43,084 nucleotides of DNA from a virus (IMGVR_UViG_3300042328_001188:1-43084), one strand, 5' to 3'. Positions 1 to 43,084 are shown, counted from the first letter of the stretch. A program made the numbers and translations. Notes: a model not told the origin generated them from the letters alone.

Positions 1-2
1 CA

Positions 3-461
3 AACAAAACTGATAGTACATACGCTGAGCAAGGTGGTGTGTATATTGATTTGAGAGGAATGAGTGGTGAATTACAAATACCAATTTGGACAGCATCACA
101 AACAAATCGTTCAGCAATTGATAGTGAGGTTATTGAAGCTGACAAGATTGCAGATAGTTACGCTAAAGTAATGAACGCTGACTTTATTATGAGTTTAAGT
201 AGAAAAGCAAAAGATAAGTTGAACAATACGGCTAGAGTACACATTATGAAGAATCGTTTTGGACAGGATGGTATTACCTTCCCAACTAAAATGGATACAA
301 CTACGGGAACAATAGAAGTATATGCAGCAACTTCATCCGAAGGTATCATAGCATCAAAAGAAAGTGCTAGTGGTGCTGAAATGGAAAGACAGATGTTACA
401 CAAAAAATATGTAGATACTATGCCTGGTGCAAAAGCACCTATGGTATCTGGATTAGGTTAA
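3..461 (+). CDS. Replicative DNA helicase, DnaB/T4 gp41-like, C-terminal part (5' truncated)
   Basis: The reading frame is open from the first bases of the window, so the gene starts upstream; a GTG at 39 lies inside the conserved domain and is not the start. The visible part matches the end of a RecA-fold DnaB-type helicase: a DLRGMSGEL stretch, the WTASQTNRSA segment that corresponds to the H3/Q motif region, and KNRFGQDG, which resembles the arginine-finger region near the end of DnaB/gp41 helicases. Such helicases form hexamers that unwind DNA ahead of the phage polymerase. This fits the T4-like polymerase, clamp and clamp loader further downstream. Family assignment is confident; the ATPase Walker A part is outside the window. 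Confidence 0.85.
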   Translation, partial: NKTDSTYAEQGGVYIDLRGMSGELQIPIWTASQTNRSAIDSEVIEADKIADSYAKVMNADFIMSLSRKAKDKLNNTARVHIMKNRFGQDGITFPTKMDTTTGTIEVYAATSSEGIIASKESASGAEMERQMLHKKYVDTMPGAKAPMVSGLG

Positions 462-484
462 ATAAACAATTAAAAACAAAAACT

Positions 485-655
485 ATGAACAGTCAAGAAC
501 TATTCGAACAAATGAAGACTTTGTTTTCAACATTTGAAACAGAGCACATGGGAACTAAAAAAGTAAACAAATCAAGAGCTAGAAAAGCTATCGGTGATTT
601 GAAGAAATTAATCACTGCGTATAGACAAGCATCTACCGCAGAGCAAAAAGCATAA
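485..655 (+). CDS. Small histone H1-like DNA-binding protein (Hc1-like)
   Basis: This 56-residue ORF begins MNSQELFEQM and contains KKVNKSRARKAIGDLKK followed by ITAYRQAS. That pattern of a short N-terminal helix, a small basic linker with RARKA, and a second basic helix is what I recall of the Hc1/histone H1-like proteins common in Bacteroidota, which are of similar size. The expected role is non-specific DNA binding and nucleoid compaction. It lies 23 nt after the helicase stop and just before a strong terminator, so it is probably the last gene of the helicase operon. It could compact phage DNA or compete with the host homologue. The assignment is from pattern memory, not a profile search. 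Confidence 0.6.
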   Translation: MNSQELFEQMKTLFSTFETEHMGTKKVNKSRARKAIGDLKKLITAYRQASTAEQKA

Positions 656-664
656 TATGATAGG

Positions 665-684
665 GGGGCGGAAACGCCCCTTTT
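665..684 (+). terminator. Rho-independent terminator
   Basis: A perfect 6-bp GC stem (GGGGCG at 665-670, CGCCCC at 675-680) closes a GAAA tetraloop and is followed directly by TTTT. It stands 9 nt after the histone-like gene, so it ends the helicase-histone transcript. Confidence 0.9.
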
Positions 685-778
685 ATTATGTTTTAATAGA
701 CTATGTATTATGACACGAATAAATTTAAAAAAAAGTGGGTTTTTTATCCACAAACCTGTATTGTTTAGTGGAGGACAG

Positions 779-786
779 TATATTTA
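779..786 (+). promoter_or_regulatory. Weak -7-like element TATATTTA upstream of the reductase gene
   Basis: TATATTTA lies about 60 nt before the ribonucleotide reductase start and after the terminator at 665-684, where a new promoter is expected. The position 20 nt upstream holds CCTG instead of the TTTG seen in the strong promoters of this phage. The sequence after it (TTCTTACA) resembles that after TATATTTA at 21200-21207. It may be a weaker or different promoter class. Confidence 0.3.
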
Positions 787-846
787 TTCTTACATTTTAG
801 GGATTTCCTGAAATATTTTAACACACTAAACACAAATTTACAAAAA

Positions 847-2703
847 ATGGACATTTCAACACGAATTTTATCGGATATTACGGTTTATATGAAGTACGCA
901 AAGTACAGACCGGAATTAAAAAGAAGAGAAACTTGGAAAGAGTTAGTAAAAAGAAATATGGATATGCATATAAAGACATATCCAAATTTAAAAGAGGAAA
1001 TAAAAGAAGTATATAAATTCGTATCGAATAAAAAAATATTACCATCAATGCGTTCAATGCAGTTCGCAGGTAAACCAATTGAATTATCACCAAATAGAAT
1101 TTATAATTGTGCATTTGCACCGGTAGATGATTGGAGAGTATTTTCAGAAATTATGTTCTTACTATTAGGAGGAACTGGGGTAGGTTATTCAGTACAACAA
1201 CATCACGTTGATGCTTTACCTGAAATCAGAAAGCCATCAACTGATAAGACGAGAAGATTTTTAATCGGTGATAGTATTGAAGGATGGGCAGATGCAGTTT
1301 CAGTAATTGTAAAAGCATATTTCTTCGGTGGTAGTAAGCCGGTATTTGATTTTAGAGATATTAGAGAGAAAGGAGCACGATTGGTAACATCGGGTGGTAA
1401 AGCACCAGGTCCTCAACCATTGAAAGAATGCCTTATCAAATTAGAAGGTATCTTAGATGCAAAAAAAGATGGTGAGAAATTAAAACCAATTGAAGTGCAT
1501 GATATGGTTTGTCACATTGCTGATGCAGTATTAGCAGGTGGTATTCGTAGAGCAGCATTGATTGCATTATTCTCCGCAACTGATGAACAAATGATTAGTT
1601 GTAAGAGTGGTGCATGGTGGGAAACAAATCCACAAAGAGGTAGAGCAAATAACTCAGCAGTATTAATGAGACATAAAATTACCAAAGAGTACTTTATGGA
1701 TTTGTGGAAAAGAATTGAAGCAAGTGGAGCAGGTGAACCTGGTATCTATTTATCAAATGATAAAGATTGGGGAACTAACCCATGTTGTGAGATTGCATTA
1801 AGACCTTTCCAATTCTGTAACTTATGTGAAGTTAATGTAAGTGATGTTGATACTCAAGAAGAATTAAATGCTAGAGTTAAAGCAGCATCATTCGTAGGAA
1901 CATTACAGGCTGGATATACTGATTTCCATTACTTAAGACCAATTTGGCAAAGAACAACTGAAAAGGATGCCTTAATAGGAATCTCAATGACAGGAATCGG
2001 AAGTGGTGCAGTTTTGAAATTGGATATGAAAGAAGCAGCAAAAGTTGTGAAAATAGAAAACAAAAGAGTAGCAGAAATATTAGGTATTAACGCATCGGCA
2101 AGATGTACAACGGTTAAGCCGGCAGGAACTACTTCTTTAGCATTAGGAACTTCATCTGGTATTCATGCTTGGCATAACGATTACTATATTCGTAGAGTAA
2201 GAGTTGGTAAGAACGAATCAATTTATTCTCATTTATTATTAAACCATCCTGAGTTAGTAGAAGATGAATATTTCAGACCGCATGATACTGCAGTAATTGG
2301 TATTCCTCAAAAGGCACCTGATACTGCAATCTTTAGAACTGAATCTCCTATTCAATTATTAGAGAGAGTTAAAAAAGTACATAGTGAGTGGGTTAAGCCG
2401 GGACATAGAAGCGGTAATAATACTCACAACGTATCAGCAACAATTTCTATTAGAGAGCATGAGTGGAAAGCAGTTGGAGAATGGATGTGGGAAAACAAAG
2501 AATTCTACAATGGATTATCGGTATTACCTTATGATGGTGGTACATACATTCAGGCACCATTTGAAGATTGTACAAAAGAGAAGTACGAAGAACTTATGAA
2601 AACATTAAACGATGTTGATTTAAGTAAGATAGTTGAAATAGAAGATATGACTGATTTAAGTGGTGAATTGGCGTGTGCTGGTGGTGCATGTGAAATAAAA
2701 TAA
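847..2703 (+). CDS. nrdJ: Adenosylcobalamin-dependent (class II) ribonucleotide reductase, monomeric RTPR type
   Basis: This 618-aa enzyme should reduce ribonucleotides to deoxyribonucleotides, using coenzyme B12 for radical generation, and so supply dNTPs for phage replication. The active-site motif N-x-C-x-E is present as NPCCE at residues 311-315. Cys324 sits 11 residues after Cys313, as Cys419 follows Cys408 in the Lactobacillus leichmannii enzyme, and Cys88 (in NRIYNCAF) matches the partner Cys119. The C-terminus ends CAGGACEIK (Cys610, Cys615), the C-x4-C pair that passes electrons from thioredoxin to the active site. It is shorter than the roughly 740-aa L. leichmannii enzyme, so some peripheral or allosteric sequence is reduced. 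A DUF5522 gene and a thioredoxin gene follow in the same operon. Confidence 0.9.
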   Translation: MDISTRILSDITVYMKYAKYRPELKRRETWKELVKRNMDMHIKTYPNLKEEIKEVYKFVSNKKILPSMRSMQFAGKPIELSPNRIYNCAFAPVDDWRVFSEIMFLLLGGTGVGYSVQQHHVDALPEIRKPSTDKTRRFLIGDSIEGWADAVSVIVKAYFFGGSKPVFDFRDIREKGARLVTSGGKAPGPQPLKECLIKLEGILDAKKDGEKLKPIEVHDMVCHIADAVLAGGIRRAALIALFSATDEQMISCKSGAWWETNPQRGRANNSAVLMRHKITKEYFMDLWKRIEASGAGEPGIYLSNDKDWGTNPCCEIALRPFQFCNLCEVNVSDVDTQEELNARVKAASFVGTLQAGYTDFHYLRPIWQRTTEKDALIGISMTGIGSGAVLKLDMKEAAKVVKIENKRVAEILGINASARCTTVKPAGTTSLALGTSSGIHAWHNDYYIRRVRVGKNESIYSHLLLNHPELVEDEYFRPHDTAVIGIPQKAPDTAIFRTESPIQLLERVKKVHSEWVKPGHRSGNNTHNVSATISIREHEWKAVGEWMWENKEFYNGLSVLPYDGGTYIQAPFEDCTKEKYEELMKTLNDVDLSKIVEIEDMTDLSGELACAGGACEIK

Positions 2704-2888
2704 TGAAAAGTGATAAAGAATTATATTATTTGGAAAATGGTAAAGTGGTTTTCACTCCTGAGTATCACATTGAACGAGGTAATTGCTGTGGGAGTGGCTG
2801 CCGCCATTGTCCATATGAACCAAACCACATAAAAGGAAATATAGAATTAAAAGAACAATATAAAAATAAAAAAGATGGTAACAGTTAA
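2703..2888 (+). CDS. DUF5522-like small cysteine-rich protein
   Basis: This 61-aa protein contains YYLENGKVVFTPEYHIERG followed by CCGSGCRHCPY (Cys28, 29, 33, 36). That combination is the hallmark of the DUF5522 family, small proteins of unknown function found in Bacteroidota and in some eukaryotes. The four close cysteines suggest a metal-binding or redox site. Its ATG overlaps the reductase stop by one base, and its last 14 nt overlap the thioredoxin gene, so the three genes are translationally coupled. A role in redox or metal handling for nucleotide reduction is only an inference. Confidence 0.7.
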   Translation: MKSDKELYYLENGKVVFTPEYHIERGNCCGSGCRHCPYEPNHIKGNIELKEQYKNKKDGNS

Positions 2889-3141
2889 AAAATTTGGAGC
2901 AGTATGGTGTGGTCCTTGTAGAGCATTAGCACCGGTATTAGAAGGATTGAAAAATGATTTTCAAGGTAAAGCAACATTCATAGAATATGATGTTGATAAT
3001 TCGCCTGAAGAATCACAACAATATAATGTGACATCAATTCCAGTAGTAATAATTGAAAGAGATGGTGTAGTTGTTCAAAGATTTCAAGGCTTATCATCTA
3101 AGATGGCATACACAAATGCTATCAACGAAGCAATAGGTTAA
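2875..3141 (+). CDS. Thioredoxin
   Basis: A compact 88-aa thioredoxin with the active site WCGPC (residues 11-15) and the cis-proline loop TSIPVV (Pro56). It lacks the first helix of full-length thioredoxins of about 105 aa, as phage-encoded versions often do. The gene overlaps the DUF5522 gene by 14 nt and lies in the ribonucleotide reductase operon. Its likely job is to re-reduce the C-terminal CxxxxC of the reductase after each turnover. Confidence 0.92.
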   Translation: MVTVKKFGAVWCGPCRALAPVLEGLKNDFQGKATFIEYDVDNSPEESQQYNVTSIPVVIIERDGVVVQRFQGLSSKMAYTNAINEAIG

Positions 3142-3151
3142 ATAAAAAAAT

Positions 3152-3162
3152 AAAGGTTACAT
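3152..3162 (+). promoter_or_regulatory. Shared 11-nt translation leader, copy 1
   Basis: AAAGGTTACAT lies just before the oxygenase ATG at 3164. The identical 11-mer precedes the HTH gene at 3763-3773. It contains AAAGG, one of the few Shine-Dalgarno-like runs in the window, about 7 nt from the start codon. Confidence 0.4.
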
Positions 3163-3163
3163 A

Positions 3164-3760
3164 ATGATTGATGATATTATAATAATTGATGATGTTATAC
3201 CAAGACATCTTCAAGATAAGTTAGAAGATTTATTTACATCCAACAGACTTCCTTGGGTCTTTTTTAAAGATATAGCAATTCCACCAGCGGAAATAAAAAG
3301 ACTTGGAATTACCAAATTAACCCCTGGTATAGCTTGTTACATAAAGCAAGATAATCCTAAATTTGTAAACGAGCAATTGTTGAAAGAAGTTAAGGTTATT
3401 GTTGATGAATCTTGTAAAAAGATAGGTAAAGAATGTAAAGATATTTTTAATGCACGAAGTTTTATGCATTTTCCATTGGCTACTGAATTAAAAAAAGAAT
3501 ATGATAATGTACATGTTGATATAAACTATGACCACTTGGTTTGTTTATATTATGTGAACAATACAGATGGGGATACATATATTTTTGATAAAACAAAAAA
3601 GGAATTAAATCATATTTCTAAAGATACTAAACTTGGGATATTAAAACAAGTAAGTCCAAAAAAAGGAAGAGTTGTATTATTCGATGGCAGAAGATATCAC
3701 TCAAGTTCAGGTCCATCTAAAAACATTAGATGCATAATAAATTTTAATGTTCAAATTTAA
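3164..3760 (+). CDS. 2-oxoglutarate/Fe(II)-dependent oxygenase, prolyl-4-hydroxylase-like
   Basis: This 198-aa protein has the signature of the P4H-like 2OG-Fe(II) dioxygenases. Iron ligands are seen as HVD (His117, Asp119) and a distal His179 in RRYHSS, with Arg189 ten residues later, the usual 2-oxoglutarate-binding position. Predicted strands between these (VCLYYVNN, GRVVLFDGRRYH) fit the double-stranded beta-helix. Such enzymes hydroxylate protein side chains, nucleobases or small molecules; the substrate cannot be read from sequence. Context offers two options: DNA modification, with the Mom-like genes directly downstream, or hydroxylation of the collagen-like fibre encoded at 21246. Confidence 0.82.
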   Translation: MIDDIIIIDDVIPRHLQDKLEDLFTSNRLPWVFFKDIAIPPAEIKRLGITKLTPGIACYIKQDNPKFVNEQLLKEVKVIVDESCKKIGKECKDIFNARSFMHFPLATELKKEYDNVHVDINYDHLVCLYYVNNTDGDTYIFDKTKKELNHISKDTKLGILKQVSPKKGRVVLFDGRRYHSSSGPSKNIRCIINFNVQI

Positions 3761-3762
3761 AC

Positions 3763-3773
3763 AAAGGTTACAT
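3763..3773 (+). promoter_or_regulatory. Shared 11-nt translation leader, copy 2
   Basis: AAAGGTTACAT precedes the HTH gene start at 3776 by 2 nt and is identical to the copy at 3152-3162. Confidence 0.4.
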
Positions 3774-3775
3774 TT

Positions 3776-3979
3776 ATGGCAATTTTAAGAGGGCAATCGC
3801 ACCCATCGGCAAAACTTACTGACGAGCAAGTCTTAATTATTCGTGACTTATGGAAAATGGGTCATCGTAATATCAAAGTTATAGCTCGTAACAATAAGGT
3901 ATCACCATCAAATGTAATGAAGATAGTTCAACGTAAAACTTGGGCACACTTAAATCAATTTTGGTCTGGTAGTTTATGA
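3776..3979 (+). CDS. Small helix-turn-helix DNA-binding protein
   Basis: This 67-aa protein reads HPSAKLTDEQVLIIRDLW and then IARNNKVSPSNVMKIVQRKTW. That is the pattern of the HTH module often found on phage HNH or other mobile endonucleases (LTxxQVxxIRxL, then IAxxxxVSxxxVxxIxxxxxW), here standing alone without a nuclease domain. It could be a remnant of a homing endonuclease or a small regulator. Its stop overlaps the start of the first Mom-like gene (ATGA), which points to co-expression with it. Confidence 0.65.
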   Translation: MAILRGQSHPSAKLTDEQVLIIRDLWKMGHRNIKVIARNNKVSPSNVMKIVQRKTWAHLNQFWSGSL

Positions 3980-4749
3980 AAGTAGAAGGTAAACAATATT
4001 GCGATACCTCTAAGTTTTCTATTAGAGAGATTAATAAAAACATAGCAAAGGATATCATTGTCAATAACCACTACAGTGGAATATGGACGAAGGTATCCTA
4101 TGCTATTGGATTATTTTACATATCCGAAGATGAACACAATTTCTTTAGTGGAGTTAATGAACAATTGGTTGGGGTTGCCTGTTATGGTGACCCGGTTGGT
4201 AGAAATGCCGGTGCATCTATTTCCGAATTACTTCCTAGAGATGGTGTATTAGAATTAACTCGTCTATTCGTATTTGATGGATATGGTACTAACATTGAGA
4301 GTTGGTTCGTTGGGCAATCTTTCGAATGGTTAAGAACTAATGTACCTCGTATTAAAGCTCTAATATCATATTCAGACCCAAATGCTGGACACTTAGGAAC
4401 GGTATATCAAGCTACCAACTGGATATATCAGGGAAACAAAATCAGATGGTCAGATAGTTGGTCTTTCAAATGGAGTGAGGATGATGAATGGCATCATTCT
4501 CGGACATCTTATGTGAAGTACGGAACGAATGACCCAAAGATAATTCAGACAATGGTTACAAGCCCATTCTGGATTAAAAGAGAACCCCGTAAGCACCGAT
4601 ATGTGTATATTCTAACCAAAGATAAGAAGGAACGCAAAGCCCTCTTAAAATCGCTTAAACATGAGGTGTTCCCATATCCAAAGGTAGAGTTGGATATTAT
4701 TGATGAGGTTCATAAAATGGACCCGATAGATTTGGTAGTTTCAGAATAA
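3976..4749 (+). CDS. Mom-like GNAT-fold DNA modification protein, copy A
   Basis: This 257-aa protein carries the features of phage proteins related to Mu Mom, which converts adenine to a carbamoylmethyl form in phage DNA and so protects it from restriction. Visible motifs are NNHYSG (31-35), a YAIGLFY strand (42-48), LELTRLF (92-98), YGTNIESWFVGQSF (103-116), SYSDP (131-135) and GHLGTVYQATNWIYQG (138-153), the most conserved segment of the family. It is about 43% identical by eye to copy B at 5008-5808 over the first 150 residues, and both begin MKVEGK. The C-terminal part (RKHRYVYIL, KKERKALLK) is basic and shared by both copies. The exact base modified is unknown. Confidence 0.72.
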   Translation: MKVEGKQYCDTSKFSIREINKNIAKDIIVNNHYSGIWTKVSYAIGLFYISEDEHNFFSGVNEQLVGVACYGDPVGRNAGASISELLPRDGVLELTRLFVFDGYGTNIESWFVGQSFEWLRTNVPRIKALISYSDPNAGHLGTVYQATNWIYQGNKIRWSDSWSFKWSEDDEWHHSRTSYVKYGTNDPKIIQTMVTSPFWIKREPRKHRYVYILTKDKKERKALLKSLKHEVFPYPKVELDIIDEVHKMDPIDLVVSE

Positions 4750-4762
4750 TTTCGTATATTTG
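4731..4762 (+). promoter_or_regulatory. Bacteroidota-type promoter P1 (TTTG-N20-TATATTTG)
   Basis: TTTG at 4731-4734 and TATATTTG at 4755-4762 are separated by exactly 20 nt. The upstream part TTTGGTAGTTTC is identical to that of the clamp promoter at 12423. It overlaps the 3' end of Mom-like copy A. Transcription would begin at about 4767-4770, placing the ATG at 4770 on an almost leaderless mRNA. Confidence 0.78.
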
Positions 4763-4769
4763 TAATGTT

Positions 4770-5024
4770 ATGGCAAGAGTAGAACCAAACGCTAAGGATA
4801 AACCACGTAAATTTGAACACATCTATAAGGATGATGATGGATGTGAATCAATTTGGAAATACGATTTGGATAAATTCCCAAATGGACCTATATCAGTAGA
4901 GAACAAATATCCTGCTGGTTATGTGAAAGATTTGAAACAAAGACAAAAATTAGCAAAGGCTGAACGAAGTTTATCTATTTTAGAAAAAGCAAAACAAGCA
5001 AAAAAGAATGAAGGTAGAAGGTAA
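4770..5024 (+). CDS. Hypothetical protein between the two Mom-like genes
   Basis: An 84-aa protein I do not recognise. The N-terminal half (FEHIYKDDDGCESIWKYDL) looks like a small compact domain, and the C-terminal 40 residues are a highly charged helix (LKQRQKLAKAERSLSILEKAKQAKK). It is driven directly by promoter P1 and overlaps the start of Mom-like copy B by 17 nt, so the two should be produced together. In phage Mu, mom is expressed with a partner gene, com, but there is no zinc-finger or other Com-like feature here. An earlier ATG at 4764 gives only four codons and was not used. Confidence 0.7.
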   Translation: MARVEPNAKDKPRKFEHIYKDDDGCESIWKYDLDKFPNGPISVENKYPAGYVKDLKQRQKLAKAERSLSILEKAKQAKKNEGRR

Positions 5025-5808
5025 AAATTATTGTGATACATCGAAAGTATATGTAGCACCAATAGCAAAGAGTATCGCTAAAGATATTATTGTTAAGAAA
5101 CACTATACTCACGCTTGGACAGCTTGTAGATATGCAATTGGAATATATTACAAATCAGAAGATGCCAATACCTTTGATGGTGATAAACTTATAGGTTGTT
5201 TAATATATGGTTTTCCTGTTGGAGCAAAAGCATCCACTTCTATTTGTGAAGGATTAACCAAAGATAACATTTTAGAATTGACACGTTTGTATTGTGATGA
5301 TGGATATGGTTCTAATATTGAATCATTTGCATTAGGACAATCTTTCAAATGGTTAAAGGAACATGATAAAGCAATTAAAGTATTACTATCATACGCCGAT
5401 AACGGACAAGCTCATTTAGGAGGAATATATCAAGCTACCAATTGGATTTATCAGGGATTATCTACGGATATTGCATTGATGCCAAATTGGGGTATATCAT
5501 TACACAAAGACCCGTATCAATGGATTCATAGTAGGACTGTGTTTTCAATGTGGGGTAGTGGTAACTTAGCACACTTACAAATGGAAATCGGTAAGCAAGG
5601 ATATAAAGAGTTTTGGAGAAGGGAAGAACCACCAAAGCATAGATATGTTCAGATACTTGCGCAAGATAAAAAAGAAAAGAAAGATTTGATGAAACGATTG
5701 AAACACGAAATCAGACCTTATCCAAAAGATACCGCTTCATACAATACAGAAGTAGTACATCACCTAACTACATACGAAGTGCCGGAAGGAACGGCCAATT
5801 TTTGGTAA
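5008..5808 (+). CDS. Mom-like GNAT-fold DNA modification protein, copy B
   Basis: A 266-aa paralogue of copy A. The same landmarks occur in order: KKHYTHAW (30-37), YAIGIYY (42-48), ILELTRLY (88-95), YGSNIESFALGQSF (100-113), LSYADNGQAHLGG (127-139) and IYQATNWIYQG (140-150). The C-terminal block PPKHRYVQIL with KKEKKDLMKRLKHEIRPYPK matches copy A (RKHRYVYIL, KALLKSLKHEVFPYPK). The family is linked to adenine hypermodification in Mu-like phages. Copy A has YSDP where copy B has YADN, so the pocket may differ. The pair probably arose by duplication, and the two may modify different bases or form a heteromer. Confidence 0.72.
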   Translation: MKVEGKNYCDTSKVYVAPIAKSIAKDIIVKKHYTHAWTACRYAIGIYYKSEDANTFDGDKLIGCLIYGFPVGAKASTSICEGLTKDNILELTRLYCDDGYGSNIESFALGQSFKWLKEHDKAIKVLLSYADNGQAHLGGIYQATNWIYQGLSTDIALMPNWGISLHKDPYQWIHSRTVFSMWGSGNLAHLQMEIGKQGYKEFWRREEPPKHRYVQILAQDKKEKKDLMKRLKHEIRPYPKDTASYNTEVVHHLTTYEVPEGTANFW

Positions 5809-5818
5809 TATATAACTT

Positions 5819-5831
5819 ATTGATAATCAAT
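5819..5831. repeat. Perfect short inverted repeat upstream of promoter P2
   Basis: ATTGAT-A-ATCAAT is a perfect 6-bp palindrome with a 1-nt centre, 25 nt upstream of the TTTG of promoter P2. It is too AT-rich and short, with no T-run, to be a terminator. It could be an operator, but a chance palindrome in AT-rich DNA is also possible. Confidence 0.3.
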
Positions 5832-5856
5832 GGGTTAGAAAAAACTACCTAAAATG

Positions 5857-5888
5857 TTTGGTAGATTCGGTTATTTTTCGTATCTTTA
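5857..5888 (+). promoter_or_regulatory. Bacteroidota-type promoter P2 (TTTG-N20-TATCTTTA)
   Basis: TTTG at 5857-5860, exactly 20 nt, then TATCTTTA at 5881-5888. The spacer end TTATTTTTCG matches P3 and P4 almost exactly (ATTTTTCG). It stands 27 nt before the ATG of the 614-aa gene. Confidence 0.78.
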
Positions 5889-5915
5889 CATAGTTAAAAT
5901 CATAAAATATAAAAC

Positions 5916-7760
5916 ATGCAAAAAACATTAAAAGACAGTTTAGTTGAATTTTTAAAATCAACAAAAACAAAACGAATTTTTATATCATCTCTAAAAGATA
6001 TAAGACCTTTATATAGAGCACATCAACCATTTGGTAGTCTTGTTGCTCACATATTTAATTCCGGATGGAATCGTAAACCTAAATTTGATAGTCCAATTGT
6101 TATACAAAGTAAATTGGGTTATGTATTTCGTTTGGGGTCTGGGCTTGCATCAATTAACCAAATACCAATATCATTACTATCCGATACAGCATCTCCAATT
6201 CAAAATTTCCTATTAAAAGACAGAGGTCATATATTAGAAATTACTTGTAAATTATACGATATTCCTAATTGGAGTGTTATTGATGTAATTAAAGTAATTG
6301 ATACCGAAATAAAAGAATTAGCAGAAAATACTCAACATCAAAGTTCAGATAGGAAAGATGCATTGGTTATATTAAATTCCATTAAAGAATTTATAAATGT
6401 AAAACATGGTGAGTTTTTATCAAATGGAGTAACTGAAAAATCTGAAATGAAAATTTCAATTAGAGATATAGCAGATGCAGTTCCTGCGTTTGAAAATAAC
6501 TTAAATGATACTGAATTATCTGTTGAAGTTAAACGTGAAAGTGTAGCAACTCATATAAAGGAAATTTTATGGTTAAACAATCATAACAACAAATGGTCTG
6601 ATACCCAATTAGCATGGCTATCATTTTGGGCGTATTCGTTTGAAAGAGATAATAGTTCTGATTATATTGATACCGTTTTGAAATATGATAACCTTATTGC
6701 AATATTAGATAATAGTCCAGCGTTTAATGGAACTATTAATTCTGAAAATCAATATCCATTAATATCGAACTGTATTACAAAACATTGTGCTAAACTTACC
6801 GAAGGTTCTATTATAATTCCTATAAGATTAATAGCAGCTGATCGTGGTATTGCTGATTTTTCGGAAATAGCTAAAATGCTTGAAAAGGAAAAACAACAAA
6901 CGTTTGAAACACTATACAAATATCTACATACTAATAAAGTTTCTAAAGATGAATTTTTAGATTATATAGATTTGTATGAGAAGATAATGAATCAGCCGGC
7001 TTGGGCTACATTTGTTAAAAAAATTAAAACACTATACAAAACTACATATAACAAAAAAAATAGTGTTGTTGATAGTACCAACTTAGAACATACTAATATT
7101 TTACATTCATCGTATGGCGGCCCTGCTCTTATTGCGTGTGCTAGAATTATTAATGAGATATGTGATAATAGAACTTCGGATTCTCAAATTAAAAGAGTAA
7201 TTGATGATTTTTGTAATAGACTTTATAATAAAGTAGAAGAAGTGTGTAATGATGGTACATATTTTTCCGCATCTAACAAATCATCAATGCGTGTACTTTT
7301 AACAATTTTACCTGTATTTTCTGAAATGATGAAAGGCGCTGAATCAAAGGATAAAACATTGAGTAAGCAAAAAGTTTATGAAATTCTTTTAAACGAACTT
7401 AAAGGATATCTTGATGGGCAAGTTAAGTTCAACGTTGTTAAATTAACAACAAAAGGATATAGTGGACATCCTGAAATTACTGATATCGATTTTTCAGAAT
7501 TTGAGAGAGCTAAAGCTGGATTTGATTTAGGCCAAAGAGAGCAAACTATGGGGTATTCATTAGATAATTGTATTGTTCAACAAAAACATCATAATCGTTC
7601 TGCACATAATATTGACCATAATGTTACTAATCTTGATTATTGGAAATGGTACGCTAAAACAAACTTAGAAATTGTAACATCAAATAGACAATATTTTATT
7701 GATAACGATATGATAGAAGTTATAGCAGATGCTAAAAAACTTAATGAAAGATTTAATTAA
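5916..7760 (+). CDS. Large hypothetical protein with possible HNH-like C-terminal segment
   Basis: A 614-aa soluble protein I cannot assign to a family. No P-loop, membrane segment or signal peptide is visible; most of it looks alpha-helical. Near the C-terminus it reads AGFDLGQREQTMGYSLDN, then CIVQQKHHNRSAHN. The spacing recalls HNH nuclease cores in which a GH/DH segment is followed by an EN...NR segment, but the first His is a Gln here, so catalysis is doubtful. It has its own strong promoter and is followed without a gap by a 99-aa gene (TAATG junction). A defence, counter-defence or replication role is all possible; none is shown. Confidence 0.75.
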   Translation: MQKTLKDSLVEFLKSTKTKRIFISSLKDIRPLYRAHQPFGSLVAHIFNSGWNRKPKFDSPIVIQSKLGYVFRLGSGLASINQIPISLLSDTASPIQNFLLKDRGHILEITCKLYDIPNWSVIDVIKVIDTEIKELAENTQHQSSDRKDALVILNSIKEFINVKHGEFLSNGVTEKSEMKISIRDIADAVPAFENNLNDTELSVEVKRESVATHIKEILWLNNHNNKWSDTQLAWLSFWAYSFERDNSSDYIDTVLKYDNLIAILDNSPAFNGTINSENQYPLISNCITKHCAKLTEGSIIIPIRLIAADRGIADFSEIAKMLEKEKQQTFETLYKYLHTNKVSKDEFLDYIDLYEKIMNQPAWATFVKKIKTLYKTTYNKKNSVVDSTNLEHTNILHSSYGGPALIACARIINEICDNRTSDSQIKRVIDDFCNRLYNKVEEVCNDGTYFSASNKSSMRVLLTILPVFSEMMKGAESKDKTLSKQKVYEILLNELKGYLDGQVKFNVVKLTTKGYSGHPEITDIDFSEFERAKAGFDLGQREQTMGYSLDNCIVQQKHHNRSAHNIDHNVTNLDYWKWYAKTNLEIVTSNRQYFIDNDMIEVIADAKKLNERFN

Positions 7761-8059
7761 TGAAATTCGATAAAACTAAAGCCGAAATAGTATATCATAC
7801 CCCATCATTTAAAGATGGGTGGATTACTGTTATTGCCGAAGAATGTAAAGCAAATAATCAAAGAATGGTACTAATAATACCAACTTGTAAAAAATATTCA
7901 TATCAAATTAATAAATCGTTTTCTATTTTAGGAGATGATTTATTGATATATGAAATGACGATGGGGATGGGTGTGGTATTAGAATCCCGAGCAAAGAAGT
8001 ATGTAGAGTACCACAAAAATAGTAAACTATATGAAAAAAATCCATTTTTTAAGTATTGA
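7760..8059 (+). CDS. Hypothetical protein, 99 aa
   Basis: Unrecognised small protein. It has alternating strand-like stretches (WITVIAEEC, RMVLIIPTC, LLIYEMTMGMGVVLE) and a basic C-terminal tail, consistent with a small alpha/beta fold. Its start overlaps the stop of the 614-aa gene by one base, and its last 29 nt overlap the glycosyltransferase start at 8031, so it is part of the P2 operon. Confidence 0.65.
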   Translation: MKFDKTKAEIVYHTPSFKDGWITVIAEECKANNQRMVLIIPTCKKYSYQINKSFSILGDDLLIYEMTMGMGVVLESRAKKYVEYHKNSKLYEKNPFFKY

Positions 8060-8780
8060 GACCGATACTCATTCTAACATAGAAAAGAACTTAATTGAAA
8101 GTGCTAGAATTAATAGTATTGATTTAAATATAATTGGTAGAGGACATAAGTGGGAAGGTTTTATTACAAAGTTTAAAATTTTAAAAGAATATCTTCCTAC
8201 AATTGAAAGTGAATTAGTTTGCTTAACCGATTCTAGGGATGTATTATATATGTCAGATTCCAAAACAATTTATAATACATTTATAAAAAAGTTTGATAAA
8301 GATTCTATTGTATTTAACGGAGAAACTAATTGTTTTCCGGAGAAAGACTTTGCTCCATTACATCCACATCAAAATAAAAAATACAAATATTTAAATTCTG
8401 GTTGTGTAATTGGTAACAAAAAATTACTAATTGAAGTAGTAGATAAGTGTTTGGAATTGTATGAAAATTGTAAAATAAATGATGACCAATATTTACTTCA
8501 GGAAGTATTTCTAAGTGGTGAGTATGGTGATAAATTTACTATTGATTATAATTGCGAAATATTTCAATGTATTTGGGATGAAGAATATGGTAGAAGTAAT
8601 AATTTTGATTTGGTATATACTAAGGAAGAAATTTTTAATAGATTGACTGATACATATCCATTAATATTTCATTATCCCGGCCCAACCTGTACTGGTTCTC
8701 AAGTTTGGAAAATTCTTAATAGGAGATACTATAAAATTTCAAACGATTCATATTACAAACAAAAGAAAAATAAAAAATAA
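8031..8780 (+). CDS. PLOD/procollagen-type glycosyltransferase
   Basis: This 249-aa protein follows the pattern of the glycosyltransferase domain of procollagen-lysine glycosyltransferases (PLOD/LH3-like) and related viral enzymes. Landmarks are the metal-binding DSRD (67-70), FNGETNCFP (95-103, compare FSAExxCWP), YLNSGCVIG (120-128), DDQ (151-153), a FTIDYNCEIFQ strand (169-179) and a late FHYPGP. The family transfers glucose or galactose from UDP-sugar to hydroxyl groups, in animals and giant viruses on hydroxylysine of collagen. This phage also encodes a collagen-like fibre and a P4H-like oxygenase, so the fibre is a plausible acceptor, although it has few lysines. Confidence 0.75.
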   Translation: MKKIHFLSIETDTHSNIEKNLIESARINSIDLNIIGRGHKWEGFITKFKILKEYLPTIESELVCLTDSRDVLYMSDSKTIYNTFIKKFDKDSIVFNGETNCFPEKDFAPLHPHQNKKYKYLNSGCVIGNKKLLIEVVDKCLELYENCKINDDQYLLQEVFLSGEYGDKFTIDYNCEIFQCIWDEEYGRSNNFDLVYTKEEIFNRLTDTYPLIFHYPGPTCTGSQVWKILNRRYYKISNDSYYKQKKNKK

Positions 8781-9893
8781 ATGAAAGTATTAGTAATTCC
8801 TAATTACACAAACTTTGGACAAGCCAAAGATATTAATAGAGATTCATTTCTATTAGTTTTTAAATCATTTTTAGATAATACTAAAATTGGTAAAGAATGG
8901 GAATGGGTATTGCCATATCCTGATATGGATAACCATCCTGGCATTATCAATCAATTTGAATACCCAAATGTTTCACTTCGTAAAATGGATGGTGTGGATG
9001 CCTTTCCACCTAAAATGAGAGTAAATTATCCTCATAAATTTTTTGATAGATTGGTTGAGAAAGAACATTTTAATTTAGTATGGTCACATTTACCTGAATG
9101 GACACATGAATTTAAAATCACTCGTATCTATAATAAGACACAACCTATCATTGGTTATTGCCATTGGTGGGAGATAAAAGATAATGGAGCTAGAGATGAT
9201 AATTCATTTTGGAAAAACATTAAAGGTACATTAGATATGAAAGTATGTGGTGTAAACTCACAATGGGTTAAAGATTTAATTCTTAAAAGAGCTTCCGAAG
9301 ATTTCCAACCACACATTGTAGACAAATTAAATGAAATACTTCAGCCTTGGTATTTGGGTACTGATGAATTTGTACCAACTAAAGAATACAAAAAGAAAAC
9401 TATTGTATTCAATCATAGAAATAATGGTTATACGGGCGGCGAGTGGTTCTTTGAAACTATGGATGCGTTATGGAGTGAAAGACAAGATTTCGAAGTATGG
9501 ACTACATTGGGTAATATGAAAAAACCATATACTAAATATATTGGACATGCTGATAGAGATGTTTATATGAATAAATTAGGAGAAGCGCATTTTGGAGTTG
9601 GTTGTTTTGAAACATATTCGGCGTGGAGTATGAGTACAACTGATGGTCTTAGTAGAGGTGTACCATATTTATTACCAAATAAGTTATGTTATCCTGAAAT
9701 GGTAGGTACTGATTATCCACTTCTATATAATGATAGAAAAGAATTTAAAGAAATGGTTAATATGATTTTAGATGAAAAAATAGAAAGACCAGATGTTAGT
9801 GCTCTTTCAAAAGCATTACTTTGGGAAAACTCATTAAAGAGTTGGGATGTAGAAAACAATTTTGTAAAAACAGCAAGAATATTTGAAGATTAA
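8781..9893 (+). CDS. GT-B glycosyltransferase (GT4-like)
   Basis: A 370-aa protein with a two-domain GT-B layout. The N-terminal half starts with a MKVLVIPNYTNFGQ strand-loop; the C-terminal half has TIVFNHRNN and then GVGCFETYSAWSMSTTDGLSRGVPYLLP, which occupies the place of the EGFG...E donor-binding loop of GT4 enzymes. It follows the PLOD-like gene with no gap and ends 2 nt before the DNA polymerase start. Sugar and acceptor are unknown. DNA glucosylation in the manner of T4 Agt/Bgt is possible but no hydroxymethyl-pyrimidine gene is seen here. Confidence 0.7.
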   Translation: MKVLVIPNYTNFGQAKDINRDSFLLVFKSFLDNTKIGKEWEWVLPYPDMDNHPGIINQFEYPNVSLRKMDGVDAFPPKMRVNYPHKFFDRLVEKEHFNLVWSHLPEWTHEFKITRIYNKTQPIIGYCHWWEIKDNGARDDNSFWKNIKGTLDMKVCGVNSQWVKDLILKRASEDFQPHIVDKLNEILQPWYLGTDEFVPTKEYKKKTIVFNHRNNGYTGGEWFFETMDALWSERQDFEVWTTLGNMKKPYTKYIGHADRDVYMNKLGEAHFGVGCFETYSAWSMSTTDGLSRGVPYLLPNKLCYPEMVGTDYPLLYNDRKEFKEMVNMILDEKIERPDVSALSKALLWENSLKSWDVENNFVKTARIFED

Positions 9894-9895
9894 TT

Positions 9896-12418
9896 ATGTA
9901 TCAAAACGTCTATTATCAAAGAGAGAGGAATTTAGTACACTTGTGGGATGACAAGTTAGGGTATCGTTCATTCCCATATACAAGGTACGCATATGAAAAA
10001 GCAGAAAGAGGTCAATATACTTCATTGTATGGAGATAAGTTAAGTAAGATTTTTAAATTCACAAAAGATGACCCAAATCTTTTTGAATCTGATGTACCTG
10101 AAACAACACGTATATTGGTTGATACCTATACTGACTCAGATATCCCATCGGAAGGACACGTTATCTTAACATACGATATTGAGTGTGAAATGGATACAGG
10201 TCTGCCTGATGTTGAGAAGGCTGAGAACGAACTTACCGCAATAGGTTTACATGATTCTGCTACTGACCATTATTGGGTTCTTATTATGGACAAAGATGGT
10301 AAGATGAAGGAAAGTAAGAATGGTAATCGTAGCGTTATTCCTTTTAGAGATGAGAGGGATATGTGTATGAAATATCTTTCACTATACGAATATATTAATC
10401 CATCTATTGTAACTGGCTGGAACATAGACTACTTCGATACTCCATACCTTTATAATCGTATGAAAAGAATATTGGGTGTAAAGCACGCTAATAGATTATC
10501 ACCTATCGGAGAATGTTTTTGGTCACCATATCGTAAGAGATTCTTTATGGCCGGTGTATCTTATTTAGATTACATTGGATTATATAAATCATACACTTAT
10601 GTTGAGATGGATAACTATCGTTTGGATACGGTAGCTATGAAAGAATTAGGTAGAGGTAAAGTTGAGTACGCTGGTAATTTGGATGATTTATTTAAAACCG
10701 ATATTGAGAAGTTTATTGAGTATAACTTAGTGGACGTACAATTGGTTGTTGATATGGAACGTAAATTACAATTCGTAGATTTATGTAGAGGTATCTGTCA
10801 CGCTGGACACGTACCATATGAAGATTTCGTTTACTCATCAAAGTTCTTAGAAGGTGCGATGTTATGTTACCTTAAGAGAAAAGATATCGTAGCTCCTAAC
10901 AAACCTGCGGATAGACAAGAGATGATGCAAGCCCTAAGAGATAATGAGCAAGAGAAGTTTATTGGAGCATATGTTAAAGCACCTATTGTCGGTAAGTATG
11001 ATTGGATATATGACCTGGATTTAACTTCACTATATCCATCAATCATTATGACTACAAATATTTCACCAGAAACAAAGGTAGCAAAAATTAGTAATTGGGA
11101 TGCACAAAAGTTTATGAAAGGTGAGATTGATACTTTCTTTATTGGTGAAAAAACAATTACAAAAGAAAACTTAAGAAAGCTATTAGATGAAAGTAAGTAT
11201 ACGGTATCATCCAATGGTGTATTATATACTACTGATAAAGTAGGATGTATTCCAGCTATTTTAGATTTATGGTTTGACCAAAGGGTTGAGTTCCGTAAGT
11301 TAGAGAAAAAATATGGTGAGGAAGGCGATAAAGAAAAATATGCATTCTATAAGAAAAGACAGTTGGTACAAAAAATCTTATTGAACTCTTTATATGGAGT
11401 ATTAGGATTACCTGCATTCCGTTTCTATGATGTGGATAACGCTGAGGCGGTAACACTAACAGGTCAGACGGTAATTAAATCAACTGCGGAGATGGCTAAC
11501 ATTAAATACAATAAAGAATTAGGTACGGTAGGAAATGATTATAACATTTACATTGATACCGATTCGGTATTCTTTTCAGCAGTTCCCTTATTAGACCATA
11601 GACATAAGAATTGGAAAGAAATGCCGGATAGTGAAGTTGCTTTATTAGTGGATGGTATTGCTGGTGAAACGCAAGATTTTTTAAATAACTTTTACAATAT
11701 ACTTGCTGAAAAAATATTCAATGTACCAAAGGATAAACATAGATTCCAAATTAAAAAAGAATTTGTAAGTAGAAGTGGTATTTGGATTGCAAAGAAAAGA
11801 TACGCACAATGGATTATTGCGGAGAATGGTATTCCAACCGATAGATTAGATGTAAAAGGATTGGACGTAGTTCGTTCATCATACCCTGCACAATTCCGTA
11901 ATTTTATGAGTGGTGTTTTAATTGATATTCTTAAAGGTGAAACTGAAATGGTATTAACCGATAAGATATATGATTTCAAAAAAGACTTAGTGAATATGGA
12001 CGTAACTTCTATTGCTAAAAATTCAGCAGTAAAAGAATTATCCAAATACATTCCAAAGAAAAAAGATAATAGAGCAATGTTCCAATTTAATAGTGGAACT
12101 CCGGCGCACGTTAAGGCAGCAATTGCACATAACCAATTATTAGTTCACTTCAAATGTGCAGCTAAGCACGCTCCAATGAGAGATGGTGATAAAATTAAGT
12201 GGGTATATCTAAAACAAAACCCGTTTGGATTAGATGCAGTTGGATTCAAAGGACATGATGATCCTGATGAAATAATGGACTTGGTGAGAATGTATATCGA
12301 TTATGATAAAATCTTCGAAAGGGAATTATTGAAGAAATTAGAGGACTTCTATGGGGCTTTAGGTTGGGGTGCAGTACTTTCCTCACAAAAGACAGCTGAA
12401 CAATTCTTTTCTTTCTAA
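9896..12418 (+). CDS. DNA polymerase, family B (T4 gp43-like)
   Basis: An 840-aa replicative polymerase with proofreading. Exonuclease motifs: Exo I TYDIECE (92-98) and Exo II TGWNIDYFDTPYL (about 172-185). Polymerase motif A is DLTSLYPSII (about 374-383), motif B ends LLNSLYGVLG (about 495-504), and motif C is IDTDSVFF with the DTD catalytic pair (about 551-560). The C-terminus ends QKTAEQFFSF, an aromatic tail like the clamp-binding peptide of RB69/T4 polymerases. Size is a little under T4 gp43 (898 aa). It heads the replisome cluster and lies directly upstream of the clamp gene, as in T4-like genomes in general outline. Confidence 0.95.
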   Translation: MYQNVYYQRERNLVHLWDDKLGYRSFPYTRYAYEKAERGQYTSLYGDKLSKIFKFTKDDPNLFESDVPETTRILVDTYTDSDIPSEGHVILTYDIECEMDTGLPDVEKAENELTAIGLHDSATDHYWVLIMDKDGKMKESKNGNRSVIPFRDERDMCMKYLSLYEYINPSIVTGWNIDYFDTPYLYNRMKRILGVKHANRLSPIGECFWSPYRKRFFMAGVSYLDYIGLYKSYTYVEMDNYRLDTVAMKELGRGKVEYAGNLDDLFKTDIEKFIEYNLVDVQLVVDMERKLQFVDLCRGICHAGHVPYEDFVYSSKFLEGAMLCYLKRKDIVAPNKPADRQEMMQALRDNEQEKFIGAYVKAPIVGKYDWIYDLDLTSLYPSIIMTTNISPETKVAKISNWDAQKFMKGEIDTFFIGEKTITKENLRKLLDESKYTVSSNGVLYTTDKVGCIPAILDLWFDQRVEFRKLEKKYGEEGDKEKYAFYKKRQLVQKILLNSLYGVLGLPAFRFYDVDNAEAVTLTGQTVIKSTAEMANIKYNKELGTVGNDYNIYIDTDSVFFSAVPLLDHRHKNWKEMPDSEVALLVDGIAGETQDFLNNFYNILAEKIFNVPKDKHRFQIKKEFVSRSGIWIAKKRYAQWIIAENGIPTDRLDVKGLDVVRSSYPAQFRNFMSGVLIDILKGETEMVLTDKIYDFKKDLVNMDVTSIAKNSAVKELSKYIPKKKDNRAMFQFNSGTPAHVKAAIAHNQLLVHFKCAAKHAPMRDGDKIKWVYLKQNPFGLDAVGFKGHDDPDEIMDLVRMYIDYDKIFERELLKKLEDFYGALGWGAVLSSQKTAEQFFSF

Positions 12419-12422
12419 AATA

Positions 12423-12454
12423 TTTGGTAGTTTCAGGTATTTTTCGTATATTTG
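12423..12454 (+). promoter_or_regulatory. Bacteroidota-type promoter P3 (TTTG-N20-TATATTTG)
   Basis: TTTG at 12423-12426 and TATATTTG at 12447-12454, exactly 20 nt apart, 35 nt before the sliding clamp ATG. TTTGGTAGTTTCAG is identical to the start of P1, and TATTTTTCGTATATTTG gives the best match to the extended consensus of this phage. Confidence 0.82.
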
Positions 12455-12489
12455 TATAACAAATTAAAACATAAATTAAAATTTCAATT

Positions 12490-13185
12490 ATGAACAAAGG
12501 CAAATTTGATGGTTTCGTTAATCGTTACAACTTAGGTGGTGAGATTGAATCCGTTATGGTAAAATCCGATGACAAGAACTTATCGGTAAGAATGATTTCA
12601 GATGACAAAACCTTATTAGGTGATGTTACAGTAGTGGGTGGTGAATTTCCAAATGGTGAATTTGGTATTTACACTACTTCACAATTAAAAAGCTTATTGA
12701 GTGTATTAGATGACACTATCACTGTAGAAGAAGTGACTGGTGCATTAAGATTCTCAGATAAGAAAACAAAGGTACAATATATGTTAGCGGCACCATCGGT
12801 GATTCCCGCAGTACCTGATTTAAAAGCATTACCTCCATTTGATACGGAAGTTGCTTTGGATGATGATTTTGTAAATACGTTTATCAAATCAAAAGGAGCA
12901 TTATCTGATTCGGATACTTTTACATTTACTGTTAAGGGTGGTAACGCTGAGATTATTTTAGGTTATTCATCAATTAACTCAAACCGAATTTCAACAGCTG
13001 TTCAAGCAACTACTAAAGTTGATATTGAACCAATTGCGTTCTCAGCAAAATATTTGAAAGCTATCTTAATGGCTAACAAAGGTTCTAAAACATCTTCATT
13101 GAAAATCTCATCTAAAGGATTATCGCATCTATCATTTACTGATGGAGATTATACTTCAAACTATTACTTAGTAGAAATTAAATAA
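12490..13185 (+). CDS. DNA polymerase sliding clamp (T4 gp45-like)
   Basis: A 231-aa protein matching the size of T4 gp45 (228 aa), which forms a trimeric ring holding the polymerase on DNA. The sequence is beta-rich with repeated clamp-like segments (GEFPNGEFGIYTTSQLKSL, a KKTKVQYMLAAPSVIP strand, then a second half with the same plan ending SHLSFTDGDYTSNYYLVEI). It has a dedicated strong promoter, and the clamp loader subunits lie about 2 kb downstream. In T4 the clamp also activates late transcription; whether it does so here cannot be read from sequence. Confidence 0.85.
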   Translation: MNKGKFDGFVNRYNLGGEIESVMVKSDDKNLSVRMISDDKTLLGDVTVVGGEFPNGEFGIYTTSQLKSLLSVLDDTITVEEVTGALRFSDKKTKVQYMLAAPSVIPAVPDLKALPPFDTEVALDDDFVNTFIKSKGALSDSDTFTFTVKGGNAEIILGYSSINSNRISTAVQATTKVDIEPIAFSAKYLKAILMANKGSKTSSLKISSKGLSHLSFTDGDYTSNYYLVEIK

Positions 13186-13190
13186 TTAAT

Positions 13191-14402
13191 ATGAGCTTTT
13201 GGGATACTGAACCACAAAAACCTGTCTTTGACTTTGAATCTGAAAAGACGAAGTTAATAGAAAATATGGACTACCTTATGACAATGTCTGTTCAAGAACA
13301 AACTTTGTATAAGAAGTGGGTTGAATTGCAAGAACCTACAATGATTCAAGCGAAATCCCAAATCGCATCTTATTATGATTTACAATGGAAACCAACTGAT
13401 ATCAACAATAAGGAGCTAACGATAAAAGAAATTGAATCGTTAGACCCTTACGTTGAGATTGTTGATGACCCAAAAGAATCTACTAAATGGGCAGCGGTAA
13501 GACGTATGATTCACACAATGGATTTTACAGCAAACCCTGGTCGTAATGTGAAGATTAATGTAAAGGATAGAGTGAGTGGAAAACTATTAGGACAGATTTC
13601 ATTAGCATCCGATGTTACCGCTATGGGAGTTAGAGATAACTTCATTGGTTGGACTAAGGATAATAAATTTGTTGATGGTAAGTTAAACAACACTACTATT
13701 GCTTCTACTATTGTATGTACTCAGCCATTAGGTTATAACTTTTTAGGTGGTAAGTTAATCGCTATGATGACAACTGTACCTGAAGTTAGAAACTATTGGA
13801 AATCAAAGTATGATAATGTTTTGATTGCCGTTGGTACAACATCTTTGTATGGTATTCACTCTCAATATAATGGTATTCCACTTTTCAAAACATTGGGTGA
13901 ATCCGCTGGTAAGATTAGTTTGAAGCCGGATGATAAATTCTATGACCCTTGGCATCAATGGATTAAGGAAAATAAAAATGATTGGTATTTGGAAAACATT
14001 ACTAGAGAAAGAGCTCGTAATGGTGCTAATATGGGATATGAAGCTAACGGACCTGTTAGTGGTATCAAACAAAAAATATTAGGTCAAATCTTTAAAGAGT
14101 GTGGTATTAAGGCAACTGAATATCATCACGGATTTAAGAGAGGTGTTTATATGGCTATGATGTATGAGAACGGATGTGAGTATCTTAGAAACGAAATCAC
14201 CGAAGATAAATTAATCCTTAAAGATAAATTTAAGCAAGGTACAACGTACATCAATAAATGGTGGAAGAAACATGCAATCAGTAGATATACAAAACTACAT
14301 GATGAAGGAAGAATTAAACCCGAACACTTATTCTACATAGATGCTATTGGAATTAGTTGGGAAGAAATGAAAGCTAAATACCTATCGGAAGTAGGAAGAT
14401 AA
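13191..14402 (+). CDS. DUF4338/DruA-like protein (GNAT-like fold)
   Basis: A 403-aa protein whose middle resembles DUF4338, the family that includes DruA of the Druantia defence system. The visible match is VKDRVSGKLLGQISLASD (124-141), VRDNFIGW (147-154), then QPLGYNFLGGKLIAMM (about 178-193), WKSKYDN and TTSLYG; in DUF4338 the corresponding parts are xRDRxIGW, a substrate-binding strand, and an ETFVD-GtcYrAaNW region. The N- and C-terminal parts are unrecognised. The start is 5 nt after the clamp stop. Location inside the replication module suggests a DNA transaction or DNA modification role rather than defence. Alignment was by eye. Confidence 0.5.
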   Translation: MSFWDTEPQKPVFDFESEKTKLIENMDYLMTMSVQEQTLYKKWVELQEPTMIQAKSQIASYYDLQWKPTDINNKELTIKEIESLDPYVEIVDDPKESTKWAAVRRMIHTMDFTANPGRNVKINVKDRVSGKLLGQISLASDVTAMGVRDNFIGWTKDNKFVDGKLNNTTIASTIVCTQPLGYNFLGGKLIAMMTTVPEVRNYWKSKYDNVLIAVGTTSLYGIHSQYNGIPLFKTLGESAGKISLKPDDKFYDPWHQWIKENKNDWYLENITRERARNGANMGYEANGPVSGIKQKILGQIFKECGIKATEYHHGFKRGVYMAMMYENGCEYLRNEITEDKLILKDKFKQGTTYINKWWKKHAISRYTKLHDEGRIKPEHLFYIDAIGISWEEMKAKYLSEVGR

Positions 14403-14412
14403 AAATAAAATT

Positions 14413-14769
14413 ATGGCAAAAAGTAAAAAAACAAAAAAAGTAGAAGAAGTAATTGATAATACTCAATTAGAACCAATTGGACAAATTGGACTAGCACAAG
14501 AAAAATTAGAACAATGTGAATGGTGTTTTCAATTTGATGAAGATGAACCACAAATATTTGCTTGGACTGGTGATAATATGAATAAAGATGAAGAACCTAA
14601 AGTAATATTTACGGTATCTAATACAAAAAATTCTTATATTACATTCACTCATAAAAATGGTAAATCATTTAAATTATTTGCTAGAGAATTAAGCGATGAG
14701 GGTAGACAACTTAGAGAACAACAATTAAAAGTAAATTTAGAAAATGAAAGTACGAATAAAGAAGCTTAG
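14413..14769 (+). CDS. Hypothetical protein, 118 aa
   Basis: Unrecognised. It has a short basic head (AKSKKTKKVEEV), an acidic central region (CEWCFQFDEDEPQIFAW), a strand-turn-strand stretch (SYITFTHKNGKSFKLFAREL) and a charged helix at the end. It overlaps the dUTPase start by 26 nt, so it is co-translated with it. It may be a small replication accessory protein. Confidence 0.65.
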   Translation: MAKSKKTKKVEEVIDNTQLEPIGQIGLAQEKLEQCEWCFQFDEDEPQIFAWTGDNMNKDEEPKVIFTVSNTKNSYITFTHKNGKSFKLFARELSDEGRQLREQQLKVNLENESTNKEA

Positions 14770-15175
14770 TGAAAACGCAGTTATCCCAACTTATGCAAAA
14801 GATGGAGATGCTGGAATGGATTTAGTAGCAACATCAGTTATATCAGAAAACGATACTCAAATTACATATGGTATTGGTTTAGCATTAGAAATACCAAACG
14901 GGTTTGTGGGATTAATATTCCCTCGTTCATCGGTTAGAAAGACTAGATTAATGTTAAGTAATTGTGTTGGTGTAGTTGATAGTGGATATAGAGGTGAACT
15001 ACAAGCTACATTTAACAAAGTTAATCAGAACTCAATTGCTGAAAACGATTATAAGGTAGGTGATAGAATTGCACAAATTATGATTATCCCACATCCGCCA
15101 ATTGAGTTTGAAGAAGCTGATGAGTTATCGGATACTGAAAGAGGTGATGGTGGATTTGGTTCAACTGGAAAATAA
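14744..15175 (+). CDS. dut: dUTP diphosphatase (dUTPase), trimeric type
   Basis: A 143-aa trimeric dUTPase, the usual family length, with all five motifs: I DAGMDL (22-27), II PRSS (60-63), III NCVGVVDSGYRGEL (73-86) with the catalytic Asp, IV GDRIAQIMI (106-114) and V RGDGGFGSTG (133-142). It hydrolyses dUTP to dUMP, keeping uracil out of phage DNA and feeding thymidylate synthesis. The intact set suggests full activity and that this phage does not use uracil-DNA. Confidence 0.96.
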   Translation: MKVRIKKLSENAVIPTYAKDGDAGMDLVATSVISENDTQITYGIGLALEIPNGFVGLIFPRSSVRKTRLMLSNCVGVVDSGYRGELQATFNKVNQNSIAENDYKVGDRIAQIMIIPHPPIEFEEADELSDTERGDGGFGSTGK

Positions 15176-15185
15176 AAAATACAAT

Positions 15186-16127
15186 ATGTTTATAGAACAA
15201 ACGGAAGAAAAAGTAAATAACAATTTGTGGGTAGAGAAGTATCGCCCAACAAAGCTTGTTGATTATGTAGGTAACGAACATTTAAAATCAAAAGTAGAAG
15301 GTTATTTAGAAACAGGCGAAATTCCACATTTACTTTTATACGGAAAAGCCGGTACTGGTAAAACTACATTAGCAAAGTTAATCGTAAAATCAATTGAGTG
15401 TGATTATATGATTATTAATGCATCTTCGGAGAACAATGTGGATACGGTAAGAAATAAGGTAACTAACTTTGCATCTTCTATGGGATTCAAACCATTTAAG
15501 ATTATTATATTAGATGAGTTTGATTATATGACTCACAACGCACAAGCTATCTTAAGAAACTTAATGGAAACATTTTCAGCACATTGCCGTTTCATATTAA
15601 CTTGTAACTATGTTGAGAAAGTAATTGAACCAATTCAAAGTAGATGTCAATCATTTCAGATTGTACCTCCAACTAAAAAAGATGTTGCAATGCAAATTAG
15701 TAAAATCTTAAAGAATGAGGAAGTGGAATTTGAAGTTAAGGATTTAGTTCCAATTATTGACGCAGCTTATCCTGATATTCGTAAGGTTATCAATACATGT
15801 CAACTTAATTCTAACAAAGGTAAGTTGAAAGTAGATGTACAAAATCTATTAGAGAATGATTACAAAAATAAAATTATTGATATCTTAAAATCTTCGGATG
15901 ATAAGAGAAACAAATATATGAAAGTAAGACAAGCTCTTATTGATTCTAAAGTTACTGACTTTACTGATTTATATACAATGTTATATGATAAGGTAGATGA
16001 GTATGGTGGAGAGAACACAGCTAACATCATTCTTTTATTAGGAGATGGTGTAAGTAAATCAGCAGTAGCAATTGATAAAGAAATTATCGCAGCAGCTACA
16101 TTAATTCAAATATTAAATATTATTTAA
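15186..16127 (+). CDS. Clamp loader large subunit, AAA+ ATPase (T4 gp44-like)
   Basis: A 313-aa AAA+ ATPase. Walker A GKAGTGKTT (53-61), Walker B IIILDEFD (106-113), sensor 1 region RFILTCNY (135-142) and the SRC arginine-finger motif (152-154) are present. It opens the clamp and loads it on primer-template DNA. I chose the ATG at 15186, which gives MFIEQTEEKVNNNLWVEKYR; a longer TTG-initiated frame begins inside dut and adds 28 residues unlike the family. The start is 10 nt after dut. Confidence 0.92.
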   Translation: MFIEQTEEKVNNNLWVEKYRPTKLVDYVGNEHLKSKVEGYLETGEIPHLLLYGKAGTGKTTLAKLIVKSIECDYMIINASSENNVDTVRNKVTNFASSMGFKPFKIIILDEFDYMTHNAQAILRNLMETFSAHCRFILTCNYVEKVIEPIQSRCQSFQIVPPTKKDVAMQISKILKNEEVEFEVKDLVPIIDAAYPDIRKVINTCQLNSNKGKLKVDVQNLLENDYKNKIIDILKSSDDKRNKYMKVRQALIDSKVTDFTDLYTMLYDKVDEYGGENTANIILLLGDGVSKSAVAIDKEIIAAATLIQILNII

Positions 16128-16128
16128 C

Positions 16129-16395
16129 ATGGCTAACATTTTAGGAGCAGGTGGACAACCAATCGGAGGAAAAGAAGAAACCCCAATCTCATTAGAAAAA
16201 ACCGAAGCAATTGCATGTAAGAAATGCGGTGGTGAGATTTTCGTACAAGGTTTTGGATTTCGTAAGATTTCAAAGTTATTAACTGGTAAAACAAAGGACG
16301 AAGTACTACCAGTAGAATTATTCCTTTGTGGAGATTGTGGTGAAGTATTAAATGATTTATTACCTCCGGGTTTAAAAGTAGAAGAAGAAGCATAA
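16129..16395 (+). CDS. Zinc-ribbon protein
   Basis: An 88-aa protein with two CxxC pairs: CKKC (30-33) and CGDC (67-70), separated by a GFGFRKISKLLTG stretch. The arrangement is a classic zinc ribbon. It sits between the two clamp loader genes with 1-nt gaps on each side, and I recall similar small proteins near gp44/gp62 in other T4-like phages. A part in replisome assembly or transcription coupling is likely but not shown. Confidence 0.75.
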   Translation: MANILGAGGQPIGGKEETPISLEKTEAIACKKCGGEIFVQGFGFRKISKLLTGKTKDEVLPVELFLCGDCGEVLNDLLPPGLKVEEEA

Positions 16396-16396
16396 T

Positions 16397-16846
16397 ATGG
16401 CTAAAACATTATTTGACCATCTAAACGCAATTACGGATAAGAAAGACCCAAAGTATTGGGACACACTTGATGAGAGTGATAAAAAGACATGGAGTAACTA
16501 TATGATACTCCGTTTTCTTTCTATGAAACCTGAGTGGATAGAACTAATTGCAGATATACAACCTTATATTCAGGAGGCACCTCCTAAAGCAGCATATCTT
16601 TGCCTAATTGGATTAATTCCAAAGACACGAGCATTTCTAAAATATATGAAACCAGCTTCATCTGAAAAATATGAAGATTGGATTGTTAAACTGGTAGCTC
16701 AATTTTATGAGGTATCGGAAACGGAGGCTGAGGATTATCTTAAAATCCTATATGAAACAACTGGTGGTAAATTACATATTAAAGAAATAGCTGAATCGTA
16801 TGGTACTGACCCTAAACAAATTACGAAGCTAAAATTAAAGGTTTAG
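16397..16846 (+). CDS. Clamp loader small subunit (T4 gp62-like)
   Basis: A 149-aa helical protein. The head LFDHLNAITDKKDPKYWD, the segment SNYMILRFLSMKPEWIELI and GLIPKTRAFLKYMK match the pattern of phage clamp loader A subunits such as T4 gp62 (187 aa), though it is shorter. With the gp44-like ATPase it would form the clamp loader pentamer. Its order after gp44 agrees with T4-like genomes. Confidence 0.8.
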   Translation: MAKTLFDHLNAITDKKDPKYWDTLDESDKKTWSNYMILRFLSMKPEWIELIADIQPYIQEAPPKAAYLCLIGLIPKTRAFLKYMKPASSEKYEDWIVKLVAQFYEVSETEAEDYLKILYETTGGKLHIKEIAESYGTDPKQITKLKLKV

Positions 16847-16847
16847 T

Positions 16848-16879
16848 TTTGGTAATATCGGGTATTTTTCGTATCTTTA
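16848..16879 (+). promoter_or_regulatory. Bacteroidota-type promoter P4 (TTTG-N20-TATCTTTA)
   Basis: TTTG at 16848-16851 and TATCTTTA at 16872-16879 are 20 nt apart. The spacer ends GGTATTTTTCG as in P3. The site lies directly after the gp62-like stop, and the next ATG (16894) is 14 nt beyond the -7 box, giving a very short leader. Confidence 0.8.
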
Positions 16880-16893
16880 TATAAATAAAAACA

Positions 16894-17766
16894 ATGGCAA
16901 AAGTATCATTTTCGCAGTACTCTATGTGGAGTAACTGCCCGCATCAATATAAGTTAAATTACATAGATAAGTTAGGTGAAAGTTCATCTAATATACATAC
17001 AATATTCGGAACTGCTATGCACGAAACAATTCAACATTACCTTTCGGTTATGTATGGTGTTTCCAAAAAGCAAGCAGATGAAATCAACAAAGATAAGCTC
17101 TTATTAGAAAGAATGAGAGAAGCTTACAAAACCGAAGCTGAAAAAATGAGTGAAGGAACTCCTTGTACTCAAATTGAATTAGAAGAATTTTATGGTGATG
17201 GTAGAAGAATCTTAGCATGGTTGGATAAGCACATGCACAAATTTTATTCAAAGAGTGGATATGAATTAGTAGGTATTGAAATTCCTTTAAACGCAACTAT
17301 TAAAACAGGAGTGCACTTTATTGGATTTATAGATATCGTATTAAGAGATGTGGCAGAGAATTCAATCATTATCATTGACCTTAAGACATCTACAATGGGA
17401 TGGAATCAATATCAGAAAGCCGATAAGATGAAAAACTCTCAAATTCTTTTATATAAAAAATACTATTCTGAATTATTTAATATTCCATTATCTAAAATTA
17501 AAGTAGAGTATCAAATCCTCCGTAGGAAGTTACCCGAAGATTCAGCATTTCCAATTCCACATGTATCAAAACACGTTCCAGCTCATGGGGCTCCATCGGT
17601 TACTAAAGTATATGATGAGTTTATGACATTTATTAATGCAGTATTTGATGATGAGGGTAAATTTAGAGATATTGAATTTCCTAAAGTACCGGGTCCAGCT
17701 AAAAAGAATTGTAAATTTTGTGAATTTGGTAATAGGGGAATATGTGATAAAAAGGCTACAAAATAA
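16894..17766 (+). CDS. PD-(D/E)XK nuclease, RecB/Cas4-like with iron-sulfur cysteines
   Basis: A 290-aa nuclease. It has the SxxxxxxxCPxxYKL entry motif (Cys15), GTAMHETIQ (His43), GFIDIVL (Asp147), the catalytic IIDLKTS (Asp162, Lys164) and a downstream Gln183 of the QxxxY motif. At the C-terminus CKFCEFGNRGIC gives Cys273, 276 and 284, which with Cys15 form the four-cysteine iron-sulfur site of Cas4/AddB nucleases. Likely jobs are single-strand exonuclease work in recombination, end processing or host DNA breakdown. It has its own promoter, apart from the replisome genes. Confidence 0.88.
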   Translation: MAKVSFSQYSMWSNCPHQYKLNYIDKLGESSSNIHTIFGTAMHETIQHYLSVMYGVSKKQADEINKDKLLLERMREAYKTEAEKMSEGTPCTQIELEEFYGDGRRILAWLDKHMHKFYSKSGYELVGIEIPLNATIKTGVHFIGFIDIVLRDVAENSIIIIDLKTSTMGWNQYQKADKMKNSQILLYKKYYSELFNIPLSKIKVEYQILRRKLPEDSAFPIPHVSKHVPAHGAPSVTKVYDEFMTFINAVFDDEGKFRDIEFPKVPGPAKKNCKFCEFGNRGICDKKATK

Positions 17767-17814
17767 ATTTTATGTTTTTTTAAATTCATTATACTTATAT
17801 ATATAAATATATTA

Positions 17815-18018
17815 ATGATGAATCAAGAAAACACAAAACTGACAACAGTGAAAATACTGAAAGATGTATATTCAAGTTTCAAAAAAGTTTCTTTTACATC
17901 GGATGTTACACTTCAAAAGCTGGTAAATAGAACAGTGGAAAGGTATGTTACCGATATAGAATTTAGAGAAGAAATGAACGAATACTTAAAACTACAAATT
18001 TCAGGTTCACAATTTTAA
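17815..18018 (+). CDS. Small ribbon-helix-helix-like protein
   Basis: A 67-aa protein with a predicted strand (LTTVKILKDVY), then helices SFKKVSFTSDVTLQKLVNRTVERYV, in keeping with MetJ/Arc-type ribbon-helix-helix DNA-binding proteins. Two ATG codons (17815 and 17818) are adjacent, so the start is uncertain by one residue. The gene follows a 48-nt extremely AT-rich gap and precedes glycosyltransferase genes. A transcription regulator role is likely from the fold only. Confidence 0.62.
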   Translation: MMNQENTKLTTVKILKDVYSSFKKVSFTSDVTLQKLVNRTVERYVTDIEFREEMNEYLKLQISGSQF

Positions 18019-18033
18019 CAACACAAATAAGTT

Positions 18034-19416
18034 ATGGCAAAAAAGAAGATTCTGTTACTTTCAGATGATTTAAGAATGGCAAGTGGTATCGCCACAATGT
18101 CAAAAGAATTGGTGCTAGGTACGGCACATAAATACGATTGGTTTCAAGTAGGAGCCGCAATTAATCACCCTGAAGCTGGAAAAGTTTTAGATGTTAGCCA
18201 AGATATCCAAGAAAGATATGGTATCGCCGATGCTAATGTAAAGATTTTACCTTGGAATGGTTATGGTAACGCTGATTTGATTAGACAATTAATCAACACA
18301 GAAAAGCCTGATGCTATTGTACACTTTACTGACCCTCGTTATTGGACATGGTTGTATGATATTGAACATGAAATCAGACAGAATGTTCCACTTTTATTTT
18401 ACGCAATTTGGGATGATTTACCAGACCCATTATATAATCGTAACTTCTATGAAAGTTGTGATTGGATTGGTTGTATCTCTAGACAAACATATGGTATCAT
18501 TAAAAGATTATCAGCTTTAGATACAAAACCAACTTGGAAAACAAAGGCAGATTGGCAAGTAGATTATGTACCACATGGTATTAATACTGATATCTATAAA
18601 CCAGCTGATGTTTCAACTGAATTCCGTAAACAAATTTTAGGAGATAAAGAATATGATTTCGTATTATATTGGAGTAATAGAAACATTAGAAGGAAACAAC
18701 CAGCTGATGTTATCGTAGCATTTAAAAAGTTTTGTGATAAGATTGGTAAAGAAAAAGCAGATAAATGTGTATTACTAATGCACACACAACCTGTTGATGA
18801 AAATGGTACTGATTTACCGGCAGTAATTGACGCAGTTGCTCCGGATGTTAATATTATATTCTCAGATGTAAGAAGACCAGTTGAAGAATTAAATCTTATT
18901 TATAATATAGCAGATGTAACAATCAACATAGCAAACAATGAAGGATTTGGATTAGCAACGGCAGAATCAGTAATGACAGGAACTCCTATTATTGTAAACG
19001 TAACTGGTGGATTGCAAGACCAATGTGGATTTGAAGTTGATGGTAAGTTATTAACACACGAAGATTACATTAAGATTGGTTCTTTACATGAGTGGAGAAA
19101 ATGGGAAGGAAAAGCTAAGCCTGGTCCTTGGGTTAGACCTGTATGGAGTAGAGCATTAGCATTAGCAGGCTCAGTCCCGACACCTTATATTTGGGATGAT
19201 AGAGTTGATGTAGAGGAAGTTGCTGAAGCAATTGAAGAAATGTACAACACACCAAAAGAAGTCCGTAAAGCAAATGGATTGATAGGTAGAGAGGCATTTA
19301 TAGGAGATATGGGATTAACACATACAAATATGTGTCAGCAATTAATAAATGGAATTGAATCAACATTTGAAAATTGGAAACCAAGAGAAAGATTCGAAGT
19401 ATTTAAAATTAAATAA
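18034..19416 (+). CDS. GT-B glycosyltransferase, GT4-like
   Basis: A 460-aa glycosyltransferase. The N-terminal Rossmann half starts KKILLLSDDLRMASGIATM, with a Gly-rich loop typical of GT4. The C-terminal half has YWSNRNIRRKQP and the donor-binding E-x7-E motif in NEGFGLATAESVMTG (Glu at about 303 and 311). The conserved VPHGINTDIYKP linker lies between the domains. It pairs with a second GT4-like gene 8 nt downstream and both lie upstream of the collagen-like fibre gene. The donor sugar is not predictable. Confidence 0.86.
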   Translation: MAKKKILLLSDDLRMASGIATMSKELVLGTAHKYDWFQVGAAINHPEAGKVLDVSQDIQERYGIADANVKILPWNGYGNADLIRQLINTEKPDAIVHFTDPRYWTWLYDIEHEIRQNVPLLFYAIWDDLPDPLYNRNFYESCDWIGCISRQTYGIIKRLSALDTKPTWKTKADWQVDYVPHGINTDIYKPADVSTEFRKQILGDKEYDFVLYWSNRNIRRKQPADVIVAFKKFCDKIGKEKADKCVLLMHTQPVDENGTDLPAVIDAVAPDVNIIFSDVRRPVEELNLIYNIADVTINIANNEGFGLATAESVMTGTPIIVNVTGGLQDQCGFEVDGKLLTHEDYIKIGSLHEWRKWEGKAKPGPWVRPVWSRALALAGSVPTPYIWDDRVDVEEVAEAIEEMYNTPKEVRKANGLIGREAFIGDMGLTHTNMCQQLINGIESTFENWKPRERFEVFKIK

Positions 19417-19424
19417 GTTATAAA

Positions 19425-20714
19425 ATGAAACCAACATTAGTATTTCAAGGACCTATATTTACACGTAGTGGTTATGGAGACCATTGTAGAGATTTAATGA
19501 AATCTTTACGCAAGATGGATAAATACGATATTAAGATTATCCCACTTCGTTGGGGAAACACTCCACAAAATCAAGTTGATGGTGAGAGCGATTTTGGTAG
19601 ATGGATGTTAGAAAGAGTTATACCTCAATTAAACTTTAAACCTGATGTATTTATGCAGGTTTCTGTAGCAAATGAATTTGAACCAAAAGGTGAATACAAT
19701 ATAGGAGTAACTGCTGGTGTTGAAACTACAATTGCACCTAAAGATTTTATAGATGGTTGTAATAAAATGGATTTAATTATTGTTCCATCTAATTTTACAA
19801 AACAAAATATTGGTGGCACTGTGTATCAACAACAAGACCAAGCATCAGGACAAATAGTTGGAGAACTTAGAGTTACAAAACCTATTCAGGTTCTTTTTGA
19901 AGGAGTTGATACTGAAATATTTTCTAAGGGAACTGATAAAGATGTGTTAGCAAATGTAAAAGAAGATTTCAACTTCTTAATTGTAGGACATTGGTTGAAA
20001 GGAGATTTAGGACAAGATAGGAAGGATATTGGTATGGCAATCAAAACATTGGCAACTGTATTTCAATATCTACCAGCTGATAAAAAACCTGGTATAATTG
20101 TTAAAACATCTCACGCTGGATTTAGTGTAATTGATAGAGAGGGAACTAGAGAAAAAATAGATGCAGTATTAAAACCATTTGGTGATAAATGCCCATCTGT
20201 ATATTTGATACATGGTGATATGGAAGAAACTGATATGAGCAATTTATACCACCATCCTAAAGTAAAAGCAATGGTTTCATTTGCTAAAGGTGAAGGATAT
20301 GGTAGACCTATGGCTGAGTTTACTTTGACAGGTAAACCAATTATAGCTAGTGGTTGGAGTGGACAAATGGATTTTTTACCTGCAGAACATGCAGTATTAT
20401 TAGAAGGTTCTTTAACAGCTGTACACGAATCAGCAGCTGACCAATTTTGCATGAAAGAAGCTCAATGGTTTACTGTAAACTACTCAAATGCAGCTAATAA
20501 ATTATATGATGTTTATAAAAACTATGATATTTATTTAAAACAATCCGAAGGATTAAAAGAAAATACAAAATCTAAATTTACATTAGATAAAATGCATGAT
20601 ACATTTTCGGAAATATTAGATGCAAATATCAAATCTAAGCCTAAGCTTGTTCCGTTTAATATTCCTAAATTAAATAGTTCTAAAATGCAAATACCAAAAC
20701 TTAACAAAATATAA
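19425..20714 (+). CDS. GT-B glycosyltransferase, GT4-like
   Basis: A 429-aa glycosyltransferase with an N-terminal QGPIFTRSGYGDHC loop, the interdomain EGVDTEIF segment, and a donor-binding KGEGYGRPMAEF with E-x7-E (about 290 and 298) followed by TGKPIIASGWSG. The last 35 residues (KSKPKLVPFNIPKLNSSK) are a low-complexity Lys/Pro tail. Its stop overlaps the next start (TAATG). Fibre glycosylation is an inference from position. Confidence 0.86.
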   Translation: MKPTLVFQGPIFTRSGYGDHCRDLMKSLRKMDKYDIKIIPLRWGNTPQNQVDGESDFGRWMLERVIPQLNFKPDVFMQVSVANEFEPKGEYNIGVTAGVETTIAPKDFIDGCNKMDLIIVPSNFTKQNIGGTVYQQQDQASGQIVGELRVTKPIQVLFEGVDTEIFSKGTDKDVLANVKEDFNFLIVGHWLKGDLGQDRKDIGMAIKTLATVFQYLPADKKPGIIVKTSHAGFSVIDREGTREKIDAVLKPFGDKCPSVYLIHGDMEETDMSNLYHHPKVKAMVSFAKGEGYGRPMAEFTLTGKPIIASGWSGQMDFLPAEHAVLLEGSLTAVHESAADQFCMKEAQWFTVNYSNAANKLYDVYKNYDIYLKQSEGLKENTKSKFTLDKMHDTFSEILDANIKSKPKLVPFNIPKLNSSKMQIPKLNKI

Positions 20715-21181
20715 TGTCATTTGCTTTACAATATAAATCTCTTATTGAAAGTGAGAAGAAGTTGGGTAAGGCTTTAATAAAGCCCGGAAATATTTATAGA
20801 ATTATGGTATATAAATATGCCGATGGAATTACAAAATCATTATCAGGACCAACTTCATCTTTGATATTCGCAATTGGTATATACGATAAACAATTATTTT
20901 GTTTAAAAATTAGTGAAATTAAACCTGAAAAGTTTTTTAAATGGCTAAAGGTAGTTTTTTTAAAAAATTTAAATGATGAGAGTTTTGATACATCTGAACA
21001 TCTTATGGAATTGCTTGTAAAAGCAGATAAGTCTGGTAAAAAATTGTATTCTTCCTATGTTAAGCCATCTACAATAGCTAAAGGACCACTAAATCCATAT
21101 AGAACATATAATCTTAGTGGTATAACACTTGTTCAGGAGGTTAAGATAAAAAAGGAAATACTTAAGAAGTATTACAAATAG
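20714..21181 (+). CDS. Hypothetical protein upstream of the fibre gene
   Basis: A 155-aa protein I cannot name. It contains GNIYRIMVYKYADGI, LIFAIGIYDKQLFCLK and LNPYRTYNLSGITLV, giving a beta-rich middle and a basic C-terminal helix. It is coupled to the upstream glycosyltransferase by a TAATG overlap. The next gene is the collagen-like fibre protein, so a structural or assembly role is possible. Confidence 0.68.
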   Translation: MSFALQYKSLIESEKKLGKALIKPGNIYRIMVYKYADGITKSLSGPTSSLIFAIGIYDKQLFCLKISEIKPEKFFKWLKVVFLKNLNDESFDTSEHLMELLVKADKSGKKLYSSYVKPSTIAKGPLNPYRTYNLSGITLVQEVKIKKEILKKYYK

Positions 21182-21199
21182 TTTATTTTCCCAATCGGT

Positions 21200-21207
21200 T
21201 ATATTTA
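21200..21207 (+). promoter_or_regulatory. Possible -7-like element upstream of the fibre gene
   Basis: TATATTTA followed by CTGTTACA lies 38 nt before the fibre ATG. No TTTG is present 20 nt upstream. The same box followed by a similar TTACA is seen at 779-786, so this may be a second promoter type. Confidence 0.3.
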
Positions 21208-21245
21208 CTGTTACAACATTACAATTATAATAGTAAATAAAGGAT

Positions 21246-23312
21246 ATGGCATTAACTAAAAGATTAAGTAAAGGTTCTCCACTTACTGCAGCTGAGATGG
21301 ATGGTAACTTAGATTTTTTACAATCTCAAATTACAGCTGGTTCATCTGGAACTAGTGGAACATCTGGGGTAAATGGTTCACAAGGAATATCGGGAACGGG
21401 AGGTACATCTGGTACATCAGGTACTTCTGGAACATCTGGTGTAAAGGGTGATTTGTTTACATCCACATCAAATAATAATCATGATATTTCATTAGGTTCA
21501 AAGACATTTACAATAGCAGGGGGTCTGTCTTGGACACCTGGTCAACAAACTATTATATCTCAAAATGGTAGTAACTACATGACCGCTACAGTAACATCTT
21601 ACAATAGTGGTACAGGTCAATTTATTGTAAATGTGGTGTCTGTTGTTGGTAGTGGTACTGGTATAACATCTTGGTTTATAAATACCGCAGGTGCAACTGG
21701 ACAGGCTGGTTCTTCAGGCTCATCCGGAACTTCTGGAACTTCTGGAACATCGGGAACTTCTGGAACATCAGGAACTTCTGGAACTAGCGGAACATCGGGA
21801 ACTTCTGGGATTAATGGTACATCCGGAACATCAGGAACGTCTGGAACTAGCGGAACATCGGGTACATCTGGTACATCTGGTACATCAGGAACTTCTGGAA
21901 CATCTGGAACATCTGGTATAAATGGTAATGATGGAACATTTTTTGGTTCATCTGGAACTTCTGGAGAAAGTGGAACATCTGGAGTGAATGGTACATCCGG
22001 AGTTAATGGAACTTCTGGTGTAAACGGAACATCTGGAACAAGTGGAACAAGCGGTACATCCGGAACATCTGGTATAAATGGTGTGGCTGGTAGTAGTGGT
22101 ACATCGGGTACATCTGGAACATCTGGTACATCTGGGACAACTTTTAATTTAAGTGGAACAACCGATAATGGTGTTATTACATCAAATAATGGTACAGCCG
22201 GTACTGTAGAATCTAATTTATTATTTGATGGAACTCTATTAACAATTAGAGGAAATCTTTCAGCATCTGGAGCATTTACATCATCATTAAGACAAGGATA
22301 TGTTTTAGTTGGTGGTGCTGGTAATGTAACTACGTTAGTAGCAACATCATCATTTGGTGGCGCAGGTACTACAACAACCGATGGGATATTCAGAGCAACT
22401 GGTTCAATCGTAGCAACAACAAACAATTTACAAATTACAGGTTCTTTGGATATATTAGGACCTATTACGGCATCATTAAGAACGGGATATGTTTGGGTTG
22501 GTGATAATAGTAGAAGTACAAGACAAGTAGCAACATCATCATTTGGAGCAACTTTGACTGTAGAAGATGGTACTCCTACAATAGTACCTAATGTAACTAA
22601 AATAATATTTAGTGGAGCATCTGTTACTAATAATGGTAGTGGTCAAATTACTGTAACTGTTACCGGTGGAGGTGGTGGTGGTACATCTGGTACATCGGGA
22701 ACATCTGGCGCCTCTGGTGTAGCTGGTACATCTGGTTCATCTGGTACATCTGGTGCTAATGGTAAAGATGGTACGATGGGTACATCCGGTACATCTGGTA
22801 TTAGTGGTGGTGTTAGTTCGGCCGGCTCATCGGGAACTTCTGGAACATCTGGTACATCTGGTTCTAACGGATTTGGTACAAGTGGTACAAGTGGTACAAG
22901 TGGTATAAATGGTACTTCTGGTGCTAGTGGATTGAATGGAGATGCTGGTACGTCTGGTTCATCTGGAACTAGCGGTACATCTGGTGTAACTGGTGGAGCA
23001 TCTACTGGAGGTACGTCTGGAACTTCTGGTACATCTGGTAATTTAACTTTAAGTGGTACAACAAATGATGGTATTTTAACATTTGATGGAGGTCTTGTTC
23101 AGGGTATAGTTGAATCCGACTTTACATTTAACGCAAGTAGTAAAATTTTAACTGTAAGTGGATCTGTATTAGCATATACATCAGTTACATTAAGACCGGT
23201 TGATACCCTACCGGCAGGCGCAGTTGGTAAATTAGCATCATATGCTCCGGTATCACCAGCATCGGCATCTTTATATTTCCATAATGGTTCAGATTGGGTT
23301 AAGGTAGTTTAA
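21246..23312 (+). CDS. Collagen-like tail fibre/virion protein with Gly-Thr-Ser repeats
   Basis: A 688-aa modular protein. The head KRLSKGSPLTAAEMDGN is typical of phage fibre and virion proteins. Three Gly-X-Y tracts, mostly Gly-Thr-Ser with GIN/GVN interruptions, occupy about 32-67, 150-299 and 474-600. Between them are a globular beta-rich insert (about 70-148, with LSWTPGQQTIIS) and a region with a doubled motif (SLRQGYVLVGG and SLRTGYVWVGD, each followed by VATSSFG). A LSGTTDNGVIT module after the second tract recurs as LSGTTNDGILT after the third, evidence of internal duplication. Gly-X-Y tracts should form a trimeric collagen-like stalk; hundreds of Thr/Ser are potential O-glycosylation sites. 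No proline occurs in the GTS tracts. Confidence 0.88.
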   Translation: MALTKRLSKGSPLTAAEMDGNLDFLQSQITAGSSGTSGTSGVNGSQGISGTGGTSGTSGTSGTSGVKGDLFTSTSNNNHDISLGSKTFTIAGGLSWTPGQQTIISQNGSNYMTATVTSYNSGTGQFIVNVVSVVGSGTGITSWFINTAGATGQAGSSGSSGTSGTSGTSGTSGTSGTSGTSGTSGTSGINGTSGTSGTSGTSGTSGTSGTSGTSGTSGTSGTSGINGNDGTFFGSSGTSGESGTSGVNGTSGVNGTSGVNGTSGTSGTSGTSGTSGINGVAGSSGTSGTSGTSGTSGTTFNLSGTTDNGVITSNNGTAGTVESNLLFDGTLLTIRGNLSASGAFTSSLRQGYVLVGGAGNVTTLVATSSFGGAGTTTTDGIFRATGSIVATTNNLQITGSLDILGPITASLRTGYVWVGDNSRSTRQVATSSFGATLTVEDGTPTIVPNVTKIIFSGASVTNNGSGQITVTVTGGGGGGTSGTSGTSGASGVAGTSGSSGTSGANGKDGTMGTSGTSGISGGVSSAGSSGTSGTSGTSGSNGFGTSGTSGTSGINGTSGASGLNGDAGTSGSSGTSGTSGVTGGASTGGTSGTSGTSGNLTLSGTTNDGILTFDGGLVQGIVESDFTFNASSKILTVSGSVLAYTSVTLRPVDTLPAGAVGKLASYAPVSPASASLYFHNGSDWVKVV
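21341..23041 (+). repeat. Tandem 9-nt coding repeats (Gly-Thr-Ser), synonymously varied
   Basis: The fibre gene holds three blocks of 9-nt units encoding Gly-Thr-Ser. At the DNA level units alternate among GGAACTTCT, GGTACATCT, GGAACATCG, GGAACTAGC and others, so the protein repeat is far more regular than the DNA repeat. Confidence 0.9.
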
Positions 23313-23329
23313 AAATAAATTAAAAATAA

Positions 23330-23364
23330 AAATGGGTAATTCTAAAAAAGTTACCCATTTTTTT
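23330..23364 (+). terminator. Rho-independent terminator after the fibre gene
   Basis: Arms AAATGGGTAA (23330-23339) and TTACCCATTT (23351-23360) pair perfectly over 10 bp around an 11-nt loop and run into a T tract. It separates the fibre gene from the sugar island. Confidence 0.88.
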
Positions 23365-23419
23365 ATGCTTTACTTGAAAATTGTATATTTATATCTATAT
23401 ATACATATACAAAGATATA

Positions 23420-23451
23420 TTTGGAAAATATAATAAATTGTTGTATATTTG
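23420..23451 (+). promoter_or_regulatory. Bacteroidota-type promoter P5 (TTTG-N20-TATATTTG), head of the sugar island
   Basis: TTTG at 23420-23423 and TATATTTG at 23444-23451 with a 20-nt spacer. The next ATG is 17 nt further on. The spacer lacks the ATTTTTCG block of P2-P4 but keeps TTGTATATTTGTAT. As there is no terminator until after 42166, this promoter could drive the entire glycan gene cluster. Confidence 0.78.
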
Positions 23452-23468
23452 TATTCAAATAAAATATT

Positions 23469-24104
23469 ATGGCAATAAATGTAACATATGCAATTACCGT
23501 TTGTAATGAGCATGAAGAAATTATGAAATTGATAAATTTCTTACACCCTAGAATTAAAAAAGATGATGAAATATTAATCCAATATGATGAGGATTCTGTA
23601 ACACCACAGGTTAAAGATTATCTAAATGTTATACACCAATTACATTCATCTAATATAAAGGTTATAGGATTTCCCTTAAATAATGATTTTGCTTCGTATA
23701 AAAATAATTTAAAAAATCATGCAAAAGGTATTTTTATTTTTCAAATAGATGCTGATGAAATTCCATCGGAGTATATGGTAGAAAATCTTTCTGATTTTTT
23801 ATTAGCAAATAAAGATGTGGATTTATTCTTTGTACCACGTATAAATACAGTAGAAGGACTTACCCAAGAGCACATTAAAAAATGGGGATGGCAAGTTAAT
23901 GAAAATGGTTGGGTAAATTTCCCCGATTATCAAACAAGATTATATAGAAGGACATCCGATATTGAATGGGAAGGTAAAGTACATGAAAGAATAAAAGGAT
24001 ATAACACTCTATCGGTTTTACCAGCAGATGCAGATTATTGTTTAACTCATCATAAGCAAATTGAAAGACAAGAAAAACAAAACGCTTACTATGATACAAT
24101 CTAA
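23469..24104 (+). CDS. GT2-family glycosyltransferase, short
   Basis: A 211-aa GT-A enzyme. It has an N-terminal TYAITVCNEHEEI strand-loop for nucleotide binding, the metal-binding IFQIDADEIPS (DxD within) and the pattern QTRLYRR, then IEWEGKVHERI, which I know from SunS/WaaE-like GT2 enzymes. It is the first gene after P5, and its end overlaps the next start at 24091 by 14 nt. Confidence 0.83.
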   Translation: MAINVTYAITVCNEHEEIMKLINFLHPRIKKDDEILIQYDEDSVTPQVKDYLNVIHQLHSSNIKVIGFPLNNDFASYKNNLKNHAKGIFIFQIDADEIPSEYMVENLSDFLLANKDVDLFFVPRINTVEGLTQEHIKKWGWQVNENGWVNFPDYQTRLYRRTSDIEWEGKVHERIKGYNTLSVLPADADYCLTHHKQIERQEKQNAYYDTI

Positions 24105-25092
24105 GATAGCTTTCCTTACTGAAATGGGATTTGTTGGCAAAGTTCCAGCAAATCATCCAAATATGAGAACGGAGTTTGCTTGGATGCATGCTTTAGATGC
24201 TGACCATTTTAATATTCATTTGTTTGGTGCAGATAAAAATTTGACAGGTTATGACCATGTCTTTATTATATTTCCAAAAGGTAAACCATTTTTAAATTCA
24301 ACTGCGGTAGAATTGATAAAAGGTATTAATCCAATATCAGAATTACTTCAGCAAGATATTGTTGGTAGAATAAAAGAAAAAGGAAATACAAATGTACATT
24401 ATGTGCAAGAAGGACCTCATTGGTTTCAAAATGATTATAGTGTAGAAGACCAAATTTACTTCTATAACTTTTTACAATCTTGCGATTCAATCTTTACTCA
24501 CAATGATTCTGATGTATATTATTACAAAGGATTATTTCCCAATAAAAAAGTGAGACCAATTGGTACACTAATGATTGATGAATTAGTTAAAGATATCGTA
24601 CCTACAAAAGAAGATAAAGTAATTATAGGTGGTAACTTTGCAAGATGGTATGGTGGATTTGAAAGTTATATGATAGCTGATAATTTTGGAGTTCCTGTTT
24701 GGGCACAAACATCACATGCTATGAGAGAAAACGAAGGTATGGGTGGTGTATTAAATCACTTACCAAGAATGATGTGGAGTGAATGGATGGCAGTATTATC
24801 AACATTCAAATATGCAGTACATATGATGCCAACGGTAGCCGCTGGTACATTTGCTTTGAATTGTGCATACTTTGGGATACCATGTATTGGAAATCAAGAT
24901 GTGGATACTCAATTACTATGTCACCCATCGTTATCCGTAGCAGTAAATGATTTGGAAGGAGCAAGAGAATTAGCAATACAATTGAGAGATGATAAAGAGT
25001 TTTATAATCAATGTTCTGAAATAGCAAAGAATAATTATGAAGCTTGTTTTTCAAAAGAACTTTGGTTAAGAAATATAAAAAGAGAATTATAA
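24091..25092 (+). CDS. Probable glycosyltransferase (GT-B-like), phage type
   Basis: A 333-aa protein. I chose ATG 24091 (MIQSKIAFLTEMGF) over a TTG start ten codons upstream, because the N-terminal strand IAFLTEMGFVGKVP fits a Rossmann start. Segments YDHVFIIFPKG, HYVQEGPHWFQ, SIFTHNDSDVYYYKG and the C-terminal ALNCAYFGIPCIGN resemble GT-B glycosyltransferases, though the usual EGFG loop is replaced by PTVAAGTFALNCA. Sugar and acceptor unknown. Confidence 0.6.
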   Translation: MIQSKIAFLTEMGFVGKVPANHPNMRTEFAWMHALDADHFNIHLFGADKNLTGYDHVFIIFPKGKPFLNSTAVELIKGINPISELLQQDIVGRIKEKGNTNVHYVQEGPHWFQNDYSVEDQIYFYNFLQSCDSIFTHNDSDVYYYKGLFPNKKVRPIGTLMIDELVKDIVPTKEDKVIIGGNFARWYGGFESYMIADNFGVPVWAQTSHAMRENEGMGGVLNHLPRMMWSEWMAVLSTFKYAVHMMPTVAAGTFALNCAYFGIPCIGNQDVDTQLLCHPSLSVAVNDLEGARELAIQLRDDKEFYNQCSEIAKNNYEACFSKELWLRNIKREL

Positions 25093-25093
25093 T

Positions 25094-25810
25094 ATGGATT
25101 TTGAAATTAAAGGAACTAAGTTGGTAGAGATACCTTATTTGGAAAGAGAATTATCAGAACAAAAAGAATCTGATAAAGTATTGATTGTTGGTGAACGAAT
25201 TGCAACGGAAGGTATATTACAAGCCGTATTAAAAAGACCCTTCACATCATGCTTATGTACCGACATTATGCCAATGGGACCTGGCTCTACATTGGAAAGA
25301 ATAATAGATGCTGATAAAAGAGTTACATTTGTTCAGCAAGATTTTATATTAGCTGAAGAAGAAACAAAATACGATTATATTATTTGTATTAATGTATTGG
25401 AACACTTTGGTATGAACTTCGCTGAATTCTCTGGATTTGCAGGGGAATATGCTGGGGATGATTATATTAGATGGAATCACGATTTGAGAGCAATTGAAAA
25501 AATGATTACATTATTAAATAAAGATGGAAAAATAATTATCACAGTACCAGCTGGTCAACCTATATTGTCTGGAGATATTAATCCCGGAAATAAAATGCCA
25601 TTCCTTCGTAGATATGATGAAATGCGAATTAAGTTAATTGAAGATTTATCAGTTAAAAATGCAATGAAAATTGAAAATACATTTTTCTATTCAGAAAATT
25701 TTAATGATTGGTTTGAGAGTGATATAACAATAACATCTCCACAATATACTCAGGCAAATAATCCATATACTCCTAATATGATATGGGCATTTACATTGAA
25801 ACAAAAATAA
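25094..25810 (+). CDS. Class I SAM-dependent methyltransferase
   Basis: A 238-aa protein with a Rossmann-type methyltransferase layout: KVLIVGERIATEG as motif I, an acidic CTDIMP as motif II, YDYIICINVLEHFG as motif IV/post-IV and KIIITVPAG as motif V. INVLEH and the TVPAG strand are usual in methyltransferases that act on small molecules, sugars or lipid-linked glycans. Its place between glycosyltransferase genes suggests O-methylation of a sugar. Confidence 0.78.
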   Translation: MDFEIKGTKLVEIPYLERELSEQKESDKVLIVGERIATEGILQAVLKRPFTSCLCTDIMPMGPGSTLERIIDADKRVTFVQQDFILAEEETKYDYIICINVLEHFGMNFAEFSGFAGEYAGDDYIRWNHDLRAIEKMITLLNKDGKIIITVPAGQPILSGDINPGNKMPFLRRYDEMRIKLIEDLSVKNAMKIENTFFYSENFNDWFESDITITSPQYTQANNPYTPNMIWAFTLKQK

Positions 25811-25811
25811 A

Positions 25812-26579
25812 ATGATAACAGTTATATTAAATGGTTATAAGAGACCTGAAAATCTTAATGAACAATTAGAGGCATTAAAAAATCAAACATTACCACCTGA
25901 TGAAATACTTTTTTGGTATAATAATCCGGGTGATAATGATTTAATTAATTACGATATTGGAACTGAAATAGCTGGTGCTTATTGTAATTACAATTTTGGT
26001 GTGTGGGCTAGATTTGCATTTGCACTTAACGCAAAAAACGATTATGTATGTGTATTTGATGATGATACAATTCCTGGTAAGAAATGGTTAGAGAATTGTA
26101 TGAACACTATGAATGAGAAAGAAGGTCTATTGGGTACGGTAGGATTATTATATCCAGCACCATTACCACCTCAACATTCATCTTACTACGAACATTATTT
26201 AAGATTTGGATGGCCTGAAAGTGGTAACAATGATAGGACTGTAGAAGTTGATTTAGTAGGACACAGCTGGTTCTTTAAAAAGGAATGGTTATCTCATATG
26301 TTTAGAGAATTACCAGACCCTAAATATAATACCTGTGGTGAGGATATGCACTTCTCATATATGTTACAAAAGTATGCTGGTATTAAAACATATGTACCAC
26401 CACATCCTCGTTCTGATATGGAAATGTGGGGAAGTATTAAAGGTGCATACGGAGGAGATTCTGCTTCACTTTGGGAATCAAATCAAGCTGGTATAGATGG
26501 TACTCCATTTAAGCAATTGATGAACGATTATTTTCACAAACAAAGAGTAAAAGGATGGAGGTTAGTAAATGAAAAATAA
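25812..26579 (+). CDS. GT2-family glycosyltransferase
   Basis: A 255-aa GT-A enzyme starting MITVILNGYKRPENL, with the metal-binding VFDDDTIPG (about 81-89), a VGHSWFFKKEWL acceptor loop and GEDMHFSYMLQKY, the ED motif of the catalytic base. Start is 1 nt after the methyltransferase stop; its end overlaps the epimerase start by 11 nt. Confidence 0.85.
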   Translation: MITVILNGYKRPENLNEQLEALKNQTLPPDEILFWYNNPGDNDLINYDIGTEIAGAYCNYNFGVWARFAFALNAKNDYVCVFDDDTIPGKKWLENCMNTMNEKEGLLGTVGLLYPAPLPPQHSSYYEHYLRFGWPESGNNDRTVEVDLVGHSWFFKKEWLSHMFRELPDPKYNTCGEDMHFSYMLQKYAGIKTYVPPHPRSDMEMWGSIKGAYGGDSASLWESNQAGIDGTPFKQLMNDYFHKQRVKGWRLVNEK

Positions 26580-27570
26580 ATTACCAATATTAATATGTTT
26601 CGGAACTAGACCGGAATGGTTAAAGATAAAGCCTTTAATTAAAATAATGGACCGTAGTGAGTATAAATTATTCTTTACAGGTCAGCATGAAGATTTACTT
26701 AAAGAAGTTGATGTTGATTATAAAGCAACTATCAAAGAAGGTTCTAATAGATTGGATGAAGTGGTAAAAGGATGTTTAGATTTGCCGGAAGGTGAGTTTA
26801 GAGGTGTATTGGTACAAGGTGATACCGCATCTGCTTTCGCTTGTGCCATTGGGGCATATCATAGAGGATTGAGAATCTATTATTTAGAAGCTGGACTTAG
26901 AAGTAAGAGTTTAAAACATCCATACCCTGAAGAAGGTTATAGACAAATGATATCTCGTATTGCTGATGTAAGTTTTTCACCAACACATTTATCACTTACT
27001 AACTTATTTAATGAAAATACATTAGGTGATGCTTGGTTAGTTGGTAACACTGTGTTAGATAACTTAGTTGATTTACCTAAACCAACATACGGAAACAAAA
27101 TATTAGTTACATTACATCGTAGAGAGAATCATCCTATAATGCATGAATGGTTTAGAGAGGTGAATGATTTAGCAATACAATATCCAGAGTTAGAGTTTAT
27201 ACTTCCAATACATCCAAATCCAAATGTACAAATTCATAGAAACTTACTAACAAACGTTAAAGTAGTAGAACCACTTTCACATGATGAATTGATAGCTATA
27301 CTATTAGAATGTAAGTTAGTAATAAGTGATAGTGGCGGAATACAGGAAGAAGCATCTTTCCTTAATAAGAAAGTAATTGTATGTAGAGAAAAAACGGAAA
27401 GACCTGAAGCGATTTATACGGGACATTTGCATCTTTGTAAATCTACTGATAAATTAAAAGATTTATTTGTTACTTTGGAAAAAGATTCGTATATTTGTAA
27501 AGATTCACCATATGGGGATGGGTACGCAGCGGAAAAAATTAAAAAGATATTAGATGCAGAAAAACTTTAG
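26569..27570 (+). CDS. UDP-N-acetylglucosamine 2-epimerase (non-hydrolysing, WecB-like)
   Basis: A 333-aa enzyme that interconverts UDP-GlcNAc and UDP-ManNAc. Family motifs are clear: FGTRPEWLKIKPLI near the N-terminus, VQGDTASAFA, YLEAGLRSKS, VTLHRRENH, ISDSGGIQEEA and REKTERPEA. It is slightly shorter than the usual 370 aa. UDP-ManNAc would be a starting point for amino-sugar derivatives, and a DegT aminotransferase lies two genes downstream. Confidence 0.92.
   Translation: MKNKLPILICFGTRPEWLKIKPLIKIMDRSEYKLFFTGQHEDLLKEVDVDYKATIKEGSNRLDEVVKGCLDLPEGEFRGVLVQGDTASAFACAIGAYHRGLRIYYLEAGLRSKSLKHPYPEEGYRQMISRIADVSFSPTHLSLTNLFNENTLGDAWLVGNTVLDNLVDLPKPTYGNKILVTLHRRENHPIMHEWFREVNDLAIQYPELEFILPIHPNPNVQIHRNLLTNVKVVEPLSHDELIAILLECKLVISDSGGIQEEASFLNKKVIVCREKTERPEAIYTGHLHLCKSTDKLKDLFVTLEKDSYICKDSPYGDGYAAEKIKKILDAEKL
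27466..27497 (+). promoter_or_regulatory. Candidate internal promoter P6 (TTTG-N20-TATATTTG)
   Basis: TTTG at 27466-27469 and TATATTTG at 27490-27497, again 20 nt apart and preceded by ATTCG as in the other sites. It lies inside the epimerase coding region, 56 nt before the next start. The exact spacing argues for a real promoter; coding constraint could also explain it. Confidence 0.5.
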
Positions 27571-28333
27571 AGAACATTTTATTAAGTTTACGGAAATGAT
27601 TCGTAATAATCACCATTTTGGATTTGCAAGATATTCGGATGGTGAAATGTATATTCTTCAAAATAAAGAATCTAAATTAGATGAAGGTCTAATTCAAATT
27701 GGAGACCATAAGCAAGGTGGATTTTATCAACCACTTGATTTTAAACATTTTGACCCAAAACAACATCAATGGTTTTTAGAAAAATTAATAGAGGCTTATA
27801 AACATAAACAACCAAATTATTACAAAGGTATTAGCTGTAGTTGTTGTGTTGGTAAGGAAAATTTTGATTGGCAAATAAATTTACACGGTGGTGATGATGA
27901 AAGTTTGACTTGGGCAAATTTATGGGTTAATGGTAATTACCCACTATTCATTATGAATACACTTCCAATACTTTATAGTAAGGATTGTGTATTTGTTGGT
28001 CATGAAAAAGCTGATATATCAAAATTACCATTTATAGTAAAAGATTTTAGAGTGGGATATAATGCATTTGTAAACGATTATGACAAGATTGAAACAATTA
28101 GACAATGGATTAAAGAGAATAACATTGAAAATCATGTATTCTTATTTTCAGCTTCAACGTTTTCTAATTTGGCAATATACGAACTATTCAAAGAGTTTCC
28201 AAATAATTCCTATATTGATATCGGAACGTGTCTTACTCCAATGATGAACATGCCAACTGAAAGAGATTACTTAAAAGGATTTTGGAGTTATAAAGGTTCG
28301 CAAAGTTTAAGTCAAATGTGTATATGGAATTAA
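27554..28333 (+). CDS. GT-D-fold glycosyltransferase (DUF1792-like)
   Basis: A 259-aa protein with FARYSDGEMYIL (24-35). This matches the RxGDGE metal-binding signature of the GT-D fold described for the DUF1792 glucosyltransferase domain. Later segments SYIDIGTCLTPMM and RDYLKGFW fit the C-terminal part of the family (xDxGxxLxxxx...R). It overlaps the epimerase by 17 nt. The acceptor may be a glycan already begun by the other transferases. Confidence 0.65.
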   Translation: MQKNFREHFIKFTEMIRNNHHFGFARYSDGEMYILQNKESKLDEGLIQIGDHKQGGFYQPLDFKHFDPKQHQWFLEKLIEAYKHKQPNYYKGISCSCCVGKENFDWQINLHGGDDESLTWANLWVNGNYPLFIMNTLPILYSKDCVFVGHEKADISKLPFIVKDFRVGYNAFVNDYDKIETIRQWIKENNIENHVFLFSASTFSNLAIYELFKEFPNNSYIDIGTCLTPMMNMPTERDYLKGFWSYKGSQSLSQMCIWN

Positions 28334-28345
28334 TAAAATAAAAAA

Positions 28346-28579
28346 ATGACAAACCCAAATTTAAAATCATCAATAACAAAAAAAGGAAGATATGTTTCTC
28401 AAATACTTCATTTTATCAATGGAGAGAAAAGAACGTTTGAGGGAGTTGATTCATATTCAATTAAGCAAGGTCAATTTACTAAGTTTGAAACCATAGATGG
28501 AAGATTAGTGATGGTAAATGATAAAAATATACTTTGTATTGAAATAATAGGACAAGAAAATTCAGAAATTAAAAAATAA
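28346..28579 (+). CDS. Hypothetical small protein, 77 aa
   Basis: Unrecognised. It reads as a small beta-barrel-like protein: ILHFINGEKRTFEGV, IKQGQFTKFET, GRLVMVNDKNILCIEII. The alternating hydrophobic strands resemble an SH3-like fold. No link to sugar chemistry is visible; it sits between the GT-D enzyme and the aminotransferase. Confidence 0.62.
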   Translation: MTNPNLKSSITKKGRYVSQILHFINGEKRTFEGVDSYSIKQGQFTKFETIDGRLVMVNDKNILCIEIIGQENSEIKK

Positions 28580-28585
28580 TTAATT

Positions 28586-29218
28586 ATGCCAATGTTACAC
28601 AATCCGTACAAAATCGTTAGAATGTTTGAAGAAGAAATAGCAGCTTATACGGGAGCTCCTTACGCTATTTCGGTTGATAGTTGCACTAATGCACTATTCT
28701 TAATGTGTAAGTACTTAGAAGTTAAAGAGGTAACCATTCCATCTAAAACTTATTTATCAGTACCGCAATCAATTATACACGCTGGTGGTGAAGTTATCTT
28801 TGATAAAAGACCTGAAACAAATCATTGGGTGGGTGCATATCAATTAAAACCATATCCAATTTGGGATGCGGCTAAAAGATTAACAAAAGGTATGTATCAA
28901 CCTGGAACTTATATGGGATTATCATTCCATATTAAAAAGCAATTACCAATTTGGAAAGGTGGTATGATTCTAACTGATGATGCTAAAGCAGCTGAATGGT
29001 TTAAGAAAGCTCGTTACGAAGGTAGAAGTGAGAAGTATTACAAAGATGATAATATTGAGTTTTGTGGTTGGAATATGTATATGACTCCACAGCAAGCGGC
29101 GCAAGGATTAGCAATGTTTCAAAACTATCCTGAACATAATGCAGATTTGGGTGAATTGAATGGTTATAGAGATTTAACTGAGTTCACTGTTTTTAAAAAT
29201 AATAAAGTAATCGAATAA
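28586..29218 (+). CDS. DegT/DnrJ/EryC1-type PLP aminotransferase, compact
   Basis: A 210-aa version of a family usually about 370 aa. Recognisable parts: FEEEIAAYTGAPYAISVDSCTNAL (split over 14-37), the cofactor aspartate in IWDAAKR (Asp94), the PLP-lysine region LSFHIKK (Lys117 or 118) followed by GGMILTDD, and GWNMYMTPQQAA. The C-terminal small domain is missing. Neighbouring genes run on without a frameshift, so it looks like a true compact form rather than decay. Full enzymes aminate NDP-ketosugars; activity of this form is uncertain. Confidence 0.75.
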   Translation: MPMLHNPYKIVRMFEEEIAAYTGAPYAISVDSCTNALFLMCKYLEVKEVTIPSKTYLSVPQSIIHAGGEVIFDKRPETNHWVGAYQLKPYPIWDAAKRLTKGMYQPGTYMGLSFHIKKQLPIWKGGMILTDDAKAAEWFKKARYEGRSEKYYKDDNIEFCGWNMYMTPQQAAQGLAMFQNYPEHNADLGELNGYRDLTEFTVFKNNKVIE

Positions 29219-29219
29219 T

Positions 29220-29438
29220 ATGGAATTGTTACAAATAATAAATAAAGTATTGGAAAACAATGGTTACCAAACAATATCAGACTTAAATGATGATATGAAT
29301 TTAAAAAATGATATTGGATTTGATAGCTTTATGTTAGCTGAATTGACAGTTGAAATTGAAGAAGCTTGTAATATTGATATTTTCAAAGATAGCTTGATTT
29401 TTACTATTGGTGATATTAAAAAGAAGCTAAATGGATAA
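29220..29438 (+). CDS. Acyl carrier protein
   Basis: A 72-aa carrier protein with GFDSFMLAEL, where Ser36 is the 4'-phosphopantetheine attachment site, and helices before and after as in ACP. It is shorter than most but complete. The next gene, an adenylating enzyme, overlaps it by 8 nt, so the two should work together: the enzyme activates an acid and loads it on this carrier. It needs a phosphopantetheinyl transferase, presumably from the host. Confidence 0.85.
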   Translation: MELLQIINKVLENNGYQTISDLNDDMNLKNDIGFDSFMLAELTVEIEEACNIDIFKDSLIFTIGDIKKKLNG

Positions 29439-30531
29439 TATATTTTTTATAGATGAGAATGTGATAACCTACGCACAACTAATTTCAGAATTAAATGAGC
29501 CAAACACTATTTGCAATCTATCGGAAATAGAAAAATCAATTATTAATGTAATTAGAGCATTAATTTCAGATACTATAATTGATTATAATCATTTAATTGA
29601 AAATATAAAAACAACAAATAGTATAATACAATTAAAAACATCTGGAACAACTGCAGAACCAAAGACTATTAATCATACCTTTGAAAGTATCACACGTAAT
29701 ATAAAAGTTTCTAATAATAGAATTGATGATGTTTGGGGGTTTACATACAATCCAACAAAAATGGCAGGGTATCAAGTATTATTTCAATCAATATTAAATA
29801 AAAATACTTTAGTTAATTTGTTTAAATGCAGTTATACAAATACATCCAATAGAATAAAAAAATATAATATAACTCATATATCAGCAACTCCAACATTTTA
29901 TAAAATTTTAACATCTGAAAAAATAACATATCCAAATGTAAAACATATATCATTAGGAGGTGAGGGCTCTAATGGTGAATTTCAAAATAAATTAAAAGTA
30001 AGTTTTCCAAATGCAAGAATAAAAAATATATATGCATCAACTGAAGTTAGTTCTTTATTTGCAACAGAAGGTGATACTTTTAAAATACCTGCGAAATATA
30101 AAAATTTAATACGATTTAATTCTGGTAAATTAATTGTACATAAAAGTTTAGTTGGTAGTTCGGATAATATAGTTTTTGATGGTGATTGGTATGATACTGG
30201 TGATTTGATTGAATTAATTGATGCTAGTACTTTTAAAATAATTGGACGTGATGGATTTTTAGTAAATGTGGGCGGATACCAAATCAATCCAATATACATT
30301 GAACAAAAGATAACAGAATTGGATTATGTTAAATTGTGTAAAGTATATTCAAAATCAAATTCACTTCTTGGCAACATTATAATTTGTGATTTGGTATTAT
30401 TTAATGATGTTAGTATATTTGAAATAAAAACTGATATGAAAACTATTTTAAATGAGTATGAGATACCAGCAAAGATAAACATAGTTGATGAAATAATAAT
30501 AAATGAAAATGGAAAAATCTCAAGAAAATAA
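29431..30531 (+). CDS. ANL-superfamily adenylating enzyme (acyl-ACP ligase-like)
   Basis: A 366-aa member of the acyl-CoA synthetase/NRPS adenylation superfamily. Core motifs: TSGTTAEPK (70-78), YASTEV, YDTGDLIEL (about 253-261), GRDGFLVNVGGYQINP (about 271-286) and a terminal NGKISRK with the catalytic lysine. The first 130 or so residues typical of the family are reduced, as in DltA-like or short AMP-ligases. It should adenylate a carboxylic acid and transfer it to the ACP encoded just upstream. Confidence 0.87.
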   Translation: MDNIFFIDENVITYAQLISELNEPNTICNLSEIEKSIINVIRALISDTIIDYNHLIENIKTTNSIIQLKTSGTTAEPKTINHTFESITRNIKVSNNRIDDVWGFTYNPTKMAGYQVLFQSILNKNTLVNLFKCSYTNTSNRIKKYNITHISATPTFYKILTSEKITYPNVKHISLGGEGSNGEFQNKLKVSFPNARIKNIYASTEVSSLFATEGDTFKIPAKYKNLIRFNSGKLIVHKSLVGSSDNIVFDGDWYDTGDLIELIDASTFKIIGRDGFLVNVGGYQINPIYIEQKITELDYVKLCKVYSKSNSLLGNIIICDLVLFNDVSIFEIKTDMKTILNEYEIPAKINIVDEIIINENGKISRK

Positions 30532-31234
30532 AAATATTTTAATAACTGGAATTTCTAAAGGTCTTGGATTTGAAATTTCTAAATTGTTATTATCTAAATC
30601 ATATAATGTATATGGTTTGGGTAGAAATTCCAATTCTGAATTAGAAAAATTTGATAACTTCAAATTTATTAATATCGATTTAGTAAATATTGACACATTG
30701 GAATCCGACCTAAAAAATTTAATCGGAAATACTATAAAATTGCATGGATTTGTAAATAACGCAGCAGTTGCATATGATGATATTATTACTAATATGAATT
30801 TGGATAGGTTAGAAAGTATGTACAAAGTAAATGTATTCTCACCATTATTAATAACTAAATTTGCTATTAGAAATATGATATACAATAAAGTTGCCGGTTG
30901 TATTATACACATATCAAGTATAAGTGTACATACTGGTTACAATGGATTGTCTATGTACGCATCAAGTAAAGGCGCATTAGAGGCATTTTCAAAAAATACT
31001 GCTAGGGAGTGGGGACGGAAAGGAATTCGTTCAAATTGTATTGTTGCTGGTTTTATGGAAACTGATATGAGTAGTACATTAACGGACGAGCAAAAAGATA
31101 GAATATATAATAGAACATCCTTAAAGAAACCAACTAACAAACAGTCGGTGGCCAGTACAGTAGAATTTTTATTATCAGATAATTCTTATTCAATAACAGG
31201 TCAACTAATAAATGTAGATAACGGAACTATATAA
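30503..31234 (+). CDS. Short-chain dehydrogenase/reductase, FabG-like
   Basis: A 243-aa classical SDR with the NADPH loop TGISKGLGF (15-23), NNAAVAYDD, a catalytic Ser in IIHISSIS, and YASSKGALEAF holding Tyr-x3-Lys. The end SITGQLINVDNG is a FabG hallmark. A second ATG lies two codons in (30509). It overlaps the adenylating enzyme by 29 nt. Next to an ACP, a 3-oxoacyl-ACP reductase function that makes a hydroxyacyl group is the simplest reading. Confidence 0.88.
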   Translation: MKMEKSQENKNILITGISKGLGFEISKLLLSKSYNVYGLGRNSNSELEKFDNFKFINIDLVNIDTLESDLKNLIGNTIKLHGFVNNAAVAYDDIITNMNLDRLESMYKVNVFSPLLITKFAIRNMIYNKVAGCIIHISSISVHTGYNGLSMYASSKGALEAFSKNTAREWGRKGIRSNCIVAGFMETDMSSTLTDEQKDRIYNRTSLKKPTNKQSVASTVEFLLSDNSYSITGQLINVDNGTI

Positions 31235-31235
31235 T

Positions 31236-32009
31236 ATGCAAACTATAAAAATAAACGATTCAAATTATATTTCATTTGATAATACTGAATGGAATTCTAG
31301 AGCATTGGGCTATCTTACCAATGAAATATATGATATACAATTTGATTCAATAGAATTGGCAAATGAATTATTTAATCAATTTGAAACTAATTGCTTAAAT
31401 AACAATATAGTATATACTTCACTAAGAATTAATCCAGACTCTAAAATTAAAAAAGAAATATTAGAAAGATTTGGATTTATCAATGTTGAAACTAGTATTC
31501 TAGTCAATGGTTCTTTAAAAAATGTAAAAGAAAATAAAATACTGAGTAAGTTTAAATTTACATTACGAAAGTGTGAAGATACTGATGTTAATACTGTCAA
31601 ACAAATAGCATCAAATGATTTTAATCATGGTAGATTTTTTGAAGACCATATGATTGATGCCGATGTTGCCAAATTGAGAAATTCAAATTGGATAGATGAT
31701 TTAAGAAAAAAATCAAAAGTATTAGTTGGTGAATATGATGGGATTGTTTTTGGATTTATGGCACTCAAAACTAATAATCTTATTGTTAATTTGGAATTGG
31801 GTGGTGTTGATTCCAAATATTCTCATCTAGCTTATTCATTTTGGTATAAAATTTTTGAGTATCTAAAGAATGAAAACAACTTAAGTGTGAACGCATTAAT
31901 TAGTGCACATAATATTAGTGTAATAAATTTGTATTCTTTTTTTGATTTTAAATTTAAAGAATCGTACATAGGATACAGAAAATTAAGAAAAACAAATTTT
32001 AAATTATAA
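31236..32009 (+). CDS. GNAT-family N-acyltransferase (WecD/RffC-like)
   Basis: A 257-aa protein with an N-terminal domain resembling that of WecD/RffC sugar N-acetyltransferases (NTEWNSRALGYLT), then a GNAT domain from about residue 105: FTLRKCEDTD, VLVGEYDGIVFGFMAL and VNALISAHNISVINLYSFFDF. The family transfers an acyl group to the amino group of dTDP-amino-sugars. As it follows an ACP, a ligase and an SDR, it is a good candidate for the step that moves the acyl group from ACP to an amino sugar made with the DegT enzyme. Confidence 0.75.
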   Translation: MQTIKINDSNYISFDNTEWNSRALGYLTNEIYDIQFDSIELANELFNQFETNCLNNNIVYTSLRINPDSKIKKEILERFGFINVETSILVNGSLKNVKENKILSKFKFTLRKCEDTDVNTVKQIASNDFNHGRFFEDHMIDADVAKLRNSNWIDDLRKKSKVLVGEYDGIVFGFMALKTNNLIVNLELGGVDSKYSHLAYSFWYKIFEYLKNENNLSVNALISAHNISVINLYSFFDFKFKESYIGYRKLRKTNFKL

Positions 32010-32012
32010 ATT

Positions 32013-33098
32013 ATGCAAAACGAAGAATGTGATATTTTGTATGTTAGTGGTATTTTTGATTATGGTGAATCTGTTAGCGGTAGTTATATATTGTACAAAA
32101 TACTTAAAAAACTTAATTTTACTTTAAAAGTATTACCAATGTTTGATGGTACAAATCACCCCATTGATACCAAAGACTTTTTACCTTATATTCACCCATA
32201 TACACAAAACGCTTTAGAAGTACTTTTAAATACAATACCAAACCATAAAATATTAATAGCATCGGGTAACGATTTTAATGTTGAGTTAATTGAGTATATA
32301 TGTAAAAAATTTGACAGCAAATTTGTACTTATAACAGGTACACATTGGATGTATGGTAATAATAGTGAGTATCCTGAATTAGATGGTGCATTTTATGGTG
32401 ATGTGATTAGTAAGAGAGCTGAAATATATAAATCCATACATTCTTATTTAATTCCCGGCTCAACTCATTCTGTAAATGTACATAATCAAAGTTTACTAAA
32501 AGATATACCATATGAATTGATACCATTTCCATTTGATGAAATTGAAATTGACGATTCTCCAAAAAATCAGCAAACTAAAAAAGTAATACTATGGGGAACA
32601 ACTCAACCAAATCAACCTAGAAAAGGAAAAGATTATTTTGAAAATATATTAGAATGGTTATATAAAAAAGTTGATAATCCAGAAGAAATTCTTATAAAAA
32701 CGATAGGTCCTAAAGCAGAATTAAAAACTAAATTTAACGTTGAATATTTAGGAGTTATTCCGAATAGAACTGAATTATCAAAAATTTATAAAAATGTAAA
32801 AGTGTTTGCATTAACAACAATCGCTGATGCTGGTCCTATGATGGCTACGGAATGTGTTAAAAATAGTACACCCTTAGTATCCTTTTCAACTAACATAGCA
32901 GCTGATTTTGTAAAAGATGGTAAAAATGGTTATATAGTAAATGGTACTGAAGAATATGCGGACAGACTTATAGATATTTTATACAACGATAAATTTCACA
33001 TAGATTTGGATTATGTAAAACAATTTAATTCAGAAGAAATTGTTGTAAACAAATATAATAACTTTTTTAAAAAAATTATAAATGATAACATTTCATAA
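32013..33098 (+). CDS. GT-B glycosyltransferase, GT4-like
   Basis: A 361-aa protein with the interdomain IPFPFDEIEI, a VILWGTTQPNQPRKGKDYF strand-loop at the start of the second domain, and DAGPMMATECVKNSTPLVSF, where the first Glu of E-x7-E is Asp. IAADFVKDGKNGYIV is typical of the WcaC/GT4 C-terminus. It overlaps the fucosyltransferase start by 17 nt. Confidence 0.83.
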   Translation: MQNEECDILYVSGIFDYGESVSGSYILYKILKKLNFTLKVLPMFDGTNHPIDTKDFLPYIHPYTQNALEVLLNTIPNHKILIASGNDFNVELIEYICKKFDSKFVLITGTHWMYGNNSEYPELDGAFYGDVISKRAEIYKSIHSYLIPGSTHSVNVHNQSLLKDIPYELIPFPFDEIEIDDSPKNQQTKKVILWGTTQPNQPRKGKDYFENILEWLYKKVDNPEEILIKTIGPKAELKTKFNVEYLGVIPNRTELSKIYKNVKVFALTTIADAGPMMATECVKNSTPLVSFSTNIAADFVKDGKNGYIVNGTEEYADRLIDILYNDKFHIDLDYVKQFNSEEIVVNKYNNFFKKIINDNIS

Positions 33099-33939
33099 AT
33101 TGGGAGAGTTAGGAAGATTGGGAAATCAATTGTTCCAATATGCAGCGTTAAAGGGATTGGCATTAAAAAATGGATATGAAGTAAAAATACCAAATCCACA
33201 AACAATGAGCTGGCATGGACAAACTTCTTTGTTAGATAAATTTAATATTGAGTGTGAATATGCTACTCAAGATGATATGAATACCTTACAAAATTTATAT
33301 GAAGAGCCAACATGGCAAAAGTATGATGATAAATTCTTTAATGTTCCAGACAATACAACATTACAAGGATTCTTTCAAAGTACATTTTATTTTGAGCACA
33401 TTGAATCTCAAATTAAAAAAGAACTTACTCCTAAAGATGAGTATTTAAACAAAGGTAAAGAATACATTCAATCTTTGAAAGATGAGCATAATTGTGAAAT
33501 AGTAAGTGTGCATGTTAGACGTGGTGATAATATGACAAACGGACAAACTGAACTTATACAGGCATTTGAACCCGGTGGTTTATATGAACAATATTTTACA
33601 AATGCTAAAAAAGTGTTTGACGGTAAAAAAATGAAGTTTTTAATATTCACCGGTGGTCAAAGATTTAATGAAGATAATTCAACTGATGTGGAGTGGTGCA
33701 AGAACTTCTTTAAGGGAGATGAGTTTTTGTTTTCAGAAGGTCAAACACAAATAGATGATTTTTGCAGAATTATGTTATGTGACCATAATATACTTTCGCA
33801 TGCTAGTAGTTTTGGATGGTGGGCAGCATATATAAACCCAAATCCAAATAAAATAGTAGTTGCACCGGAATATTACTCACCGGATTCTCCAACTTTAAAA
33901 AGAGAAAAATTTTATCCAAAAGAATACATTTTAAAATAA
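33082..33939 (+). CDS. Alpha-1,2-fucosyltransferase (GT11)
   Basis: A 285-aa GT11 enzyme with the N-terminal GRLGNQLFQYA (11-21), the GDP-fucose binding VSVHVRRGDN (about 140-149) and the late DFCRIMLCDHNIL, then SHASSFGWWAAY, all hallmark segments. It transfers L-fucose from GDP-fucose to a galactose-type acceptor. The GDP-L-fucose synthase gene lies two genes downstream, so donor production and transfer are both phage-encoded, except for the dehydratase step. Confidence 0.93.
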   Translation: MITFHKLGELGRLGNQLFQYAALKGLALKNGYEVKIPNPQTMSWHGQTSLLDKFNIECEYATQDDMNTLQNLYEEPTWQKYDDKFFNVPDNTTLQGFFQSTFYFEHIESQIKKELTPKDEYLNKGKEYIQSLKDEHNCEIVSVHVRRGDNMTNGQTELIQAFEPGGLYEQYFTNAKKVFDGKKMKFLIFTGGQRFNEDNSTDVEWCKNFFKGDEFLFSEGQTQIDDFCRIMLCDHNILSHASSFGWWAAYINPNPNKIVVAPEYYSPDSPTLKREKFYPKEYILK

Positions 33940-33944
33940 ATAAT

Positions 33945-34646
33945 ATGAATTTAATATTTGACATCGGCTTTAATGTTGGGGAGTTTACACAAACTTGTTT
34001 CAACAAATACAAAAATTGTAATGTAATAGCTGTAGAGGCTAATCCAACACTGTGTAATTCAGTATCACAACACTTTTTTACAAATTACAATTTTACATTA
34101 CATAATAATTTAGTTTCACATACAGAAGGGGAAGAAATTGATTTTTATGTATCCCCATATGCAACCGGAGTGTCTACCGCTTCTACTGAATTTATGCAAA
34201 ACTCTAGATTTACAAAAGGTAGTAAACATCTTCCTGAAAATTCTATTAAATGGAACGAACCAATTAAAATACAATCAATAACAATTGATAGTATGATTGA
34301 AAGATATGGTATGCCTGATTTAATTAAAATAGATGTTGAGGGATACGAGTATAATGTATTAAGTGGATTAACTCAAAAAGCTAATGATATTTGCTTTGAA
34401 TGGCATGAGGAAGAAAGTGAAAGTTTGTATAAAATATTACAACACTTACAAAATATAGGATATACTCAATTTGGAGTAATTGGTTGGTTTGATGAAGGTG
34501 ATGTTTTTCCAAAAGCAACATTTTCAGATAAAGGTGACCCATACTTAGAATATCCTAAAAACTTTTATACTTTAGATGAATTAGAATTGGATAGACTATT
34601 AAATCCAACACGTAGGATAAATTACGGAATGTTTTTTGCAAAATAA
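33945..34646 (+). CDS. FkbM-family methyltransferase
   Basis: A 233-aa protein with FDIGFNVGEFT (motif I, 5-15), VIAVEANP (motif II), and LIKIDVEGYEYNVLSG, the FkbM signature. These enzymes O-methylate sugars in polysaccharides and antibiotics. Located between the fucosyltransferase and GDP-fucose synthase genes, it may cap or methylate fucose. Confidence 0.88.
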   Translation: MNLIFDIGFNVGEFTQTCFNKYKNCNVIAVEANPTLCNSVSQHFFTNYNFTLHNNLVSHTEGEEIDFYVSPYATGVSTASTEFMQNSRFTKGSKHLPENSIKWNEPIKIQSITIDSMIERYGMPDLIKIDVEGYEYNVLSGLTQKANDICFEWHEEESESLYKILQHLQNIGYTQFGVIGWFDEGDVFPKATFSDKGDPYLEYPKNFYTLDELELDRLLNPTRRINYGMFFAK

Positions 34647-34652
34647 AAAATT

Positions 34653-35606
34653 ATGAATATAGAACAATTTAAAAACAAAAAGATTTTAATCACCGGAGCT
34701 AGTGGTTTCGTTGGTAAAAATTTAGTAGAAGAACTACAATCAAAAGGATTTACGAATCTTTTAACACCAACATCAACTGAAGCTGATTTGACTGTTGAGG
34801 CCGATGTAAAAAAGTACTTTGAGGAAAACAAACCTGAAGTTGTATTACACATAGCTGGTTTGGTTGGTGGAATTGCTGCTAATAAAGCAAGACCGGGTGA
34901 TTTCTTTTATAAGAACGCAATGATGAGTGTATTAATCAATCATTACTCTTATATCAATGGTGTTGAGAAATTAGTATCATTAGCAGCAGGATGTGGATAT
35001 CCAAAAGATATTCCTGTACCATTTTCAGAAGATGACTTTTGGAACGGATTGCCTGATATGAATTCGTATGGTTATTCATTAGCTAAGAAAAACTTAGTAA
35101 TTGGTGGATGGGCATATAGAGAGCAATATGGTTTCAATACAACGGTATTATTACCAGCTAATCTTTACGGACCTTATGATAACTTTCATTTAGAAAATTC
35201 GCATGTAATTCCTGCATTGATTAGAAAGTTCATCGCAGCTAAAGAATCAAATTCACCAACCGTTGAAGTTTGGGGAACTGGTGTAGCAACTAGAGAATTT
35301 TTATATGTTGGTGATACTGTTAAAGCAATCATAGATGCTATGGCTTGTAATGAAACAGGTCCTTTCAATTTAGGAACTGGTGTGGAAACATCCATTAAAG
35401 AATTGAATGAAGCTATTGCTAAATTGGTAGGATATGAAGGTGAGATTGTTTGGGATACAACTAGACCAGATGGACAACCTAAGAGATTCTACGATATGAG
35501 TAAGTTCAAAGAAACATTTGGTTATGTACCAAACACAACTTTAGAAGATGGATTGAGAGAAACAATTGAGTGGTATTCAAACAACAAAGAAACAGCAAGA
35601 TTATAA
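34653..35606 (+). CDS. fcl: GDP-L-fucose synthase
   Basis: A 317-aa extended SDR. NADP-binding GASGFVG (15-21), HIAGLVGGIAAN, SLAAGCGYPKD (Ser of the triad), SYGYSLAKK (Tyr-x3-Lys) and WGTGVATREFLYVGD are the known fingerprint of GDP-4-keto-6-deoxymannose epimerase/reductase. It makes GDP-L-fucose from the product of GDP-mannose 4,6-dehydratase, which is not in the window and must come from the host or elsewhere in the phage. Confidence 0.93.
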   Translation: MNIEQFKNKKILITGASGFVGKNLVEELQSKGFTNLLTPTSTEADLTVEADVKKYFEENKPEVVLHIAGLVGGIAANKARPGDFFYKNAMMSVLINHYSYINGVEKLVSLAAGCGYPKDIPVPFSEDDFWNGLPDMNSYGYSLAKKNLVIGGWAYREQYGFNTTVLLPANLYGPYDNFHLENSHVIPALIRKFIAAKESNSPTVEVWGTGVATREFLYVGDTVKAIIDAMACNETGPFNLGTGVETSIKELNEAIAKLVGYEGEIVWDTTRPDGQPKRFYDMSKFKETFGYVPNTTLEDGLRETIEWYSNNKETARL

Positions 35607-36580
35607 TGAAAAAAATATTAGTTACAGGCGGTGCCGGATTCATAGGTTCTCATTTAGTTAAGAGATTAGTTAAGCAAGGACATGACATTACGGTAATTGA
35701 TAATTTGGAAAGAGGTAAGATAGAATTTTTATCAGATATTATTACTGATATTAAAATGGTTCATACTGATTTAACTGATTATGATGAATGTAGTAGATAT
35801 TTTATTGGTAAAGATATGGTAATTCACTTAGCATCTAAAGTGGGTGGTATTGGTACTTACCTATCCAAACCATATGATGTGATGAACTCAAATATGAAAA
35901 TGGATAGTAATGTATTGAGGGGTATCATTGAAAACAAAATAGATACATACTTCTACGCATCATCGGCACACATTTATCCAAAGGAATTACAAACACTAGC
36001 AGATTCTCCAATGATTAAAGAATCAGATGCTTACCCAGCTAATCCTGAACTATCATATGGTTGGGCAAAGTTGATTGGTGAGAAAGCAATTGAATCAGCA
36101 GTAGTTGAGAATGACTGGATGAAAGTAGCAATAGCAAGATTCATTGGCATCTACGGACCAAATCAGGACTTTAAGTTAGAGAGTGGTTCGGTTATTCCTG
36201 TATTCTCACATAGAGCAATCAAATATCCTGAAGTAGCATTTAGTGTATGGGGAACTGGAAAGGAAACTCGTTCTTATTGTTTCATTGATGATGCATTAGA
36301 TTGTATTGAGAAGATGATTAAAGCAATGGATACTAAACAAATCGTTGGACCATATAATGTTGGTAAGGGTGAAAGATGTACCATTGAAGATATAGCAAAC
36401 ACTGTTGTTGAGATTAGTGGTAAGGATATTAACATTGAATGGGATACAACAAAGAACACAGTCATTTGGGGACAATGGTGTGATTGTAGTTTAGCAAAAA
36501 AAGAATTAGGTTGGGAAGCACAAACATCTTTAAGAGATGGATTAACAATAGTATATAACGATATAAAACAAAGAGTATGA
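35606..36580 (+). CDS. NAD-dependent epimerase/dehydratase (extended SDR)
   Basis: A 324-aa extended SDR, start set at ATG 35606, which overlaps the previous stop by one base (TAATG); a longer frame reaches back into fcl but adds nothing family-like. GGAGFIG (8-14), HLASKVGGIGTY, YASSAHIYP and YGWAKLIGEKA are visible. ASKVGG and WGTGKETRSY recall GDP-mannose 3,5-epimerase-like enzymes. Substrate uncertain. Confidence 0.85.
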   Translation: MKKILVTGGAGFIGSHLVKRLVKQGHDITVIDNLERGKIEFLSDIITDIKMVHTDLTDYDECSRYFIGKDMVIHLASKVGGIGTYLSKPYDVMNSNMKMDSNVLRGIIENKIDTYFYASSAHIYPKELQTLADSPMIKESDAYPANPELSYGWAKLIGEKAIESAVVENDWMKVAIARFIGIYGPNQDFKLESGSVIPVFSHRAIKYPEVAFSVWGTGKETRSYCFIDDALDCIEKMIKAMDTKQIVGPYNVGKGERCTIEDIANTVVEISGKDINIEWDTTKNTVIWGQWCDCSLAKKELGWEAQTSLRDGLTIVYNDIKQRV

Positions 36581-37512
36581 AAGTATTAATTACGGGAGGA
36601 GCTGGTTATTTAGGTTCAAATTTAACTAGACATTTATTAGAGGTAGGTTACTCTGTTACGGTATTGGACAATTTAATGTATGACCAAGTAACTTTATTAC
36701 ATTTATTTGGCAATCCTAAATTTCAATTTGAATTAGGTGATGTAATAGATAAAAAACTTTTACAAGAGTTAGTAGGATTAAATGATGTGATTATTCCATT
36801 AGCAGCAATTGTGGGTATGCCTGCATGTAAAGCTAATCCGGAATTAACGGTAGCTGTAAATTATCAGCAAGTAGCTGATATTGTTGAGGTATTAAGAGAT
36901 GACCAAAAATTAATCCTACCTAATACTAACTCACAATATGGTTCATCTGATTCAATTATTACGGAAGAATCACCATTCAATCCATTATCACTTTACGCTA
37001 AAACTAAATGTGATGCGGAGAACATTATGTTAGAAAATGGAAATGGAGTATCATTAAGATTAGCAACTGTATTTGGTGTATCGCCACGTATGAGAACTGA
37101 TTTATTAGTAAACGATTTCGTATATAAGAGTGTAGTGGATGGATACTTAGTATTATTTGAAGCACACTTTAAAAGAAACTACATTCATGTTCAGGATATA
37201 GCTCGTACATTCCAATTTATTATTGAGAATTATGATAAGTGCAAAGGACACGCATTCAATGTAGGTTTATCAACTGCTAACTTAAGCAAATTAGAATTAG
37301 CAGAAAAAATTAAATCACACATTCCATCATTGGTGATTAAGCAAGATGATTTTAAAGAAGATTTTGATAAGAGAAACTATATTGTATCAAATGAGAAGTT
37401 AGAATCTTTAGGATGGAAACCAATTTATGATTTAGATTACGGAATCAAACAGTTGATATCAGCTTACAAAATAGTAATAAATAAAAACAATCAAAATTTT
37501 ACAAACCTTTAA
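36577..37512 (+). CDS. NAD-dependent epimerase/dehydratase (extended SDR)
   Basis: A 311-aa extended SDR with GGAGYLG (7-13), PLAAIVGMPACKANP, NTNSQYGSSD, YAKTKCDAE and RNYIHVQDIART. It overlaps the previous SDR by 4 nt (ATGA) and is the third SDR of its type in a row. Related proteins are found in sugar clusters of many Bacteria; the actual sugar cannot be told. Confidence 0.85.
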   Translation: MKVLITGGAGYLGSNLTRHLLEVGYSVTVLDNLMYDQVTLLHLFGNPKFQFELGDVIDKKLLQELVGLNDVIIPLAAIVGMPACKANPELTVAVNYQQVADIVEVLRDDQKLILPNTNSQYGSSDSIITEESPFNPLSLYAKTKCDAENIMLENGNGVSLRLATVFGVSPRMRTDLLVNDFVYKSVVDGYLVLFEAHFKRNYIHVQDIARTFQFIIENYDKCKGHAFNVGLSTANLSKLELAEKIKSHIPSLVIKQDDFKEDFDKRNYIVSNEKLESLGWKPIYDLDYGIKQLISAYKIVINKNNQNFTNL

Positions 37513-37514
37513 TT

Positions 37515-37919
37515 ATGGCAGATAGAAAGTACTTACCAACATTGAGTGAATTAGTAGATAGATTATCTATCGTACAATTGAAAGAAGTGTTTATTGCTGA
37601 ACACAAAGCAGAATATGCAGAAGAGATTAACGCAATTGTACATGATATTCAATTATATTTGGATGAGAGTAAAGAACCAATTACAGCAGAAACAATCAGA
37701 GCAATTGTAGTGTTATCACAAATGAACTTACATATTTGGCATAATGAATCAAACTATCGTAAGGGAATCAAAGATGGTAACAATTTAGAATTAACACACG
37801 GATTGAATGGTATCCGTAACGTAGCTAAGAATAAGATTCAAGAAGTTATGGGTGGTAGAAAGGATTATAAAATTGATTGCTTAGCAGCCGATTTTAAAGA
37901 TTGGGAAATAAGTTGGTAA
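37515..37919 (+). CDS. Hypothetical protein in sugar cluster, 134 aa
   Basis: A helical protein with LPTLSELVDRLSIVQLKEVFI near the N-terminus. I have a recollection of similar LxELxDRLxIxxLK proteins in sugar clusters of phages but know no function. The body is helical and ends DFKDWEISW. It could be a partner subunit of the PfkB-like kinase encoded 11 nt downstream. Confidence 0.7.
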   Translation: MADRKYLPTLSELVDRLSIVQLKEVFIAEHKAEYAEEINAIVHDIQLYLDESKEPITAETIRAIVVLSQMNLHIWHNESNYRKGIKDGNNLELTHGLNGIRNVAKNKIQEVMGGRKDYKIDCLAADFKDWEISW

Positions 37920-37930
37920 AATAAAAATTT

Positions 37931-38686
37931 ATGAAAATATTAGTTATAGGAGATAGTTGTAAAGATGTATTCATCTATGGTACAGCCAATAGGTTGTGTC
38001 CTGAAGCTCCTGTGCCTGTATTCATTCCTAAAAGAAAAACGGAAACAGGTGGTATGGCAGCTAATGTATATGAGAATATAGAATCACTAAATGTTGAAGT
38101 TGATTTGATAACAAATTCAGAACCTATCACAAAGACAAGATATGTTGAGGAAAAAACAAATCACCAAATTATTAGAGTTGATTCAGATGCAACAAAATCA
38201 CAAAGAGTTGAAGGATTGGAACATATACCATATTCAAACTATTGTGCCGTAATTATATCAGATTACAACAAAGGGTTTTTGGAGTATGATGATATTGAAT
38301 ACATTTGTTCAAAGCATGATACGGTATTCATTGATACTAAAAAGATTGTGAATGAAAAAATGTTGGGAGCTAAGTTCATTAAAATAAATGAACATGAGTA
38401 TGAAAACAATATCGCAGCTGGGCAATACTTCAAAGAATTCTACGATAAGTTAATTGTAACTATGAGTGGTAAGGGATGCAAGTATATGGAGAAAGAGTTC
38501 AATGTTGACGAAGTGGAAGTGAGAGATAATAGTGGAGCAGGTGATTCATTCATATCAGCATTAACAATTGAATATTGTAGAAGTAAGAATATTGATAAAG
38601 CTATTGTGTATGCTAATGAATGTGCTACAATCGCAGTTCAACACAAAGGAGTAACGAAGGTTGGTAATCATATTAAAATTTACTAA
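37931..38686 (+). CDS. PfkB/ribokinase-family carbohydrate kinase, HldE N-domain-like
   Basis: A 251-aa kinase. RLCPEAPVPVF (21-31) and TGGMAANV (39-46) match the start of HldE/RfaE heptose-7-phosphate kinases, and DNSGAGDSF (about 199-207) is the PfkB catalytic signature with the Asp base. It is shorter than the usual 310-320 aa. Next to it is a gene fusing a HAD phosphatase to a nucleotidyltransferase, the same order of activities needed for NDP-heptose. Confidence 0.83.
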   Translation: MKILVIGDSCKDVFIYGTANRLCPEAPVPVFIPKRKTETGGMAANVYENIESLNVEVDLITNSEPITKTRYVEEKTNHQIIRVDSDATKSQRVEGLEHIPYSNYCAVIISDYNKGFLEYDDIEYICSKHDTVFIDTKKIVNEKMLGAKFIKINEHEYENNIAAGQYFKEFYDKLIVTMSGKGCKYMEKEFNVDEVEVRDNSGAGDSFISALTIEYCRSKNIDKAIVYANECATIAVQHKGVTKVGNHIKIY

Positions 38687-40050
38687 TGACAAAATTAATT
38701 ATCTTTGACTTGGATGGTGTGCTGGTTGAAGCAAAGCAAATACACTATGATACATTAAATCAAGCTCTAAGAGAAATAGATGAAAAATATATAATATCTG
38801 AAGCTGAGCATCTATCCACATATGATGGATTAAAGACAACACAAAAGTTAGAGTTACTTACTAAAAACAAAGGATTACATCCTGAATTTTATGATGATAT
38901 TTGGTATAGAAAGCAACATCTAACTATTGAAGCTATTTCACAATTACAACCAGATTCACAAAAAATTGAATTGTTTAAAGAGTTGAGAGATGGGGGATAT
39001 AAGTTAGCATGTGCTTCAAACTCAATTAGAAGGTCTGTGTTAGTTATGTTAGCAAAGATAGGTATAATTGAGTATATGGACTTAATCATCTCCAATGAGG
39101 ACGTAAAGAACTCTAAACCGCATCCTGAGATGTATTGGAAGGCAATGAGTATGATGAGTGTGTTGCCGGAAGAAACCCTAATTGTAGAAGATTCACCACA
39201 TGGTTTATTGGCGGCAAGTAGAAGTAGAGCAAATGTATTGAGAGTAGATAATCCAAAAGATTTGGTAATTTCAAAAATTATTCGTAAATTAGAACAAACT
39301 AAAAAAGTTATGAGCATACCAAAATGGCAAGGTGGTAAGATGAATGTACTTATCCCAATGGCCGGAGCTGGAAGTAGATTCCAACAAGCAGGTTATACAT
39401 TTCCAAAACCACTAATTGATGTGGAAGGTAAACCAATGATTCAGGTTGTAGTAGATAACCTAAACATAGAAGCTACATACATTTATGTAGTTCAAAAAGA
39501 ACATAGAGAGAAGTACAACTTAGATACTCTATTAAACTTAATAACTCCTAATTGTAAGATTGTGGAAGTTGATGGTTTGACAGAGGGAGCTGCTTGTACA
39601 ACTCTATTAGCTAAGGAACATATTGATAATGATGCTCCTTTAGTTATGGCAAACTCTGACCAATTCGTAGAATGGGATAGTAATGAGTTTATGTATAAGA
39701 TGATTGAACAAAAAGTAGATGGTGGTATCTTAACATTTACAGCAACACATCCTAAATGGTCATTTGCTAAAGTAGATGAGTATGGATATGTAACGGAAGT
39801 AGCAGAGAAGAATCCAATTTCAGATATTGCAACTGTTGGAGTTTACTATTGGGCTAAAGGTTCTGATTATGTAAAGTATGCAGAACAAATGATTGAAAAG
39901 AATATCAGAACTAACAATGAGTTTTATACTTGCCCAACTTTTAACGAAGCAATTGCGGATGGTAAAAAAATAAAAACATTTAACATTGATAAGATGTGGG
40001 GATTGGGAACGCCAGAAGATTTAAAATATTACTTAGAAAACAAAAAATAA
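38686..40050 (+). CDS. HAD phosphatase - sugar nucleotidyltransferase fusion
   Basis: A 454-aa two-domain enzyme. Residues 1 to about 200 are a HAD phosphatase of the phosphoglucomutase/GmhB kind (FDLDGVLV with Asp8 and Asp10, CASNS, KPHPEMYW, VEDSPHGLLAA). From Met219, MNVLIPMAGAGSRF, then FPKPLIDVEGKPMI begins a nucleotidyltransferase of the glucose-1-phosphate thymidylyltransferase type, with NSDQFVEW as the metal-binding part. Kinase, phosphatase and NTP transfer are thus coded in two adjacent genes. The ATG codon for Met219 (39340) could allow the second domain to be made alone. Confidence 0.9.
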   Translation: MTKLIIFDLDGVLVEAKQIHYDTLNQALREIDEKYIISEAEHLSTYDGLKTTQKLELLTKNKGLHPEFYDDIWYRKQHLTIEAISQLQPDSQKIELFKELRDGGYKLACASNSIRRSVLVMLAKIGIIEYMDLIISNEDVKNSKPHPEMYWKAMSMMSVLPEETLIVEDSPHGLLAASRSRANVLRVDNPKDLVISKIIRKLEQTKKVMSIPKWQGGKMNVLIPMAGAGSRFQQAGYTFPKPLIDVEGKPMIQVVVDNLNIEATYIYVVQKEHREKYNLDTLLNLITPNCKIVEVDGLTEGAACTTLLAKEHIDNDAPLVMANSDQFVEWDSNEFMYKMIEQKVDGGILTFTATHPKWSFAKVDEYGYVTEVAEKNPISDIATVGVYYWAKGSDYVKYAEQMIEKNIRTNNEFYTCPTFNEAIADGKKIKTFNIDKMWGLGTPEDLKYYLENKK

Positions 40051-41276
40051 TGACACAAAATCAACCGGTTACATTTATAATTCCTTGTAGAAATAATCTA
40101 AAGTATTTGCAGCAAGCAGTTCAAAGTATAGAAACTCATTATGGAGAATATCATCATATTGTTATATTAGATGATGCTTCAACCGATGGTACTAATGATT
40201 GGGTAAGTTCAATAAATAAACCAAATATTATATCATATAGAAATGGTGGACCTGATAGAGTGGGACATACTGTGTTATATGATATTGGTATTAAATTAGC
40301 AACAACTCCCATAGTTACAATTCTACATTCAGATATGATTGTAACACAAAACTATGTTGGTAATATGTTAAAGCATTTAAAACCATTGACTGTAGTTTCT
40401 GCTACTCGTATTGAACCACCATTACATCCACCGGGTCCTGAAAAGTATGTTAAGGATTTTGGTATGGAGCCTGAAACATTTGATAATTCGTCTTTTCAAA
40501 AGTTTGTATATGAAACGGAATATACAACGGAGGGAAAAACCACAAAAGGTATCTTTGCACCTTGGATGTTATATAAAGAAGATTTTGCACAAATAGGTGG
40601 ACATGATTTATTATTTGCACCAATGGAGTTAGAAGATTCGGATATATTCAATAGATTCCATTTACAGCAATATGAATTAATACAAAGTAGAGATGCTTTT
40701 GTATATCATATGACTTGTAGAGGTAGTAGATTTAAAGATGGTATTGAAATTGAAAGAGAGATACCATTACCAGACGGAACTATTTGGTATAAACCTAAAG
40801 ATTCGGAAGAATATACAAAATTAAGAAATAATAAATTTAGAGAATGGTGGAGAAAATGGCATACTGATGTATTGCATGATGACCTTATGATGCCAATAGT
40901 TCCAAATAGATATACTACTTCATTTGTAGTTCATAATTGTAATCCACATCTTTTGGGAGTATTGGAACCTTGGTGCGATGACATATATATTGATTGTGAT
41001 TTTGGAAGTTATGTAGCTAGTGAGGAAAATGAATCAATGTTTAAGATAACGGATAAAGTACATAATATTGGGGATGTTATGAAAAATGATGTGCAAATAT
41101 TATTTGATGGTAGTAAACTAACAAATGAACATTATACACAATTCATAAAAAACATACCATTTATAGTTCAGCAAACTGATTCAATTGGAAGTTTTGAATG
41201 GGATATATTCCAACTTCACATACTTAATTTAAGAACAAAAGATATGGTACAGCCATTCTTCAAAAATATATTTTAA
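40050..41276 (+). CDS. GT2-family glycosyltransferase with C-terminal extension
   Basis: A 408-aa enzyme with start at ATG 40050, overlapping the upstream stop (TAATG). PVTFIIPCRNNLKYLQQAV, ILDDASTDGTNDW and ILHSDMIV (DxD-type) are GT2 motifs; MELEDSDIF is the ED catalytic site. Residues after about 290 (VVHNCNPHLLGVLEPWCDDIYID) form an extra domain of unknown role. Confidence 0.87.
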   Translation: MTQNQPVTFIIPCRNNLKYLQQAVQSIETHYGEYHHIVILDDASTDGTNDWVSSINKPNIISYRNGGPDRVGHTVLYDIGIKLATTPIVTILHSDMIVTQNYVGNMLKHLKPLTVVSATRIEPPLHPPGPEKYVKDFGMEPETFDNSSFQKFVYETEYTTEGKTTKGIFAPWMLYKEDFAQIGGHDLLFAPMELEDSDIFNRFHLQQYELIQSRDAFVYHMTCRGSRFKDGIEIEREIPLPDGTIWYKPKDSEEYTKLRNNKFREWWRKWHTDVLHDDLMMPIVPNRYTTSFVVHNCNPHLLGVLEPWCDDIYIDCDFGSYVASEENESMFKITDKVHNIGDVMKNDVQILFDGSKLTNEHYTQFIKNIPFIVQQTDSIGSFEWDIFQLHILNLRTKDMVQPFFKNIF

Positions 41277-42166
41277 TGAAAAAAAGAACACTAATTTGCA
41301 TACATGTTATGCCATCCGAAATTGAAATGTTTGAAAGACAAATAGTTCAAATGAAAAAAGCATTCATGTATTTGGATGAAAGAGATGATGTTACATTAAA
41401 AGTAACATTAAACCTAAACCCAGAATTAACTGATTGGGAAAATAGTGAATTAAAAAATGGCCACTTCATATCTCGTTTTGCAATATTATTTAATGGAATG
41501 AAAAATATAAATGAAATTATATTGGATACTCAATGTTGGGGAACTACTCAACAAAAGAGAGAAGCTATTAAATTAGATTATGACCAATTTATATTTTGTG
41601 ATACCGATATAATTTTCCACGAGCATATGTTAAGATATCAATTAGATGTATCTTACCAAATGGAAGGTATGTATATTGTTTCACCATCATTAGCAAAGTT
41701 TTGGGACACTAGTTGGGATGTATTATGTCATTCTGATTATATGGATAAGCATATAGGATATTCAACGGAAAGAGAAGCCATAGAAAATACAACTGTACAA
41801 AAAGTAGAATCTATTACAGTAAAAAGAGTACCTGTTATTAAGTTTGGATGTGGGATGCATACTTTATATTCTAAATCATTTTGGGAGTTTGTTGGTATAC
41901 CTGAATCATTTGGTGGGTATGGTCCTGAAGATACATACGCAATGTCAGCCGCTGAAATAGCAATTAAATTAGGACATGATATAGTTCAAGTATATATGGA
42001 TGGTATTTACATTACGGAAGATTATATAAACAGACAGCCATCATTTGATGGAAAGATTAAACCAATTGATAAAAAAACAGAATTTTGGCAAAAAGCATTT
42101 AATCTTGGCCAAGAGGAAATTACAAAGTTTGCAACAAAATTAATCAAAAATAAATCAAATCCATAA
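41276..42166 (+). CDS. Probable GT-A-fold glycosyltransferase
   Basis: A 296-aa protein with a DxD motif in FIFCDTDIIFHEH and GGYGPEDTYAMSAAE, corresponding to the acceptor-side GxGxED loop of GT2/GT-A enzymes. The N-terminus RTLICIHVMPSEIEMF is a strand-helix start. It is the last gene of the sugar island and overlaps the previous stop by one base. Confidence 0.7.
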   Translation: MKKRTLICIHVMPSEIEMFERQIVQMKKAFMYLDERDDVTLKVTLNLNPELTDWENSELKNGHFISRFAILFNGMKNINEIILDTQCWGTTQQKREAIKLDYDQFIFCDTDIIFHEHMLRYQLDVSYQMEGMYIVSPSLAKFWDTSWDVLCHSDYMDKHIGYSTEREAIENTTVQKVESITVKRVPVIKFGCGMHTLYSKSFWEFVGIPESFGGYGPEDTYAMSAAEIAIKLGHDIVQVYMDGIYITEDYINRQPSFDGKIKPIDKKTEFWQKAFNLGQEEITKFATKLIKNKSNP

Positions 42167-42171
42167 ATCTT

Positions 42172-42179
42172 TATATTTA
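42172..42179 (+). promoter_or_regulatory. Possible -7-like element TATATTTA
   Basis: TATATTTA in the 33-nt gap between the sugar island and the next gene, 20 nt before its ATG. No TTTG is found at the usual distance. Weak evidence, listed because a new transcription unit is expected here. Confidence 0.25.
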
Positions 42180-42199
42180 TATTGGTAAATACGAATATA

Positions 42200-42802
42200 A
42201 TGAAGCTTAGTCAATTAAAAGAGCAAATACGTTCTGTAATTAGAGAACAATTTATAGATGAGATGTCACAAAACGATATCCATTTTAAAGCAATAATGAA
42301 ATTCTACGATAAGGGAACTTCAAATGCTAAGAAAGCAATATCTTTATATTGTTGCGCTAAACCAAATGCAAATAGACAACAAATTGTTAAAGAATTGATG
42401 GATATGGATTATAATGATATCCAAGACTTACAAAAGCATTTCAAAATTAAAGAATACGTTGACAAGAAAGGTGTTGAGCATGTTGCAGCAGCGTTACCTC
42501 AAACGGAAGAAGAACCTGTAAACGAAGCAAAAGTAATTGATATTGTAGATAGATTCCATGATTTGAAATTACCAAATATAGTTTATTTAAACAAAAAGCC
42601 ATATACTGGAAATGCTTTTGTTATGAATGGATATAATGGTTATACATCATCTAGTACTGATGGTTGGGTATATGATTCCAAAACAAGAAAACCATTAACT
42701 GATAAGCAAGGGAGTACATTGAGGGCAACTACACATAGGGGAGCTAAATGGAATTTTAAAAATGGTATAAAAGAATCGGTAAACGAATGTAAAACTTGTT
42801 AA
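42200..42802 (+). CDS. Hypothetical, possibly virion-associated protein
   Basis: A 200-aa protein. The ATG at 42200 gives MKLSQLKEQIRSVIREQF; a longer frame from 42182 adds six residues and lacks a better start. This MKLSxLKxxIRxxIRE head is recurrent in virion proteins of large T4-like phages, where I suspect it marks head or core proteins. Three parts can be seen: a helical region to about residue 90, an acidic linker (PQTEEEPVNEAK), and a small beta-rich part (GYNGYTSSSTDGWVYD). Function unknown. Confidence 0.65.
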   Translation: MKLSQLKEQIRSVIREQFIDEMSQNDIHFKAIMKFYDKGTSNAKKAISLYCCAKPNANRQQIVKELMDMDYNDIQDLQKHFKIKEYVDKKGVEHVAAALPQTEEEPVNEAKVIDIVDRFHDLKLPNIVYLNKKPYTGNAFVMNGYNGYTSSSTDGWVYDSKTRKPLTDKQGSTLRATTHRGAKWNFKNGIKESVNECKTC

Positions 42803-42804
42803 GT

Positions 42805-43084
42805 ATGGAAAATATGTATTCAGTAATAATCACAGCTATCACCGTATTGGGTGGAACAGGAGCTTGGAGATATTACGAAAAGAGAGCACTAAATAAAGAA
42901 AGAGATGATGAGTTTATCAGACACGATTGTAAAGATAGAATCTCTAAATTAGAAGCCTTATTAGAAAATAGTTCAAAAGAGAAAGATGAACTTCGTAGTA
43001 TGGTATTAGAACTTACAAAAGAAGTAGCAGCATTGGGTGTTAAAGTTGAGTTCCTTACAAAAGAAAACGATAAGTTAGAAAAAG
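42805..43084 (+). CDS. Membrane-anchored coiled-coil protein, 3' truncated by window end
   Basis: The frame is open to the last base. The visible 93 residues begin MENMYSVIITAITVLGGTGAW, a single N-terminal membrane helix, followed by RYYEKRAL and a long charged heptad-like helix (ISKLEALLENSSKEKDELRSMV). This shape is shared by inner-membrane spanins and holin-like phage proteins, but also by unrelated ones. It starts 2 nt after the previous stop. The identity is open. Confidence 0.7.
   Translation, partial: MENMYSVIITAITVLGGTGAWRYYEKRALNKERDDEFIRHDCKDRISKLEALLENSSKEKDELRSMVLELTKEVAALGVKVEFLTKENDKLEK

Follow-up and report, generated by a model that had tools for sequence, protein, structure and literature searches.

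A T4-like phage probably carries a self-contained acyl-donor module that attaches a short hydroxyacyl group to the nitrogen of an amino sugar, for use in a phage-directed glycan. The window, that is, the whole stretch of 43,084 nucleotides analysed, is a 43 kb IMG/VR fragment (IMGVR_UViG_3300042328_001188) encoding a DNA polymerase, a clamp, a clamp loader and a ribonucleotide reductase, and its DNA polymerase is closest, within the phage collection, to that of Microcystis phage Mel-JY01 (51%). A block of glycan genes spans ~23.4 to 42.2 kb of the window, and it contains the five genes of interest, all on the + strand and consecutive between positions 28586 and 32009, as the initial annotation had placed them (Table 1). 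The genes had also been described as mostly overlapping; most junctions are abutting, and there are just two overlaps, of 8 bp between ACP and ligase and of 29 bp between ligase and SDR. In the window, as in several relatives, a collagen-like TSG-repeat protein is encoded immediately ahead of the glycan genes. Profile searches of each protein confirmed four of the five genes, and the GNAT is identified by its fold.

Table 1. Features in and around the exchangeable slot of the window
Feature	Position	Strand	Remarks
Conserved 77-aa protein	28346..28579	+	in relatives, a small GNAT, missing here, is joined to it or comes before it
Mini-DegT, half-length DegT-type sugar aminotransferase (predicted)	28586..29218	+	PLP Lys118, Asp94; core phage gene bordering the slot
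Acyl carrier protein (ACP), 72 aa	29220..29438	+	phosphopantetheine Ser36 (GFDS)
Short ANL adenylating ligase, 366 aa	29431..30531	+	all core motifs; predicted ACP loader
SDR reductase, module-specific clade	30503..31234	+	S139, Y152, K156; distinct from E. coli FabG
WecD-fold GNAT, predicted N-acyltransferase	31236..32009	+	fold match
GT4 glycosyltransferase	32013..33098	+	C-terminal fusion partner of the GNAT in L010; counted in the insert
Exchangeable slot, mini-DegT stop to GT11 start	29219..33081	+	low GC (24-28%)
GT11 family (fucosyltransferase-type) gene	33082..33939	+	closes the slot

Proposed pathway and destination of the glycan

In the proposed mechanism, the phage ACP would be armed by a host phosphopantetheinyl transferase, which is assumed because no PPTase gene was found in the phage records, and the ANL ligase would adenylate a short acid and load it on this ACP. 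The SDR, with NAD(P)H, would then reduce the ACP-bound acyl group to a short hydroxyacyl-ACP, and the WecD-like GNAT would shift the acyl group to the amino group of a nucleotide amino sugar previously aminated by the phage mini-DegT. Finally, the neighbouring GT4 would pass the acylated sugar into the glycan of the surrounding phage glycosyltransferases. A point against this scheme is that the module encodes no enzyme forming a keto acid for the SDR to reduce. Formation of an acyl-ACP is highly probable, and there is a good likelihood both that the acyl group is a hydroxyacyl and that the module N-acylates an amino sugar. Gene identity, order, conservation, exchangeability and fusion are sequence-based, whereas the identity of the sugar and of the acid, and all of the catalysis, are inferred. 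The initial annotation, in which an acid is loaded on a phage ACP, reduced and put on a phage-made amino sugar, is partly supported and was mostly right in kind: the ACP-based donor pathway, the WecD-fold GNAT and the DegT stand, but the load-then-reduce order and the phage origin of the sugar are predictions. The finding is real and larger than described.

The glycan may instead be placed on the host envelope, for superinfection exclusion or receptor change, and not on the virion. The module shares its gene order with bacterial surface-polysaccharide genes, as this alternative would have it, but the glycan block has no recognisable flippase or polymerase, and the TSG-repeat protein in front of the block is a possible virion target. 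We regard an envelope destination as the lesser possibility, although a serious one.

A half-length member of the DegT aminotransferase family

The phage DegT scores above the cut-off of the Pfam profile DegT_DnrJ_EryC1 (PF01041; 2e-22, 80.3 bits against 19.8), and its structure model resembles GDP-perosamine synthase, DesI, PseC and WecE. The PLP lysine, Lys118, and the pyridine-nitrogen aspartate, Asp94, are invariant across 13 diverse mini-DegTs and align with PDB relatives. The original assignment to the PLP sugar aminotransferases thus holds for family and key residues, but the protein is half-length: it has 210 aa against ~360-400 aa for the bacterial DegTs encoded next to this module, and both a stretch in the middle and the bulk of the small C-terminal domain are missing. 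A full-length two-domain DegT fold is not matched, the TM-score being 0.61 by query and ~0.36 by target length. We know of no active half-length DegT. Relatives of mini-DegT are encoded in at least 561 viral loci, indicating that the gene is not part of the recent history of the cassette. Judged by this distribution, mini-DegT is a widespread core phage gene outside the captured insert, and many phages that carry it are without the remaining cassette genes.

The amino sugar is probably made by mini-DegT, a predicted aminotransferase; no enzyme specifying the keto sugar was pinned down. Alternatively, mini-DegT may have no activity, or may be a leftover that binds PLP in another role, and the module would acylate a host-made amino sugar, or O-acylate. 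The half length of the protein and the fact that mini-DegT is far commoner than the module would fit such an arrangement, but the invariant catalytic Asp and Lys, the strong purifying selection (dN/dS 0.11 against its counterpart in the related contig L010) and the presence of a DegT gene upstream of all 11 viral modules argue against it, and we consider it rather unlikely.

Carrier protein, ligase and reductase

The ACP scores above the cut-off of the PP-binding profile (PF00550; 2e-7, 31.6 bits against 20.8) with Ser36 inside GFDS, bearing out the carrier protein with a DS phosphopantetheine site that had been proposed. The ANL ligase proves equally sound: it is above the Pfam cut-off for AMP-binding (PF00501; 7e-14, 51.9 bits against 29.9), keeps the motifs TSGTT, YASTE, YDTGD, GR..N..GG and NGKIxRK, and aligns with the Ser-Gly-Thr loop, TGD, the GR hinge and the catalytic C-terminal Lys362 all in place. 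The SDR matches its family at 2e-39 (Pfam/NCBIfam), and its best NCBIfam model is a 3-oxoacyl-ACP reductase (TIGR01830), yet its 152 bits are below the curated cut-off of 297.75. In the trees, the phage SDR and ligase fall inside clades of bacterial module enzymes, and this SDR clade is apart from FabG. Dlt-like D-alanylation, raised by DltA models that match the ligase, was dropped: the partner is an SDR and not DltB/DltD, and the bacterial neighbours are sugar genes.

Within the reading of an acyl-donor module, two routes to the hydroxyacyl group are conceivable, both tentative. In one, the ligase would join malonyl-CoA or succinyl-CoA to the ACP via the free carboxylate, and the SDR would reduce the CoA thioester to give 3-hydroxypropionyl-ACP or 4-hydroxybutyryl-ACP. 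The original description of the mupirocin cassette is said to have the ligase couple malonyl-CoA or succinyl-CoA to ACP and the reductase then yield 3-hydroxypropionyl or 4-hydroxybutyryl. MupQ, MupS and MacpD produce a 3-hydroxypropionate starter from malonyl-CoA, and this set and its thiomarinol counterparts resemble the phage module in combining ligase, SDR and ACP to form a short hydroxyacyl-ACP (PMC10098928); unlike the phage module, their product primes a polyketide-type side chain and not a sugar, and identity is low (25-33%). The window has the linked ACP, ligase and SDR genes that make up a priming cassette of the MupQ/MupS/MacpD type. In favour of this route, a search with the phage ligase retrieved the ligase-SDR-ACP set of the thiomarinol plasmid pTML1 (25% identity, E 2e-15), and TmlS groups with the module SDRs, away from FabG and EntA (96). 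KASIII lies beside the module in 12 of 80 bacterial loci (the best 80 of 269 ligase relatives found in a bacterial genome scan), nine of which have a second SDR, and these neighbours look as if priming and elongation were separated. Marine bacteria have amino sugars with N-(4-hydroxybutyryl) and N-(3-hydroxybutyryl) groups, of which the N-(3-hydroxybutyryl) kind is also present in the Flavobacterium-Flexibacter group, and a 4-hydroxybutyramido sugar is known from Pseudoalteromonas (PMC3210612). However, the phage SDR is just 32.5% identical to TmlS and 30.7% to FabG, the ligase tree, with its long branches, does not place TmlQ, and the substrate is not readable from the sequence.

In the other route, which is equally doubtful, a 3-keto acid such as acetoacetate would be loaded by the ligase, or a ketoacyl group would come from host fatty acid synthesis, and a FabG-like SDR would form 3-hydroxybutyryl-ACP. 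The best NCBIfam match of the SDR points this way, as do the 3-hydroxybutyryl and 3,5-dihydroxyhexanoyl amides of Flavobacteriia O-antigens (PMC6519341, PMC3210612); against it, the phage insert is without a ketosynthase, and the module SDRs branch apart from FabG. The O-antigen genes wfpC-wfpG of Flavobacterium psychrophilum, proposed to place 3,5-dihydroxyhexanoyl on an amino sugar, resemble the phage module in having a dedicated ACP, a ketoreductase and an acyltransferase for a hydroxyacyl group on an amino sugar, but they include 3-ketoacyl-ACP synthases and a PglD-type acyltransferase, and an adenylating ligase is not named (PMC6519341).

The predicted acyltransferase and its fusion to GT4

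The GNAT has no significant sequence match, its only hit being PRK10975/WecD at E 0.06 and 13.1 bits against a cut-off of 219. Its AlphaFold model is confident (pLDDT 89.8, pTM 0.84), and the best match among solved structures is the TDP-fucosamine acetyltransferase WecD (Foldseek 2.4e-13; VIA Z 19.9, rmsd 3.5 over 216 residues). The earlier designation as a WecD-like N-acyltransferase therefore stands on the fold but not on the sequence model. Against the proposed mechanism, WecD takes its acyl group from acetyl-CoA, so that acyl-ACP as donor for the phage GNAT is a proposal by analogy. The E. coli pair WecE/WecD, which aminates and N-acetylates TDP-Fuc4N, resembles the phage in combining a DegT aminotransferase with a GNAT of the same fold; it differs in its donor, in having no ACP and in the full length of its DegT. 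In L010, the GNAT and GT4 form a single uninterrupted reading frame of 611 aa with GT4 at the C-terminus, indicating that GT4 belongs to the insert, that the unit exceeds five genes and that acyl transfer is tied to glycosyl transfer.

An exchangeable slot behind mini-DegT

The upstream gene order is near-constant in ~35 related viral loci (GT2, GT, GT2, WecB-like epimerase, conserved unknown, mini-DegT), and the genes 3' of the mini-DegT stop vary. GT11 directly follows mini-DegT in five of them, where the slot is empty (L004, L008, L012, L013 and L019); L018 has a hexapeptide acyltransferase and GT4, and the window and L010 have ACP-ligase-SDR-GNAT-GT4. From these arrangements, ACP-ligase-SDR-GNAT (29220-32009) together with GT4 is taken to be an exchangeable insert between DegT and GT11. 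The five-gene cassette originally outlined needs two changes: DegT is outside the captured insert, and GT4 belongs to the unit. That the insert is functionless passenger DNA or an assembly artefact is very improbable: its GC content is low (24-28%), but the window and L010 have intact frames over the module at 57-81% identity with dN/dS of 0.11-0.32, a sign of purifying selection, and nine further viral contigs carry ACP-ligase-SDR.

A small GNAT lies directly 5' of mini-DegT in most relatives; it is absent there in the window and L010, and the complete records of these two phages with the GNAT-type module (79.8 and 72.9 kb) do not contain it anywhere. In a set of 97 distinct loci, the small GNAT is present in 56 and the ACP module in 11, and the two never occur together (Fisher p 3e-5, relatedness ignored). 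The test overstates independence: on the mini-DegT tree, 3 changes account for the module label, and well-supported branches force 2 of them. Such exclusion would be expected if both serve to provide one and the same amino sugar with its acyl group. Identification of the small GNAT as PseH was unsupported, its best NCBIfam model being RimI, a weak match.

Distribution in viruses and bacteria

Linkage of ACP, ligase and SDR in related phages, singled out beforehand as the point on which the proposal could fail, was found in all 11 viral contigs having these genes (the window and ten others, among them the near-copies L150 and L151); every one has a DegT gene upstream, at most ~4 kb away. The WecD-like GNAT accompanies the module in the window and L010; the other nine contigs, recovered in wider scans (L144-L151 and L163), have a hexapeptide enzyme, placed 5' of the ACP. 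Their mini-DegTs are 43-48% identical to that of the window, except that L163 carries a full-length DegT; the DegT of L144 is ~4 kb off, and that of L150 is cut by the contig end. The combination of DegT, acyltransferase and ACP-ligase-SDR thus recurs in phages with a non-homologous acyltransferase. An impression that the module is rare in viruses was an artefact of search patterns built from two phages, which found just those two; wider alignments recovered the rest. Searches of the phage collection gave no annotated phage homologues of the ligase, ACP or GNAT: the ligase had two weak matches to unannotated Staphylococcus records, and the ACP and GNAT none. No described phage system of this kind was found in the open-access papers searched, in line with what had been supposed.

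In bacteria, the three genes are contiguous in this order in 75 of the best 80 loci, mostly in Bacteroidota, and at many of these loci a DegT, NeuB or sugar acyltransferase gene is adjacent. This same-order recurrence, together with that in the 11 viral contigs and the purifying selection, excludes chance. A full-length DegT is within 7 kb of the module in 38 of the 80 loci, hexapeptide acyltransferases lie directly 3' of it in 13/62 and directly 5' in 13/61, and other neighbours include FdtA-type isomerases (8), DegT, NeuB, GNAT and ketoacyl synthases. The neighbours of the bacterial module are sugar N-acylation genes. In L115, L121 and L123, a homologue of the phage GNAT (31-36%) directly follows the SDR, giving the same four-gene order, and on Azospirillum plasmids the module lies between pseI and flagellin genes. 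Surface-polysaccharide modules of Bacteroidota (L057-L136) resemble that of the phage at ~60% (SDR), ~50% (ACP), ~40% (ligase) and 31-36% (GNAT) identity; unlike it, they are bacterial, and their DegT has the full length (360-400 aa), in many cases with a few genes in between. No characterisation of these modules was found in the open-access literature.

In the tetronate pathway of Vibrio cholerae O1, 2,4-dihydroxybutanoic acid is the N-acyl group on perosamine; unlike the phage module, this pathway is bacterial and has other reductases and another acyltransferase. RfbL/RfbK, an adenylating ligase and a carrier protein of the O-antigen cluster, handle the hydroxy acid 2,4-dihydroxybutanoic acid, and in this they are like the phage ligase and ACP (PMC12208996).

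Implications

The finding is a phage version of chemistry known from bacterial O-antigens; its aminotransferase is half-length, and its acylation module can be exchanged. It is possible, if speculative, that hundreds of phages swap whole N-acylation systems beside mini-DegT (a small GNAT, a hexapeptide enzyme or ACP-ligase-SDR), diversifying a phage-made glycan, and that the cassette is also a general hydroxyacyl-donor module of Bacteroidota surface polysaccharides. Mini-DegT offers a test case for the minimum size of a DegT aminotransferase, and a testable route is opened to a polysaccharide module that is conserved in Bacteroidota and has apparently escaped study. If the proposed pathway is correct, phages would go beyond borrowing single glycosyltransferases: they would possess a whole pathway for making an acyl donor, including a carrier protein of their own, and would thereby install rare N-acyl amino sugars.

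Fusion proteins and a viral module

GNAT and GT4 are joined in a single protein in L010, a module-bearing viral relative, whereas they are encoded by two genes in the window. A fusion of HAD_2 and NTP_transferase domains, present in the window, is also found in many related loci. In the related viral loci L004, L005, L008, L011 and L015, a small GNAT is fused in frame to a 77-aa conserved protein directly upstream of the DegT gene; this protein is unfused in the window (28346-28579). The DegT of the viral contig L163, which carries the module, is full-length (379 aa).

Features of the window and related loci
Locus	Position	Feature	Basis
L010	8662-10494	GNAT-GT4 fusion, 611 aa	
Window	38686-40050	HAD phosphatase and sugar-phosphate nucleotidyltransferase fusion	HAD_2 plus NTP_transferase domains
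L163	2564-6717	DegT, hexapeptide acyltransferase, ACP, ligase, SDR, consecutive genes	
Window	21246-23312	SGTSGTSG-repeat protein, 688 aa	Pfam Collagen 4e-34
Window	3976-4749	Mom DNA-modification family, tandem copy	Pfam Mom 2e-43
Window	5008-5808	Mom DNA-modification family, tandem copy	Pfam Mom 3e-44
L087	1646-2026	127-aa protein between ligase and SDR	Likeness judged by eye

Repeat protein and Mom paralogues

The SGTSGTSG-repeat protein directly precedes the glycan block of the window, and TSG-rich frames occupy the equivalent position in L003, L009, L010, L014 and L016-L019. It is possible that the window protein is a glycosylated virion fibre. The window also encodes two Mom-family paralogues.

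Bacterial module loci

The 127-aa protein of the bacterial locus L087 resembles, by eye, four-helix 23S rRNA intervening-sequence proteins. On two Azospirillum plasmids (L052 and L056), ACP, ligase and SDR genes with KASIII are flanked by pseI and flagellin genes, suggesting that the flagellin carries acylated nonulosonic acids.
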